Part shown: piece after piece, positions 1 through 64,000 of the stretch
How the letters are laid out: every line of letters starts with the position of its first letter
How positions within the stretch are numbered: position 1 is the first letter of the stretch
Source of the DNA: Pseudoduganella sp.
Lineage (GTDB): Bacteria; Pseudomonadota; Gammaproteobacteria; Burkholderiales; Burkholderiaceae_D
Length of the DNA: 64,000 bases
Direction: 5' to 3'
NCBI GenBank assembly: GCA_021323265.1
Contig: JAJTCO010000013.1
Coordinates: forward strand, 1-64,000
Translations under genes and position numbers: made by a program
Notes under the pieces: generated by a model
Database searches by the model: none
The model's input: the letters and a program-made list of their open reading frames with translations, nothing else
Told to the model about the DNA's origin: nothing

Positions 1-897
1 GGAGGACGTGGGCTTGATCGCGATCGACACGGTAATGTCCTGGCCGGTCGAAATGCCGCCCAGCACGCCGCCGGCATTGTTGCCGACGAAGCCTTGCGGG
101 GTCAGCTCGTCGCCGTGCTCGGAGCCGCGCTGGGCCACGCTGTCGAAGCCGGCGCCAATTTCCACGCCCTTCACGGCGTTGATGCCCATCATGGCGTAGG
201 CGATATCGGCGTCAAGCTTGTCGTAGATTGGCTGGCCCAGGCCGACGGGCACATTGCGCGCCACCACGTCGATGCGGGCGCCGATGGAGTCGCCATCCTT
301 GCGCAGGGCGTCCATGTAGTCTTCCATGCGTTCGATCAGGGCCGCGTCCGAGGTGGCGGCGAAGAAGGGATTCGATGGCACGTGTTCAAAGCTCTCGAAG
401 GGCACTGCAATGTCGCCCAACTGGCTCATGCAGCCGGCAAACTCGGTGCCGTACTGCTCCTTGAGCCACTTTTTGGCGATGGCCGCGGCGCCCACGACCG
501 GCGCCGTCAGGCGCGCCGAGGAACGGCCGCCGCCGCGCGGGTCGCGCACGCCATACTTGTGCCAGTAGGTGTAGTCGGCATGGCCGGGACGGAAACTTTC
601 GGCGATGTTGCCGTAGTCCTTGCTGCGCTGGTCTTCGTTCTTGATCAGCAGCGCAATCGGGGTGCCGGTGGTGACGCCCTGGTACACGCCGGACAGGATT
701 TGCACGGTGTCGGGTTCCTGGCGCTGCGTCACGTGGCGCGAGGTGCCGGGTTTGCGGCGGTCCAGTTCCGGCTGGATGTCCGCTTCCGACAGCGCCAGCC
801 CGGGCGGGCAGCCATCGATCACGCAGCCAATCGCAGGACCATGGGATTCGCCAAAGGTGGTAACGGTAAACAGCTTGCCAAAGGAATTGCCGGACAT
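1..897 (-). CDS. aroC: chorismate synthase (3' end outside window)
   Basis: Makes chorismate from 5-enolpyruvylshikimate-3-phosphate, the last step of the shikimate pathway, using reduced FMN. The minus-strand reading starts [20 protein letters not shown], the family's N-terminal signature with the conserved GESHGPAIG stretch, followed by the Arg-rich RRKPGTSR segment, [18 protein letters not shown] and the glycine-rich [12 protein letters not shown] region. All 299 codons visible are open. The family is usually about 360 residues, so roughly 60 C-terminal residues lie before base 1. The ATG at 897 begins the conserved N-terminus exactly. The downstream neighbour is divergent. The identification is firm; only the C-terminus is missing. 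Confidence 0.96.
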
Positions 898-1105
898 GAT
901 GGAGTGCAAAAGTAGCCAGGGAAACCACCGATTCTAACCCGTTATGGCGAAACCCGCTGGAAGTGGCAGTTTTGGCGACAACTATGGCGAAACTTTCACA
1001 CCGCTATTCGTTAACTCTTGGGAAAGTGTTTTAATGGTCGTTCTCAAGAACAATTCGCTATATACTAGTTTGTAAGAACACCGAGTCCCCTTGGAGAAGT
1101 GACAC

Positions 1106-3367
1106 ATGCCCCCTTCGTTCACGGCGCCCGATAGTGGCCACGACGATCAGGATGATCTGGTTTTCTTAGAAGAGCAAACGGCTCAGCCAGCTCCCCCAGC
1201 GCAGCGCAATGTCTGGCGCGTGATGATTATCGATGACGACGAAGACGTCCATTCGACAACCACGTTTGCCCTCGGCAACCTGGACATGCAGCACCGCCCC
1301 CTGGAATTCGTGCACGCGTATTCCGCCGCGCAGGCGCGCGAAATGCTCAAGCACGAACAGGAAATCGCCGTGATCCTCCTCGACGTCGTCATGGAGCAGG
1401 ATGACGCCGGTTTGCACCTGGTGCGCTACATCCGCGAAACCTTGAAACTGACCGACGTGCGCATCATCCTGCGTACCGGCCAGCCGGGCTACGCGCCGGA
1501 AATCGACGCCATCCGCGATTTCGACATCAACGACTACAAGACCAAGTCCGAGCTCACCCGCATCAAACTGTTTACCACGGTGACGGCGGCGATCCGCTCG
1601 TATGAGCAGATCCGCAACATCAACGAGAGCCGGCGCGGCCTGGCGCGCATCGTGCAGTCGAGCACCGAGCTGATGGCGCTGCACGGGGTGCAGAACTTCG
1701 CTTCCGGCGTGCTGTCGCAAATTGCCGAACTGCTGGACCAGCCGGCGCACGGCGTGCTGTGCGTGCAGGAATGCCCGGACGCGGGTTGCCATGAACTGGT
1801 CGTGATGGCGGCCACCGGCAACCATCACAACCTGTCCAACAGCCAGCTGATCGCACGCGACGATCCGCGCGTGCACAAGGCGATGGAGGATTGCCTGGCG
1901 GCGCGCCACAACATCTTCTGCGCCGACAACATCGTGCTCTACTTCGCCGGCAAGGCGAGCCGCACCTTCGTCGCTTACATGGATGTGACGCGCCAGCCCA
2001 CCCCGCTGGAAGAGAGCCTGCTGGAAGTCTTTTGCAGCAACGTGGCCGTGGGCCTGGACAATGTGGAGCTGGTGTCGCACCTGCACACGGCGGCCTTCTA
2101 CGACAACCTGTCCAAGCTGCCCAACCGCACGCGCCTGATCGAGATCCTGGACGCCACGCTGGCCGGGCCGGCCAAGCAGGACGCCACGCTGTGCCTGGTC
2201 GACCTGGACCATTTTGCCGAAACCAACGACGCGCTGGGCCACGAATTCGGCGACCTGCTGCTGTCGGCGGTGGCGGCGCGCCTGCAGAACAGCCTTGGCA
2301 ACCAGCTCACCGTGGCGCGCATCGGCGGCGACATTTTCTGCGTGCTGGGCGACGCCGGCCAGGTCAATCCGCCCAACGTCCTGGGCCTGTTCTCGACGCC
2401 GTTCAGCATCGACGGCCAGGACGTGCAACTATCGGCCACGCTCGGCCTGGTGCGCCTGTGCGAGCACGATAGCGGCGGCGCCGACGCCCTGAAGGATGCC
2501 GACATCGCGCTGAAACGGGCCAAGACCCAGCAGCGCGCCGGCCACTTCTACTTCTCGCGCAGCATGGGCGTGGAAATCCGCGAACGCGTGCGCATGATGC
2601 ACGCCTTGCGCACGGGTTTCAGCCAGAACCAACTCTTCGTCGTCTACCAACCGCAAGTCGACCTGGCCACGCGCCGCCCGATGGGGGCGGAGGCGCTGCT
2701 GCGCTGGCAGACCCCGGACGGCAAGTTCGTCTCGCCCGACCGTTTCATCCCGATTGCGGAATACTCCGGCCTGATCATCGAGATCGGCGAGTGGGTCATG
2801 CGCACCTCGATGCAGGAACTGGTGACCCTGCGCGCGGCGGGCCACACGGAATTCACCATGTCGATCAACGTGTCGCAGGTGCAGTTCCGCCACCCGCACT
2901 TCCTGGAAACGCTGCGCGGCGCCCTGCACGACACCGGCGCGCCGCCCGAATACGTGGAGCTGGAAATCACCGAATCGATGGCCATGGAAGAGCCGGACAT
3001 GCTGATCAAGATGCTGGCCCAGATCAAGCAGACCGGCGTCACCATCGCGATCGACGATTTCGGCACCGGCTTCTCGTCCCTGTCCTACCTGCAGCGCCTG
3101 CAGATCGACCGGCTCAAGATCGACCGCGCCTTCGTGACCGAGATCACCACCTCGGCACGCGGCAGCAGCATTGCGGAAATGGTGGTGCAGCTGGGCCGCA
3201 ACCTGGGCCTGGCCGTGATTGCGGAGGGCGTGGAAGACGAGCGCCAGGCGCAGATCCTGCACAACCTGGGCTGCCCGCTCGGCCAGGGCTTCCTGTTCGC
3301 GCGGCCCATGACGGGCGAGGCGCTGGCGGGCTGGCTCAGTAACGACGCCCTGGCCGGGGTGGCATAA
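1106..3367 (+). CDS. response regulator with REC, DUF3369, degenerate GGDEF and EAL domains
   Basis: Probable c-di-GMP phosphodiesterase controlled by a receiver domain; cytoplasmic, 753 residues, no membrane segment. An N-terminal tail is followed by a receiver (about 38-160) with acidic pocket IDDDED, phosphoacceptor Asp in LLDVVME and conserved Lys in YKTKSE. A DUF3369 sensor-type region follows (about 180-330). The GGDEF domain has a broken active site (GGDIF), so diguanylate cyclase activity is unlikely. The EAL domain keeps its catalytic motifs: AEALLRW, ELEITES, IDDFGTGFSS, LKIDRAF and AEGVE. Inference: phosphorylation of REC tunes c-di-GMP hydrolysis. No sensor kinase gene lies beside it. 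The family call is firm; the signal is unknown. Confidence 0.93.
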   Translation: MPPSFTAPDSGHDDQDDLVFLEEQTAQPAPPAQRNVWRVMIIDDDEDVHSTTTFALGNLDMQHRPLEFVHAYSAAQAREMLKHEQEIAVILLDVVMEQDDAGLHLVRYIRETLKLTDVRIILRTGQPGYAPEIDAIRDFDINDYKTKSELTRIKLFTTVTAAIRSYEQIRNINESRRGLARIVQSSTELMALHGVQNFASGVLSQIAELLDQPAHGVLCVQECPDAGCHELVVMAATGNHHNLSNSQLIARDDPRVHKAMEDCLAARHNIFCADNIVLYFAGKASRTFVAYMDVTRQPTPLEESLLEVFCSNVAVGLDNVELVSHLHTAAFYDNLSKLPNRTRLIEILDATLAGPAKQDATLCLVDLDHFAETNDALGHEFGDLLLSAVAARLQNSLGNQLTVARIGGDIFCVLGDAGQVNPPNVLGLFSTPFSIDGQDVQLSATLGLVRLCEHDSGGADALKDADIALKRAKTQQRAGHFYFSRSMGVEIRERVRMMHALRTGFSQNQLFVVYQPQVDLATRRPMGAEALLRWQTPDGKFVSPDRFIPIAEYSGLIIEIGEWVMRTSMQELVTLRAAGHTEFTMSINVSQVQFRHPHFLETLRGALHDTGAPPEYVELEITESMAMEEPDMLIKMLAQIKQTGVTIAIDDFGTGFSSLSYLQRLQIDRLKIDRAFVTEITTSARGSSIAEMVVQLGRNLGLAVIAEGVEDERQAQILHNLGCPLGQGFLFARPMTGEALAGWLSNDALAGVA

Positions 3368-3373
3368 AACAAA

Positions 3374-3393
3374 AGCCACCCGTGCGGGTGGCT
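3374..3393 (-). terminator. intrinsic terminator between convergent genes, oriented for the CBS gene
   Basis: A 9-base-pair stem AGCCACCCG/CGGGTGGCT lies between two convergent genes. On the minus strand it is followed by a T-rich run (TTTGTTTTAT), the classic intrinsic-terminator layout for the CBS-domain gene. The plus-strand side lacks a T tract, so it would serve the upstream response-regulator gene less well. Confidence 0.8.
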
Positions 3394-3419
3394 TGCTCGC
3401 TGCGGCGCCGTCCGGCGGC

Positions 3420-3878
3420 TCAGCTCTCGGACTTCTCTTCTTCCTCGGCCGGCCAGTCGCGGATGTAGGCCTTCAGCATGCGGTTCTCGAAGCTTTGCGC
3501 CTCGAGCACGGCGCGCGCCACGTCGTAGAACGAGATCACGCCCAGCAGGGTCTTGGCGTTCATGACCGGCAGGTAGCGCGCATGCTTTTCCAGCATGATG
3601 CGGCGCACTTCGTTGACTTCCGTGTCCGGGGTCACGGTGATCGGGTGGTCATCCATGTGCTTGCGCACCGTGCCGCCGCCGACCGAGCCCTGGTTCGCGT
3701 GCAGGGCCTTCAGCACTTCGCGGAAGGTGAGCATGCCAACCAGGTCGCCATACTCCATGACCACCAGCGAGCCGATGTCTCTTTCAGCCATGGTATTGGC
3801 AGCTTCCACCAGCGGCTGGTCCGGCGTAATCGTATAGAGGATGTTCCCTTTGACTTGCAGAATTTCGGAGACTTTCAT
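3420..3878 (-). CDS. tandem CBS-domain protein
   Basis: Small 152-residue protein made of two CBS motifs (about 8-62 and 76-132) forming one Bateman module, which in this family binds adenine nucleotides and acts as an energy or redox sensor. Recognisable CBS features are TPDQPLVEAANTMAERDIGSLVVME, split here by the usual GxLVGMLTFRE strand, and in the second repeat TPDTEVNEVRRIMLEKHARYLPV with LLGVISFYDV. The ATG at 3878 starts the family's typical MKVSEIL and has AGGACAGGA-like sequence upstream; an upstream in-frame extension to 4076 looks untranslated. A terminator follows on the minus strand. Partner unknown. Confidence 0.9.
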   Translation of the reverse strand: MKVSEILQVKGNILYTITPDQPLVEAANTMAERDIGSLVVMEYGDLVGMLTFREVLKALHANQGSVGGGTVRKHMDDHPITVTPDTEVNEVRRIMLEKHARYLPVMNAKTLLGVISFYDVARAVLEAQSFENRMLKAYIRDWPAEEEEKSES

Positions 3879-4021
3879 TTTGGGCCGTCCTGTCCTGGTG
3901 ATTATGGTTTTATTGTAAGCCTTACCATCGAATTTAGCGTATGCCAAGCGAAAAATCCAGTTTTGGATTAATCGATACGCAACAGTATTCACATTATAAA
4001 TAACACGATAGCATGTGTCCC

Positions 4022-8545
<4,524 letters not shown>

Positions 8546-8547
8546 CC

Positions 8548-9960
8548 ATGGACGCCACGGCCTTCCTTGCCGCCTGCCGCGCCCTGCTGGGCGAGGCGCA
8601 CGTCATCGCAGACGAACAGGGCATGGCGCCCTACCTGCGCGACTGGCGCGGTCGTTTCACGGGACGCGCGCTGGCCGTGCTGCGCCCCGCCGACACGCAA
8701 CAGGTGGCCGCCGTCGTGCGGCTGTGCGTGTCGGCCCGCGTGCCGCTGGTGCCGCAAGGCGGCAACACGGGCCTGGTGCTGGGCAGCGTACCCGACGCCA
8801 GCGGCCGCGCCATCGTGCTCTCGCTCGCGCGCATGCAGACGGTGCGCCAGGTCGACGCCCTCAACCGCACCATGACCGTCGATGCAGGGGTCATCCTGCA
8901 GCGCGCGCAGGAAGCGGCGGCCGAACACGGCTGCCTGTTCCCGCTGTCGCTGGCGGCCGAGGGCAGCTGTACCATCGGCGGCAACCTGTCCACCAATGCG
9001 GGCGGGACGGCCGTCCTGCGTTATGGCAATGCGCGCGAACTGTGCCTGGGGCTGGAAGTGGTCACGCCGCAGGGCGAGGTCTGGTCCGGCCTGCGCGGGC
9101 TGCGCAAGGACAATACCGGCTACGACCTGCGCGACCTGTTCATCGGCGCGGAAGGCACGCTGGGCGTCATCACCGGGGCGGTACTCAAGCTCTATCCGCA
9201 GCCCAAGGCTTCGGTGACGGCGCTGGCCGCACTGGATTCGCCGGCCCAGGCGCTGCGCCTGCTGTCCATCATGCAGGACCATTGCGCCGCCAGCCTGACG
9301 GGTTTCGAGCTGATGTCGGCGTTCTGCCTGCAACTGGTGGCGAAGCACTTCCCGGCGCTGGCGCAGCCGCTGGCCGGCGCGCATGCGCAGTACGCCCTGC
9401 TGGAGCTGTCCAGCAGCGAATCGGCGGAACATGCGGCGCTCTTGCTCGAGCGCGCCCTGGGCGCGGCGCTGGAGCAAGGCGTGGTGCGGGACGCGGTGGT
9501 GGCAGCTTCGGCGGCGCAGTCGCGCGGGCTGTGGAACTTGCGCGAGCACATTCCACTGGCGCAGGCGGCCGACGGCAAGAACATCAAGCACGACATATCG
9601 CTGCCGGTGTCGGCCATCGCCGATTTCATCGCGGCCACGGAACCGCGGCTGCAAGCGGCCTTCCCCGGCTGCCAGCTGGTGTGCTTCGGCCACCTGGGCG
9701 ACGGCAACCTGCATTTCAACGTGGCGCCACCGAAAGGCGTGGCGCACGACGACTTCCTGCTGAGCCAGGAAGCGGTCAACCGCGTGGTGCACGACGCGGT
9801 CGCGGCATGCGGCGGCTCGATTTCGGCCGAACACGGCATCGGCGCCTTGAAGCGCGACGAACTGGCGCGCTACAAATCGCCGGTGGAACTGAACCTGATG
9901 CGGGCAATCAAAGCCGCACTTGATCCGCTGGGCCTCATGAATCCGGGGAAAATGCTATGA
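8548..9960 (+). CDS. FAD-binding oxidoreductase, GlcD/D-2-hydroxyacid dehydrogenase family
   Basis: Probably oxidises a D-2-hydroxy acid (D-lactate, D-2-hydroxyglutarate or similar) with FAD and passes electrons to a carrier. The N-terminal PCMH-type FAD domain carries VPQGGNTGLVLGS, GCLFPLSLAAEGSCTIGGNLSTNAGG and DLRDLFIGAEGTLGVIT; the C-terminal domain carries the metal-binding motifs FGHLGDGNLHFNV and SAEHGIGALKRDEL. Length 470 is normal for the family. ATG 8548 is used; a GTG at 8542 overlapping the previous stop is an alternative. The stop overlaps the next gene's ATG (ATGA). The exact substrate cannot be read from sequence. Confidence 0.9.
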   Translation: MDATAFLAACRALLGEAHVIADEQGMAPYLRDWRGRFTGRALAVLRPADTQQVAAVVRLCVSARVPLVPQGGNTGLVLGSVPDASGRAIVLSLARMQTVRQVDALNRTMTVDAGVILQRAQEAAAEHGCLFPLSLAAEGSCTIGGNLSTNAGGTAVLRYGNARELCLGLEVVTPQGEVWSGLRGLRKDNTGYDLRDLFIGAEGTLGVITGAVLKLYPQPKASVTALAALDSPAQALRLLSIMQDHCAASLTGFELMSAFCLQLVAKHFPALAQPLAGAHAQYALLELSSSESAEHAALLLERALGAALEQGVVRDAVVAASAAQSRGLWNLREHIPLAQAADGKNIKHDISLPVSAIADFIAATEPRLQAAFPGCQLVCFGHLGDGNLHFNVAPPKGVAHDDFLLSQEAVNRVVHDAVAACGGSISAEHGIGALKRDELARYKSPVELNLMRAIKAALDPLGLMNPGKML

Positions 9961-10382
9961 AACCCTTGCCCTTGCTGCTGTTGGCGCTGGCGCTTCCTGC
10001 GGGGGCGCAAGCCCTGCACAAGTGCACCATCGATGGAAAAGTGAGCTACACGCAGCAGCCCTGCGAAAAAGGCGTCGCCACCACGATTGCCGTGCCGGCG
10101 CCGCCGCCGCCCGATCCCTCCGCCGCAGCCGACCTGAAACGGCAGGAGCGCGAAGCGAACAGGCTGGCCACCGCGCGCCGCAAGCGCGAGGCACGCGAGG
10201 AGCGCGAGGCCCTGGCCGAGGCGCGCGCCGTGGCCAGCCATAACAAGAAGTGCCAGAAACTAAGACTGCAGCAGAAATGGGCCGAGGAGGATGCGCGCGG
10301 CGCCACGCTGCAGAACATGGAACGCTCCCGGCAGAAAGCCAAACGCGCGGCAGAAATGGTCCAGCTCGAATGCGGCGGCTGA
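9957..10382 (+). CDS. periplasmic DUF4124-like protein
   Basis: 141-residue secreted protein. A short hydrophobic signal peptide (about 1-19, ending AGAQA) is followed by LHKCTIDGKVSYTQQPCEKG, resembling the DUF4124 pattern of a cysteine-bracketed small beta domain. After a proline-rich linker, residues 60-135 form a strongly charged Arg/Glu/Ala helix, probably a coiled coil. Function unknown. Translationally coupled on both sides: four-base overlap with the oxidoreductase and a 13-base overlap with the permease. Confidence 0.72.
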   Translation: MKPLPLLLLALALPAGAQALHKCTIDGKVSYTQQPCEKGVATTIAVPAPPPPDPSAAADLKRQEREANRLATARRKREAREEREALAEARAVASHNKKCQKLRLQQKWAEEDARGATLQNMERSRQKAKRAAEMVQLECGG

Positions 10383-12901
10383 CGCGCTGGCTCGCCCTGG
10401 GCGAATGGCGCGCGCATCCGGTGCGCGCGCTCACCGCCATCGCGGCCATCGCCATCGGCGTCGCCCTGGGTTTCGCCATCCACCTGGTCAACGCCGCGGC
10501 CCTGAACGAATTCTCCACCGCCATCCGCAGCCTCTCGGGCCAGGCCGACATCCAGGTGCGCGGCACTGAAGCCACCTTCGACGAGGCCATCTATCCGGTC
10601 CTGGCACGCCTGCCCGAAGTTGTCGTGGCCTCGCCAGTGCTGACACTCAGTGCCGCGCTGCCCGACAGGCGCCAAGTCCTGGAGATCGTCGGGCTCGACG
10701 TGTTCCGCGCCGGCTTCATTACCCCGGACCTGATCGGCGCCCCCGCGCAGGACCAGCCGTACGACACCCTGGCCGACGATGCCATCTTCCTTTCGCCGGC
10801 AGCGCTGCAATGGCTGCAGGTGCAAGCCGGCGCCACCGTGCGCCTGCAGGCGGGCGCCGGCATTGCCAGCCTGCGCGTGGCCGGGTCGCTGCAGCGGGCG
10901 CGCGTCGGGCAGCGCTTGGCCGTGATGGATATCGGCGCCGCCCAGTGGCACTTCCAGCGCCTGGGCCGGCTCTCGCGCGTGGACCTGAAACTGCGCGATG
11001 GCGTGGACCGCGCCGCGTTCAGGCAGGCCCTTGCGGCGCGCCTGGAGCGCGAATTCCCGGGCCGCTTCCATGTCGGCCAGCCCAACGACGCCGACCAGGA
11101 AAGCCGCAATGCAAGCCTGAGCCGCGCCTACCGCGTCAACCTCAGCATACTGGCGCTGGTGGCCCTGTTCACCGGCGCCTTCCTGGTGTTCTCCTCGCAA
11201 GCCTTGTCGGTGCTGCGCCGGCGCGGCGAATTCGCCCTGCTGCGTGTGCTGGGCCTGGAGCGCGGGCAGTTGCTGCGGCAGGTCCTGCTCGAAGGCGCGC
11301 TGCTTGGCAGCCTGGGAGCGGCCCTTGGCGTAGCAGGCGGCTATGCACTGGCAGCCGCCGTGCTGCGCCTGTTCGGCGGCGACCTGGGCGCCGGCTACTT
11401 CGCCGGCGTACAGCCGACGGTGCAGTGGGAGCCCTTGGCGGCACTGGCGTATTTTGCGCTCGGCCTGGGCGTGGCGCTGCTTGGCGGCCTGGCGCCCGCC
11501 CTGGATGCGGCGCGCGCCCGTCCGGCCGTGGCGCTCAAGGCCGGTACCGACGAGACGGCGCTGCGGCCGCTGGCCCGGCCCTGGCCGGGACTGGCCTGCC
11601 TGGCGCTGGCGGGTGCCATGGCCTTTGCGCCGCCGGTGGCCGAACTGCCGATCTTTGGCTACCTGTCCATTGCCCTGCTGCTGGTGGGTGCCATTGCGCT
11701 GATGCCGCGGCTGGCCGGCATGGCCTTCCGTGCCCTGGCACGACATGCCGGCGCCAGCCGCACGGCGCCAACGCTGGCGCTGGCGCGCCTGGCCAATGCT
11801 CCCGGCCAGGCCGGCATCGCGCTGGGCGGCGTGCTGGCCAGCTTCAGCCTGATGGTGGCCATGGCCATCATGGTGGCCAGTTTCCGCACCTCGGTCGACG
11901 AGTGGGTGCTGCGCATCCTGCCGGCCGACGTCTATGCACGCAGCGCGGCAGCCGCCATTGCCGGCGGCGGATTCTCGCCGCAGGAACAGGACGCATTGCG
12001 CACCGTGCCCGGCGTGGCGCGCCTCGAATTCATGCGTGTCCGCTCGGTATCGCTCGCGGCGGACCGGCCGAACGTGGCCGTGCTGGCGCGCGACATCGCA
12101 CCCGACGACCCGGGCAGCGCCATGGTGCTGGTCGGCGCAACGGCCGCAGGCACGGCGGCGCGCCCCGCCTGGGTGTCCGAGGCGATGGCCGACCTGTATT
12201 CCCTGCAACCCGGCGCCACGCTACGCCTGCCGTTGCAGGGCCAGTTGCGCGAGTTCCAGGTGGCCGGCATCTGGCGCGACTATGCGCGCGCGGCGGGCGC
12301 CGTCATCATCCGGCGCGCCGACTATATCGAACTGACCGGCGACCGCGAGGCGGCCGACGCGGCGATCTGGCTGGCCAAGGGCGCCACCGTGGCGCAGGTG
12401 CAGGAAGGCCTGCGCCGCCTGCCTTTCGGCGCCGGCATCGAAACCAGCGTGCCGTCCGAAATCCGCAATCTGACGCTGAAAATCTTCGACCGCAGCTTTG
12501 CCGTGACCTACCTGCTGGAAGGGATCGCCATCCTGGTCGGCCTGTTCGGCGTGGCCGCCACCTTCTCCGCGCAGACCCTGGCGCGCAGCCGCGAGTTCGG
12601 CATGCTGCGCCATGTCGGGGTCACGCGCGGCCAGGTGCTGGGCATCCTGGCGCTGGAAGGCTGCGCCCTGACCGTGCTCGGCATCCTGGCCGGCTTCGCA
12701 CTGGGCTGGGTCATCAGCCTGGTGCTGGTCCATGTCATCAACCCGCAGTCCTTCCATTGGAGCATGCACATGCATTACCCCTGGGCCCTGCTGGCCAGCG
12801 TGGCCGGCGCGCTGCTGCTGTCCGCGACCGCCACCGCACTGCTGGCCGGCCGCCAGGCCCTGTCCAACGGCCCGATCCGCGCCGTGCGGGAGGACTGGTG
12901 A
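10370..12901 (+). CDS. FtsX-family ABC transporter permease, large two-repeat type
   Basis: 843-residue inner-membrane permease with two homologous FtsX halves: an N-terminal helix (about 17-35), a periplasmic MacB-PCD-like region, a cluster of transmembrane segments at about 260-430, then a second periplasmic region and C-terminal helices (about 715-830). The FtsX hallmark FGVAATFSAQTLARSREFGMLRHVGVTRGQVLGILALEG is split across the loop after the last repeat. Such permeases normally work with a LolD/MacB-type ATPase in lipid or lipoprotein handling, yet no ATPase gene adjoins it. The start MRRLTRWLALGEW lies inside the previous gene. It overlaps the AttH-like gene by one base. Confidence 0.88.
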   Translation: MRRLTRWLALGEWRAHPVRALTAIAAIAIGVALGFAIHLVNAAALNEFSTAIRSLSGQADIQVRGTEATFDEAIYPVLARLPEVVVASPVLTLSAALPDRRQVLEIVGLDVFRAGFITPDLIGAPAQDQPYDTLADDAIFLSPAALQWLQVQAGATVRLQAGAGIASLRVAGSLQRARVGQRLAVMDIGAAQWHFQRLGRLSRVDLKLRDGVDRAAFRQALAARLEREFPGRFHVGQPNDADQESRNASLSRAYRVNLSILALVALFTGAFLVFSSQALSVLRRRGEFALLRVLGLERGQLLRQVLLEGALLGSLGAALGVAGGYALAAAVLRLFGGDLGAGYFAGVQPTVQWEPLAALAYFALGLGVALLGGLAPALDAARARPAVALKAGTDETALRPLARPWPGLACLALAGAMAFAPPVAELPIFGYLSIALLLVGAIALMPRLAGMAFRALARHAGASRTAPTLALARLANAPGQAGIALGGVLASFSLMVAMAIMVASFRTSVDEWVLRILPADVYARSAAAAIAGGGFSPQEQDALRTVPGVARLEFMRVRSVSLAADRPNVAVLARDIAPDDPGSAMVLVGATAAGTAARPAWVSEAMADLYSLQPGATLRLPLQGQLREFQVAGIWRDYARAAGAVIIRRADYIELTGDREAADAAIWLAKGATVAQVQEGLRRLPFGAGIETSVPSEIRNLTLKIFDRSFAVTYLLEGIAILVGLFGVAATFSAQTLARSREFGMLRHVGVTRGQVLGILALEGCALTVLGILAGFALGWVISLVLVHVINPQSFHWSMHMHYPWALLASVAGALLLSATATALLAGRQALSNGPIRAVREDW

Positions 12902-13977
12902 TGCGCGCCCTGCTGGCCGCCCTGCTGTGCCTTTGCGCGCTGCTGCCGGCAGCGCCGCTGCGCGCGGCGGCCTTCACGCCGGTGACGCCGGGGACGGCGC
13001 TGCAGTTCCCGCGCGATTTCGGCTCCCACCCCGGCTTCAAGACCGAGTGGTGGTACGCCACCGGCTGGCTTAGCGCGCCCGACGGCCGCCAGCTCGGCTA
13101 CCAGGTCACGTTCTTCCGCAGCGGCACCGGGCATGGGCGCGACAACCCCAGCAAGTTCGCGCCGCAGGACATCATCCTGGCCCACGCTGCCCTGTCCGAT
13201 CCGGCGCACGGCAAGCTGCAGCACGACCAGCGCACCGCGCGCGCCGGCTTCGGCCTGGCCGGCGCCGCCACCGCCGACACCGACGTGCGGCTGGACAGCT
13301 GGCGCATGCGGCGCGCGGCGGACGGCACTTACCATATCGACATCGACGCGGCCGAATTCACGCTGGCGCTGCAGCTGGCGCCGACCCAGCAGCTGCTGCT
13401 GCAGGGCGACGCCGGCTACTCGCGCAAGGGACCGCGCCCGCAGCAGGCAAGTTATTACTATAGCAAGCCCCACCTGCGCACCAGCGGCACCCTGGCCCGG
13501 CGCGGCGCGGCGCCGCAGCCCGTAACGGGCGTGACCTGGCTCGATCACGAGTGGTCCAGCGAGGTGCTCGATCCGGCCGCGGCGGGCTGGGACTGGGTCG
13601 GCATCAACCTGTCCGACGGCGGCGCCCTGATGGCATTCCAGATAAGGGACCGCCAAGGTGGTAAACTATGGGCCCACGCGACATGGCGCGATGCATCCGG
13701 TAAGATCACGCACTATTCGCAGGACCAGGTCAGCTTTACCCCGCAAGTGCGCTGGCGGTCGCCGCGCACCCAGGCTGTGTATCCCGTCGCCACCCTGATC
13801 GCCACAGGTCGTGAACAGTGGCTGGTCAGCCCTTTGCAGCAGGACCAGGAGCTCGATTCGCGCCGTTCGACCGGCGCGGTGTATTGGGAAGGTGCGGTGA
13901 CGGTCAGCCGCGCCGGCCAGCCCGCGGGGCACGGCTACCTGGAAATGACGGGCTATGTCCGTCCGATAAAACTTTGA
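12901..13977 (+). CDS. AttH/CrtC-like lipocalin-family secreted protein
   Basis: 358-residue exported protein with a clear signal peptide (1-23, ending APLRAAA). The mature part shows the AttH / carotenoid 1,2-hydratase pattern: FGSHPGFKTEWWYATGWL, YQVTFFRS, DIILAHAALSD, YYYSKPHLRTSG, VTGVTWLDHEWSS and WDWVGINLSDG. These proteins form two lipocalin-like barrels. In many proteobacteria an attH-like gene follows an ABC ATPase and an FtsX permease, matching the permease just upstream here. Biochemical function in this context is unproven; a lipid or isoprenoid ligand is an inference. Confidence 0.87.
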   Translation: MRALLAALLCLCALLPAAPLRAAAFTPVTPGTALQFPRDFGSHPGFKTEWWYATGWLSAPDGRQLGYQVTFFRSGTGHGRDNPSKFAPQDIILAHAALSDPAHGKLQHDQRTARAGFGLAGAATADTDVRLDSWRMRRAADGTYHIDIDAAEFTLALQLAPTQQLLLQGDAGYSRKGPRPQQASYYYSKPHLRTSGTLARRGAAPQPVTGVTWLDHEWSSEVLDPAAAGWDWVGINLSDGGALMAFQIRDRQGGKLWAHATWRDASGKITHYSQDQVSFTPQVRWRSPRTQAVYPVATLIATGREQWLVSPLQQDQELDSRRSTGAVYWEGAVTVSRAGQPAGHGYLEMTGYVRPIKL

Positions 13978-13986
13978 ACAAGAACG

Positions 13987-13992
13987 TAGAAT
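13987..13992 (+). promoter_or_regulatory. -10-like hexamer close to the ABC exporter start
   Basis: TAGAAT five bases before ATG 13998, no Shine-Dalgarno, no convincing -35. It could drive a leaderless transcript of the exporter gene, or the gene may simply be read through from upstream. Confidence 0.35.
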
Positions 13993-13997
13993 ACGCA

Positions 13998-15815
13998 ATG
14001 AGCAACAGCACCACCGGCCAGCCAGAAGCCCGAGAACTCAAGAAAGGCAGCCTGGCCGCCTTCAAGGGCCTGCTACCCTTCCTCAAGCCTTACCGCAAGC
14101 GCTTCGTCGTGGCGGGCATCGCCCTGCTGGTGGCGGCCGGCTCCACGCTGGCGATCCCGTACGCCTTCAAGCAGATGATCGACCTGGGTTTCGGCGCGCA
14201 GGCCGGCGTGCGCAGCGCCGCGCACGTAAACGAGGTGTTCGTCGCCCTGTTCGCCGTGGCGTCGGTCCTGGCGCTGGCCACGGCGGCGCGCTTCTACAGC
14301 GTATCCTGGCTGGGGGAGCGCGTCACGGCCGACATCCGCAACGCGGTCTATTCGCACGTGGTCCAGCAAAGCCCGGAATTCTTTGAAACCACCAAGACCG
14401 GCGAAGTGCTCTCGCGCCTGACCACCGATACCACCCTGATCCAGAGCGTGGTCGGCACCAGCATCTCCATGGCGCTGCGCAACATGCTGCTGTTCCTGGG
14501 CGGCCTGGTGATGCTGTTCATTACCAGCCCGCGCCTGACCGGCATCATCATCGGCCTGCTGGTGCTGACGGTGCTGCCGATCGTGGTCTTCGGCCGCCGC
14601 GTGCGCCAGCTCTCGCGCGATTCGCAGGACCGCGTGGCCGACGCCTCCGCCATGGCCGGCGAAATCCTGAACGCCATGCCGACCGTGCAGGCCTTCACCC
14701 ACGAAAAAGTGGAAGCGCAGCGCTTCGGGCACTCCGTCGAGGGCGCCTTCGCCACCGCCATGCGCCGCATCCAGGCGCGCGCCTTCCTGACCATGCTGGC
14801 CATCGTGCTGGTGTTCGGTACCATCGTCTTCGTGCTCTGGCTGGGCGCGCACGCCGTGCTGGAAGGCTCCATGACGGGCGGCGACCTGGGCCAGTTCATC
14901 CTGTACGCCTCCATCGTGGCCGGCTCCATCGGCGCCCTGTCCGAAGTGATGGGAGAAGCCCAGCGCGCAGCCGGGGCCACCGAACGCCTGCTGGAACTGT
15001 TGGCCGTGCGCTCCGACATCCAGAATCCGGCGCAGCCGCAAGCGCTGCCGGCGCGCGCCGCCAACGGCGCTTCATTGAGCCTGACCGATGTCTCGTTCAG
15101 CTACCCTTCGCGCCCGGACACGCTGGCGCTGGACCACGTGACGCTGGACATCAAGCCGGGCGAAACCATCGCCGTGGTCGGCCCATCGGGCGCCGGCAAG
15201 ACCACCCTGTTCCAGATGCTGCTGCGCTTCTACGACCCGCAGTCGGGCGCCATCCGCCTGGACGGCACCGACATCCGACTGCTCGACCTGCATACCCTGC
15301 GCGGCGCCATCGGCATCGTGCCGCAGGATACGGTGATCTTCTCGGCCGACGCGATGGAGAACATCCGCTACGGCCGCGCCGACGCCACCGACCAGGAAGT
15401 GATCCAGGCCGCGCGCCTGGCCGCCGCCCACGAATTCATCGAGCGCCTGCCCAACGGCTACAAGTCCTTCCTCGGCGAGCGCGGCGTGCGCCTGTCCGGC
15501 GGCCAACGCCAGCGCATCGCCATCGCGCGCGCGCTGCTGAAAAACCCGCCGCTGCTGCTGCTGGACGAGGCCACCAGCGCGCTGGACGCCGAGTCCGAAC
15601 GCCTGGTGCAAGGTGCGCTGGAGGCGGCCATGGTGGGCCGTACCACGGTCATCATCGCGCACCGCCTGGCAACCGTGCAGCGCGCCGACCGCATCATCGT
15701 CATGGAAGACGGCAAGATCGTCGAGACCGGCGACCACCGCTCGCTGGTGGCCCTGGGCGGCATCTATGCCAACCTGGCGGCCCTGCAGTTCCACCACGTG
15801 CACGTGACCCACTGA
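13998..15815 (+). CDS. MsbA-like ABC exporter (fused membrane and ATPase domains)
   Basis: 605-residue half-transporter with six transmembrane segments in residues 30-330 and a C-terminal ATPase. Motifs: Walker A GPSGAGKTT, Q-loop IVPQDTVIF, signature RLSGGQRQRIAIARALL, Walker B LLLLDEATSALD and the switch His in IIAHRLATV. Resembles the MsbA/LipidA-type and multidrug exporter group; substrate uncertain. Start ATG 13998 (MSNSTTG) lies 20 bases after the AttH-like stop, and an upstream in-frame extension to 13818 overlaps that gene and is rejected. The threonine-aldolase-like gene follows seven bases later. Confidence 0.92.
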   Translation: MSNSTTGQPEARELKKGSLAAFKGLLPFLKPYRKRFVVAGIALLVAAGSTLAIPYAFKQMIDLGFGAQAGVRSAAHVNEVFVALFAVASVLALATAARFYSVSWLGERVTADIRNAVYSHVVQQSPEFFETTKTGEVLSRLTTDTTLIQSVVGTSISMALRNMLLFLGGLVMLFITSPRLTGIIIGLLVLTVLPIVVFGRRVRQLSRDSQDRVADASAMAGEILNAMPTVQAFTHEKVEAQRFGHSVEGAFATAMRRIQARAFLTMLAIVLVFGTIVFVLWLGAHAVLEGSMTGGDLGQFILYASIVAGSIGALSEVMGEAQRAAGATERLLELLAVRSDIQNPAQPQALPARAANGASLSLTDVSFSYPSRPDTLALDHVTLDIKPGETIAVVGPSGAGKTTLFQMLLRFYDPQSGAIRLDGTDIRLLDLHTLRGAIGIVPQDTVIFSADAMENIRYGRADATDQEVIQAARLAAAHEFIERLPNGYKSFLGERGVRLSGGQRQRIAIARALLKNPPLLLLDEATSALDAESERLVQGALEAAMVGRTTVIIAHRLATVQRADRIIVMEDGKIVETGDHRSLVALGGIYANLAALQFHHVHVTH

Positions 15816-15822
15816 GGCTGAC

Positions 15823-16902
15823 GTGAGCGACGCCGAACTGCGCCAGGCCTGCCGCATCGTCCTGCCGGGCCACCGCCAGCCTTCGCCGGCCGAGACCTTT
15901 GCCGCCATGGCGGCGTGGTGCGACGCCAACGGCGTCGCGCATGACGTCTACGGCGAAGGCGAACTGCTGCAAGCGTTCGAGAAAAAGATGGCGGCCATGC
16001 TGGGCTTCGAGGCGGCGACCTTCGTCATCACGGGCACCATGGCCCAGGTCACGGCCCTGCGCCTGGCCTGCATGGAACGCGGCAGCCGCCTGGTGGCGCT
16101 GCATCCCAGCGCGCACATCTTACGCCACGAACGCGGCAACCACCAGCTGCTGGACCATTTCCAGGCGCTCCAGCTGGGCGACCCGCAGCGCCCGTTCACG
16201 CTGGCCGAGCTGCAGGGCGTGCCCGACCGCCTGGCTGCCGTGGCGCTGGAATTGCCGGCGCGCGAACTGGGCGGGCAGTCGCCGGCCTGGGACGAGCTGT
16301 CCGCCATCAAGGACCACTGCCGCGCGCATGGCATCCACCTGCACCTGGATGGCGCCCGCTTGTGGGAAGCGGCGGCCGGCTACGGCCGCCCGCCAGCGGC
16401 GCTGGCGCAGGGCTTCGACAGCGCCTATGTTTCCCTGTACAAGGGCCTCGGCGGCCTGGGCGGGGCCATGCTGCTGGGCAGCCGCGCCTTCGTCGCCCGC
16501 GCGCAGGAATGGTTCCGGCGCCAGGGCGGCAACGTCATCCACCGCACCCCGTATGTGGTGGCGGCGGCCATGCAGCTCGAAGCGCGCCTGGCGGCGATGC
16601 CGGCCTGCTTCCGCCGTACGCAGTGGCTGTACGACACACTGCAGGACTTCCCGCGCCTGCGCCCCAATCCGGCGCAGCCGCAGGCCAACATGCTGCATAT
16701 TCACGTACCGGTGGCGCGCGAGCGCCTGCTGGAAATTCGCAACGAAGTCGCGGCGCAACACGGCGTCTGGCTGCTGAACCGCGCGGCGCATGCCCAACTG
16801 CCCGGCACCAGCTATACCGAATGGTATGTCGGCGACAACCTACTCGCGCTGCCGGACGAACAAGTCCGCCACGCACTGACACTCTGGAGCGATGCACTAT
16901 GA
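15823..16902 (+). CDS. low-specificity threonine aldolase-like PLP enzyme
   Basis: PLP fold-type I enzyme of 359 residues in the beta-eliminating-lyase/threonine-aldolase family, expected to cleave L-threonine or allo-threonine to glycine and acetaldehyde. PLP contacts are visible: YGEGELLQAFEKKMA near the N-terminus, HLDGARLWEAA, and SLYKGLGGLGG containing the Schiff-base lysine. GTG at 15823 is the start; no ATG fits better. The stop overlaps the helicase start (ATGA). Whether it acts on threonine or another beta-hydroxy amino acid cannot be told from sequence. Confidence 0.88.
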   Translation: MSDAELRQACRIVLPGHRQPSPAETFAAMAAWCDANGVAHDVYGEGELLQAFEKKMAAMLGFEAATFVITGTMAQVTALRLACMERGSRLVALHPSAHILRHERGNHQLLDHFQALQLGDPQRPFTLAELQGVPDRLAAVALELPARELGGQSPAWDELSAIKDHCRAHGIHLHLDGARLWEAAAGYGRPPAALAQGFDSAYVSLYKGLGGLGGAMLLGSRAFVARAQEWFRRQGGNVIHRTPYVVAAAMQLEARLAAMPACFRRTQWLYDTLQDFPRLRPNPAQPQANMLHIHVPVARERLLEIRNEVAAQHGVWLLNRAAHAQLPGTSYTEWYVGDNLLALPDEQVRHALTLWSDAL

Positions 16903-18386
16903 GTTTTGCCTCGCTGGACCTGATCGAGGGCCTCCTGCGCGCCCTGGAATCGATTGGCTACAACAGCCCGACACCGATTCAAAAGCAAGCCATTCCTGCG
17001 GTGCTGGCCGGCCGCGACCTGCTGGCCGCCGCCCAAACGGGCACCGGCAAGACCGCTGCCTTCGCCCTGCCCCTGCTGCAGCGCCTGAGCATGGAGGGCG
17101 AACAGGCGAGCCCGAACAACATCCGCTGCCTGGTGCTGGTGCCTACCCGCGAACTGGCCGAGCAGGTGTACCAAAGCTTCCATACCTATGGCTTCCACCT
17201 GCCGCTGCGCTCGGCCGTCGCCTATGGCGGCGTGCCGATGGAGCCGCAGCTGGCCAAGCTGCGCAAGGGCATCGATGTGCTGGTGGCCACGCCCGGGCGC
17301 CTGCTGGACCTGCACCGCAAGGGCGCGCTGGAATTCGGCCAGCTGCAGGCACTGGTGCTGGACGAAGCGGACCGCATGCTCGACCTGGGTTTCGCGGCCG
17401 ACCTGGACCTGCTGTTCTCCGTGCTGCCGGCGCAGCGGCAAACGCTGCTGTTCTCGGCCACGATGCCGGAGCCGATCCGCCAGATGGCGGCGCAATTGCT
17501 GCGCAACCCGCTCACGGTACAGGCCAGCGCGCCCAATACCGCTGCGCGCACCGTACGCCAGACCGTCTTCACCACGGACAAGCGCAACAAGCCGGAGCTC
17601 TTCGTGCACCTGCTGCGCAAGGAAGGCTGGGGGCAGGTACTGGTCTTCGTCAAGACGCGCAAAGGGGCCGAGTACCTGGTCGGCCTGTTGCAGGATGAAG
17701 GCATTGGCGCCGATTCCATCCATGGCGACAAGGCGCAGACGGCCCGCATCAAGGCCCTTAAGCGCTTCAAGGCCAATGCCGTGCAGGTGCTGGTGGCCAC
17801 CGACGTGGCGGCGCGCGGGCTGGATATCGAGGCGCTGCCGCTGGTGGTCAACTTCGACCTGCCAAGCGTGGCGGAAGACTACATCCACCGCATCGGCCGT
17901 ACCGGCCGCGCCGGCGCCGACGGCGAGGCGATTTCCCTGGTCTGCGCGGACGAAGTGGACATGCTGCGCGCCATCGAGAAGCTGATTGGCAGCGTGCTGC
18001 CGCGCCTGGAGGAAGCCGGCTTCGAAGCCGACCACCGCGTTCCCGCCACCGGCGCCAGCGCCGCCCCGGCTGCGCGCGCCACGGCCAAGCCTGCCGCCAA
18101 GCCGGCCAAAGCCGGCACGGCGCGGCCAGCGACCCCGGAAGCGCCACGCCCGGCCGGCGGCTTCGGTGGACTGAAGGAAGAGCTGCCGCCCAAGGAGAAG
18201 CAGCGCCCGCGCGCACCGCTCAAAGGCGCGCGCGGCGGCAGTCCCGGCGCGGGCCGCGGCGCCGCCAGCGGCCCGGCGGGCAGCGCCGGCAAGGTGGTGG
18301 TGACCGCCACGCGCGGCGCCAAGTCGGCGGCGCGTGCCGCCGGCCGCGCCGCCTCCAAGGCCGGCACCCGGGGCAACAAACGATAG
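16899..18386 (+). CDS. DEAD-box RNA helicase, RhlE-like
   Basis: ATP-dependent RNA helicase of 495 residues. The helicase core (1-375) has the Q motif ([17 protein letters not shown]), motif I AQTGTGKT, Ia [14 protein letters not shown] ([13 protein letters not shown]), [20 protein letters not shown] and [12 protein letters not shown]. The last 110 residues are a low-complexity Ala/Pro/Lys then Gly/Arg tail, the usual RNA-binding extension in beta-proteobacterial RhlE proteins. Likely acts in ribosome assembly or RNA decay. Coupled to the preceding gene by ATGA overlap; thyA follows 13 bases after. Confidence 0.93.
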
Positions 18387-18399
18387 AACGGAGAGACGC

Positions 18400-19371
18400 A
18401 TGAAGCAGTACAAAGAACTCATCAGCACCGTGCTGGAACAAGGCAGCTGGCAAGACAACCGTACCGGCATCCGCACCCTGAGCGTGCCGGGCGCGATGAT
18501 GCGCTTCGACCTGAACGACGGCTTCCCTGCCGTCACCACCAAGAAGCTGGCCTTCAAGTCGGTGGTGGGCGAACTGTGCGCCTTCCTGCGCGCCTCGCGC
18601 AGCGCCGCCGATTTCCGCGCGCTGGGCTGCAAGGTGTGGGACCAGAACGCCAACGAAAATCAGCAGTGGCTGGCCAACCCTTACCGCAGCGGCACCGACG
18701 ACCTGGGACCGGTGTACGGCGTGCAGTGGCGCCAGTGGCCCGGCTACAAGCTGCTGGACGCGGCCGACGCGGCGCAGCTTGCCGACGCCCAGCGCAACGG
18801 CTTTCGCCAGGTGGCGCCGCTGGTGGAGGACGGCGTGCAGAAGGTCCTGCTGTACAAGGCCATCGACCAGCTGCGCGAATGCCTGGACACCATCGTCAAC
18901 AACCCGTCCAGCCGCCGCATCCTGTTCCACGGCTGGAACCCGGCCGTGCTGGACCAGGTTGCGCTGCCGGCCTGTCACCTGCTGTACCAGTTCATCCCGA
19001 ATGCCGCCACGCGCGAGCTCTCGCTGTGCCTGTACGTGCGCAGCAACGACATCGGCCTGGGTACGCCGTTCAACATCGCGGAAGGCGCGGTCCTGCTGCA
19101 CCTGGTGGCGCGCCTGACCGGCTATACGCCGCGCTGGTTCACCTACTTCATCGGCGACGCCCACATCTACGAGAACCACATGGCGATGGTGCAGGAGCAG
19201 CTCACGCGCGAACCGCTGCCGCTGCCGCAGCTGCGCATCGACAGCCGCGTGCCGGCCTACGCGGAGACGGGCAAGTATGAGCCGGAATGGCTGGAGAAGA
19301 TCGAGCCTTCCGATTTTTCGCTGGAAGGCTACCAGCACCACGCGCCGCTGACGGCGCCGATGGCGGTTTAA
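18400..19371 (+). CDS. thyA: thymidylate synthase
   Basis: Methylates dUMP to dTMP with 5,10-methylene-tetrahydrofolate, releasing dihydrofolate. The 323-residue protein is the long ThyA form, with an insertion around residues 90-150 relative to the 264-residue E. coli enzyme. Catalytic Cys192 is in [59 protein letters not shown] and GDAHIYENH are family motifs. ATG 18400 has GGAGAG seven bases upstream. The product dihydrofolate needs FolA, encoded at 27837, but the usual thyA-folA adjacency is broken here by four minus-strand genes. The stop overlaps the convergent M48 gene by four bases. Confidence 0.97.
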
Positions 19372-20894
19372 GCCGCTTCTTCCTCGGGGACGACGCTGCT
19401 CCACCACTGGTTGGCGGAGTCCTCCCCTTCCTTCTCCAGCAGGTAATGGTAGCCGCGCTGGGCCGCTTCGTTGAGCAGGCTGGCGTCGTTCAGCGCCGCT
19501 TCGCGCAGGTGGTCCACGCCGGCGCGGTTGCCTTCGGCCAGCAGCACGCGGCCGTACATCAGCGTCGCCTTCGGATACGGGCCGCCAGGGCGCCTCAATT
19601 GCTCCGCCAGCACCGGCTTGGCCGTGGCGACGTCGTCGAACTCCAGCTTCAGCAACGCCAGTTCCTGCAGTTCCATGACGCTCAGCCTGTCCAGCGGCTG
19701 GGCGGACAGTTCGCCGATGCGCGCCTGGGAGCGCGTCACGTGGCGGTAGCGCTCACCCCAGCCGCGCGCGTTGCTGTCCCACCATTGCTTGTCCAGTTCC
19801 GCCTCCAGCTTCTTGCCAACGCCCGCCGCCAGCATCACGTCGGCGGCGCTGACCTCCACCGGCTCCGGCAAGTTAGGCGCCGCGCCGATCGCGTCGAGCC
19901 GCTCGCGCAGGCAGGGGTGGGTGTCGTCCACGCCCGAGCGCACGGCCCAGGCAGCGTCCAGCGCCGGCTTGCAGGCCCACTCGTCGTAGTTCGCCTTGAA
20001 CGCCAGGCGCATCGATGCATACGGCATGAAGGGCGGCCGCTCGGCGCGGTCGGCGTTTTCATACAACGTGCGCCAGAATTTTTGGGCGACCCAGGCGCCA
20101 AGCAGGTGGATGCGGACCAGCCCATGTGCGCTGGCCGTGCGTCCCGCCATTTCGACGGCGATGCGGTCGGCCTCGTATTCCTCCTGGCGCGCCAGCACGA
20201 AGGTGTAGGCGCTGTAATACGGGAAGAAGCGGCCCAGCGCGCCGGCAATGGCGGCGCTCAGCACGCTGTCCTGTGCGCTCTCTTCCACATGTTCGTACAG
20301 GCTGACGAACAGGCGCCGCTGGCGGTAGATCCCGGCGGCGGACTTGCCGTGGTCGCCGCACAGGTGGCCGTACTCGTGCGCCAGGGTGGCCAGCATTTCC
20401 TTGGGCGCAGCGCCCAGCAGGTACGGCAGGCCGACCATCAGGTAATTGCGGTAGCCGCCCAGGATGCCGAAACGGGCATGCTGGCTGATCGCGGCGTTGT
20501 ACTCGTCCGTCACCAGCACGTGGTGAATGGGAGGGCCTTTCAGCTTGGCGTGCAGCTTGTCGAGGATCTCGAACAGCTTGGGCGCCTCGGCGCGCTGCAA
20601 CGGTCGTCCGACGGGGGGATCGAGGCGCATGAGCATCACGCGCAGGACCACAAAGATCAGGGGCAGCAGGAACACGCCGAACAGGCCAAGCTTGATGGTC
20701 GTGATGGTGCGCTGCGATTCGAGCGCCCACAGCATGGCCGTCGCGAACAACGCTACCAGGCCGGCCAGGGTGCCGAACAGCACCAGGTAGGCAATGACGC
20801 TGATCGCGACAACTTTGCGGCGGAACGCCGCCGGGCTGGCATGCGAATCGAGCTCCAGGCGGCGTACCAGATGTTCAAATGCTTTGTGGTCCAA
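19368..20894 (-). CDS. M48-family membrane metallopeptidase
   Basis: 508-residue zinc peptidase with two transmembrane helices near the N-terminus (about 29-55 and 68-88) and a large soluble part. Zinc ligands: HEYGH at 173-177 and the downstream EEYEAD segment (238-243) supplying the third ligand. The C-terminal 200 residues are helical and TPR-like. Related M48 proteins (HtpX, BepA) act in membrane or outer-membrane protein quality control; the exact role here is unknown. The start is a TTG at 20894 with GGGGAG well placed. It is the last gene of the carA-carB-mcp-M48 set, 13 bases after mcp. Confidence 0.88.
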
Positions 20895-20907
20895 TCGTTC
20901 TCCCCAA

Positions 20908-22647
20908 TCAGAATTCTTCCCAGTCCCCTACCGCGCCATTGGCCGCGACGCGCTGGCTGCGCCCGACCGCTGGCGCTGGGCTGCGCAAGGCCGGCTTGGG
21001 CGGCGCGGCAGGCTTGTTGCGCACGGCCTGGATCACGGCACGCGCCTGCACCGCAGCAGGATGCTCGTGCCGGCGATTATTGTCAACCTGGAACACGCTG
21101 ACCACGCGCGACAGGCTGCTGGCCTGCTGCTGCAGGGCGTTGGAGGCCGATGCCGCTTCCTCCACCAGGGCGACGTTTTGCTGGGTGATGCTGTCCATCT
21201 CGTTGATCGCATGGTGGATCTGTTCCAGGCCCGCGGTCTGTTCCTGGGTGGCGGTAGTGATCTCGCCCATGATGTCGGTCACGCGCTGGATGCTGGTGAC
21301 GATGTCCTTCATGGTGGCGCCGGCCTGGCCCACCAGTTTGGCGCCCACCTCTACCTTGCCCACCGAGTCGTCGATCAGTTCCTTGATCTCCTTGGCTGCC
21401 GCCGCCGAACGCTGCGCCAGGTTGCGCACTTCGGTCGCCACCACGGCGAAGCCGCGCCCCTGTTCGCCGGCACGCGCCGCTTCCACCGCGGCGTTCAGGG
21501 CCAGGATGTTGGTCTGGAAGGCGATGCCGTCGATCACGGTGATGATGTCCACGATCTTGTGCGAGGAATCGTTGATGGAGCCCATGGTGTCGACCACCCT
21601 GGCCACCACCTCGCCGCCGCGCGTCGCCACTTCGGACGCGGACACCGCCAGCTGGTTGGCCTGGCGTGCATTGTCGGCGTTCTGGCGCACGGTGCTGGTG
21701 AGCTGCTCCATCGACGAAGCGGTTTCCTCCAGCGAGGCGGCCTGTTCGCCGGTGCGGTCGGACAGGTCCATGTTGCCGGCCGCGATCTGGCCGGAAGCGC
21801 TGGAAATGGTGTCGCTGCCGCTGCGCACTTCGGACACGATGGCGGCCAGATTGTCGCGCATCTTGTCCAGTGCGTCGAGCAGTTCGCCGAATTCATTGGT
21901 CGGATGCACGCTGGACTGGCCTTTCAGGTCGCCCTCCGCCACGCGGTGCGCCACGGCCATGGCCTCGGCCAGCGGGTCGGAGATGGCCTTCATCAGCAGC
22001 AGGCCAGCGCACACGCTCAGCAACAGTCCGCCGGCCAGCGCCAGGGTCACGGTCCAGGTGGTGCGTTGCAGGCTGGCCGCGACGTTCGCTTCGTTCTCCT
22101 TGGTGCGCGTGTCGACGTACTCAGTCAGCGACTTCAGGGCGCCGTCGCCGATGCGATAGGACGGATTGATCTTCTTGATCAGCACCGTTTCGGCATCGTC
22201 CCAGCGGTTTTCCTTGACGGCGACGGAGGCGGCGCGAATGTGCTCAACGCCCAGGCCGTCGCTCTTGGCGAACCATTCCTCGGCCAGCTTGCGTTCCTCC
22301 GGCGTCTTGATGCTCGCCAGGTAGCCATCCCAGCGCTTGATCACGCGCACCGTCACCTCGTCGACAATGTTGAAGTGGTTGGTCAGCGGGTGGTCGTGCA
22401 GCTTGCTCCAGGCCAGGTCGGGATTATGCTGCAACGCTTGCAGGATCTGGCTGCGGCCCGTTTCCATGTCCAGGCGGATGGCATTGCGTTCCGCGATATT
22501 CTTCTGGTCGGCGACTGTCACGTCCTTCACCAGCCCGACCGAACGTTCGGCACTGACGATGCCCAGGCCACCAATGATGGCCAGCATTCCAATCAACAGT
22601 CCCAGCACGCCCACCAGCAGGGTCTTGATCCTGAAATTTTTAAACAT
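20908..22647 (-). CDS. methyl-accepting chemotaxis protein
   Basis: Transmembrane chemoreceptor of 579 residues: TM1 (about 8-30), a four-helix-bundle type periplasmic sensor (31-190), TM2 (about 195-215), a HAMP domain ([22 protein letters not shown]), then the signalling coiled coil with the hairpin tip [39 protein letters not shown], given here only as a description of the conserved tip. It ends in DWEEF, matching the CheR/CheB-docking pentapeptide (NWETF-like), so it can recruit adaptation enzymes itself. ATG 22647 has GGAG upstream. It starts three bases after the CarB stop, an odd neighbour for a chemoreceptor. Ligand unknown. Confidence 0.94.
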
Positions 22648-22650
22648 CGC

Positions 22651-26467
<3,817 letters not shown>

Positions 26468-26475
<8 letters not shown>

Positions 26476-27625
26476 GGCGTGCACCCTCCATCATGGCAAC
26501 GAAACGGTCGAACAGGGGCGCCAGGTCGTGCGGTCCGGGCGACGCTTCGGGATGCCCCTGGAAGCAGAAGGCGGGGCGGTCGGTGCGGCGAAAGCCTTGC
26601 AGCGAGCCGTCAAACAGCGAGATATGGGTCACCGTGCAGTTGCCGGGCAGCGTTGCCGGGTCGACGGCAAAGCCGTGGTTTTGCGAAGTGATCATCACCT
26701 GCCGCGTTTCCACGTCCTGCACCGGATGGTTGGCGCCATGGTGGCCGAACTTCATCTTCATCGTGCGCGCGCCCGAGGCAAGCGCCATGATCTGGTGCCC
26801 GAGGCAGATGCCGAAGGTCGGGATGCCGCGATCGATCAGTTCGCGCGCGGCCGCGATGGCGTAGTCGCACGGTTCCGGGTCGCCGGGTCCGTTCGACAGG
26901 AAGATCCCGTCCGGACCCAGGGCTAGGGCGGCGGCGGCGCTGGAGCGGGCCGGCAGCACGGTCACGCGGCAGCCGCGCTGCGCCAGCATGCGCAGGATGT
27001 TGGCCTTGACGCCGAAGTCGAAGGCGACCACGTGGCAGCGCGGCTGCAGCTGGCGGCCGTGGCCGTGGCCCAGCATCCATTCGGTCTCGGTCCATTCGTA
27101 AGGCGCTTCAGTGCTGACGGTTTGCGCCAGGTCCATGCCCGCCAGGCCGGGGAAGGCGCGCGCCAGGCGCAGCGCTTCATCGGCCGAACCGCCCACCAGG
27201 ATGGCACCTGGCTGCGCACCCTTCTCGCGCAGGATGCGGGTCAGCTTGCGCGTGTCGATGCCGGCAATGGCCACCACGCCCTGCTCCGCCAGCCAGGACG
27301 ACAGGTCCTGCTCGTTGCGGAAGTTCGACGCCAGCAGCGGCAGGTCCTTCACCACCAGGCCGGCGGCATGGACGCGCGCCGCCTCGGCATCCTCGCGGTT
27401 GACGCCAGTGTTGCCGATATGCGGATAGGTGAGCGTGACGATCTGCCTGCTGTAGCTTGGGTCGCTGAGGATTTCCTGGTAGCCGCTCATGGCGGTATTG
27501 AACACGACTTCGCCAGCCGTGGCGCCCACGGCGCCGATGGCAATGCCCTCGAATAGGGTACCGTCGGCCAAGGCAAGGATCGCGCGCCCGGCATGGCCCG
27601 AGGCATGCTTAAGGGGGTGTTTCAT
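26468..27625 (-). CDS. carA: carbamoyl-phosphate synthase small subunit
   Basis: Glutamine amidotransferase subunit supplying ammonia to CarB. 385 residues, normal length. The N-terminal CarA domain has [22 protein letters not shown] and THIGNTGVN-like sequence; the class I amidotransferase domain has [12 protein letters not shown], the nucleophile Cys274 in [26 protein letters not shown] and the catalytic His/Glu in [14 protein letters not shown] 27625 has AGGAGA upstream. First gene of a four-gene minus-strand operon, divergent from folA across 211 bases in which I see no clear promoter or pyrimidine attenuator. Pathway: arginine and pyrimidine synthesis. Confidence 0.95.
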
Positions 27626-27823
27626 CAGGGGAGTCTCCTACTTCGTATCGTTATGAAACCTTCAAACAAAATTACCGACCGGCAATTTCTAGCGCGCTGG
27701 AATCAAGATACGACAGCAACCCCACGACAAAACTCTCCAATGGTCACAAGGGCCCGTTCCACGCGCAAAAAGCTTGCGATGCCGCAATTTCGCAACATGA
27801 CGGGATGGCAAAGTGCTCCGATA

Positions 27824-27829
27824 TATAAT
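27824..27829 (+). promoter_or_regulatory. perfect -10 hexamer, candidate leaderless folA promoter
   Basis: TATAAT seven bases before ATG 27837, with no ribosome-binding site between. The -35 region is not convincing. An in-frame ATG at 27828 overlaps the hexamer and is a less likely start. Confidence 0.55.
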
Positions 27830-27836
27830 GGCGCCC

Positions 27837-28319
27837 ATGACAATTTTGACCATCATCGTTGCCACGGATGCCAGCAATGGCATAGGCATCAACAACGCCC
27901 TGCCCTGGCACCTGCCGGAAGACCTGGCGCACTTCAAGCGCCTCACTTCCGGCCACCCGATCATCATGGGCCGCAAGACGTTCGACTCCATCGGCCGCGC
28001 GCTGCCGAACCGCCGCAACATCGTCATCAGCCGCAACGCCGAGTGGCGCCACGAGGGCGTCGAGCGCGTCGGATCGCTGGAGCAGGCGCGCGCGCTGGTG
28101 GCCGGCGCCGATGAAGCCTTCGTCATCGGCGGCGCCCAGGTGTACCAGCAGGCGCTGCCCCTGGTTGACAAGCTTGTAATCACCCGCATTGGCCGCACCT
28201 ACGAATGCGATGCCTTCTTCCCCGCGCTGCCCGAAGGCGTGTGGCAGGAAGCGGACCGCGAGGAACACGTTTCGGCAGCCGGACTGCCGTATGCATTCAT
28301 CAGCTTCACCAGGCGATAG
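27837..28319 (+). CDS. folA: dihydrofolate reductase
   Basis: Reduces dihydrofolate to tetrahydrofolate with NADPH; target of trimethoprim. 160 residues. Motifs: ATDASNGIGINNALPWHLPEDLAHFK with the active-site acidic residue in LPEDL, TSGHPIIMGRKTFDSIG, RNIVISRN, EAFVIGGAQVYQQALP and the C-terminal FISFTRR strand. The start MTILTIIVA follows a TATAAT by seven bases and has no Shine-Dalgarno. Functionally paired with thyA, which lies 8.5 kb away across the carAB operon. A probable intrinsic terminator follows. Confidence 0.96.
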   Translation: MTILTIIVATDASNGIGINNALPWHLPEDLAHFKRLTSGHPIIMGRKTFDSIGRALPNRRNIVISRNAEWRHEGVERVGSLEQARALVAGADEAFVIGGAQVYQQALPLVDKLVITRIGRTYECDAFFPALPEGVWQEADREEHVSAAGLPYAFISFTRR

Positions 28320-28375
28320 GGCGCGCTGGCGGGGCCTGGCGCCGGACACAGTGCCTGAATGGTAATTTTTTTCCC

Positions 28376-28418
28376 CCGGGGGCAGAATTTCTGCGATACT
28401 CCCGGTCTTATTTTTTTT
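28376..28418 (+). terminator. probable folA intrinsic terminator, overlapping a candidate ldc promoter
   Basis: CCGGG (28376-28380) can pair with CCCGG (28401-28405), enclosing the perfect inner stem GCAGAA/TTCTGC, and is followed by TCTTATTTTTTTT. Within it, TGCGATACT (28392-28400) is an extended -10 type element that could start transcription of the decarboxylase gene near 28407. Confidence 0.55.
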
Positions 28419-28419
28419 C

Positions 28420-28435
28420 GGCGCGTGGTCGCGCC
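28420..28435 (+). promoter_or_regulatory. short hairpin just before the decarboxylase Shine-Dalgarno
   Basis: GGCGCG-TGGT-CGCGCC, a perfect six-pair stem with a four-base loop, ends two bases before the GGAG (28437-28440) of the decarboxylase gene. It may influence translation initiation; no known riboswitch pattern is seen. Confidence 0.4.
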
Positions 28436-28447
28436 TGGAGACCACTG

Positions 28448-30703
28448 ATGAAATTCCGCTTCCCCATCGTCATCATCGACGAGGATTTCCGTTCCGAGAA
28501 CACGTCCGGCCTGGGCATTCGCGCCCTCGCTGCGGCGATGGAAAAGGAAGGCATGGAGGTCCTGGGCGTTACCAGCTACGGCGACCTGGCGCAGTTCGCG
28601 CAGCAGCAGTCGCGTGCCTCGGCCTTCGTGCTGTCGATCGACGACGAGGAGTTCGGCGGCGGCACGCTGGAGGAAACCGACCTGGCGCTGGCATCGCTGC
28701 GCGCCTTCGTGTCGGAGATCCGCCACAAGAACGCCGACATCCCGATCTACCTGTACGGCGAAACCCGCACCTCGCGCCATATCCCCAACGACATCCTGCG
28801 CGAGCTGCACGGCTTCATCCACATGTTCGAGGACACGCCGGAGTTCGTGGCGCGCCACATCATCCGCGAAGCCAAGTCCTACCTGGACGGCCTGGCGCCG
28901 CCCTTCTTCCGCGCCCTGGTGCACTACGCCAATGACGGCTCCTACTCCTGGCACTGCCCTGGCCACTCCGGCGGCGTGGCGTTCCTGAAGTCGCCGATCG
29001 GCCAGATGTTCCACCAGTTCTTCGGCGAGAACATGCTGCGCGCCGACGTCTGCAACGCGGTGGAAGAACTGGGCCAGCTGCTGGACCACACCGGTCCGGT
29101 AGCCGCATCCGAGCGCAACGCGGCACGTATCTACAACGCCGACCACGCCTACTTCGTCACCAACGGCACCTCCACCTCCAACAAGATGGTGTGGCATTCG
29201 ACCGTGGCGCCGGGCGACATCGTCGTGGTGGACCGCAACTGCCACAAGTCGATCCTGCACTCGATCATCATGTGCGGCGCGATCCCTGTATTCCTGATGC
29301 CGACCCGGAACAACCTGGGCATCATCGGCCCGATCCCGCTGGAAGAGTTCTCGATGGAGAGCATCGAGCGCAAGATCGCCAACAACCCGTTCGCCCAGGC
29401 TGCCGCCAACAAGAAGCCGCGCATCCTGACCATCACCCAGTCGACCTACGACGGCGTGGTGTACAACGTGGAAACCCTGCGCGAGATGCTGGACGGCAAG
29501 ATCGACACCCTGCACTTCGACGAAGCCTGGCTGCCGCACGCGACCTTCCACGACTTCTACAAGAACATGCACGCCATCGGCAAGGACCGTCCGCGCGCCA
29601 AGGAGTCGATGATCTTCTCGACCCAGTCGACCCACAAGCTGCTGGCCGGCCTGTCGCAGGCGTCGCAGGTGCTGGTGCGAGATTCCGAGACCGTGAAGCT
29701 GGACAAGGATGCCTTCAACGAGGCGTACCTGATGCACACTTCGACCTCGCCGCAGTACTCGATCATCGCCTCCTGCGACGTGGCAGCGGCCATGATGGAA
29801 GCGCCGGGCGGCACCGCCCTGGTGGAAGAATCCATCCTGGAAGCGCTGGACTTCCGCCGCGCGATGAAGAAGATCGACGAGGAATGGGGCCAGGACTGGT
29901 GGTTCAAGGTATGGGGCCCGGACACCTTCGCCGAAGAAGGCATCGGCACGCAGGAAGACTGGATCTTCACCGACGAGAGCAAGAAGTGGCACGGCTTCGG
30001 CGACCTGAAGCCGGGCTTCAACATGCTCGACCCGATCAAGGCCACCATCGTCAACCCGGGCCTGTCGCTGGACGGCCAGTTCGGCGAGACCGGCATCCCG
30101 GCCTCCATCGTCACCAAGTACCTGGCCGAGCATGGCGTGATCGTCGAGAAGTGCGGCCTGTACTCGTTCTTCATCATGTTCACCATCGGCATCACCAAGG
30201 GCCGCTGGAATACCCTGCTGACCGCGCTGCAGCAGTTCAAGGACGACTACGACAAGAACGCCCCGATGTGGCGCATCCTGCCGGAGTTCTCGGCCGCCAA
30301 CCCGCGCTACGAGCAGATGGGCCTGCGCGACCTGTGCCAGCAGATCCACGACTTCTACAAGGCCTACGACGTGGCGCGCCTGACCACCGAGATGTACCTG
30401 TCGGACATGGTGCCAGCGATGAAGCCGTCGGACGCCTTCGCCAAGATGGCGCACCGCGAGATCGAGCGCGTGCAGCTGGACGAACTGGAGGGCCGCATCA
30501 CCGCCATCCTGCTGACGCCTTACCCGCCAGGCATCCCCCTGCTGATCCCGGGCGAGCGCTTCAACAAGACCATCGTCGACTACCTGCGCTTCGCACGCGA
30601 CTTCAACGAGCACTTCCCGGGCTTCGAGACCGACGTGCACGGCCTGGTCAAGCGCGAAGTGAACGGCAAGCGCGACTACTTCGTCGACTGCGTCAGGCAG
30701 TAA
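28448..30703 (+). CDS. Orn/Lys/Arg decarboxylase (PLP)
   Basis: Large PLP-dependent basic amino-acid decarboxylase of 751 residues (acid-resistance and polyamine family). It has an N-terminal receiver-like wing domain (about 1-125), the PLP core with WHCPGHSGGVAFLKSPIG, FVTNGTSTSNKMV, LHFDEAW and the Schiff-base lysine in QSTHKLLAGLSQAS, and a C-terminal domain with PYPPGIPLLIPGE. Close in layout to bacterial lysine/arginine decarboxylases; the exact substrate is not decided by these motifs. The start ATG 28448 follows GGAG and a small hairpin. A strong hairpin follows the stop. No antiporter gene is adjacent. Confidence 0.93.
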   Translation: MKFRFPIVIIDEDFRSENTSGLGIRALAAAMEKEGMEVLGVTSYGDLAQFAQQQSRASAFVLSIDDEEFGGGTLEETDLALASLRAFVSEIRHKNADIPIYLYGETRTSRHIPNDILRELHGFIHMFEDTPEFVARHIIREAKSYLDGLAPPFFRALVHYANDGSYSWHCPGHSGGVAFLKSPIGQMFHQFFGENMLRADVCNAVEELGQLLDHTGPVAASERNAARIYNADHAYFVTNGTSTSNKMVWHSTVAPGDIVVVDRNCHKSILHSIIMCGAIPVFLMPTRNNLGIIGPIPLEEFSMESIERKIANNPFAQAAANKKPRILTITQSTYDGVVYNVETLREMLDGKIDTLHFDEAWLPHATFHDFYKNMHAIGKDRPRAKESMIFSTQSTHKLLAGLSQASQVLVRDSETVKLDKDAFNEAYLMHTSTSPQYSIIASCDVAAAMMEAPGGTALVEESILEALDFRRAMKKIDEEWGQDWWFKVWGPDTFAEEGIGTQEDWIFTDESKKWHGFGDLKPGFNMLDPIKATIVNPGLSLDGQFGETGIPASIVTKYLAEHGVIVEKCGLYSFFIMFTIGITKGRWNTLLTALQQFKDDYDKNAPMWRILPEFSAANPRYEQMGLRDLCQQIHDFYKAYDVARLTTEMYLSDMVPAMKPSDAFAKMAHREIERVQLDELEGRITAILLTPYPPGIPLLIPGERFNKTIVDYLRFARDFNEHFPGFETDVHGLVKREVNGKRDYFVDCVRQ

Positions 30704-30708
30704 GCCCG

Positions 30709-30735
30709 TCGTGCGCCGCCGGGTGCGGCGCACGA
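30709..30735 (+). terminator. GC-rich hairpin after the decarboxylase gene
   Basis: Perfect 11-pair stem TCGTGCGCCGC/GCGGCGCACGA with loop CGGGT, five bases after the stop codon. No T tract follows, so it is a weak or Rho-assisted terminator or an mRNA-stabilising structure. Confidence 0.6.
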
Positions 30736-30779
30736 TTGACAAAGCTCAAGGCCAACACCGCGAGTTTCGATCTATAGTT

Positions 30780-30803
30780 GACCTCCAGTCCAGATGGAGG
30801 GTC
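30780..30803 (+). promoter_or_regulatory. inverted repeat covering the Shine-Dalgarno of the sigma-54 activator gene
   Basis: CCTCCA (30782-30787) pairs with TGGAGG (30795-30800), and the flanking GA/TC pairs extend the stem with one bulge. The right arm contains the GGAGG used by ATG 30810. A TATAGT hexamer ends at 30778, so transcription would start inside the left arm. As RNA the hairpin hides the ribosome-binding site; as DNA it could be an operator. Confidence 0.5.
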
Positions 30804-30809
30804 GACTAC

Positions 30810-32147
30810 ATGGCGCTTTCTGCTTGCGTCCTGGCGATCGGTAACGCGCCCGCAAGTGCCTGCTGCACCCTGCAGCAGGGCCTCTCCAGTGCAGGCGTCA
30901 CCCTCCTCGACGCGCCGCAGGAAGCCGGCGCCTGCATCCTTCCTTTTACCCATTGGGACAGCGAACTGGCCGCACAGCTGCAGGCGTCCTGCATACAGCA
31001 GGTGCTGGCCATCTGCTGCGCGCCGGCCGCCATGGCGCCCGACACCATGTGGCAAGTCCTGGCCGCGGGCGCGGCCGACCTGCTGCTGTGGCAGGATGGC
31101 GACACATTGCTGGCGCAAGTGCTGGCCCGCCTGGAACGCTGGCACGACGTGGGCCGCATGATGGCGTCGGACGGCGTGCGTGCCTGCCTGGTGGGCCAGA
31201 GCGCGCCCTGGCGCCGCATGCTGCAAGGCCTGGTGGAAGTGGCGGCCTTCACCCAGTCCCCCGTCCTGATCACCGGCGAGACCGGCACCGGCAAGGACCT
31301 GCTGGCGCAGGCCGTGCACCGCCTGCAGGGCGGCGCGGGCCAGCTCACGGTCGTGGACTGCACCACGCTGTCGCCGGAGCTGGCCGGGAGCGAACTGTTT
31401 GGCCATGAACGCGGGGCTTTCACCGGCGCCTACACCGCGCGCGACGGCGCCTTCGCCGCTGCCGACGGCGGCGTGCTGTTCCTCGACGAAGTGGGCGAAC
31501 TGCCGCTGCCGCTGCAGGCGCAGCTGCTGCGCGTGATCCAGGAACAGCAGTACCGCCGCATCGGCAGCAACGACTGGCATCCCACCCGCTTCCGGCTGGT
31601 GTGCGCCACCAACCGCGACCTCGAGGCCGAGGTCCAGCGCGGCACTTTTCGCGCCGACCTGTACTACCGCATTGCCGCATGGCGCTGCCGCACCCCGCCG
31701 CTGCGCGAACGCCCTGGCGACATCCTGCCGCTGGTGCAGCACTTCCTGCGCCAGCTGGCCGGCCAGGACTGCCAGCTCGACCCGGCCGTGCGCCAGTACC
31801 TGCTCACGCGCAGCTATCCCGGCAACGTGCGCGAGTTGCGCCAGACGGTGGCGCGCATCTGGCACCGCCACATCGGCCCCGGACCGCTTACCATCGGCGA
31901 CGTGCCGCCGGACGAGCGGCCCGCCACGCTGGCGTGCTGGCCCGACGAAGCCTTCGCCGATGCCATCGGACGCGCGCTGGACCTGGGCGTGAGCCTGGCG
32001 CGCATCGGCCAGGCCGCCACCGACACCGCGATCCAGCTCGCGCTGCAGCAGGAAGGCGACAACAACCAGCGCGCCGCGCTGCGCCTGGGCGTCACCGACC
32101 GTACCTTGCAACTGCGGCGCAAGGCACGCAACGGCCACGCCGCCTAG
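30810..32147 (+). CDS. sigma-54-dependent transcriptional activator (bEBP)
   Basis: 445-residue AAA+ activator of RNA polymerase-sigma-54. Residues 1-112 look like a receiver that has lost its phosphorylation acids. The AAA+ domain carries Walker A GETGTGKD (156-163), the sigma-54 contact loop GAFTGA (202-207), Walker B LFLDE (223-227) and the RADLYYRI/LREDPGDI-type sensor region. A Fis-type helix-turn-helix lies at about 415-440 (NNQRAALRLGVTDRTLQLRRKA). The stop overlaps the convergent amidohydrolase stop by four bases, placing this regulator at the far end of the 32.1-39.7 kb operon, whose promoter is a sigma-54 type. Inference: it is that operon's dedicated activator. Confidence 0.92.
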   Translation: MALSACVLAIGNAPASACCTLQQGLSSAGVTLLDAPQEAGACILPFTHWDSELAAQLQASCIQQVLAICCAPAAMAPDTMWQVLAAGAADLLLWQDGDTLLAQVLARLERWHDVGRMMASDGVRACLVGQSAPWRRMLQGLVEVAAFTQSPVLITGETGTGKDLLAQAVHRLQGGAGQLTVVDCTTLSPELAGSELFGHERGAFTGAYTARDGAFAAADGGVLFLDEVGELPLPLQAQLLRVIQEQQYRRIGSNDWHPTRFRLVCATNRDLEAEVQRGTFRADLYYRIAAWRCRTPPLRERPGDILPLVQHFLRQLAGQDCQLDPAVRQYLLTRSYPGNVRELRQTVARIWHRHIGPGPLTIGDVPPDERPATLACWPDEAFADAIGRALDLGVSLARIGQAATDTAIQLALQQEGDNNQRAALRLGVTDRTLQLRRKARNGHAA

Positions 32148-32875
32148 CGCACGGCGCCGATCAGGCGCAGCAGGTTGCCGCCCAGGACCAGCGCCTCGTC
32201 CCCCGCCCCCAGGCGCAGTAGCCGGATCTTCTCCAGTTCCACCCCGGGGTGCAGCCAGGGGCCGTCGGAACCGAACAGCACCTTGTGCGCCCCGGCGCGC
32301 CGCACCGCCTGTTCCAGCAGGTCGAAGCGGCGCACCCCGGCGGTGTCGGTGTGGATATTGGGGTGGCGCGCCAGGTGGTCGATCAAGGCCAGCTGCGCCG
32401 CCCAGTCGTCGGCGAAGCTGCCCAGGTGCGGCAGGATGAAGTTGACGTCCGGGTACTGGGTCGCCAGCAGCTGCGCCACCGACGTCGCGCCGACCGGGTC
32501 GTACAGCACCGGCAGGCCGAATCGGCGCGCCACCTCGCACACCTCGCCGGTGATCGGCGCGTCGTGCCGGTGCAGCTTGATGCCGACAAAGCCGTACTCC
32601 TCCACGGCCTTGCGCACCACGGCGCCAATGCGCCCGGCGTCGCGCCGCGCGTGCACGAAAGCGAACCCGTAATAGCGCCCCGGCTGCGCCGCCAGCAGGC
32701 GCGCCACGCCCGCATTGGCCGCCGCGTAGTCGGAATGGAAGGCAGCCAGCAGGACGGTGCGATCGATGCCCGCCGCGCGCGCGCGCAAGGCGTAGCGTTC
32801 CAGCGACAGGTCGCTGTCCCACGGTCCGGTCAGTCCGTCGCCCGGGCCGGCGTGGCAATGACAGTCGATGATCAT
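32144..32875 (-). CDS. amidohydrolase-family TIM-barrel hydrolase
   Basis: 243-residue metal-dependent hydrolase of the amidohydrolase-2 type. The N-terminal IIDCHCHAG gives the HxH metal ligands; GIKLHRHDAP, FILPHLGSF and the late Asp in VLFGSDGPWLHP complete the expected metal site. Members decarboxylate or hydrolyse small aromatic or lactone compounds; the substrate cannot be predicted. No signal peptide. It is the last gene of the six-gene operon and overlaps the upstream gene by four bases (ATGA). Its link to the glycine-zipper proteins is unexplained. Confidence 0.82.
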   Translation of the reverse strand: MIIDCHCHAGPGDGLTGPWDSDLSLERYALRARAAGIDRTVLLAAFHSDYAAANAGVARLLAAQPGRYYGFAFVHARRDAGRIGAVVRKAVEEYGFVGIKLHRHDAPITGEVCEVARRFGLPVLYDPVGATSVAQLLATQYPDVNFILPHLGSFADDWAAQLALIDHLARHPNIHTDTAGVRRFDLLEQAVRRAGAHKVLFGSDGPWLHPGVELEKIRLLRLGAGDEALVLGGNLLRLIGAVR

Positions 32876-34017
32876 GGCCGGCCAAAGCGCGGCGCATTGG
32901 CGCGCAGCGCTTCGAGCACGGCGCGGCGCACCGCTTGCGCACTGCCGTCGCTGTCGCCGGCCGCGCGGGCGGCGCTGCCGGCAATGCGCACGAAGCGGCG
33001 CGCCACTTCCAGTTCGCGGTCCACTCCCGGCATCTCCTGCATCTCCATCTCGAGCGCCTTGCTCAAGGCCCCGCCCAAGGCGCTGCCCAGCGCGGTGCCG
33101 ACGCCTGGAATGGGAATGAAGGAGCCGAGCGCGCCGCCGACGAATGGCAGTGCCTTCTTGGCAATCCCCTTCAGTACACCGCCGAGCGGCTTGGCGACCT
33201 TCTTGATGCCGCGCCAGATGCCCTTGAACATCTTGCCGAGAAACTGTTCAAGGTCCGCTTCGCTCTGCACCGACAATAGCTCCATCGCCAGTTCCAGCTC
33301 CTGCTCCTCGCTAAAAGGCCCGCGTTGGCAGCGCGCGCAGCCGCAACTGCCACGGTGTTCCTCCTCGAACATGTCGAACTCGAGCTCCAGGTTCTGATTG
33401 GTCAGGAAGTTCGCCTTCTTGTCGAACACCCGTTCATGCAGCTGCTTTTCCATCGCACGCCGCAGCTTATAGTCTACCGGGCCCACCGCGACAAAGGTGC
33501 GGATGCTCTCCGGCCGCAGGCCCATGACCGCCGCGCAGAGCCGGTGCTGCTTGAGCCGGTTTGCCATGTAGGCCGACTCGCCGCTGTAGGCCCGCGTGCG
33601 GCCGTTGACGCCGAATTCGAAGTAGTACAGGCCGGGGTTTCTTGCGCTCGGATGGTTCGGCGCCGTGCGCAGCGAACCGACCGGTTCGAACTTGGGACGC
33701 ATGCCGGGCGTCATCCAGTTGACGGCCTCGCGCAAGGCTTGCGTCAACTCGCCTTCGAGCGCCTCCTCGAACGGCTCCTCGATGGGCTCATCGAACGGCT
33801 CGTCCACCGGTTCGGCGCCACCGATGGGCAGCGGCTCGAAGACCGGCACGCCGTACGGCCAGGCGTTGAATACAGGCACCGGTCCGCGCCTGGGGCGGCG
33901 GCCAGGCTTGGCGCGCGGGCGCCCCTGGAGCGGCACGCGGCCTTGCGTGCGGCCCTGCATCCGGCCCTGTACGCGGCCAGCGCGCGGCCGCCATTCGAAT
34001 TCCATCGTTTCAAACAT
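32872..34017 (-). CDS. GIY-YIG-like protein with C-terminal glycine-zipper module
   Basis: 381-residue protein of unknown function. Residues 12-48 are a basic repeat rich in QGR units. Residues 70-95 are acidic (EPFDEPIEEPFEE). Residues 129-197 resemble a GIY-YIG nuclease core: GLYYFEF, AYSGES, the conserved Arg in NRLKQH and a Glu in EKQLHERVF, with YIG replaced by YSG. A CxCxxC cluster sits at 225-230. Residues 246-322 form a module shared with the operon's first gene: ELLSV, LEQFLG, LKGIAKKALP, then a glycine-zipper stretch. The C-terminal DRELEVARRFVRIAG motif is also shared. No signal peptide. The start overlaps the preceding stop by eight bases. Possibly a nuclease or peptide effector; this is a hypothesis. 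Confidence 0.7.
   Translation of the reverse strand: MFETMEFEWRPRAGRVQGRMQGRTQGRVPLQGRPRAKPGRRPRRGPVPVFNAWPYGVPVFEPLPIGGAEPVDEPFDEPIEEPFEEALEGELTQALREAVNWMTPGMRPKFEPVGSLRTAPNHPSARNPGLYYFEFGVNGRTRAYSGESAYMANRLKQHRLCAAVMGLRPESIRTFVAVGPVDYKLRRAMEKQLHERVFDKKANFLTNQNLELEFDMFEEEHRGSCGCARCQRGPFSEEQELELAMELLSVQSEADLEQFLGKMFKGIWRGIKKVAKPLGGVLKGIAKKALPFVGGALGSFIPIPGVGTALGSALGGALSKALEMEMQEMPGVDRELEVARRFVRIAGSAARAAGDSDGSAQAVRRAVLEALRANAPRFGRP
33052..33282 (-). repeat. glycine-zipper module, copy in the GIY-YIG-like protein
   Basis: Codes for residues 246-322: ELLSV, LEQFLGKMFKG, KGIAKKALPFVGGALG and repeated GxxxG-type spacing. Matches in order and spacing the module at 38824-39078. Confidence 0.65.
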
Positions 34018-35059
34018 GGAGCACCTCCATCAGTTGTCCAATCGAACGGGCCGCGAAATCTACTTCCTGGGCGCTGTGGTCAGCGCGCAGCAGCAACGTC
34101 AGCACCTGCCTTGCCCGTGTCCTTTGCAGCAGCACTTCCACTCCCGCCTGCGACAGTCCCCGCCACAACGCCGCGCCGTCGCACGCCGGCGGCAGGACGA
34201 CGCGCTGGACCGGGAAGTCGCCTCCACGGCAAGCGATTCCCCACGCCGCCAGAGCGGCGCGCAGCTGGGCGATCCGCTCGCGCAGACGCTTGCGCAGGGC
34301 CGCCCCGACCCGGCGGTTGGCCTGCAGCGCGCAGCCGCCGGCGGCAATCGCCGCCATGGACGGCGGGCTGCAATGCACCCGCGTCTCGCTGGCGGCCATG
34401 AAACCGCGCAGCAGCGTGCGCGGTCCCGCCAGCACCGCCAGCGGAACGCCGAAACCCTTCGCCAGCGAGGCGCCCGCCAGCAGCGGCGCGCCAGCCAGTC
34501 CGTGCGCCGCCACCGAGCCGCCGCCTTCCGGTCCCAGGATGCCCAGCGCCTGGGTGTCGTCCAGCAGCAGCAAGCCGCCCTCGCTGTCCGCTATCCCGGC
34601 ATACGCCGCCAGCGGCGGCGCCGCTTCGTCGCCGGGCGTGTAGCCATCGGCCAGCAGCACCGGGCGGTGGCCCGCCGCCCGAAAGTGGCGCGCCAGCCCC
34701 GCCGCCTGCGCAGCGCTGCCGTGGGCGAAGCACCGCACCGGCACGCCCAGCGCTGCGGCGCGCTCGACGCCCCAGCGCGCCACCGGGTAGGCGGCGCTGT
34801 CCACCAGCAGCGCCACCGGTTCCCGGGCCAGCCAGCCGAACAGGTCCCAGAACAGGTGCAGGCTGGAAGGCGACAGGCAGGCGGCCTCGCAATCCATCAG
34901 GCGCGCCAGCGCGGCGCCCAGCTCCGCCTCGCCCGGCACCGGCTCCAGCGCTGCGGGCTTGCCCAGCGTCAGGGCCGGCCATGGCGGCAGCGCGTCCGCC
35001 GCGTGCCGCATGCCCAGGTAGAGCGCGCTGGTGAAGTCGGCCTGCACCGCCTGCCTCAC
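34010..35059 (-). CDS. BioF/KBL-like PLP-dependent protein
   Basis: 349-residue fold-type I PLP protein resembling the alpha-oxoamine synthase group (BioF, KBL). The Schiff-base lysine is probably Lys201 in ASLAKGFGVPLAVLAGP. The preceding LLLDDTQALGILG (about 164-176) corresponds to the usual D-E/D-A-H segment, but the histidine that stacks on PLP is replaced by glutamine, so chemistry may differ. The start is a GTG at 35059 overlapping the previous stop (GTGA). The N-terminus is about 40 residues shorter than typical BioF. Could make a small aminoketone or modify a product of this operon; not resolvable from sequence. Confidence 0.72.
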   Translation of the reverse strand: MRQAVQADFTSALYLGMRHAADALPPWPALTLGKPAALEPVPGEAELGAALARLMDCEAACLSPSSLHLFWDLFGWLAREPVALLVDSAAYPVARWGVERAAALGVPVRCFAHGSAAQAAGLARHFRAAGHRPVLLADGYTPGDEAAPPLAAYAGIADSEGGLLLLDDTQALGILGPEGGGSVAAHGLAGAPLLAGASLAKGFGVPLAVLAGPRTLLRGFMAASETRVHCSPPSMAAIAAGGCALQANRRVGAALRKRLRERIAQLRAALAAWGIACRGGDFPVQRVVLPPACDGAALWRGLSQAGVEVLLQRTRARQVLTLLLRADHSAQEVDFAARSIGQLMEVLHV

Positions 35060-37230
35060 GCAATGCGCGGCATCGCCTCCAGGCGCTGCCGCAGCAGTAC
35101 CGACGGCATGGTGGCCTCCAGCTTGGGATTGGGCGTCTCGGAGGTCAGGTCCACGCCTGTCACGGCCCGGTAGGCGTGCATGTAGCCTTGCGCCTGCGGA
35201 CGCCAGAAACGCGCCCAGGCAAATGCCTCGGTCGGGTCGTACACGTCGCTCCAGTGGCTGTAGCGGATCGACAGCAGCAGCTGCTCGCCGAACATGGCCA
35301 GGTCGCGGAAGTGGGCAATGCTGGTGTCGCTCCAGCCCTGGATCTTCTTCATCGCGTCGACCCGGTCCATCCACGGTTCTGGATGCGCCACCATCAGGCG
35401 CGTGGGCAGGAACTCGCGGAATTCGGGACGCGCCAGCATCCACTGCTGCATCAGCATTTCGATGCGTGCCGTCGACGGCAGGTCGCCGAACTGGTTGTGC
35501 GCGCCCTGCGACAGGATCAGGTGCACCTCCTTCAGCGCGTTCAGGATGGGGAAGGCGTCGGCCTTGACGGTGGTGTCGTCGTCCTGGCGGTAGAACGGCA
35601 TCAGCTGGCGCAGCAGGTTGTGGAAGGCCTCGATGAACTTGGAGCGGCTGTCGGCCGGACGGAAGTCGCGCACCGCCTTGCCGTCCAGGTGGATGCCGTA
35701 GTGGTGGTCGTACTCGTAATTGCGGCGCACCACGCTCAAGCGGTGCTGCTCGTCCTGCACGAAGCCCCATAGCAGGTTGTTCAGCGGCCGCAGCATGTCC
35801 ACTTCCATGTTGGCCAGCGGGTCCGGGCCGCTGCCGTGGGCGATCGAGCGCACGTTCTGGAAGCGGCGCGCGATGGCGTTCATGGTCTGCACCAGCATGC
35901 CTTCCTCCTGCCAGTAGGACCAGATCAGCTCCATCATGCACGGGTTGACCAGGCGCTCGCGGATGAAGCCCGCGCACAACTCGGCGTCGTGGTGCTCCTT
36001 GTGGCCCATGTGGATGCGCACGTCGGGCAGCTTGCTGCGGATCAGGGCCAGGTAAGGCAGGATGCGCGTCTTCTGGTCCAGCGAGGTGAGGTAGCGCCTG
36101 ACCAGTTCCTCTTCCAGCTTGCGGTCGTCGGGCAGGTCGCGCCGGTCCAGGTACTCGGCGTCGTCCTGGCCGCGGAACGCATATGGGCTGCGCAGCACGC
36201 CGCAGTTGACCATGACGAAGGCTTCGGTGGCGGCCTTCAGCACGCGGTACGAGTCGGAATCGCTGAACGGCAATGCGCGCCGCTTCTCCAATGCACGGAA
36301 GGCACGTTCCTTTTCGCCGAAGCGCTCGCGCTCGAACTCCGGCACGTCGGGCGTGTTGGCGCAGAACAGGTGGTCGATGAACTGCTGGTAGTTGTTGAAC
36401 GAGAGCGCTTCGGCACTGTTCCTGATCAAGGTCCAGTGGGCGATGACGGGACGCCACTCGGCCTCGGTGCGCGAAGCATGGGTCGTGATGTCCCCCGCCA
36501 CCTGCAGCGGACTGGACTCGTCGACGATGATCGGCTCGGATGCGCGGTAGTGCGCGGCGTCGTGCGGGTCCGGCGTTTCGCCATCGGGTTCCAGCGCCGC
36601 CATGAAGACGTTTACCGCGGCCTCGGTGCTGCCGGTGGCGTTCAGGCGCATGCTTGACTTGACGCCCTTGGGCGCCTGGCTTTGCAGGGGCGGTTCGGGC
36701 ACGTAGTAGGTACCGGGCATCGGGTTCTGCCGCCCCGCCATGCCGTGGCTGACGGTGACCCACAGCGTATCGCCCACCAGGCCGTGCGGGCGGTCCTGGT
36801 TGTCGCCATTGGCGTAGAAGACCGGTTCCAGCCGGAACGGCGGTTCCAGCCGAAACTCCATTTCCGCCCGCGTGTCGTTGTTCAGGATATCGACGACGTT
36901 GTAGCGCTCGAAGTCTTCGTTGAAGGGCGTGACGTTGTTGTAGGCCACGATGTAGCTGCCCATCTCCAGGCCGTCGAAACGGGCATGTCCGTTCGGCCCC
37001 GTGTGGCTGGTGCGCAGCACCGGCCAGCCGCCCACCAGCCGGCGCATTTCGTCGGGGCTGGCGCGTGCCGCCCTGAGCTGCTGCAGCTGCTTCAGGTCCG
37101 CGTCGGAGGGATGGATCAGCAGCAGGTGGGAATGCACCACGGGGACCCAGCGATTGTCTGAAATCCTGGCCCGCACTGTGACGTCGATCTTGCCGCTGGG
37201 GACTGCGGCCGCCGCCTTCGGTTTAGTCAT
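35056..37230 (-). CDS. 724-residue protein of unknown family with N-terminal Ig-like domain
   Basis: I do not recognise this family. Residues 12-110 look like a beta-sandwich of the prealbumin/Cna-B type (KIDVTVRARI, then GPNGHARFDGLEMGSYIVAY). Residues 110-240 are beta-rich; from about 260 the protein is mainly helical with many aromatic and charged residues and no transmembrane helix or signal peptide. Notable segments are RIHMGHKEHHDAELCAGF, YEYDHHYGIHLDGKAVRDF and HNLLRQLMPFYRQDDD, which are His/Asp-rich and could bind metal. Strong GAGGAG ribosome-binding site; 13 bases after the metallopeptidase-like gene. It is the largest product of the operon and probably central to its function. Confidence 0.72.
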   Translation of the reverse strand: MTKPKAAAAVPSGKIDVTVRARISDNRWVPVVHSHLLLIHPSDADLKQLQQLRAARASPDEMRRLVGGWPVLRTSHTGPNGHARFDGLEMGSYIVAYNNVTPFNEDFERYNVVDILNNDTRAEMEFRLEPPFRLEPVFYANGDNQDRPHGLVGDTLWVTVSHGMAGRQNPMPGTYYVPEPPLQSQAPKGVKSSMRLNATGSTEAAVNVFMAALEPDGETPDPHDAAHYRASEPIIVDESSPLQVAGDITTHASRTEAEWRPVIAHWTLIRNSAEALSFNNYQQFIDHLFCANTPDVPEFERERFGEKERAFRALEKRRALPFSDSDSYRVLKAATEAFVMVNCGVLRSPYAFRGQDDAEYLDRRDLPDDRKLEEELVRRYLTSLDQKTRILPYLALIRSKLPDVRIHMGHKEHHDAELCAGFIRERLVNPCMMELIWSYWQEEGMLVQTMNAIARRFQNVRSIAHGSGPDPLANMEVDMLRPLNNLLWGFVQDEQHRLSVVRRNYEYDHHYGIHLDGKAVRDFRPADSRSKFIEAFHNLLRQLMPFYRQDDDTTVKADAFPILNALKEVHLILSQGAHNQFGDLPSTARIEMLMQQWMLARPEFREFLPTRLMVAHPEPWMDRVDAMKKIQGWSDTSIAHFRDLAMFGEQLLLSIRYSHWSDVYDPTEAFAWARFWRPQAQGYMHAYRAVTGVDLTSETPNPKLEATMPSVLLRQRLEAMPRIA

Positions 37231-37243
37231 GATGGAACTCTCC

Positions 37244-38503
37244 TCAAATGTCAGTCAAGGTATTGCGAAGCGCCCAATGCGTCAGCAGGCGCCCCAGCAG
37301 GGTGCTTTCGTGTTCCGGGCTCAGGATGCCGTCGGCCCGCGCCTGGCCGATGACCGCGAAAACCAGCACGGGTGACGACTCGTACATGCGCTGCGGTTGC
37401 CGCTGCCACAGGCGGAACAGCAAGGCCAGGTAGGCCGGTTGCCGCCGCTCCACCTGCAATGCCTGCGGCAGCGAGGCGCCGCGCAGCAGTGCCGGCCGGT
37501 GGCTCGCCAGCAACCCCGCCAGCGCCGGCATCGAAGCGCGCAGCTCGAGCAGCAGCTGGCGCTCCGCATCGGGCAGGCCATGCAGGGGATAGAACGATTC
37601 CCACAGGCGCGCCATGCGTTGCCACTGGGGGTGCGGAAAGAGCCGCTCGCCCATCGCGCAGCTGAGCAGGACCCGTATCCACGGCACCGGGTGCGGGTCG
37701 TCGATATTGATGCGGAAGACAAAGATGCGCGGCAGGCTGACCACACCGATCAGGCCATGGGTGGCCGCCACGCCGACCCTTGCCAGCGACCAGAAATCGG
37801 CGACGATCTCCGATATCCAGCGCTCCCACAGCTTCCACACCCTGGACGGGCCGGTGGCGCCGGACTGCAGCGATTGCAGCACCGGGCGCAGCGAGTTGAC
37901 CAGGTCGAGCAGCGCGGCGCCCTGGTGTCCCACTTCATGGAACAGCGAAGAGGCGATACTGGCGCCGACCATCCGTTCGCGCGGCACGCGGATGATGGCC
38001 ACCGGATTGTCGCCACCGCCGGGCAGGCGCGTGCGCGCGCGGCGGATGGCGGCCCCCGGCCCCCGGTCCAGGTAGCACACCACCGGCGGCGTCTCGTAGT
38101 AGGCCCCGCCCAACGCCAGCGCGTCCGACGATGCCACATCCAGTCCCGCCAGCCAGACACCGTTGCGGTGCTCGCTGCGCTGCGTGACCACGTCGTTGAA
38201 CAGGTCGAACTGGATCAGCGCCGCATTGAACTTCATGCGCAAGAAGGTGAAGCGGCGCTGCGCCTGGTCCGGGCTGGCCCGGCGCCCCTGCGCACTGCGC
38301 AGCCAGCGCAGGAAGCCGCGCACCATGGCGCGCAGTTCGCGCCGGCCGGAAACGAGCTGTCGCTCGATGCCACGCCGCGCCTGCGGCTGCAGCGACGCCG
38401 CCGGAACCATGGGTTCGATCAGGGCGAACGGCAGCACGCGGGCCAGGCGCGTCAGCAAGGAGCGCGCCTCCTGTGCCAGCATCCAGGCGGCGTAAGGGCT
38501 CAT
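37244..38503 (-). CDS. HEVGH zinc-metallopeptidase-like protein
   Basis: 419-residue protein with a gluzincin-like zinc site: HEVGH at 189-193 within SSLFHEVGHQG, and a candidate third ligand in SEIVADFW (Glu232, Asp236). Upstream, LGGAYYETPPVVCYLDRGPG is a probable substrate-binding strand. It has no signal peptide or clear transmembrane helix, though residues 10-35 are moderately hydrophobic. ATG 38503 lies five bases after the previous stop; a longer in-frame reading into the glycine-zipper gene is rejected. Possible roles are maturation of the glycine-zipper proteins or action on a target; neither is shown by sequence alone. Confidence 0.75.
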   Translation of the reverse strand: MSPYAAWMLAQEARSLLTRLARVLPFALIEPMVPAASLQPQARRGIERQLVSGRRELRAMVRGFLRWLRSAQGRRASPDQAQRRFTFLRMKFNAALIQFDLFNDVVTQRSEHRNGVWLAGLDVASSDALALGGAYYETPPVVCYLDRGPGAAIRRARTRLPGGGDNPVAIIRVPRERMVGASIASSLFHEVGHQGAALLDLVNSLRPVLQSLQSGATGPSRVWKLWERWISEIVADFWSLARVGVAATHGLIGVVSLPRIFVFRINIDDPHPVPWIRVLLSCAMGERLFPHPQWQRMARLWESFYPLHGLPDAERQLLLELRASMPALAGLLASHRPALLRGASLPQALQVERRQPAYLALLFRLWQRQPQRMYESSPVLVFAVIGQARADGILSPEHESTLLGRLLTHWALRNTLTDI

Positions 38504-38508
38504 CTGCT

Positions 38509-39693
38509 TCAGGCCCCGTACAGCACGATCTTGCGGCCCTGGCGTACCCAGCGCCCCGCGTTGCCGCGCATACCGCCTGCCATGGCGCCCATGGCGCCCA
38601 TGCCGCGGGCCGCCCCCTGCTGGCCGCCCTGCCCCATCGCCTGGCCTGCCTTGGAGAGCAGGCCCGGGGCGTGCTGGCGCACCGCCGCGGTGGCTGCCTG
38701 CATCGCGATCTGGCGCGGATCGCCGCCGCGTGCCTGCGCCGCGCGGTTGACGGTGTCGGCCGCCACCTTGACGAAGGTGCGGGCGCCGTCGAACTCGCGG
38801 TCCTCGCCGGACAGCTCGCCTTCGGCCTCCAGGCCCAGCGCGCTGCCCGCCGCCGACGCCAGGCCGCTGCCGATCTTGGCGCCCAGCGGGCCGCCGAAGT
38901 AGCCGCCGATCGCGCCGCCGGCCAGCGGCAGCGCCTTCTTGGCCACGCCTTTCAGTGCGCCGCCGATGGCCTTGCCCACAGGCGAGCGGATCACGTCGCC
39001 GGCGACGGAGGCGGCCTTTTTCAGGAAGCCGCCCAGGAACTGCTCCAGTTCCGCTTCGTTGGTAACGGACAGCAGTTCGCTGGCGAGCTCCATTTCCTCG
39101 GCTTCGGTCAGCATGCCCTGCTGGCCCATTTCGCCGCCCCATTCGGATTCAAACTCATACTCCCCTTCATAAGACGTTTCGTTGCCGAATTCCAGGGTGG
39201 TACGGTCAATGTCATGCATGATTTGCCCCCTTTGATGTGATGCTGCGGATTGTGGAACGGGTTCCCGTTCCATGACGGATACGATGGCGGGCAGCAGGCC
39301 CGGTGCCAACTGCCTGGCCGCCAGGTTCAGCGCGGCGCGCCGCCGCTGGCGCGGATCGCCGCGTGCGGCCTGGCGCGCACGGCGCGCTGCCAGGCCGGCA
39401 AAGCGCATGAACTGGCGTGCCGTTTCCAGTTCGCGGTCTTCGCCGCTCAGGCCTTCCAGCTCCATGCCGAGCATGCGCCCGGCAGCAGGACCGGCGGACA
39501 GGACGCGTTCGGCCAGCTTGGGCAGCACGCCGTCCAGGCCGGGAGCCACGCTGCGAAACCATTCGGGCAAGCGCCCTGCACGGCGCGCCGCCAGTAGTTC
39601 GGTCGCCAGCGCGAAACTGTCGTCGCGCCATGCCGCCTGTTCCGCGGCGGGCGCGAACTCCATTTCCGGTCGATAGCTGAGCATACGATTCAT
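38509..39693 (-). CDS. glycine-zipper protein, apparent fusion of two paralogous units
   Basis: 394-residue protein, first gene of the operon, with no signal peptide. Unit 1 (1-150) ends with GLSGEDRELETARQF and GDPRQ...APGLL. Unit 2 (159-394) starts at an internal ATG (39219) preceded by AAAGGGGG, has an acidic Glu/Tyr-rich stretch (170-190), then the shared module ELLSV...LEQFLGG, LKGVAKKALPLAGGAIGG and GAKIGSGLASAAG, and a second SGEDREFDGARTF plus GDPRQ...APGLL. The two units share the C-terminal motif, so the gene looks like a tandem duplication in which the stop between units was lost. ATG 39693 has GGAGAA upstream and sits 24 bases after the predicted sigma-54 start point. Membrane-inserting or pore-like behaviour is an inference from the zipper. 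Confidence 0.75.
   Translation of the reverse strand: MNRMLSYRPEMEFAPAAEQAAWRDDSFALATELLAARRAGRLPEWFRSVAPGLDGVLPKLAERVLSAGPAAGRMLGMELEGLSGEDRELETARQFMRFAGLAARRARQAARGDPRQRRRAALNLAARQLAPGLLPAIVSVMEREPVPQSAASHQRGQIMHDIDRTTLEFGNETSYEGEYEFESEWGGEMGQQGMLTEAEEMELASELLSVTNEAELEQFLGGFLKKAASVAGDVIRSPVGKAIGGALKGVAKKALPLAGGAIGGYFGGPLGAKIGSGLASAAGSALGLEAEGELSGEDREFDGARTFVKVAADTVNRAAQARGGDPRQIAMQAATAAVRQHAPGLLSKAGQAMGQGGQQGAARGMGAMGAMAGGMRGNAGRWVRQGRKIVLYGA
38824..39078 (-). repeat. glycine-zipper module, copy in the operon's first gene
   Basis: Codes for residues 206-290: ELLSV, LEQFLGGFLKKA, KGVAKKALPLAGGAIGG and GxxxG-spaced small residues. Same order and spacing as the copy at 33052-33282. Confidence 0.65.
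39217..39233 (-). promoter_or_regulatory. internal ribosome-binding site and ATG within the fused gene
   Basis: AAAGGGGG followed seven bases later by an in-frame ATG (39219) at the junction of the two units. It could give a separate 236-residue unit-2 protein in addition to the full-length product. Confidence 0.5.
39289..39447 (-). repeat. third copy of the DRE-AR-F / APGLL module (unit 1)
   Basis: Codes for residues 83-135: SGEDRELETARQF, GDPRQ and LAPGLL. Parallels residues 295-346 of the same protein and 331-378 of the GIY-YIG-like protein. Confidence 0.6.
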
Positions 39694-39727
39694 GCGTTCT
39701 CCATTGCCTGAGCCATGCGAGCAATAG

Positions 39728-39743
39728 TGCAAGCGCCATGCCA
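39728..39743 (-). promoter_or_regulatory. sigma-54 (-24/-12) promoter for the six-gene operon
   Basis: On the minus strand TGGCATGGCGCTTGCA matches the sigma-54 consensus TGGCAC-N5-TTGCA with one mismatch and exact GG-to-GC spacing. The start point would be about 39717, 24 bases before ATG 39693, with the GGAGAA ribosome-binding site inside the leader. A sigma-54 activator gene lies at the other end of the operon. Confidence 0.72.
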
Positions 39744-39773
39744 GCGTTGCTACCGGGGCGCGTGGACGCGCTG

Positions 39774-39789
39774 GCGAAAGCGGTTTCGC
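39774..39789. promoter_or_regulatory. inverted repeat, candidate activator site 1
   Basis: GCGAAA-N4-TTTCGC, centred about 65 bases upstream of the predicted sigma-54 start. Further GCGAAA copies lie at 39796-39801 and 39816-39821, giving four half-sites in under 50 bases. Confidence 0.45.
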
Positions 39790-39812
39790 GGAACAGCGAA
39801 AAGCGGGGAATC

Positions 39813-39834
39813 GGGGCGAAACGGCGTTCGCCCC
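39813..39834. promoter_or_regulatory. inverted repeat, candidate activator site 2 or dioxygenase terminator
   Basis: GGGGCGAA-N6-TTCGCCCC, perfect eight-pair repeat centred about 107 bases upstream of the sigma-54 start, a usual distance for enhancer-binding proteins. It also lies nine bases after the dioxygenase stop, so it may instead be a terminator, but no T tract follows. Confidence 0.45.
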
Positions 39835-39842
39835 GGTGGGGA

Positions 39843-40718
39843 TCAGGCGGCGACTGCCACCGTCAGGGTGAGGACGTAGCCGTCGGTGACGTTGCCGCTC
39901 ATGGTGCCAAGCTGCAAGGAGTAGCCGTCGCTGAAGATATTGTCCGTGGCGAAGCTGATGCGCGCCAGGTTGGCTGCAGAACTGCTGTAGCCGGACGTGG
40001 CATAGACTTCATTCATCGTCGCCAGCGGGAAGGTGAACTGCGACGTCTTGATGCGGTTCGACGCGCTGGTGCTTTGCGCCAGGCTGCGGTATACCTCGAA
40101 GTGCACGTGCGGCATGCGCCCGTCGTAGCAGCCGGGGAAGATGGTGGTGAACGTCAGATTGCCGTCGGCGTCGGCGGCCTGCACGCCACGCAGGTAATTC
40201 TGGTCCGTCACCCCCTGCGAGTAGAGCGAATAGCGCCCTTCGCGGTCGCAGTGCCACAGGTAGACGGCGAAACTGCCGGCGGCGCCGCAACTGGCGTTGG
40301 CATTGACGATCTTGAGCTTGACCGTCAGCGGGATCCCCGCCGCGCTCCCGCTGGCGCCATTGAAGCTGCTGCGGATGTCGCTGCGCACCACGCCGCTTTG
40401 CGTCAGGACGTTGACCACGCCACTGGCGTTGCTGTTGGTGCCGTCGCCAGGATACGGGCCGCCGGTTTCTTCAGGAATCACCTGGCAGGTGGCGGTGCCG
40501 GTACTGCTGCCCGTACCGGTGCTGCTGCCCGTTGCGCTGTTGGCCGTATCGCTCGAACTGCTCCCGGAACCGCCGCCACAGCCGGCCAGCGGCAGCGCGG
40601 CAGCACCGGCCAGCAGCCAGCGCAGGGAGCGGCGGCGCGTGCTGCCCATGTTCATCATCGCTTCCAGGTCGCTTGCCAGGGAGCCGCCGCTTGCGCCGTT
40701 TGCCGGATCAACGCTCAT
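39843..40718 (-). CDS. intradiol ring-cleavage dioxygenase-like lipoprotein
   Basis: 291-residue exported protein. The N-terminus has twin arginines (RRRSLRWLL) and a lipobox LAGC, so probably a Tat-exported lipoprotein, followed by a Gly/Ser/Thr-rich linker (about 50-80). The core matches intradiol dioxygenases: EETGGPYPGDG, VYLWHCDREGRYSLYS and TTIFPGCYDGRMPHVHFEVY, which carry the Tyr and the HxH iron ligands. Such cell-surface members may act on catechols in the envelope. The gene overlaps the Spy-like gene by 11 bases and so probably shares its Cpx-type control. An in-frame ATG at about 40652 (MNMGSTRRRS) would give a shorter N-terminus and is an alternative start. Confidence 0.88.
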   Translation of the reverse strand: MSVDPANGASGGSLASDLEAMMNMGSTRRRSLRWLLAGAAALPLAGCGGGSGSSSSDTANSATGSSTGTGSSTGTATCQVIPEETGGPYPGDGTNSNASGVVNVLTQSGVVRSDIRSSFNGASGSAAGIPLTVKLKIVNANASCGAAGSFAVYLWHCDREGRYSLYSQGVTDQNYLRGVQAADADGNLTFTTIFPGCYDGRMPHVHFEVYRSLAQSTSASNRIKTSQFTFPLATMNEVYATSGYSSSAANLARISFATDNIFSDGYSLQLGTMSGNVTDGYVLTLTVAVAA

Positions 40719-41175
40719 GGGGCACTCCTCGCTGCGGGCGCGACTTGCGCTCTTCCAGCTGCTTGCGTTGTTCGGGCGTCAACAGGGCCAGTGCCTTCTG
40801 CTGCGTGCGGACGTGGGCCAGCGTCAGGTTTGCCTGTGCCTGGGCGGCCGCCTGCGCCAGCCTGGTGGCGGCGGCATCGTCGAACTTGTCGGCGCTGCGC
40901 ATCGCCTGCAGCGCGCGCAGCGCCTTCTCGTGGGCGCGCTGCTGCTCCCGCAGGTACGGGGCCTGGCTGTGCATTAGCTCGAATAGCTTGTCCTGCTGGC
41001 TTTCGGAGAGGTCGATGCCGCGCAGGAAACGCAAGCCCGGACCGCCGAAGCGCCCCTCGCCGTGTCCATGCGGGCCGCGCTCGCCCATCGGCGGCATGCC
41101 CGTCTCCGCCGCGGCGGCCACCGGCAGCGCCGCCGCGGCAGCCAGCAGCAGGGGCATCCATGTGTTCTTTTTCAT
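40708..41175 (-). CDS. Spy/CpxP-family periplasmic chaperone
   Basis: 155-residue secreted helical protein. Signal peptide 1-22 (MKKNTWMPLLLAAAAALPVAAAAE). The mature part begins Gly/His/Pro-rich, then LSESQQDKLFELMHSQ and LLTPEQRKQLEERK, the two LTxxQ-type motifs of the Spy/CpxP family of ATP-independent chaperones and Cpx feedback regulators. ATG 41175 has GAGGA upstream. Divergent from cpxR across a region with two CpxR boxes. No copper- or zinc-binding motif beyond the His-rich N-terminus. Confidence 0.87.
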   Translation of the reverse strand: MKKNTWMPLLLAAAAALPVAAAAETGMPPMGERGPHGHGEGRFGGPGLRFLRGIDLSESQQDKLFELMHSQAPYLREQQRAHEKALRALQAMRSADKFDDAAATRLAQAAAQAQANLTLAHVRTQQKALALLTPEQRKQLEERKSRPQRGVPHER

Positions 41176-41224
41176 ATCAATCCTCGAATGGTGGATGGGA
41201 GATTCCATTCTCCGGCCGGCGCCT

Positions 41225-41260
41225 GTAAAGCGCGGTAAGCGGCAGGTAAAACCGTGTAAA
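41225..41260. promoter_or_regulatory. two tandem CpxR boxes
   Basis: Four GTAAA-type pentamers at 41225 (GTAAA), 41235 (GTAAG), 41246 (GTAAA) and 41256 (GTAAA) form GTAAA-N5-GTAAG and GTAAA-N5-GTAAA, the E. coli CpxR consensus, in phase at about 10.5 bases. They lie between the divergent spy-like and cpxR genes, so they can serve both; the nearest box centre is about 50 bases before the cpxR start. Confidence 0.82.
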
Positions 41261-41289
41261 GATGGGGCAAGCCCGGCGGGACGGTTTGT

Positions 41290-41295
41290 TATCAT
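41290..41295 (+). promoter_or_regulatory. -10 hexamer, candidate leaderless cpxR promoter
   Basis: TATCAT seven bases before ATG 41303 with no Shine-Dalgarno and a poor -35, consistent with an activator-dependent promoter under the adjacent CpxR boxes. Confidence 0.5.
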
Positions 41296-41302
41296 GGACC
41301 CC

Positions 41303-41986
41303 ATGAACAAGGTCCTGTTGATTGACGACGACATCGAGCTGGTGGGGATGTTCCAGGAGTACCTGGAACAGGAGGGCTTCGAAGTCTCCACCGCCCACAA
41401 CGGCGAAACCGGCGCCGCTTCGGCGTTGACCGGGCTGTATGCCATTGCCGTACTCGATGTGATGATGCCGCGCATGAACGGCCTGGAAACCCTGCGCCGC
41501 ATCCGCGCGGTCAGCCGCATGCCGATCCTGATGCTGACCGCGCGGGGCGACGATACCGACCGCATCGTCGGACTGGAACTGGGTGCGGACGATTACGTCA
41601 CCAAGCCGTGCACGCCGCGCGAACTGACGGCACGCATCCGCGCCATCCTGCGCCGCACCCAGGCCGTGCCCGATACCGGCGTCGGCCCCCTGGTGATCGG
41701 CCAACTCACCATGTGGCCCGAGCAGCGCCGCGCGGCCTGGGGCGGCGTGCCGCTGGAACTGACCAGCACCGAATTCAATCTGCTGGAAGTGCTGGCGCGC
41801 AATGCCGGCAAGCCTGTCAGCAAGAGCATCCTGTCCGAGCAGGGGCTGGGGCGCCCGATGGCACGCTTCGACCGCAACATCGACGTCCACATGAGCAGCC
41901 TGCGCCACAAGCTGGGCACCATTGCCGATGGCCGCTCCTGCCTGCAGACCGTCTACCGCCTCGGCTACCAGCTGATACGGGAGTAA
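41303..41986 (+). CDS. cpxR: OmpR-family response regulator, CpxR-like
   Basis: 227-residue DNA-binding regulator. Receiver domain (1-118) with acidic pocket IDDD, phosphoacceptor Asp52 in VLDVMMP, Thr in MLTARGD and Lys in YVTKPCTPREL; winged-helix domain (130-225) with LELTSTEFNLLEVL, DRNIDVHMSSLRHKLG and the C-terminal TVYRLGYQLI hairpin. MNKVLLIDDD at ATG 41303 fits the family; the ATG at 41294 would lie in the -10 element. Name based on the upstream GTAAA-N5-GTAAA boxes and the Spy-like neighbour. Sensor kinase gene follows four bases later. Confidence 0.9.
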   Translation: MNKVLLIDDDIELVGMFQEYLEQEGFEVSTAHNGETGAASALTGLYAIAVLDVMMPRMNGLETLRRIRAVSRMPILMLTARGDDTDRIVGLELGADDYVTKPCTPRELTARIRAILRRTQAVPDTGVGPLVIGQLTMWPEQRRAAWGGVPLELTSTEFNLLEVLARNAGKPVSKSILSEQGLGRPMARFDRNIDVHMSSLRHKLGTIADGRSCLQTVYRLGYQLIRE

Positions 41987-41989
41987 GCC

Positions 41990-43495
41990 TTGGGACGCCT
42001 GTTCTGGAAGTTCTTCTTCTCGATCCTGCTGGCACAGGTCGCGGCCATCGCCGCCATTGGCGGCGCGGTGTGGCTGAAGAACCGCGCCGAGCTGGCCGCC
42101 CGGCCTTCGGACCTGGAAACCGGCCCCCCGGCCGAAATGGCGATCGAATCGGCCGCTGCCACGCTGGCGTTCGGCGGGACCGAAGGCCTGCGGCAACTGC
42201 TGGAGAACATGCCGCGCCACCGGGTCTTTGCCGTCGGTGACGACGGCAGGGAGCTGCTGGGAAGGATCGTCAACCCCGCCATGCTGTCCGAAGCGCAGAA
42301 GATGCTGGCCAGTGCCGATCCGCGCGGCGTGCGCCAGGTGACGTCCACCGACGGCAAGCGCTACCTGCTACTGCTGCCGTCGCGCCGCCACCAGGGCGGC
42401 ATGGATGCCGGCGATCCGCGTCCTCTGCTGGCCGGCTCGGGCCTCCCGGGCCTGGACCCGCGTGCGATCCGCGGCCAGGAGTTGCGCCGCCCGCCACCAG
42501 CGCCACCCGATGCCGCGCCAGGCGCCGCAGCGGCCAGCGCGCCTCCGGACGCACCCGGGCCGGGACGCGGCGGACCGCCGCCGCGATGGCGGCCCCTGAC
42601 GCCCTTTGTCCCTATCGGCGCCGCCGTATTGGCCAGCCTGCTCTTCGCCGCCCTGCTGGCCTGGTACTTCGCCCGTCCCATCCGCGCGCTGCGGCAGGCC
42701 TTCGACGCCGCCGCCTCGGGCGACCTTGCGCCGCGCTTTGGCGGCAAGCGGGGTGCCGGCGGCGACGAACTGGTCACCCTTGGGCGCGACTTCGACCGCA
42801 TGACCGGTCGCCTGCGCGCCCTGATCGATGGCCAGAAAAGCCTGCTGCACGACGTTTCCCATGAATTGCGCTCGCCGCTGGCACGCCTGCAGGCCGCCAT
42901 CGGCCTGGCCCACCAGCAGCCCGACAAGGCCGCCGCATCGATGGAACGCATCGAACGCGAGAGCGTGCGCATGGACAAGCTGGTGGGCGAACTGCTCACG
43001 CTTTCGAGGCTGGAAGCGGGCGCCTTCGATACGCCGCGGCAGGAGTTCAGCGCCGGCGAGCTGCTCGGCGACATCCTGCATGACGCGCAATTCGAGGCGG
43101 CCAGCCTCGGGCGTGCCGTCGTTGCGCGTGCCGACGCGGACGCGCAACTGAGCGGCCAGCCCGAACTGCTGGCGCGCGCCATCGAGAACGTTGTGCGCAA
43201 CGCGATCAAGCACAGCCCGGAAGGCGGCAAGGTGGAAGTGGAGTCGGCCCTGGACGGCCAGTTCTTCCATGTGCGCGTGATGGACAGCGGTCCGGGCGTG
43301 GCGCCGGAGGAACTGGGGAAGATTTTCCAGCCCTTCTACCGCGGCAGCGGCGTCGGCAAGGACGTGGACGGGCATGGATTGGGCCTGGCGATCGCCCGGC
43401 AGGTGGTGCAGCAGCACGGGGGCCGCATCGCCGCCGCCAATCGTGCCGGCGGCGGCTTGTGTGTGGAGCTTGCGCTGCCCGTGCTTACGCCTTAG
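41990..43495 (+). CDS. cpxA: sensor histidine kinase, CpxA-like
   Basis: 501-residue inner-membrane kinase: TM1 about 8-28, a periplasmic sensor (29-200) with a Pro/Ala-rich end (168-200), TM2 about 206-226, HAMP, HisKA with His291 in [14 protein letters not shown], and the ATPase region with N box [21 protein letters not shown] and [10 protein letters not shown]. The start is TTG at 41990, preceded by GGGAG. It phosphorylates the adjacent CpxR-like regulator, probably in response to envelope stress. It overlaps the convergent dcd gene tail-to-tail by 11 bases. Confidence 0.9.
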
Positions 43496-44051
43496 GCAGG
43501 GTGACGCCGTGCTGGCCCTGGTACTTGCCGTTGCGGTCCTTGTACGAAATCTCGCAGACCTCGTCGCTTTCGAAGAACAGCACCTGGGCGCAGCCTTCGC
43601 CGGCGTAGATCTTGGCAGGCAGCGGAGTGGTGTTGGAGAACTCCAGGGTCACATAGCCTTCCCATTCCGGTTCGAACGGGGTCACGTTGACGATGATGCC
43701 GCAGCGCGCATACGTCGACTTGCCCAGGCACACGGTCAGCACGTTGCGCGGAATGCGGAAGTATTCGATGGTGCGGGCCAGCGCGAAGGAATTCGGCGGG
43801 ATGATGCAGACATCGCTTTTCACGTCGACGAAGGAGTTCGAATCGAAGTTCTTCGGATCGACGATCGTGCTGTTGATGTTGGTGAAAACCTTGAACTCGT
43901 CGGCGCAGCGGATGTCGTAGCCGTAAGACGAGGTGCCGAAGGAAATGACCTTGCGGCCGTCCACGGCGCGCACCTGGCCCGGCTCGTACGGCTCGATCAT
44001 GCCGTGTCCTTCCGCCATGCGGCGGATCCATTTGTCGCTTTTAATCGTCAT
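43485..44051 (-). CDS. dcd: dCTP deaminase
   Basis: Deaminates dCTP to dUTP, feeding dUMP for thymidylate synthesis. 188 residues, normal length. Motifs: [59 protein letters not shown] and the [28 protein letters not shown] active-site region, mentioned in parts only. ATG 44051 begins the family start MTIKSD. It sits alone between convergent cpxA and a same-strand hydrolase gene 41 bases downstream. Confidence 0.96.
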
Positions 44052-44092
44052 CGCTGGGACTTTCTAGTTTAAATAATGGTGCGAATTCTACA

Positions 44093-44953
44093 TCACGCGC
44101 GCAGGCGCTGGGATGCCGCGGGCGCTTCAGCCGCTGCAGCGCCGCCGGCATGGAGCCGCTCGCCGAGCATCTGGACGATCAGGTCGCGCGTCAATTCGGC
44201 AGCCTGGCGCGGCATTTCCATTGGAAACAGGTGGGAGCCGCGCATCATGCGGAAGTTGCGTCCTACCAGCTTACGGGTGTGTTCCAGGCCGGCCTGGCGG
44301 TTTTCCTCGGAGTTGTCGCCTGCCACATAGGCAATCGGCACCGGGAATCTGTTCTTTACCAGTTTGCCTATGTGATGCGGCAAGGTGCGGTAGATCGCCG
44401 TCTCGATTTCGCGCGTAAAGCGCAGCTGCAAGCCTTCCGGGTGTTCCACCAGGCCGGTCTCCAGGTAGTCCAGCAGGACGCCGGGCGCCCAGGCGCCGAA
44501 CATTTCCTTGCTGGCGAAATGGCGCAGCGCTTCGTTGTGGCTTTTCCATACGTTGCGCCGCTTGGCCGAGAAGCGGGCTGGCGAATAGCGGTCGGCGATG
44601 CGCGTGCCCTTGAAGAGGCGCCAGACGCGGGCGCGCCAGCCGGCCACCACCGGCGAATCGAGCATGACCACGCAGCGCACCAGGTGCGGGTGCTGGGCGG
44701 CCGCCATCAGGCTGAGCATCCCGCCCAGGGAATGGCCGACCAGGATCACCGGTTCCGTGTAGCGCGTTTCCAGCTCTGCAACCAGTTCTTCAACCAGCTT
44801 GCCCCAGCCGTCTTCGACCGGGTAGCGCGGGTTATGGCCGTGCATCTCCAGCGCCTGCACTTCAAAATCCTTGCTCAGGTACTCGAAGAACTGGCGATAG
44901 GTCCCGGCGGGATAGCTGTTCGCGTGTGCGAAGTGGACTTTCGGTTTCGTCAT
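44093..44953 (-). CDS. alpha/beta hydrolase
   Basis: 286-residue alpha/beta-hydrolase-fold protein. Nucleophile elbow GHSLGG (in ILVGHSLGGMLSL), an early HANSYPAGTYRQFFEYL segment that replaces the usual oxyanion HG motif, and a probable catalytic His in MRGSHLFPMEMP. Cytoplasmic, substrate unknown. ATG 44953 lies six bases after a TAGAAT on the minus strand with no Shine-Dalgarno, suggesting a leaderless mRNA. comEC lies upstream on the same strand 63 bases away. Confidence 0.87.
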   Translation of the reverse strand: MTKPKVHFAHANSYPAGTYRQFFEYLSKDFEVQALEMHGHNPRYPVEDGWGKLVEELVAELETRYTEPVILVGHSLGGMLSLMAAAQHPHLVRCVVMLDSPVVAGWRARVWRLFKGTRIADRYSPARFSAKRRNVWKSHNEALRHFASKEMFGAWAPGVLLDYLETGLVEHPEGLQLRFTREIETAIYRTLPHHIGKLVKNRFPVPIAYVAGDNSEENRQAGLEHTRKLVGRNFRMMRGSHLFPMEMPRQAAELTRDLIVQMLGERLHAGGAAAAEAPAASQRLRA

Positions 44954-44959
44954 CTACTT

Positions 44960-44965
44960 ATTCTA
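44960..44965 (-). promoter_or_regulatory. -10-like hexamer close to the hydrolase start
   Basis: TAGAAT on the minus strand, six bases before ATG 44953; no Shine-Dalgarno and no good -35. Confidence 0.38.
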
Positions 44966-45016
44966 AAAGCATTGGCCATAAACATTTTGTACCAAGCCTC
45001 TAATTATCGCTCAGGT

Positions 45017-47452
45017 TTAGCGGCCATGCCAGTAGCGGGCGTGGGAATGGCGGTAGGCGCGCAGCATGGCGCGGTCGCCGAGTTCCAGCTCGATGGCGCC
45101 TGCCTCGTCGGTACGCCAGACCGCGGCGCCCGCGGCGCGGTAGCGCGCCACGACGTCGGGGCGCGGATGCCGGTAGCGGTTGCGGTAGCCTACCTGAAAG
45201 ATCCCGTGCTGCGGCCGCACCGCCGCCATGAACGCGGGCGTGGACGAGGTAGCGCTGCCGTGGTGCGGCGCCAGCAGGATGGCGGCTGCCAGCTTTTCCG
45301 GCGCGGCGGCCAGCAGCTGCGCTTCCTGCGCCGCTTCGATGTCGCCCGCCAGGAGCATGCTGGCGCCCCTGGCGCTGACACGCAGCGTGCAGCTGCGCGC
45401 GTTCGGCTTGAGCGACTGGTCGGCGTAGCTTTCGGGCGCCGGGTGCAGCACTTCGAAATGCACGCCATCCCACACCCATGCCTGGCCGGCCATGCAAGGC
45501 GCATGACGCGCAGCCGCCGCCACGACCGGATGCCCTGCCGGCAGCGAGGAAAGCACGCGTTCGCTGCGCACGCCGGCCAGGATGGGCAGCGCGCCGCCGG
45601 TATGGTCGCTATCGCTGTGGGTCACGAGCAGCGCGTCCAGCACATTGATGCCGCGCGCCCGCAGGTAGGGCAGGATGACGCGGTTGCCGCCATTGGCCTC
45701 CGGCGTGTAGGCCGGGCCGGTGTCGTAGAGCAGCCGGTGGCTGGCAGTTTCGACCAGCACGGCCATGCCCTGGCCGACGTCGAAGGCGATGGCGCGCACC
45801 GTGCCAGGCGACGGACTGTCCGGGCGCCCCGCCAGCAGGGGCAACCAGCACGCGAGGCCAAGCCAGCGCAGCGGCCAGCCGCGCGGCGCCAGCATCCACG
45901 CCGTTCCGGCCAGCGCAAAGGCGAACACGGGCCAGGAAGGCACGGGCGCCGACCAGACTGCAACCGGCTGGGCGCCAAGCCAGTGCAGCATGTTCAGTAG
46001 ATGTTCGAGGAACCAGTGCGCGCACTGCAGGACCGGCGCCGCCAGGGTCGCCGGCAGCACGCTGCCCAGCAAGGCCAACGGCGTCACCAGCAGGCTGATG
46101 ACGGGAATGGCCACGGCATTGGCCAGCGGGCTCACAAGCGACACCTGCGAGAACAGCAGCACCGTCAGCGGCACCAGGCCGGCGGTGACGGCAAACTGGG
46201 TGGTGGCGGCCAGGCGCAAGGCCGCCAGCTGGCGGGCGCGCCAGTTGCCAGCATCCGCAGGCGCCTTGCCCGCTGCCGTGCCAACGTCCGCCGGCGCGCG
46301 GGCATGCCCCGCCCTGCCGACCGTGGCATACAGGATCACCGCCACCGCGCCGAACGACAGCCAGAAGCCGGGCCACATCACCGCCCACGGGTCCAGCAGG
46401 ACCACCACGCCCGCCGCCAGCGCCAGCACGTGCGAGATGGCCGAGAGCCGGTCCAGCCACATCGCCACCGCCACCACCGCCAGCATGTACAGGGTGCGCT
46501 GCGCAGGAACGCCGAACCCCGCCAGCGCGACATACGCCCAGGCCGCGAGCAGGCCGGCCAGGACCGCCACGCGCGGCGCCGGCGCCAGCAGCGGCAATTG
46601 CAGCTCCGGCATGAAGCACGACTTGCGCCACAGCCAGCCGGCCAGCCAAGCCGCCAGCCCGGCAATCATGGTGATGTGCAGGCCCGAAATCGACACCAGG
46701 TGGGCGATCCCGGTACGGTTGAAGGTTTGCCAGTCCTGCTGCGAAATGCCGCGCTGGTCGCCCATGGCCAGGGCGGCAATCACGCCCGCGTAGCGGCGCC
46801 CCTGCAAGGCGTGGGCAATGTGTTCGCGGATGCCGTGACGCGCGCGTTCCACGAGGTTGTGCGCCGACGGCACGAAGGCGGCAAGGCGTTCGTTGCGCCC
46901 CTCCTCCCGCACATAGCCGGTGGCGCGGATGCCCTGCTCGAGCAGCCAGAGCTCATAGTCGAATCCAAACGGGTTGGCGTTGCCGTGCGGACGCTGCAGG
47001 CGCACCTTGAGGCGCCAGCGCTCGCCCGGCAGCAGCTCGGGCAAAGGGCGCGCGCCGGCAGCGTACCAGGACAGCACGATGCGCGGCGGGACGACGGCGC
47101 CGGGCGATTCGACCGCAAAATTGAAACGGGTGCTGCCCTGCAGGCGGCTGGGCAGGCTGTCGACGGTGCCGACGATCTCGACGTCGCTCCCTTCGTCTTC
47201 CCTGGCCAGCCCCCGGGACAGCGCGCCATGCGCCACGAAGGCAGCCCAGGCGAAGCCCGCCAGGGCGCCCGCCACGGCGGCCAGCGCCGGGCGCAGCACG
47301 GCCGCAACTGTGCGGGGGATGGGAAGGAGAAGCAGTGAAGCCGCAAGCAGTGCGGCCACGGCGCACAGGGCCTGTGCCGCAGCGCCAGGCAAGGAAGGCT
47401 GGGAATGCAGCCACGCCGCGCCGCCAACCAGACCGAGGATCGCGCAGCGCAT
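45017..47452 (-). CDS. comEC: ComEC/Rec2 DNA-uptake channel protein
   Basis: Inner-membrane protein that takes transforming single-stranded DNA into the cytoplasm. 811 residues: N-terminal helices and a DUF4131 region, the competence domain with HLVSISGLHITMIAGLAAWL and GFGVPAQRTLYMLA, many transmembrane segments (about 220-520), and a C-terminal metallo-beta-lactamase-like domain with THSDSDHTGG, LLAGDIE and APHHGS. All expected parts are present, so it looks functional. ATG 47452 follows GGAGGGGAG. It lies 25 bases after tatD on the same strand. Confidence 0.94.
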   Translation of the reverse strand: MRCAILGLVGGAAWLHSQPSLPGAAAQALCAVAALLAASLLLLPIPRTVAAVLRPALAAVAGALAGFAWAAFVAHGALSRGLAREDEGSDVEIVGTVDSLPSRLQGSTRFNFAVESPGAVVPPRIVLSWYAAGARPLPELLPGERWRLKVRLQRPHGNANPFGFDYELWLLEQGIRATGYVREEGRNERLAAFVPSAHNLVERARHGIREHIAHALQGRRYAGVIAALAMGDQRGISQQDWQTFNRTGIAHLVSISGLHITMIAGLAAWLAGWLWRKSCFMPELQLPLLAPAPRVAVLAGLLAAWAYVALAGFGVPAQRTLYMLAVVAVAMWLDRLSAISHVLALAAGVVVLLDPWAVMWPGFWLSFGAVAVILYATVGRAGHARAPADVGTAAGKAPADAGNWRARQLAALRLAATTQFAVTAGLVPLTVLLFSQVSLVSPLANAVAIPVISLLVTPLALLGSVLPATLAAPVLQCAHWFLEHLLNMLHWLGAQPVAVWSAPVPSWPVFAFALAGTAWMLAPRGWPLRWLGLACWLPLLAGRPDSPSPGTVRAIAFDVGQGMAVLVETASHRLLYDTGPAYTPEANGGNRVILPYLRARGINVLDALLVTHSDSDHTGGALPILAGVRSERVLSSLPAGHPVVAAAARHAPCMAGQAWVWDGVHFEVLHPAPESYADQSLKPNARSCTLRVSARGASMLLAGDIEAAQEAQLLAAAPEKLAAAILLAPHHGSATSSTPAFMAAVRPQHGIFQVGYRNRYRHPRPDVVARYRAAGAAVWRTDEAGAIELELGDRAMLRAYRHSHARYWHGR

Positions 47453-47477
47453 CTCCCCTCCCCGGTTGGCTGGCCGG

Positions 47478-48281
47478 TCAGGCGGCCATCAAGGCCCGCA
47501 AGCGCGGCATCACGTCCAGGGCGTTTTTCGTGGTGGCCTTGGCCACGCAATGCGCGCCGTCGCCGCGCAACTCGGCGAGGGCCGCCCCGATCCCCGCCAC
47601 TTCGGCCGGCGTATTGACGGCCGGATGAATCCAGGATGGCGCGATATCCGGCGCGTCCGTCTCGACCACGATGGCCGATAGCGGCAACTGCGTCGCCAGG
47701 CGCCGGATCTGCAAGGCGCGCGTGAAGGTGAGATTGCCGCCGAAGCCGAGCTTGAAACCAGCCTCGATGTAAGCCTGCGCCTGCTGGAAGCTGCCGTTGA
47801 AGGCATGGGCGATGCCGCCCGCCGGGCCGACCTGGCGCACATGCTTCAGGACCTGGTCCTGCGACTTGCGCACGTGGCACAGCACCGGCAGCTCGAAATC
47901 GCGCGCGATCTTGAGCTGCTCGCGCAGGAAGAACACCTGCTTTTCGCGCATCTCAGGCTCGCACAGCATGGGGATGAAGAAGTCCAGGCCGATTTCGCCG
48001 ATGGCCACGAAGCGCGGGTCGTCCATGGCCCGCGCCACGGCTTCCCGCATGTGGGCAAGGTCATCCTCGGTGGCGTGCGGCACGTAGATCGGGTGGATGC
48101 CCAGCCCGTAACAGGCATTGCGGGCCCGGTGCGCCAGGTTGCGCACGACGTCGAAGTTGGCCCGGTCGACAGCCGGGATCACCACCATGCCAACGCCCTG
48201 CTCCTGCGCCCGCGCAGCCAGCGCCAGCCCCTGGTCGCCGAATTCGTGGGCATCGAGGTGGCAATGGGTGTCGATCCACAT
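47478..48281 (-). CDS. tatD: TatD-family metal-dependent DNase
   Basis: 267-residue TIM-barrel hydrolase. MWIDTHCHLDAHEF gives the HxH metal ligands; IGEIGLDFF, LPVLCHVRKSQDQ, GIAHAFNGS and VVETDAPDIAPSW complete the metal centre of TatD/YcfH-type 3'-5' exonucleases. ATG 48281 has GGAG six bases upstream; an ATG at 48293 overlapping the lolD stop is possible. Transcribed with the lol genes, which lie immediately upstream on the same strand. Confidence 0.93.
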   Translation of the reverse strand: MWIDTHCHLDAHEFGDQGLALAARAQEQGVGMVVIPAVDRANFDVVRNLAHRARNACYGLGIHPIYVPHATEDDLAHMREAVARAMDDPRFVAIGEIGLDFFIPMLCEPEMREKQVFFLREQLKIARDFELPVLCHVRKSQDQVLKHVRQVGPAGGIAHAFNGSFQQAQAYIEAGFKLGFGGNLTFTRALQIRRLATQLPLSAIVVETDAPDIAPSWIHPAVNTPAEVAGIGAALAELRGDGAHCVAKATTKNALDVMPRLRALMAA

Positions 48282-48292
48282 GGCTGGCTCCA

Positions 48293-48970
48293 TCAGGCCG
48301 GGTTCAGGCCTTCTTCGGTCAGGCGCAAGACGCGGTCGCAACGCCCGGCCAGATCGGGATCGTGGGTCACGATCACGAACGCGGTACCGAGGGTGCGCGA
48401 CAGTTCCAACATCAGGTCGAACACGTGCTCGGCAGTCGTATGGTCCAGGTTACCGGTCGGTTCGTCCGCCAGCACGCAGGACGGCTGGGTCACCAGGGCT
48501 CGCGCCAGGGCCACGCGCTGCCGTTCGCCGCCGGACAGTTCGCCCGGCACGTGCGTCACGCGCTTGGCCAGTCCCACCCGCGCCAGCATTTCCTGCGCCT
48601 GGCGCTGGGCCTCGGCGCGCTTGACGCGGCGGATCAGCAGCGGCATCGCCACGTTGTCCAGGGCGGAAAACTCGGGCAGCAGGTGGTGGAACTGGTAGAC
48701 GAAACCCAGCTCGCGGTTGCGCAGGTCGCCGCGCGCCGTCTCGTTCATGGCGGCGAGATCGTCGCCCTTCAGCACCACGTTGCCGGTTGTCGGGGTATCG
48801 AGCCCGCCCAGCAGGTGCAGCAGGGTCGATTTGCCCGAACCGGAAGCGCCGACGATGGCCACCCGTTCGCCGCGCCGCACCGACAGGTCGATCTTTTCCA
48901 GCACCTTCACGGCATAGCTGCCCTGGGTGAAGGTCTTGCCGAGGTTGCGGCAGCTCAGCACATCACTCAT
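48293..48970 (-). CDS. lolD: lipoprotein-releasing system ATP-binding protein
   Basis: 225-residue ABC ATPase that powers release of outer-membrane lipoproteins from the inner membrane. Walker [11 protein letters not shown]-loop [23 protein letters not shown] (the QFHHLLPEF stretch is a LolD hallmark), signature [15 protein letters not shown], Walker [13 protein letters not shown] and switch His in VTHD. ATG 48970 overlaps the upstream permease stop by eight bases. Works with the two permeases encoded just upstream. Confidence 0.95.
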
Positions 48971-50225
48971 AACGCAGCGCCTCCGCGGGTTTGACGTTGG
49001 CCGCCCAGCGGCTCGGATACAGGGTTGCGGCAAACGCCAGCAGCACGGCGACCACGCCGATCACGCCGACATCGGCCCAGTGCATGTCCGACGGCACGGT
49101 GCTGATTGTGTAGATATCCTTCGACAAGAACTGCACTCCCAATAGGTTTTCAATAAATGGAACAATGACATCGATGTTCAGCGACACCAGCACGCCGCCG
49201 CCCACGCCCAGCGTCGCGCCAAGCAGGCCGACCAGGGCGCCCTGGATCATGAAGATCTTCTGGATCGAGCGCGGCGAAGCGCCGATGGTGCGCAAGATGG
49301 CGATATCGGCCTGCTTGTCCGTTACCGTCATGACCAGTGTCGACACCAGGTTGAAAGCGGCCACCGCCACGATCAGCGCCAATACCACGAACATCATGCG
49401 TTTCTCAGTTTGCACGGCCGCAAACCAGTTCGCATTGAGATTTGACCAATCCCGTACAGTCATTTCCTTCGGCACCAGTTTTTGCAGCTGCGCCGCCACT
49501 TCCGGCGCCCGGTGCATGTCGGCCAGGCGCAGGCGCAGGCCTGCCGGGCCATCGAGCCGCAGCAGCCTTTGCGCATCTTCGATATGGACGAAGGCCATGC
49601 CGGCGTCGAATTCCTGGTGCCCCGCCACAAACACGCCCGCCACGGTGAAGCTGCGCATGCGCGGCACGATCCCGGCCGGGGTTACGGTCCCCTGCGGCAG
49701 CACCATGGTGACCTTGTCGCCCAGGTTCACCTGCAGCGAGCGCGCCAGGTCGATGCCGAGCACGATGCGGAACTCGCCCGGCTGCAGCGCATTGAAACTG
49801 CCGTAGCGCGTGGTGCGCACCAGGTCGGACACGTTGGGCTCCTCGGAAGGCAGGACGCCGCGCACCACGGCCGGGCGCAGCGCTTCGCCGCCACGGGAAA
49901 GCATGGCCTGCGCCTGCACGAAGGGCGCCACGCCCTTCACTTCCGGGTTGGCCTGCAGGCGCCGGGCCAGGTCCTGCCAGTCCGGCAGGCTGGCGCCGCG
50001 CTCGAACACTTCCACGTGGGCCAGCACCGACAGCATGCGCCCCGTGACGTCCTTGCGGAAGCCGTTCATCACCGAGAGGATGATGATCATGGCCGCCACG
50101 CCCAGCGCGATGCCGCTGACCGAGATCAGGGAAATGAAGGAAATGAAGCTGTTGCGGCTATCGCGCTTGCCTGCGCGGGTATAGCGCAGGCCGACCAGCC
50201 ATTCGAAAGGAAGGTTTTTACTCAT
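48963..50225 (-). CDS. LolC/LolE-family permease, second copy
   Basis: 420-residue inner-membrane permease of the lipoprotein-releasing complex. TM1 at about 25-50 ([27 protein letters not shown], described in part), a periplasmic domain (51-275), and three helices between 276 and 410, ending KPAEALRYE. Very like the gene directly upstream, including the [14 protein letters not shown] start and the [13 protein letters not shown] loop that contacts LolD. The two probably form the LolC-LolE heterodimer; which is C and which is E cannot be assigned safely. Overlaps both neighbours by eight bases. Confidence 0.9.
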
Positions 50226-51468
50226 AGCGCAGGGCCTCCGCAGGTTTAACGCGGGCAGCCCACCAGCTTGGATACAGCGTCGAGACAAGTGCCAGCAGGA
50301 CCGAAGTCACGCCGATGGCGGCGACATCGCTCCAGCGCAGCTCCGAAGGAACGGCGCTGATGAAGTAGATGTCCTTGGACAGGAAATGCATGCCGAACAG
50401 GCTTTCGATAGCCGGCACGATGACGTCGACGTTCAGGGCCAGCAGCACACCCACGCCCACGCCAATGGCCGTGCCGAACACGCCGACCAGCGCGCCCTGT
50501 ACCACGAAAATCTTCATGACCGACAGTGGCGAGGCGCCCAGCGTGCGCAGGATGGCGATATCGGCCTGCTTGTCCGTCACGGTCATCACCAGCGTCGCCA
50601 CCAGGTTGAAGGCCGCGACGGCGATGATCAAGGTCAGGATAATGAACATCATGTTCTTTTGCGACTTGACGGCCGCGAACCAGCCCGAATTGAGCTTGGT
50701 CCAGTCGCGTACCACCAGCTGCCCCGGCAGAGCGCCGCGCAGCTCTTGCGCCACCGTGGGGGCCTGCTGCATGTCCTGCAGGCGCAATCGCATGCCGAAG
50801 GGACCAGTCATGTTCACCATCTGCTGGCCGTCTTCCAGGTGCACCAGCGCCAGGCCGGAATCGAATTCGTTGTGGCCCGCCTCGAAAATGCCGGCCACGG
50901 TGAAGGAACGCAAGGTCGGCGCCATGTTCGTCAGCGAGTTCCCCTGCGACAGGGCCAGCGCCACGCGATCGCCCGGCTTGGCCTCCAGTTCGCGCGCCAG
51001 TTCCGCGCCAAGGATGATATTGAAGGCGCCAGGCTGCAGTACGTCCAGGCTGCCTTGCTTCATCTGCTTGCCAATGTCGGAAACCTTTGGCTCCTCGCCG
51101 GGGAGGATGCCGCGCACGATGGCAGGGCGCAGCCTGTCGCCGCCGTGCACCAGCATGCCCTGCATCTCTACGAAGGGAGCGAAACCTTTCACCTGCGGAT
51201 GGCGCAGCGCGGCCGCGCCGGTGGCGCGCCAGTCGCCGATGCCCGTGCCGCTCACTTCATAGACTTCCACATGGCCCAGGACGGACACCATGCGCTCGGT
51301 CACCACCTTCTGGAAGCCGTTATATACGGACAGCACCACGATCAGCGCAGTTACGCCAAGCGCGATGCCTGCCATCGAAATCGCTGAGATAAAGGAGATG
51401 AAACTATTGCGCCCATTGCGCCTGCCTGCGCGCGTGTAGCGCAAGCCAACCAGCCATTCAAACGGCAT
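50218..51468 (-). CDS. LolC/LolE-family permease, first copy
   Basis: 416-residue paralogue of the following gene with the same architecture: one N-terminal helix, a large periplasmic domain, three C-terminal helices, the [13 protein letters not shown] coupling loop and the KPAEALRYE end. ATG 51468 ([15 protein letters not shown]) aligns with the start of its paralogue; longer in-frame starts up to 51711 run through the neighbouring divergent promoter and are rejected. First gene of lolC/E-lolC/E-lolD-tatD. Divergent from the rpfE-like gene. Confidence 0.9.
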   Translation of the reverse strand: MPFEWLVGLRYTRAGRRNGRNSFISFISAISMAGIALGVTALIVVLSVYNGFQKVVTERMVSVLGHVEVYEVSGTGIGDWRATGAAALRHPQVKGFAPFVEMQGMLVHGGDRLRPAIVRGILPGEEPKVSDIGKQMKQGSLDVLQPGAFNIILGAELARELEAKPGDRVALALSQGNSLTNMAPTLRSFTVAGIFEAGHNEFDSGLALVHLEDGQQMVNMTGPFGMRLRLQDMQQAPTVAQELRGALPGQLVVRDWTKLNSGWFAAVKSQKNMMFIILTLIIAVAAFNLVATLVMTVTDKQADIAILRTLGASPLSVMKIFVVQGALVGVFGTAIGVGVGVLLALNVDVIVPAIESLFGMHFLSKDIYFISAVPSELRWSDVAAIGVTSVLLALVSTLYPSWWAARVKPAEALRYE

Positions 51469-51500
51469 TTTTATTAAATTGACACGGTAAAGCACGCAGT

Positions 51501-51528
51501 TTGCCATAGAAAGAGATTCCACTACAAT
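51501..51528 (+). promoter_or_regulatory. sigma-70 promoter directly before the rpfE-like gene
   Basis: TTGCCA (51501-51506), 16-base spacer, TACAAT (51523-51528): five of six matches in each box. The ATG at 51534 follows five bases later with no Shine-Dalgarno, so the transcript is probably leaderless. Confidence 0.65.
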
Positions 51529-51533
51529 GCCGC

Positions 51534-52532
51534 ATGGCTTCCACAACCGTCGTACTTCCCTTCGCATTGCCGCCGGCCGACCTGGCGTCCGAACTGGGGC
51601 GCCACCTGCAGGCGCCCGCCCTGGCGACATTACTGTCACGCAATAGCTTGCTGAAAAAGCATGCAAGCGGCGATGACTGCCGCGAACTGCCGCATGAAAC
51701 CTGGCTCGCACGCGAGGCCGGCGCCCCGCTTGCCACTGCCGTCATGCGCGGTTTCGGGCTCGCTCCCGCCGAGGGAAACTGGTTCATCGTGCACCCGGTG
51801 CACATCCAGCTGGCACGCAGCCACCTGGTGCTGGCCGATGCACGCCGGCTGCGGCTCGACGAAGCGGACGCGCGCGTCCTGTTCGAGCTGGCCAGGCCGT
51901 TTTTCGATGAACTGCTGTGGGGCGATGCCGAAACATGGTTCATGCGCGCCGATGGCTGGCAAGGCCTGGATGCTGCCTCGCCGGATGCGGCCATGGGCAG
52001 CAACCTGGCCGACTGGATGCCAACGGGCCCGTCCGCGCTGGCGTTCAAGAAGCTGCAGAACGAAATCCAGATGCTGTGGCACGAGCATCCTGTCAACGAG
52101 GCGCGCCAGCAGCGTGGCCTGGCGCCGGTCAATTCCTTCTGGATGTGGGGCGGCGCGCCTTCCGGCGGCCCGGCCACGACGGGCGCTGCAGCCCGGCCCA
52201 TCGCCGTGGCGACCGCAGGCGCGCAGGCGCCGTCCTGGCTGCGCGCGCTCGGCACACCGGGCGCCAAGGCCGCACCGGGCGAGCCGGGCGTGATCGTCCT
52301 GCCGCAGCTCATTTGCGCCGGCGCGGGCAACGACTGGGGCGCCTGGCTGGGCGCCATGCATCAGCTGGAGCAGGAATGGTTCGCGCCCCTGCTGGCGGCC
52401 CTGCGCGAGGGCCGCATCGCCGAATTGACCCTGGTCCTCACGGACCGCAACAGCATGAAAGAAGTGCGCACCGCGAGAACGGCGCTGCGCAAGTTCTGGC
52501 GCGCTCAGAACCTGAAGAACCTCACGCAATGA
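51534..52532 (+). CDS. RpfE-like protein (annotated in relatives as regulatory/phosphoglycerate mutase-like)
   Basis: 332-residue soluble protein of unclear function. NWFIVHPVHIQLARSHLVLAD, LFELARPFFDELLW and NSFWMWGGG-like (NSFWMWGGA) sequences match the family called RpfE-type or phosphoglycerate-mutase-like, commonly encoded upstream of recJ in beta- and gammaproteobacteria. An Ala/Gly/Pro-rich linker at about 205-245 separates the C-terminal part, which ends in a basic helix. Its stop overlaps the recJ start (ATGA), so the two are co-translated. The enzyme label should not be trusted without assay. Confidence 0.7.
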   Translation: MASTTVVLPFALPPADLASELGRHLQAPALATLLSRNSLLKKHASGDDCRELPHETWLAREAGAPLATAVMRGFGLAPAEGNWFIVHPVHIQLARSHLVLADARRLRLDEADARVLFELARPFFDELLWGDAETWFMRADGWQGLDAASPDAAMGSNLADWMPTGPSALAFKKLQNEIQMLWHEHPVNEARQQRGLAPVNSFWMWGGAPSGGPATTGAAARPIAVATAGAQAPSWLRALGTPGAKAAPGEPGVIVLPQLICAGAGNDWGAWLGAMHQLEQEWFAPLLAALREGRIAELTLVLTDRNSMKEVRTARTALRKFWRAQNLKNLTQ

Positions 52533-54223
52533 CACGTATCGCCATCCGCCCCTGCCCTGCGCACGAAACCGAGAAGCTGCTCAAGGGCGGCATCCACCCT
52601 GTCCTGGCCCGCTTGTTCGCTGCGCGCGGCCTGAGCGACCCTGGCGAGCTCTCCAGCGAACTGGCCGCCCTGATGCAGCCTTCCGGCCTGCTGCACATCG
52701 ACCAGGCGGCACTCTTCCTGGCCGATTCCATCGCCGCCGGCAAGCGCATGGTCATCGTCGCCGATTACGATTGCGACGGGGCCACCGCCTGCGCCACCGC
52801 CCTGCGCGGCCTGCGCGCCATGGGTGCGAAGGTGGACTATATCGTCCCCAACCGCTTTGAGTACGGTTACGGCCTGACGCCGGAAATCGTCGAACTGACC
52901 GCACGCGAGAAGTCGCCTGACATCATCATCACGGTCGACAACGGCATCGCCAGCATTGAAGGCGTGGCGGAAGCGAGCCGGCGCGGCATCGACGTGGTGG
53001 TGACCGACCACCACCTGCCGGGCGACGCCCTGCCGGATGCGCGCGTGATCGTAAATCCGAACCAGCCCGCCTGCGGCTTCCCCTCCAAGCACCTGGCCGG
53101 AGTCGGCGTCGTGTTCTACGTGCTGCTGGCGCTGCGCGCGGAGCTGCGCCGGCGCGGCGTGTTCGATGCCCAGACCCAGCCCAAGCTCGATTCCCTGCTC
53201 GACCTGGTCGCGCTGGGCACCGTGGCCGACGTGGTGCGGCTGGACACCAACAACCGCATCCTGGTTGCGCAGGGCCTCAAGCGCATGCGCGCCGGCCGCA
53301 TGCACCCGGGCGTGGCCGCCCTGTTCCGCGTGGCGGGCCGCTCCGCGCGCACCGCCTCGCCCTTCGACCTCGGCTTTGCCCTCGGCCCGCGCCTGAACGC
53401 GGCCGGACGGCTGGAGGACATGTCGCTCGGCATCGAATGCCTGATCACGGACGACGAGACGCGCGCCTGGGAACTGGCACAGCAGCTCAACGACATCAAC
53501 CTGAAAAGGCGCGAGATCGAGGCGCAGATGCAGGACGCCGCCCTGCTGCACCTGGACGACTTCCAGCCCGCCGACAGCACCACGATTTGCGTTTTCGACG
53601 ACAGCTGGCACCAGGGCGTGATCGGCATCGTCGCGTCGCGCCTGAAAGAGCGCTTCTACCGCCCGACCATCACCTTCGCCCCCGCCGGCGACGGCATGAT
53701 CAAGGGTTCCGGCCGCTCGATTCCCGGTTTCCACCTGCGCGACGCGCTGGACCTGGTCTCCAAGCGCGCGCCCGGCGTGATCGACAAGTTCGGCGGGCAC
53801 GCCATGGCGGCGGGCCTGAGCCTGCGCGCCGAGGCATTCGAGCATTTCTGCGCCGCCTTCGAAGCCGTCGGCCAGGCCTGGCTGACCGAATCGCAACTGG
53901 AACGCGTGGTGCAGACCGACGGTCCGCTGGAGGATGGCTACTACACCACCCAGTTCATCGAGCTGCTCGATGGACAGGTATGGGGCCAGGGTTTCGCGCC
54001 GCCCGTCTTCTGCGACGAGTTCCGCGTGCTAAGCCAGCGCATCCTGAAGGAGCGCCACCTGAAGCTGATGCTGGAGAAGAACGGCGTGCGCTACGATGCG
54101 ATCTGGTTCGGCCACACCGATGCGCTGGGTGAGCGCGCCCGTGTCGCCTTCCGCCTCGATGCCAACGAATACAACGGCGTCACGCGCGTCCAGCTGCTGG
54201 TGGAGCACGCCGAAACGGCCTGA
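52529..54223 (+). CDS. recJ: single-stranded-DNA-specific exonuclease RecJ
   Basis: 5'-3' exonuclease for mismatch repair and RecF-pathway recombination. 564 residues. DHH-family metal motifs: VADYDCDGATA (79-85 core), ITVDNGIAS, VVTDHHLPG, then LDLVALGTVADVV; the DHHA1 domain carries GVIGIVASRLKERFYRPTITFA (in parts) and KFGGHAMAAGLSL; a C-terminal OB fold ends the protein. ATG 52529 overlaps the preceding stop. Confidence 0.96.
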   Translation: MTRIAIRPCPAHETEKLLKGGIHPVLARLFAARGLSDPGELSSELAALMQPSGLLHIDQAALFLADSIAAGKRMVIVADYDCDGATACATALRGLRAMGAKVDYIVPNRFEYGYGLTPEIVELTAREKSPDIIITVDNGIASIEGVAEASRRGIDVVVTDHHLPGDALPDARVIVNPNQPACGFPSKHLAGVGVVFYVLLALRAELRRRGVFDAQTQPKLDSLLDLVALGTVADVVRLDTNNRILVAQGLKRMRAGRMHPGVAALFRVAGRSARTASPFDLGFALGPRLNAAGRLEDMSLGIECLITDDETRAWELAQQLNDINLKRREIEAQMQDAALLHLDDFQPADSTTICVFDDSWHQGVIGIVASRLKERFYRPTITFAPAGDGMIKGSGRSIPGFHLRDALDLVSKRAPGVIDKFGGHAMAAGLSLRAEAFEHFCAAFEAVGQAWLTESQLERVVQTDGPLEDGYYTTQFIELLDGQVWGQGFAPPVFCDEFRVLSQRILKERHLKLMLEKNGVRYDAIWFGHTDALGERARVAFRLDANEYNGVTRVQLLVEHAETA

Positions 54224-54664
54224 TTACTTCTTGCAGTCGCAGACGCGCTCGCCCTTGTCGAACACAATGCGCCATTTGCCGGGGGCTTCCTGGCGCCAGA
54301 CGGAATTGAAGCGGCTCACCACCTTGCCTTGCGGGTCGCGCACCGGGCCGGAAGAATGGGCCAGAGTGCCCGAGTCCAGCACTTCCACCGAGTCGGGCTC
54401 CCAGCTGAAGGGGGCGTCCGGTTTCTCGTAGTACGCCTTCCATTCGGCCGCGACGCTATCCTTGCCGCGCAGGGCCTTCGGGCCGCTATAGAAGATCGCT
54501 TCGTCGGCGAGGAAGGAAATGAAGGCCTGGTGATCGCGCTTGGCCATGGTGGCCGCAAACGCCCGCTCGGTGTCGGCCACCTGCTGCTTCAGTTCCGCGT
54601 TCCCGGGGGCTGCGCAAGCACTTGAGCAGGCCAGAACCAATGCCAGCAAGACCGTGTTTTGCAT
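54224..54664 (-). CDS. secreted DUF4440/SnoaL-like protein
   Basis: 146-residue exported protein of the NTF2/SnoaL fold. Signal peptide 1-18 (ends SACAA). The mature sequence has VADTERAFAATMAKRDHQAFISFLADEAIFYSG and a late WRIVFDKGE strand, typical of DUF4440. The C-terminus has a Cys pair (CDCKK). ATG 54664 has AGGAG upstream; an earlier in-frame start at 54715 lacks one. Function unknown. It abuts the recJ stop with no spacer and no terminator. Confidence 0.82.
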   Translation of the reverse strand: MQNTVLLALVLACSSACAAPGNAELKQQVADTERAFAATMAKRDHQAFISFLADEAIFYSGPKALRGKDSVAAEWKAYYEKPDAPFSWEPDSVEVLDSGTLAHSSGPVRDPQGKVVSRFNSVWRQEAPGKWRIVFDKGERVCDCKK

Positions 54665-54729
54665 TCCTGCTCCTTTCGATTCAGAGGTGGCCAATACTAG
54701 CAAAGACGACAACACAAGTCATCCCGCAC

Positions 54730-54758
54730 TTGAAGTTTATGCGAAAGTGGAGTATAAA
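54730..54758 (+). promoter_or_regulatory. sigma-70 promoter of the toxin-antitoxin operon
   Basis: TTGAAG, 17-base spacer, TATAAA. A start near 54765 leaves a short leader containing GGAGGA before ATG 54780. Confidence 0.7.
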
Positions 54759-54770
54759 TAATCCATAAAC
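54735..54770. promoter_or_regulatory. inverted repeat around the -10 box, candidate antitoxin operator
   Basis: GTTTATG (54735-54741) and CATAAAC (54764-54770) are perfect seven-base inverted half-sites about three helical turns apart, flanking the -10 box. This suits autorepression by a dimeric antitoxin. Confidence 0.55.
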
Positions 54771-54779
54771 GGAGGATAT

Positions 54780-55217
54780 ATGAATCCCGCCTTTGCCTAC
54801 CCCAACAGCGAATACGCCATCCCGCAGCTGGTCGACCTGAGCCGCAAGGATGAGCGCGAACGCCTCTCGAAAGCCGCGCTCAAGGGCTTTTTCAAGCTAG
54901 CCGCCGCCTGGAAACTGCGCGACGACGACGCCCGCGAACTGCTGGGCGGTCTCTCCAGCAGCGCCTTCTACGAATGGAAAAAGCACCCCGACCGCGTGCT
55001 GGAGGTGGACCGCATCACCCGCATTTCCTATTTGCTGGGTATTTATAAGTCGCTGCACATCATCTACGGCGACAAGCTGGCCGACGAATGGATCAGCCTT
55101 GCCAACCGCAACAGCATTTTCGGCGGCCGCACGCCGCTGGACTACATACAGGCGGGCGGCATCCTCGCCATGCAAACGGTGCGCCAATTGCTGGACGCCC
55201 GCCGCGGAGGCCTGTAA
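54780..55217 (+). CDS. Xre/MbcA/ParS-type antitoxin
   Basis: 145-residue antitoxin. The N-terminal helical region (about 30-75) is the MbcA/ParS/Xre helix-turn-helix (LLGGLSSSAFYEWKKHP); the C-terminal part (about 80-145) is the DUF2384 toxin-binding domain with RISYLLGIYKSLHIIYGDKLADEWISLAN (in part), RTPLDYIQAGGILAMQTVRQLL. GGAGGA precedes ATG 54780. It binds and blocks the RES-domain toxin encoded directly downstream and probably represses its own promoter through the flanking inverted repeat. Confidence 0.92.
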   Translation: MNPAFAYPNSEYAIPQLVDLSRKDERERLSKAALKGFFKLAAAWKLRDDDARELLGGLSSSAFYEWKKHPDRVLEVDRITRISYLLGIYKSLHIIYGDKLADEWISLANRNSIFGGRTPLDYIQAGGILAMQTVRQLLDARRGGL

Positions 55218-55892
55218 TTGCCGCCATTTCGCCTGCTGCGCCAATTCGACACCGTGCGCCTGATCCCCTCGCGCTTTGTCGACAAAGAAGATTCCGTCCT
55301 GTCCGCCCTTGCCGACAACGATGACGAGCTGCACCAGCTGTTTGAGCTGGACAACGCCACCAACGCACGCCTGCGCGCCGAGCATGGCGGCGCCCTGGGC
55401 ATCGGCATCGAGGAGCTGGTCTATTACGTCCCCAACTACCGCAGCATCAACGCGGCCTTCACCTACGCCCGTCCGCAAGGCAGCCGCTTCAACGATGGCC
55501 AGCGCGGCGCCTGGTATTGCGCCTTCGAGCTGGAAACCTCGCTGGCCGAAGTCATTTTCCACAAGACCGTGGAGTATGCCGAGATCGACCGCTTCGACGA
55601 CAGCGTGAGCTACCAGGCCCTGCTGTCCGATTTCAGCGCCCAGTTCCACGATATCTGTGGCCAGCCCGAGTATGCCCCCTGCCTGGACCCGGACAGCTAC
55701 GTCGCCTCGCAGCGGCTGGCCCGGGAGCTGCTGGCCGAAGGCTCGACCGGCATCATCTACCCCAGCGTGCGGCGCACCGGCGGCATCAACCTGGCCTGTT
55801 TCCGTCCGGCGCTGGTGGGCAATGTTCGCAAAGGCGCAGCCTATCGGTTAACATGGCGGGGAACGCCGGCGGCCATCGTCGAGCAGATTTAA
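55218..55892 (+). CDS. RES-domain toxin
   Basis: 224-residue toxin of the RES family, whose studied members destroy cellular NAD+ (NAD+ phosphorylase or glycohydrolase-like), causing growth arrest. Visible conserved residues: Arg in GSRFNDG, Tyr in AWYCAFELETSLAEV with its Glu, and Ser in STGIIYPSVR. The start is TTG at 55218, placed immediately after the antitoxin stop and seven bases after GGAGG; a weak start codon is typical for keeping toxin low. Complete and apparently active. Confidence 0.9.
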   Translation: MPPFRLLRQFDTVRLIPSRFVDKEDSVLSALADNDDELHQLFELDNATNARLRAEHGGALGIGIEELVYYVPNYRSINAAFTYARPQGSRFNDGQRGAWYCAFELETSLAEVIFHKTVEYAEIDRFDDSVSYQALLSDFSAQFHDICGQPEYAPCLDPDSYVASQRLARELLAEGSTGIIYPSVRRTGGINLACFRPALVGNVRKGAAYRLTWRGTPAAIVEQI

Positions 55893-55910
55893 CCGATTCA
55901 AGAGTAGACC

Positions 55911-56231
55911 ATGCAGCTGAACCCAGAAAAAGACGCCGAACTGCGCGCCAAAGTGAACCGTGAAACCGCCCGCATCCCATGGAGCGAGCTGGTCAAGCAC
56001 TTTGCCCAGGGCAATGTGGTGTGGGTGGCCGACGAACTGGACCTGGTGGACGTGGCCGTGCGCATCGCCCACGACGACAAGGCCAGCATCGCCGCCTGGA
56101 TGGAGGCCGGCCAGCTGGCCAAGGTCTCCGACCAGCAATGCCAGCAGTGGACCGAGGGCGACGCCAGCCTGTGGGCCAGCGTCGTCAGCCCCTTCATCCT
56201 GGTGCAGCAGGAAAAGCGCAAGCCGCACTGA
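55911..56231 (+). CDS. DUF2288 protein
   Basis: Small acidic soluble protein of 106 residues. The pattern IPWSELVKHFAQGNVVWVADELDLVDVAVRIAHDD (in part) and FILVQQEK at the end match DUF2288, a family of unknown function. Ribosome-binding site weak. 18 bases after the toxin gene on the same strand, so possibly read from it, but DUF2288 is not a known part of such modules. Confidence 0.82.
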   Translation: MQLNPEKDAELRAKVNRETARIPWSELVKHFAQGNVVWVADELDLVDVAVRIAHDDKASIAAWMEAGQLAKVSDQQCQQWTEGDASLWASVVSPFILVQQEKRKPH

Positions 56232-56232
56232 C

Positions 56233-58248
56233 TCAGTCGCCCAGCACCACCTCGTACAGCCCGTAGCCCTTGCCGGCCCCGTCGCCGGCAGGCAGTTCGC
56301 GCACGAATCCCAGGCCGGCCTCCTGCGCCAGCGCCAGCTTGCCTGGCGCCGAGCGGAAGACAACCGGCCCGCGCGTCCTGACCGGCGCAAAGCGCCAGCT
56401 GCGGGCGGAACCATTCGCCGCGCGCGTCAGGCGCTTCGCCGATTTCAGGTAATCGATCAGCACCGCCCGGTTGTTGTCCGGCGAGGCGAAGATCGTCTTG
56501 CTGCCATCGAGCCCCGGGAAGCCGCCACCGCCACTGGCGCGGAAGTTATTGGTGGCCACGATGAATTCCTGCTCCGGGCGCACTGCCTGGCCGCGCCATG
56601 TCAGCTCCTTGATGCGCCGGCCCACCGGCTGGGTCACGTCGATCTGGTAGCGCACGTCGGGATCGGTCAGCATGTCGAAATTGAAGCCCGGGAAGGCGGC
56701 ATTCACCAGCTCCTGCGGTTCGCTGCGCGCCGGGTCGATGGTATTGAAACGGCCGGCGGCACGCTCCAGCCACGCTTTCAGTCCGGCGCCATCGACCTTC
56801 ACGGCATGCAGGTCGTTCGGGTACAAGTACAGGTCGGCGGCATTGTTCAGCGCCATGCTGCCCGGCGCCACATCCGTGTAGTCGGCAATGCCCGCCGCCC
56901 CTGTCTTGAACGGCGCCGACACCGACAATACCGGCAACTGCGCGTACTGCGGCAGGTTGGCCCGCACGTGGCGGCGCACGTATTCGGCCTGCGCCTGGTT
57001 CACCACCTGGATCGCCGAGATGTCGCCCACGTCGGCAAAGTAGGCCGACATGCGGAAATCGGTCTCCCCCACCGGCGTCTTCACGTAAGCGATCGTCGCC
57101 GCGTGCTCGGCCTGCACCAGGGCCGAAATGGCGGGGTCGGCCTCGACGAAGCTGCGGTCGGGCCGCTGGATGCTGCGTGTCTCGACGCGCGCGGCGCCGG
57201 CGTCGGCCACCCAGCGCTTGCCGTCGTGGCGCAAGGCCAGCTGGATCACGCCCAGGTGCTTGCCCCACAGGCCGGGCATGACCGCCGGTACCCCATGCAC
57301 CCTGCCCTGCGCCTTGTCCACGCCCGGCAGGTTGAAGCCCGCCGCCTTGCTGGCCGCGTTCGGGAACACGTCGTGCGCATGCCCCAGCAGCAGGGCGTCG
57401 ATGCCCGGCACCTGGGCCAGGTGCCAGCTGCCGTTTTCCATCGTGGGCGCATAGTCCGTGCCATCCAGGCCGCCATGGGCGATGGCCACGACCACCTCGG
57501 CGCCCTGGGCGCGCATCTCGGGAATATAGCGCCGGGCGGTCTCGCGCCACCCTTCGGTGCGCACCCGGCCTTCCAGCCAGCGCTTGTCCCAGCCCATGAT
57601 GGCCGGGGTGGTGAAGCCGATGATCCCCACCTTGACGCTGGCCTGCAGCGGCCGCCCATCCGGCCCGGCGGCCGCGATGCGCTTGTCCAGGATCCGGTAC
57701 GGGGCGAACAGGGGCGCGCCGCTGCGTGCGTTGACCACGTTGGCCAGCACGATGGGGAACGCCGGCCCGGCGCAAGGCTGGGCGCGGGCGGGCGTGCCAT
57801 CGGCGCCGAAACTGCTGGCCGTGACCTGGCCCAGGAAGCCCAGGCCCCAGTTGAACTCATGGTTGCCGACCGAACCACCCTCGAAGCCCAGCGCATTCAT
57901 GGCCTTGTGGATGGCCAGCGGCTGGCCGCAGCCGACCGGCGCCACCAGCGCCTGGTAGTCGCCGAGCGCCGCGCCCTGGATGGTGTCGCCATTGTCGAGC
58001 AATAAGGTGTTCGGGAAGTCGCGGCGCGCCTGGCGGATCAGGGTGGCGGTACGCTCCAGCCCGAGCGAAGCGTCGGGCGCAAGCTTGTAATAGTCATAAC
58101 CGAGGACATGGGCGTGCAGGTCGCTTGTTTCAAGAATGACAAGACTGGCCTGCGCGCCGGCCGGTGGCGCAGGGTGCGGCAAGCTGCCGCAGGCCGCCAG
58201 CAGGCAGGCCGCAAAGGCTGGGAAGATCGTTCGCATGGGGCGGATCAT
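56233..58248 (-). CDS. CpdB-like 2',3'-cyclic-nucleotide phosphodiesterase/3'-nucleotidase lipoprotein
   Basis: 671-residue envelope enzyme that hydrolyses 2',3'-cyclic nucleotides and 3'-nucleotides. Lipobox LLAACG near residue 20 marks it as a lipoprotein, unlike the soluble periplasmic E. coli CpdB. The metallophosphatase domain has LETSDLHAHVLGYDYY, LLDNGDTIQGAALGDY and GNHEFNWGLGFL; the 5'-nucleotidase C-terminal domain has FIVATNNFRASGGGGFPGL. ATG 58248 used; an ATG at 58236 is an alternative. Divergent from prfB; overlaps nothing. Confidence 0.92.
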   Translation of the reverse strand: MIRPMRTIFPAFAACLLAACGSLPHPAPPAGAQASLVILETSDLHAHVLGYDYYKLAPDASLGLERTATLIRQARRDFPNTLLLDNGDTIQGAALGDYQALVAPVGCGQPLAIHKAMNALGFEGGSVGNHEFNWGLGFLGQVTASSFGADGTPARAQPCAGPAFPIVLANVVNARSGAPLFAPYRILDKRIAAAGPDGRPLQASVKVGIIGFTTPAIMGWDKRWLEGRVRTEGWRETARRYIPEMRAQGAEVVVAIAHGGLDGTDYAPTMENGSWHLAQVPGIDALLLGHAHDVFPNAASKAAGFNLPGVDKAQGRVHGVPAVMPGLWGKHLGVIQLALRHDGKRWVADAGAARVETRSIQRPDRSFVEADPAISALVQAEHAATIAYVKTPVGETDFRMSAYFADVGDISAIQVVNQAQAEYVRRHVRANLPQYAQLPVLSVSAPFKTGAAGIADYTDVAPGSMALNNAADLYLYPNDLHAVKVDGAGLKAWLERAAGRFNTIDPARSEPQELVNAAFPGFNFDMLTDPDVRYQIDVTQPVGRRIKELTWRGQAVRPEQEFIVATNNFRASGGGGFPGLDGSKTIFASPDNNRAVLIDYLKSAKRLTRAANGSARSWRFAPVRTRGPVVFRSAPGKLALAQEAGLGFVRELPAGDGAGKGYGLYEVVLGD

Positions 58249-58271
58249 AACCGTTCCCGCCCTGGACGGGG

Positions 58272-58277
58272 TATAAT
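58272..58277 (+). promoter_or_regulatory. -10 hexamer of prfB
   Basis: Perfect TATAAT 38 bases before ATG 58316, leaving a normal leader. No good -35 is visible. Confidence 0.5.
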
Positions 58278-58315
58278 TCCCGGTTTGATTTCACTCTAGA
58301 GATAAGCAGAAAACC

Positions 58316-59444
58316 ATGGAAGCTGAACGCATCAATTCCCTCGCCAACCTGCTCGCGGACCTGACCAACCGCGAAGCCGAACTTCGGAGGTATCTTTGAC
58401 TTCGATAAGAAGTCGGAGAAACTGGAACAACTGAACGCCGAACTCGAAGATCCGGCCGTTTGGAATGACCCGAAAAAGGCCCAGGACATGGGTCGCGAGA
58501 AAAAATCCCTCGAAGGGGTCGTGCTCACCCTGCAGAAAGCCGAGAGCGACCTGCGCGACATGAGCGAACTGTTCGAGATGGGCAAGGAAGAAGGCGACGA
58601 CGACACGCTCGAAGCCGTGATCGCGGATACCGCGGAAATCCAGAAGGTGATCGAACAGATGGAATTCCGCCGGATGTTCAGCAATCCGATGGACCCGAAC
58701 AACTGCTTCATCGACATCCAGGCCGGCGCCGGCGGTACCGAAGCCCAGGGCGCCGGCGGTACCGAAGCCCAGGACTGGGCATCCATGCTGCTGCGCCAGT
58801 ACCTGCGCTATTGCGACCGCAAGGGCTTCAAGGCCGAAGTGCTGGAAGTATCCGAAGGCGAAGTTGCCGGCATCAAGACCGCCACCCTGAAAGTGGAAGG
58901 CGAGTACGCCTACGGCCACCTGCGCACCGAAACCGGCGTGCACCGCCTGGTACGCAAGTCGCCGTTCGACTCTTCGGGCGGCCGCCATACGTCCTTCGTG
59001 TCGCTGTTCGTCTATCCGGAAGTGGACGACTCGATCGAGATCGAGATCAACCCGGCCGACCTGCGCATCGACACCTACCGCGCATCCGGCGCCGGCGGTC
59101 AGCACATCAACAAGACCGACTCCGCAGTGCGTATCACGCACGGCCCGTCCGGTATCGTGGTGCAGTGCCAGAACGACCGTTCCCAGCACCGCAACAAGGC
59201 CGAGGCGATGGACATGCTGAAGGCCAAGCTGTACGAACTGGAACTGCGCAAGCGCATGAGCGAGCAGCAGTCGCTGGAAGACTCCAAGACCGACGTCGGC
59301 TGGGGCCACCAGATCCGTTCCTACGTGCTGGACCAGTCCCGCATCAAGGACCTGCGCACCAACTTCGAGACCGGCAACACCAAAGGCGTGCTGGACGGCG
59401 ACCTGGACGACTTCATTTCGGCGTCCCTGAAGCAAGGCATCTAA
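58316..59444 (+). CDS. prfB: peptide chain release factor 2, made by programmed +1 frameshift
   Basis: Recognises UGA and UAA stop codons. The first 27 codons run from ATG 58316 to an in-frame TGA at 58397; after a +1 shift at CTT-TGA-C the reading continues to 59444, giving 375 residues. The SPF anticodon-mimic region and the catalytic GGQ in [17 protein letters not shown] are intact. In the conserved segment before DWASML the eight residues GAGGTEAQ occur twice in a row, an unusual insertion. The HAD gene follows five bases later and lysS after that, a common neighbourhood. Confidence 0.96.
58386..58400 (+). promoter_or_regulatory. RF2 programmed frameshift site
   Basis: GGAGG (58386-58390) acts as the internal Shine-Dalgarno three bases before CTT TGA C (58394-58400). 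When RF2 is scarce the ribosome slips +1 from CTT into TTG-frame GAC, the classic autoregulatory site. Confidence 0.95.
58725..58772 (+). repeat. 24-bp perfect tandem duplication inside prfB
   Basis: Two identical 24-base units (58725-58748 and 58749-58772) coding GAGGTEAQ twice. In frame, in a normally invariant part of RF2. Confidence 0.95.
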
Positions 59445-59449
59445 GCGTC

Positions 59450-60112
59450 ATGGGCACACTGCAGCGCGCCTTCATCTTCGACATGGATGGCACCATCGTC
59501 GACAACATGGGCTTTCACACCCGCTCGTGGCTGGAGTTTTTCAGCCGCCGCGGCCATACGGTCGACGAAGCGGCATTCTTTGCCGCCACGGCCGGCCGCA
59601 CCGGCCATGAGATCATGCGCCAGTACCTTGGCGATGGCCTGGGCCACGACGACATCGCCGCCCTGATCGACGAGAAGGAAGTGCTGTACCGGGAAATCTA
59701 TGCGCCCCACCTGCGCGCCGTGGAAGGTTTCGGCGCCCTGGTAGGCGCAGCCCAGGCCGCCGGCATCCGCCTGGCGGTGGGCACCGCCGCTCCGCCCTGC
59801 AACGTGGCCTTCACGCTGGATGGGCTGGGCGTGCGCCAGCAGTTCGACACCGTCGTCGGCGCAGCCGACGTCAAACGCGGCAAGCCGGAACCCGACGTAT
59901 TCCTGCTGGCGGCCGAACGCTGCGGCGCCGACCCGGCGCACTGCATCGTGTTCGAGGACGCGCCCCTGGGCGTGGAGGCGGCGCGCCGAGCTGGCATGCG
60001 CTGCGTCGTCCTGACAACCACTTTGCCTGCTGAAGCGTTTAGTGCCTTCGACAATGTGATTTGCATTGCGCGCGACTTCAGCGAAATCGACATCAATAAT
60101 CTGACAACTTAA
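59450..60112 (+). CDS. HAD-superfamily phosphatase, beta-phosphoglucomutase-like
   Basis: 220-residue HAD hydrolase. Motif [13 protein letters not shown] with nucleophile Asp, motif II around VGTAAPP, motif III Lys in [10 protein letters not shown] and motif [14 protein letters not shown]. The cap domain (about 17-85) is helical, class C1, as in beta-phosphoglucomutase or sugar-phosphate phosphatases. Substrate unknown. Lies between prfB and lysS with short gaps, probably one transcript. Confidence 0.9.
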
Positions 60113-60120
60113 AACACACC

Positions 60121-61659
60121 ATGACTACGGAAAACCACGTGCAAGAACAGGCACCAGGCCAGGACGACAACAAGATCATCGCCGAGCGCCGCGCCAAGCT
60201 GGCCGCGATTCGCGAAAAACAGAGCGTCGCCTTCCCTAACGATTTCCGTCCGCAGCACAAGGCTGCCGAACTGCACGTGCAGTATGGCGCCAAGACGCGC
60301 GAAGAACTGGAAGCCGAACCCGTGACCGTAGTCATCGCCGGCCGCATGATGCTCAAGCGCGAAGCGGGCAAGAAAGCCGCCTTCGCCACCCTGCAGGACG
60401 CCTCCGGCGAAAAATGCGACGGCCGCATCCAGATCTACGTCACCGTCGACACCACTGGCGAAGAGACGATGGAAGCCTTCCGCGGCTGGGACCTGGGCGA
60501 CATCCTGGGCGTGACCGGCACGCTGTTCAAGACCAAGACCGACGAACTGACCGTCAAGGTCAGCGAAGTGAAGCTGATCACCAAGGCCCTGCGCCCGCTG
60601 CCGGACAAGTTCCACGGCCTGTCCGACCAGGAAACCAAGTACCGCCAGCGCTACGTCGACCTGATCACCAGCGAGGAAACCCGCCGCACCTTCAAGGCGC
60701 GCACCGCCGCCATTTCGTCGATCCGCCGCTTCATGGAAAAGAACGACTTCATGGAAGTGGAAACCCCGATGCTGCATCCGATCCCGGGCGGCGCCGCGGC
60801 CAAGCCGTTCATCACCCACCACAACGCGCTGGACATGCAGATGTACCTGCGTATCGCTCCCGAGCTGTACCTGAAGCGCCTGGTGGTGGGCGGTTTCGAC
60901 CGCGTGTTCGAGATCAACCGCAACTTCCGCAACGAAGGCGTATCGGTCCGCCACAATCCGGAATTCACCATGATGGAGTTCTACGCGGCCTACACCGACT
61001 ACGAATGGATCATGGACTTCACCGAGAAGGTGATCCGCCAGGCCGCCGTCGACGCCAAGGGCACTGCCGTGCTGACCTACGGCGGCCGCGAGCTGGACCT
61101 GTCCAAGCCGTTCCAGCGCCTGACCATCTGCGGCGCCATCAACAAGTACGCGCCGCACTACACCGAAGCGCAACTGAACGACATGGACTTCCTGAAGGCC
61201 GAGCTGCTGAAGTTCGGCGTGAAGCCGTTCGCCACGTCCGGCCTGGGCGCGCTGCAACTGGCGCTGTTCGAGGAAACCGCCGAAGCGCAGCTGTGGGAAC
61301 CGACCTTCATCATCGACTACCCGATCGAAGTGTCGCCGCTGGCGCGCGCCTCCGACACGCGCGAAGGCATTACCGAGCGCTTCGAACTGTTCATGGTTGG
61401 CCGCGAGATCGCCAACGGCTTCTCCGAGCTGAACGACGCGGAAGACCAGTCGGCGCGTTTCCTGTCCCAGATGAAGGCCAAGGAAGCCGGCGACGACGAA
61501 GCGATGTACTACGACGCTGACTTCATCCGCGCGCTGGAATACGGCATGCCGCCGGCCGGCGGTTGCGGCATCGGCATCGACCGCCTGATGATGCTGCTGA
61601 CCGACTCGCCGAACATCCGCGACGTCCTGCTGTTCCCGCACCTGCGCAAGGAAGACTGA
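60121..61659 (+). CDS. lysS: lysyl-tRNA synthetase, class II
   Basis: Charges tRNA-Lys. 512 residues: an N-terminal anticodon-binding OB fold (about 60-180) with [26 protein letters not shown] in part, then the class II core with motif 1 (RYVDLIT...[17 protein letters not shown] in part), motif 2 [21 protein letters not shown] and motif 3 [15 protein letters not shown]. Complete. A hairpin between it and the convergent ppnN gene probably ends both transcripts. Confidence 0.97.
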
Positions 61660-61686
61660 TACCGGCGTTGCGCGCCTCGGCCGCAC

Positions 61687-61717
61687 CCGCGCTTGCCTGA
61701 ACTACCGGCAAGCGCGG
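61687..61717. terminator. hairpin between convergent lysS and ppnN
   Basis: Perfect 11-pair stem CCGCGCTTGCC/GGCAAGCGCGG with a nine-base loop, 27 bases after the lysS stop. No T tract on either side. Confidence 0.55.
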
Positions 61718-61739
61718 CGCGTCACACGCCGATCGCCGA

Positions 61740-63110
61740 TTACTGGATGACCCGGTAGCAAGGGGTGTAGGCCTTGCCCGCCAGCTTCATGCGGCTGTGC
61801 GCCACGAACGATGCCAGCAGCGCATCCATCGGCCCCATGATCTCCCTGTCGCCATGGATCTCGAAGTGGCCGTACTTCTCGATGGTGCGGATGCCCTCTT
61901 CCTTCACGTTGCCCGCCACCACGCCCGAGAAGGCGCGGCGCAGGTTGGCCGCCAGCACGTGCACCGGCTGGTTCTTGTGCAGGCTCAGGTTGCGCATGTT
62001 CGCGTGGGTCGGCGCAAACGGGCGCTGGAATTCCTCGTCGATCTTCAGCGCCCAATTGAAGTAATAGGCATCCGAACGCGACTTGCGGTATTCGCGCACC
62101 TGTTTCATCCCCTCCTGCATCTCCTGCGCCACCAGTTCCGGATCGTCGACGATGATCTTGTAGCGCTTTTGCGCCTCCGCACCCAGGGTCAGGCCAATGA
62201 ACTCATTGATCTGCACAAAATAGTCGCGCGCGGTCTCGGGGCCGGTAAAGATCAGCGGGAACGGAATATCCGCATTATCCGGGTGCAGCAGGATACCGAG
62301 GATGTACAGGATCTCCTCCGCCGTGCCGGCGCCGCCCGGGAAGACGCAAATGCCGTGGCCAACCCGCACGAAGGCTTCCAGGCGCTTTTCGATGTCCGGC
62401 ATGATCACCAGGTCGTTGACGATGGGATTGGGCGATTCGGCGGCAATGATGCCCGGTTCCGTGATGCCCAGGTAGCGGCCGCCCGTGAAGCGCTGCTTGG
62501 CGTGGCCGATGGTGGCGCCTTTCATGGGGCCCTTCATCGCGCCAGGACCACAGCCGGTGCAGATATCGAGCCCGCGCAGGCCAAGCTGGTAGCCCACTTC
62601 CTTCGAATAATTGTATTCGGCGCGGTTGATCGAGTGCCCGCCCCAGCACACCACCAGGTTCGGGTTCAGCTGCGGCTTCAGCACGTTCGCATTGCGCAGG
62701 ATATGGAATACCGCATCGGTAATGCCTTCGCTGCGCGCCAGGTCGAACTTGGGGTTGCCCGTGACTTCGTTGCTGACAAAGACAATGTCGCGCAACACCG
62801 CGAACAGGTGCTCGTGGATACCCTTGATCATCCTGCCATCGACAAAAGCGATGGCCGGCGCGCCCTTGATTTCGAGCTTGATCCCGCGTTCGCGCTGCAG
62901 GATGTTGATGTCAAACGACTTGAAGCGATCCAGCAGTTCCTTTCCATCGTCGATCGTGCTGCCGCAATTGAGCACCGCCAGGGCGCAGTTGCGGAACATG
63001 TTGTAAAGGCCGCCCTTGCCGGAATCCAGCAATTGCACCACCTCCGCCTTGGACAGGACTTCCAGCCTGCCCTCCGGAGCAATAAGGGTATCGACAACGT
63101 TGCTTTCCAT
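61740..63110 (-). CDS. ppnN: nucleotide 5'-monophosphate nucleosidase, PpnN/YgdH type
   Basis: Cleaves purine or pyrimidine nucleoside monophosphates to base and ribose-5-phosphate; in E. coli PpnN is controlled by (p)ppGpp. 456 residues with the three expected parts: N-terminal domain, the LOG-type catalytic domain with CTGCGPGAMKGPMKGA, GRYLGITEPGIIA and the signature FPGGAGTAEEILY, and the C-terminal PpnN domain ending KAYTPCYRVIQ. ATG 63110 begins MESNVVDTLI. Divergent from the peptide-transporter gene. Confidence 0.93.
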   Translation of the reverse strand: MESNVVDTLIAPEGRLEVLSKAEVVQLLDSGKGGLYNMFRNCALAVLNCGSTIDDGKELLDRFKSFDINILQRERGIKLEIKGAPAIAFVDGRMIKGIHEHLFAVLRDIVFVSNEVTGNPKFDLARSEGITDAVFHILRNANVLKPQLNPNLVVCWGGHSINRAEYNYSKEVGYQLGLRGLDICTGCGPGAMKGPMKGATIGHAKQRFTGGRYLGITEPGIIAAESPNPIVNDLVIMPDIEKRLEAFVRVGHGICVFPGGAGTAEEILYILGILLHPDNADIPFPLIFTGPETARDYFVQINEFIGLTLGAEAQKRYKIIVDDPELVAQEMQEGMKQVREYRKSRSDAYYFNWALKIDEEFQRPFAPTHANMRNLSLHKNQPVHVLAANLRRAFSGVVAGNVKEEGIRTIEKYGHFEIHGDREIMGPMDALLASFVAHSRMKLAGKAYTPCYRVIQ

Positions 63111-63304
63111 GATACGGAAATCCTCTTGTTAAACTTTTTGGGGTGCTACGCCCTCAATATACGCCGATGTTTGCCAGTGGCGTTGCGATTCGCTGGGGCA
63201 AGCTTGGCAAACATACCACATTGCTGCTTTGCAGCACGCGAAATTACCCTTTAACCGCGCGGGGTGGATTACAATTCGGCTTTTTTTCGACCAGGAGACA
63301 CCGC

Positions 63305-64000
63305 ATGAGCGGTCCTACTACGCAAACCACAGAGGTTCAAATCCCCGAGTTCAGGCAGATCATGGGTCACCCTGCTCCGCTCTGGATGCTGTTTATGTCC
63401 GAGTTCTGGGAACGCTTTGCGTTTTACGGCATTCGCTGGGCACTGGTGCTGTACATTGTTGCGCAATTCTACGGCGGCGACGCGTCCGGCCAGGCCGCCG
63501 CCAACCTGACCTACGGTTCCTATCTGGCCCTGGTGTATGCAGGCGCACTGTTCGGCGGCTACGTTGCCGACCGCGTGCTGGGCTACCAACGCTCCATCCT
63601 CGTCGGCGCAGTCTTCATGTCGGCCGGCCTGTTCATGATCGCCATCCCGGACGACACCATCTTCAAGCTGGGCCTGTCCACCATCATCGTGGGTAACGGC
63701 ATGTTCAAGCCGAACATCTCCACCATGGTCGGCAAGCTGTACTCAATCGCCGACACCCGCCGCGACTCTGGCTTCACCATCTTCTACATGGGCATCAACG
63801 TCGGCGGCTTCCTGGCCCCGATCTTCACCCAGCTGCTGGCGCAGAAGGTGTTCAACACCGGCGACACCCCAGCCTACAAGATCGTCTTCATCTCGGCCGG
63901 CATCGGCATGCTGATTTCGCTGTTCTGGTTCTACGTTGGCCGCAAGGGACTAAAGGGCATCGGCGAACCGGCACCTGAGGCAAAATCGCCAATGCGCATC
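63305..64000 (+). CDS. POT-family proton/peptide symporter (3' end outside window)
   Basis: Imports di- and tripeptides with protons. The first 232 residues are visible and open to the end. The family's ExxER-type motif is seen in EFWERFAFYGIRWALVLYI, followed by GALFGGYVADRVLGYQRSILVGA (the POT signature region, in part) and GNGMFKPNISTMVGKLY with FTIFYMGINVGGFLAP. About six transmembrane helices fall in this part. ATG 63305 has AGGAG eight bases upstream; a TACAAT at 63270-63275 could be its -10 box. Confidence 0.93.
   Translation, partial: MSGPTTQTTEVQIPEFRQIMGHPAPLWMLFMSEFWERFAFYGIRWALVLYIVAQFYGGDASGQAAANLTYGSYLALVYAGALFGGYVADRVLGYQRSILVGAVFMSAGLFMIAIPDDTIFKLGLSTIIVGNGMFKPNISTMVGKLYSIADTRRDSGFTIFYMGINVGGFLAPIFTQLLAQKVFNTGDTPAYKIVFISAGIGMLISLFWFYVGRKGLKGIGEPAPEAKSPMRI

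Follow-up and report, generated by a model that had tools for sequence, protein, structure and literature searches.

A predicted sigma-54 switch with paired palindromic candidate enhancers upstream of a six-gene operon in Pseudoduganella sp. and its relatives

Positions 39728-39834 of a Pseudoduganella contig can be read with high confidence as a sigma-54 promoter with two tandem enhancers which, driven by a linked activator, control a six-gene operon (39693-32144). This control DNA is very probably a real, dedicated on/off switch, because the same arrangement precedes the same gene set in very different bacteria. The interpretation is supported since its predictions on the promoter, the enhancers and the activator link could each have been broken by evolution, and each of them held. 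In what follows, the window denotes the whole stretch of 64,000 nucleotides that was analysed. The control region comprises the following features.

39728-39743, minus strand: predicted sigma-54 promoter TGGCATggcgcTTGCA, with TGGCAT at -24 and TTGCA at -12 (exact consensus and conservation in relatives)
39717, minus strand: predicted transcription start (+1), placed from spacing only
39699-39702, minus strand: Shine-Dalgarno GGAG of g1, the first gene of the operon (from the sequence)
39774-39789, minus strand: proximal candidate enhancer (UAS) GCGAAACCGCTTTCGC, centre at about -64 (motif counts and footprint)
39813-39834, core 39816-39831, minus strand: distal candidate enhancer (UAS) GGGGCGAACGCCGTTTCGCCCC, centre at about -106 (motif counts and footprint)

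The sequence-only reading of this DNA had proposed TGGCAT-N5-TTGCA with exact -24/-12 spacing on the minus strand, and this element is confirmed at 39743-39728. It is the single zero-mismatch match to TGGCAYN5TTGCW in the 64-kb window, and both the spacing expected of a sigma-54-dependent promoter and the conservation of the site in relatives were found. Exact matches number 17 in the whole assembly, compared with 2 for the reversed control. When up to two mismatches are allowed, the window holds 62 matches against 65.9 expected; weak matches are uninformative because this count is at the chance rate. The abundance of such weak matches in GC-rich DNA also speaks in favour of a different reading, according to which the sigma-54-like sequence arose by chance, a housekeeping promoter drives the operon and the palindromes are unrelated repeats. 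We regard this as extremely improbable: the -24/-12 site is exact, its position and spacing are conserved in relatives, a simple scan of 39600-40000 detects no sigma-70-like site, and the palindrome pair and the promoter co-occur exclusively with the operon gene within the family. The genome encodes RpoN (sigma-54), which would transcribe from 39728-39743. The sigma-54 reading is further supported by comparison, as the -24/-12 element and the paired palindromes appear together before orthologous operons.

The predicted start at 39717 follows from the convention in which the second G of TGG is taken as -24. It had been proposed that this start lies 24 bases before the first ATG. The distance stands, since the ATG that has a Shine-Dalgarno is located at 39693, 24 bases from 39717. 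Two other ATGs, at 39716 and 39704, come between the predicted start and this codon. An 8-codon frame, MAQAMENA (39716-39690), opens at the predicted start and closes with a TGA that overlaps the ATG of g1. It is probably no conserved leader because the frame stops after two codons in two related loci (L031, L032).

Upstream of the promoter, two inverted repeats had been noted as separate motifs. Both are where they had been placed, but they represent one shared motif, a 16-bp site of the form GCGAA-N6-TTCGC with centres at 39781.5 and 39823.5, 42 bp apart. The window contains exactly two such sites (39774-39789 and 39816-39831) against 0.23 expected, and 3 of 100 shuffled sequences reach two. 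As a spaced pair, the arrangement is found once in the window, in none of 100 shuffles and once in the whole assembly (4.68 Mb, 83% complete). The spacing of 42 bp amounts to four turns of 10.5 bp, so that two dimers bound to the sites would face the same side of the helix. An additional GCGAAA at 39796 had been suggested as a further enhancer element. It is present, but an enhancer role is unsupported; only 5 of the 61 spacers examined contain an extra half-site strictly between the palindromes, and we rejected it as a conserved element.

The upstream neighbour (39843-40718) encodes a dioxygenase-like protein (Dioxygenase_C, 2e-07) with an N-terminus that looks lipoprotein-like by eye. The distal palindrome lies just past the stop codon of this gene at 39843 and its RNA fold (-17.7 kcal/mol) is better than those of all 200 shuffles, which would suit a terminator that merely resembles an enhancer. 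We nevertheless hold a terminator identity to be very unlikely: there is no T-run, a terminator scan finds none, and the distal site shares its core with the proximal palindrome at a spacing of 41-43 bp which is kept in 63 of 65 loci and which a terminator does not need. It is possible that the distal palindrome acts as terminator and enhancer at once.

The principal evidence for the enhancer reading comes from orthologous loci. Relatives were collected with the 724-aa product of the third operon gene (big) as the query, and the best 80 of 99 confirmed relatives are loci in named genomes. The footprint test covered 1.8 kb upstream of mp, the second gene, in 65 of these 80 loci, with no preselection for a sigma-54 site. 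The other 15 were left out because mp was not found or its start lay less than 2400 bp from the sequence end; loci L001-L030 are likewise outside the footprint counts. An exact CGAA-N6-TTCG pair at 41-43 bp is present in 63 of the 65 upstream regions, a sigma-54 site with a score of 19 or more out of 21.5 in 62, and the pair followed by such a site within 15-160 bp, in that order, in 60. Among 1300 dinucleotide shuffles, none carries the pair and 230 carry a sigma-54 site of at least 19; the promoter assignment therefore depends on where the site lies with respect to the pair. The five loci that fail the combined test comprise two in which no exact pair was found (L072, L105) and three in which the pair is present and the best sigma-54 scores within the tested region are only 18 (L099), 18.5 (L107) and 17 (L109). 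When the window and 76 loci were scanned whole, no further exact pair (40-44 bp) was detected outside the region upstream of the operon. In loci preselected for a sigma-54 site, the density of CGAAN6TTCG is 9.5 per kb upstream of the operon versus 0.058 per kb in the remainder of these loci; a palindrome is present in 67 of 67 such loci, a biased figure because they were chosen by a sigma-54 site of at least 19. Taken with the spacing and the co-occurrence with the promoter, this conservation supports the earlier proposal that the palindromes are plausible enhancer sites.

The geometry of the pair is nearly fixed. Across the 67 pairs, which come from 66 loci including the window (two pairs are in L102), the inter-site spacing is 42 bp in 57, 41 bp in 8 and 43 bp in 2. 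The proximal centre lies mostly at -63 to -67, -74 to -78 or -141 to -146. It is far out, at -131 to -189, in 17 of the 67 pairs, among them that of L099, where no usable -24/-12 element is present. In these 17 far-enhancer regions, matches to the IHF consensus cover 5-8 of 9 positions; shuffled sequences also reach these values (p 0.2-1.0 per locus). Helical phasing between pair and promoter was considered and dropped: the circular statistic reaches 0.53 at 10.5 bp and a higher value, 0.78, at 11.5.

According to the taxa given in the sequence records, carriers of the pair include Duganella, Massilia, Janthinobacterium, Variovorax, Nitrosomonas and Nitrospira as well as Methylomicrobium, Chloracidobacterium, Calditrichia and Schekmanbacteria, and the combination of pair and -24/-12 element upstream of orthologous operons is found in several phyla. 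The locus counts do not represent independent events because many loci are close relatives. The nearest named relatives of the window are Duganella records, a genus of the Oxalobacteraceae. Two further arrangements were observed. In Chloracidobacterium (L102), two complete units of pair plus promoter lie upstream of 4055 and of 5241, apparently one before each of two g1-like genes. In four Massilia loci (L060, L062, L064, L069), the pair is situated in an intergenic region that appears divergent by eye, and it could therefore also touch the opposite gene.

A comparison within the family addresses specificity. The 724-aa gene is carried by 40 of 294 genomes, and the pair followed by a sigma-54 core is found in 35 of the 294 (none for the reversed control). 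All 35 are among the 40 gene carriers, and none of the 254 non-carriers has the combination (compared by hand). In 33 of the 35, the site shares a contig with the 724-aa gene and lies on its upstream side; in G005 and G146 it is located on another contig. Two of the remaining carriers (G133, G001) possess the pair but no promoter core within the distance allowed by the pattern. No pair was found in three of the 40 carriers: in G190 the gene sits at a contig end, in G009 it is in pieces and in G289 it is only 40% identical. The pair alone is less exclusive and occurs in 43 of the 294 genomes, 37 carriers and 6 non-carriers.

The candidate activator is encoded at the far end of the operon, on the opposite strand.

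30810-32147, plus strand: sigma-54 activator (bEBP), convergent with the operon (Sigma54_activat 1.8e-56, exact GAFTGA)

Its reading frame is open from 30711, and alignment points to the ATG at 30810 as the likely start. The Sigma54_activat family is detected in 20 of 20 members of the activator set, and the GAFTGA residues are invariant in the alignment. Of the 59 loci whose flanks are complete (at least 17 kb), 57 have the activator gene downstream of the operon and convergent with it; this, together with the Sigma54_activat domain, the GAFTGA motif and the encoded RpoN, supports the earlier suggestion that the activator at 30810 is linked to the promoter. A DNA-binding HTH is found at the C-terminus, where NCBIfam activator models, AtoC and NtrC among them, align to residue 467 of the window protein. 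Pfam HTH_8 is reported in 9 of the 20 members at E up to 1, and the window protein yields only HTH_23 (E 0.34). The C-terminal segment RAAxRLGVTDRALQ is conserved, which fits the expectation because the target site is conserved as well. At the N-terminus, where a Group I bEBP (a phosphorylated response regulator) would have a receiver domain with a phosphoacceptor Asp, Response_reg is absent from the 16 families of the window activator and from the best 25 of 38 families for the 20 members. A weak profile match to a receiver is obtained (hhalign probability 35%), and PDB profiles of receivers (KdpE, CpaE-type) reach E 0.18-1.4, below phosphofructokinases at 0.02-0.03. The position of the phosphoacceptor Asp varies in the alignment, as judged by eye.

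Linkage and conservation suggest that this activator binds the palindrome pair, and it appears to have one target in this genome. A palindrome alone does not name its protein, and two loci (L101, L104) have the pair and no activator in the available flank. Both points would suit a reading in which another regulator, repressor or activator, binds the palindromes, with the linked activator acting elsewhere or without specific DNA binding. We consider this reading unlikely in view of the linked and convergent activator in 57 of 59 loci, the lack of any exact pair outside the upstream region of the operon in the window and the 76 loci, and the position of the paired sites upstream of a -24/-12 element, the arrangement expected for a bEBP.

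In the mechanism that we propose, sigma-54 RNA polymerase would sit at -24/-12, unable to open the DNA alone. The activator (30810-32147) would bind, as dimers, to both CGAA-N6-TTCG palindromes, which would lie on one side of the helix. Once bound, it would assemble into an ATPase ring and open the complex. For activators of this class, PMC7057263 describes binding to upstream sites, oligomerisation and ATP-driven opening of the sigma-54 closed complex. The same paper gives 100-150 bp as the typical enhancer distance (PMC7057263); the site at -64 is closer than this, which counts against the proposal.

The promoter architecture itself is of a known type. Classical sigma-54 promoters with upstream enhancers are those of the NtrC/NifA/NorR type, and the present system resembles them in its -24/-12 element, its dedicated AAA+ activator and its palindromic upstream sites, which are often several per operon. 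It differs in the single, nearly fixed spacing of 42 bp and in a target operon that is uncharacterised. For sigma-54 regulons of Clostridiales, PMC6615313 lists TGT-N10-12-ACA in fifteen activator groups and places most sites at 100-250 bp; here, the core is CGAA-N6-TTCG and the sites of the window lie at -64 and -106. FleQ, an activator whose receiver-like N-terminus cannot be phosphorylated according to PMC10723142, offers another comparison. A receiver-like N-terminus (weakly supported here), AAA+ and HTH would be common to both, and a conserved phosphoacceptor was not seen by eye in the activator alignment here. FleQ-type activators control flagella or biofilm genes, in contrast to the apparent single local operon of the present activator (PMC10723142). 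Lastly, RtcR is an RNA-repair activator with a CARF-type N-terminus, and the AAA+ domain of the present activator scores best against RtcR-type models (NCBIfam, PADLOC), with an NCBIfam score of 278 of 650 bits that is far below the cut-off. The N-terminus of the activator aligned with one sequence, E. coli RtcR, at an hhalign probability of 0.7%; this one comparison shows no N-terminal similarity and lends no support to an RtcR-like sensor. No RtcB or RtcA family member, and thus no linked rtcB or rtcA, was found among the operon proteins scanned.

All six genes of the operon probably share one transcript.

38509-39693, minus strand: g1, first gene, 394 aa, two in-frame glycine-zipper-like modules (by eye)
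37244-38503, minus strand: mp, 419 aa, HEVGHQ invariant in the alignment
35056-37230, minus strand: big, 724 aa, N-terminal strands and a helical C-terminal domain in models
34010-35047, minus strand: bioF-like PLP-dependent enzyme, 345 aa (Pfam Aminotran_1_2, 19.8 bits, cut-off 19.7)
32872-34017, minus strand: giy (working name, by eye), 381 aa, glycine-zipper-like module
32144-32875, minus strand: amidohydrolase (Amidohydro_2, Pfam match), last gene

Each of the 59 loci with complete flanks contains g1, mp and big; 56 of them contain the BioF-like gene and 52 the amidohydrolase. At E 0.1, neither Pfam-A nor NCBIfam offers a model that matches g1, mp, big or giy, four of the six products. The NCBIfam matches of the BioF-like enzyme are below cut-off, the best being bioF with 46 bits of 426. 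We take the HEVGHQ of mp to be a zinc-protease-like motif; the mp profile has no PDB match up to E 1. For the 724-aa protein, a PDB sequence search returned only E 0.6-0.7, and its N-terminal part E 0.011 and 0.72. The full-length model is poor (pTM 0.43). The model of the C-terminal domain is helical (pTM 0.78) and has no confident PDB match (best Foldseek E 0.6, best VIA-align Z 2.7). PADLOC returned the AAA+ similarity of the activator and two matches for giy at E 0.03-0.04, and PHROGs gave AAA+/ATPase matches and weak ones for giy, one of them named endolysin (E 0.011). Rfam yielded nothing at gathering thresholds.

Several observations concern the composition of the cluster. The g1 gene is a single frame of 394 aa with a second ATG (39219) and a Shine-Dalgarno inside, and L031-L033 align with it end to end. 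It looks like an in-frame fusion common to the nearest Duganella relatives because L074 and L102 have two separate genes. An acidic N-terminus with a glycine-zipper-like stretch is common to several cluster proteins (38509-39693, 32872-34017; L074, L077, L102). By eye, a C-terminal motif resembling GRWxRRGxxIxxxxA can be recognised in many of them, and it might direct sorting or processing. A scan of ten chosen proteins showed that the cluster is extended in some relatives by PG_binding_1 domains and by genes for trypsin-like and M20 peptidases. Relatives of the 724-aa protein are encoded on large replicons (plasmid records) in Ensifer adhaerens, two Rhizobium strains and Paraburkholderia phymatum, and the cluster may have moved horizontally.

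Taken together, the cluster encodes glycine-zipper proteins, an HExxH protein, the 724-aa protein, a BioF-like enzyme and an amidohydrolase; in some relatives, accessory peptidases and peptidoglycan-binding domains join this set. A role of the operon in the envelope or in protein processing is our guess. A published genomic survey argues for control of the cell exterior as the general role of sigma-54 (PMC3162934). A search of the open-access PMC literature, with papers judged by their titles and the openings of their abstracts, did not retrieve this activator group, its motif or its target operon. We see an even chance that the whole constitutes a cross-phylum module not described before, with one activator for one operon; the switch would travel with the gene set and perhaps serve an envelope or protein-processing response triggered solely by a specific cue.

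For the family, the paired CGAA-N6-TTCG with its -24/-12 element provides a precise tag of the operon gene (35 of 40 carriers, 0 of 254 others). The loci also form a natural series for the study of enhancer geometry, with proximal centres at about -64, -75 or -146 and an inter-site spacing near 42 bp; by inference, the same activator family would work from all three distances. Finally, the switch opens experimental access to a widespread cluster in which most protein families are unassigned: the activator could be turned on and the operon product read out.
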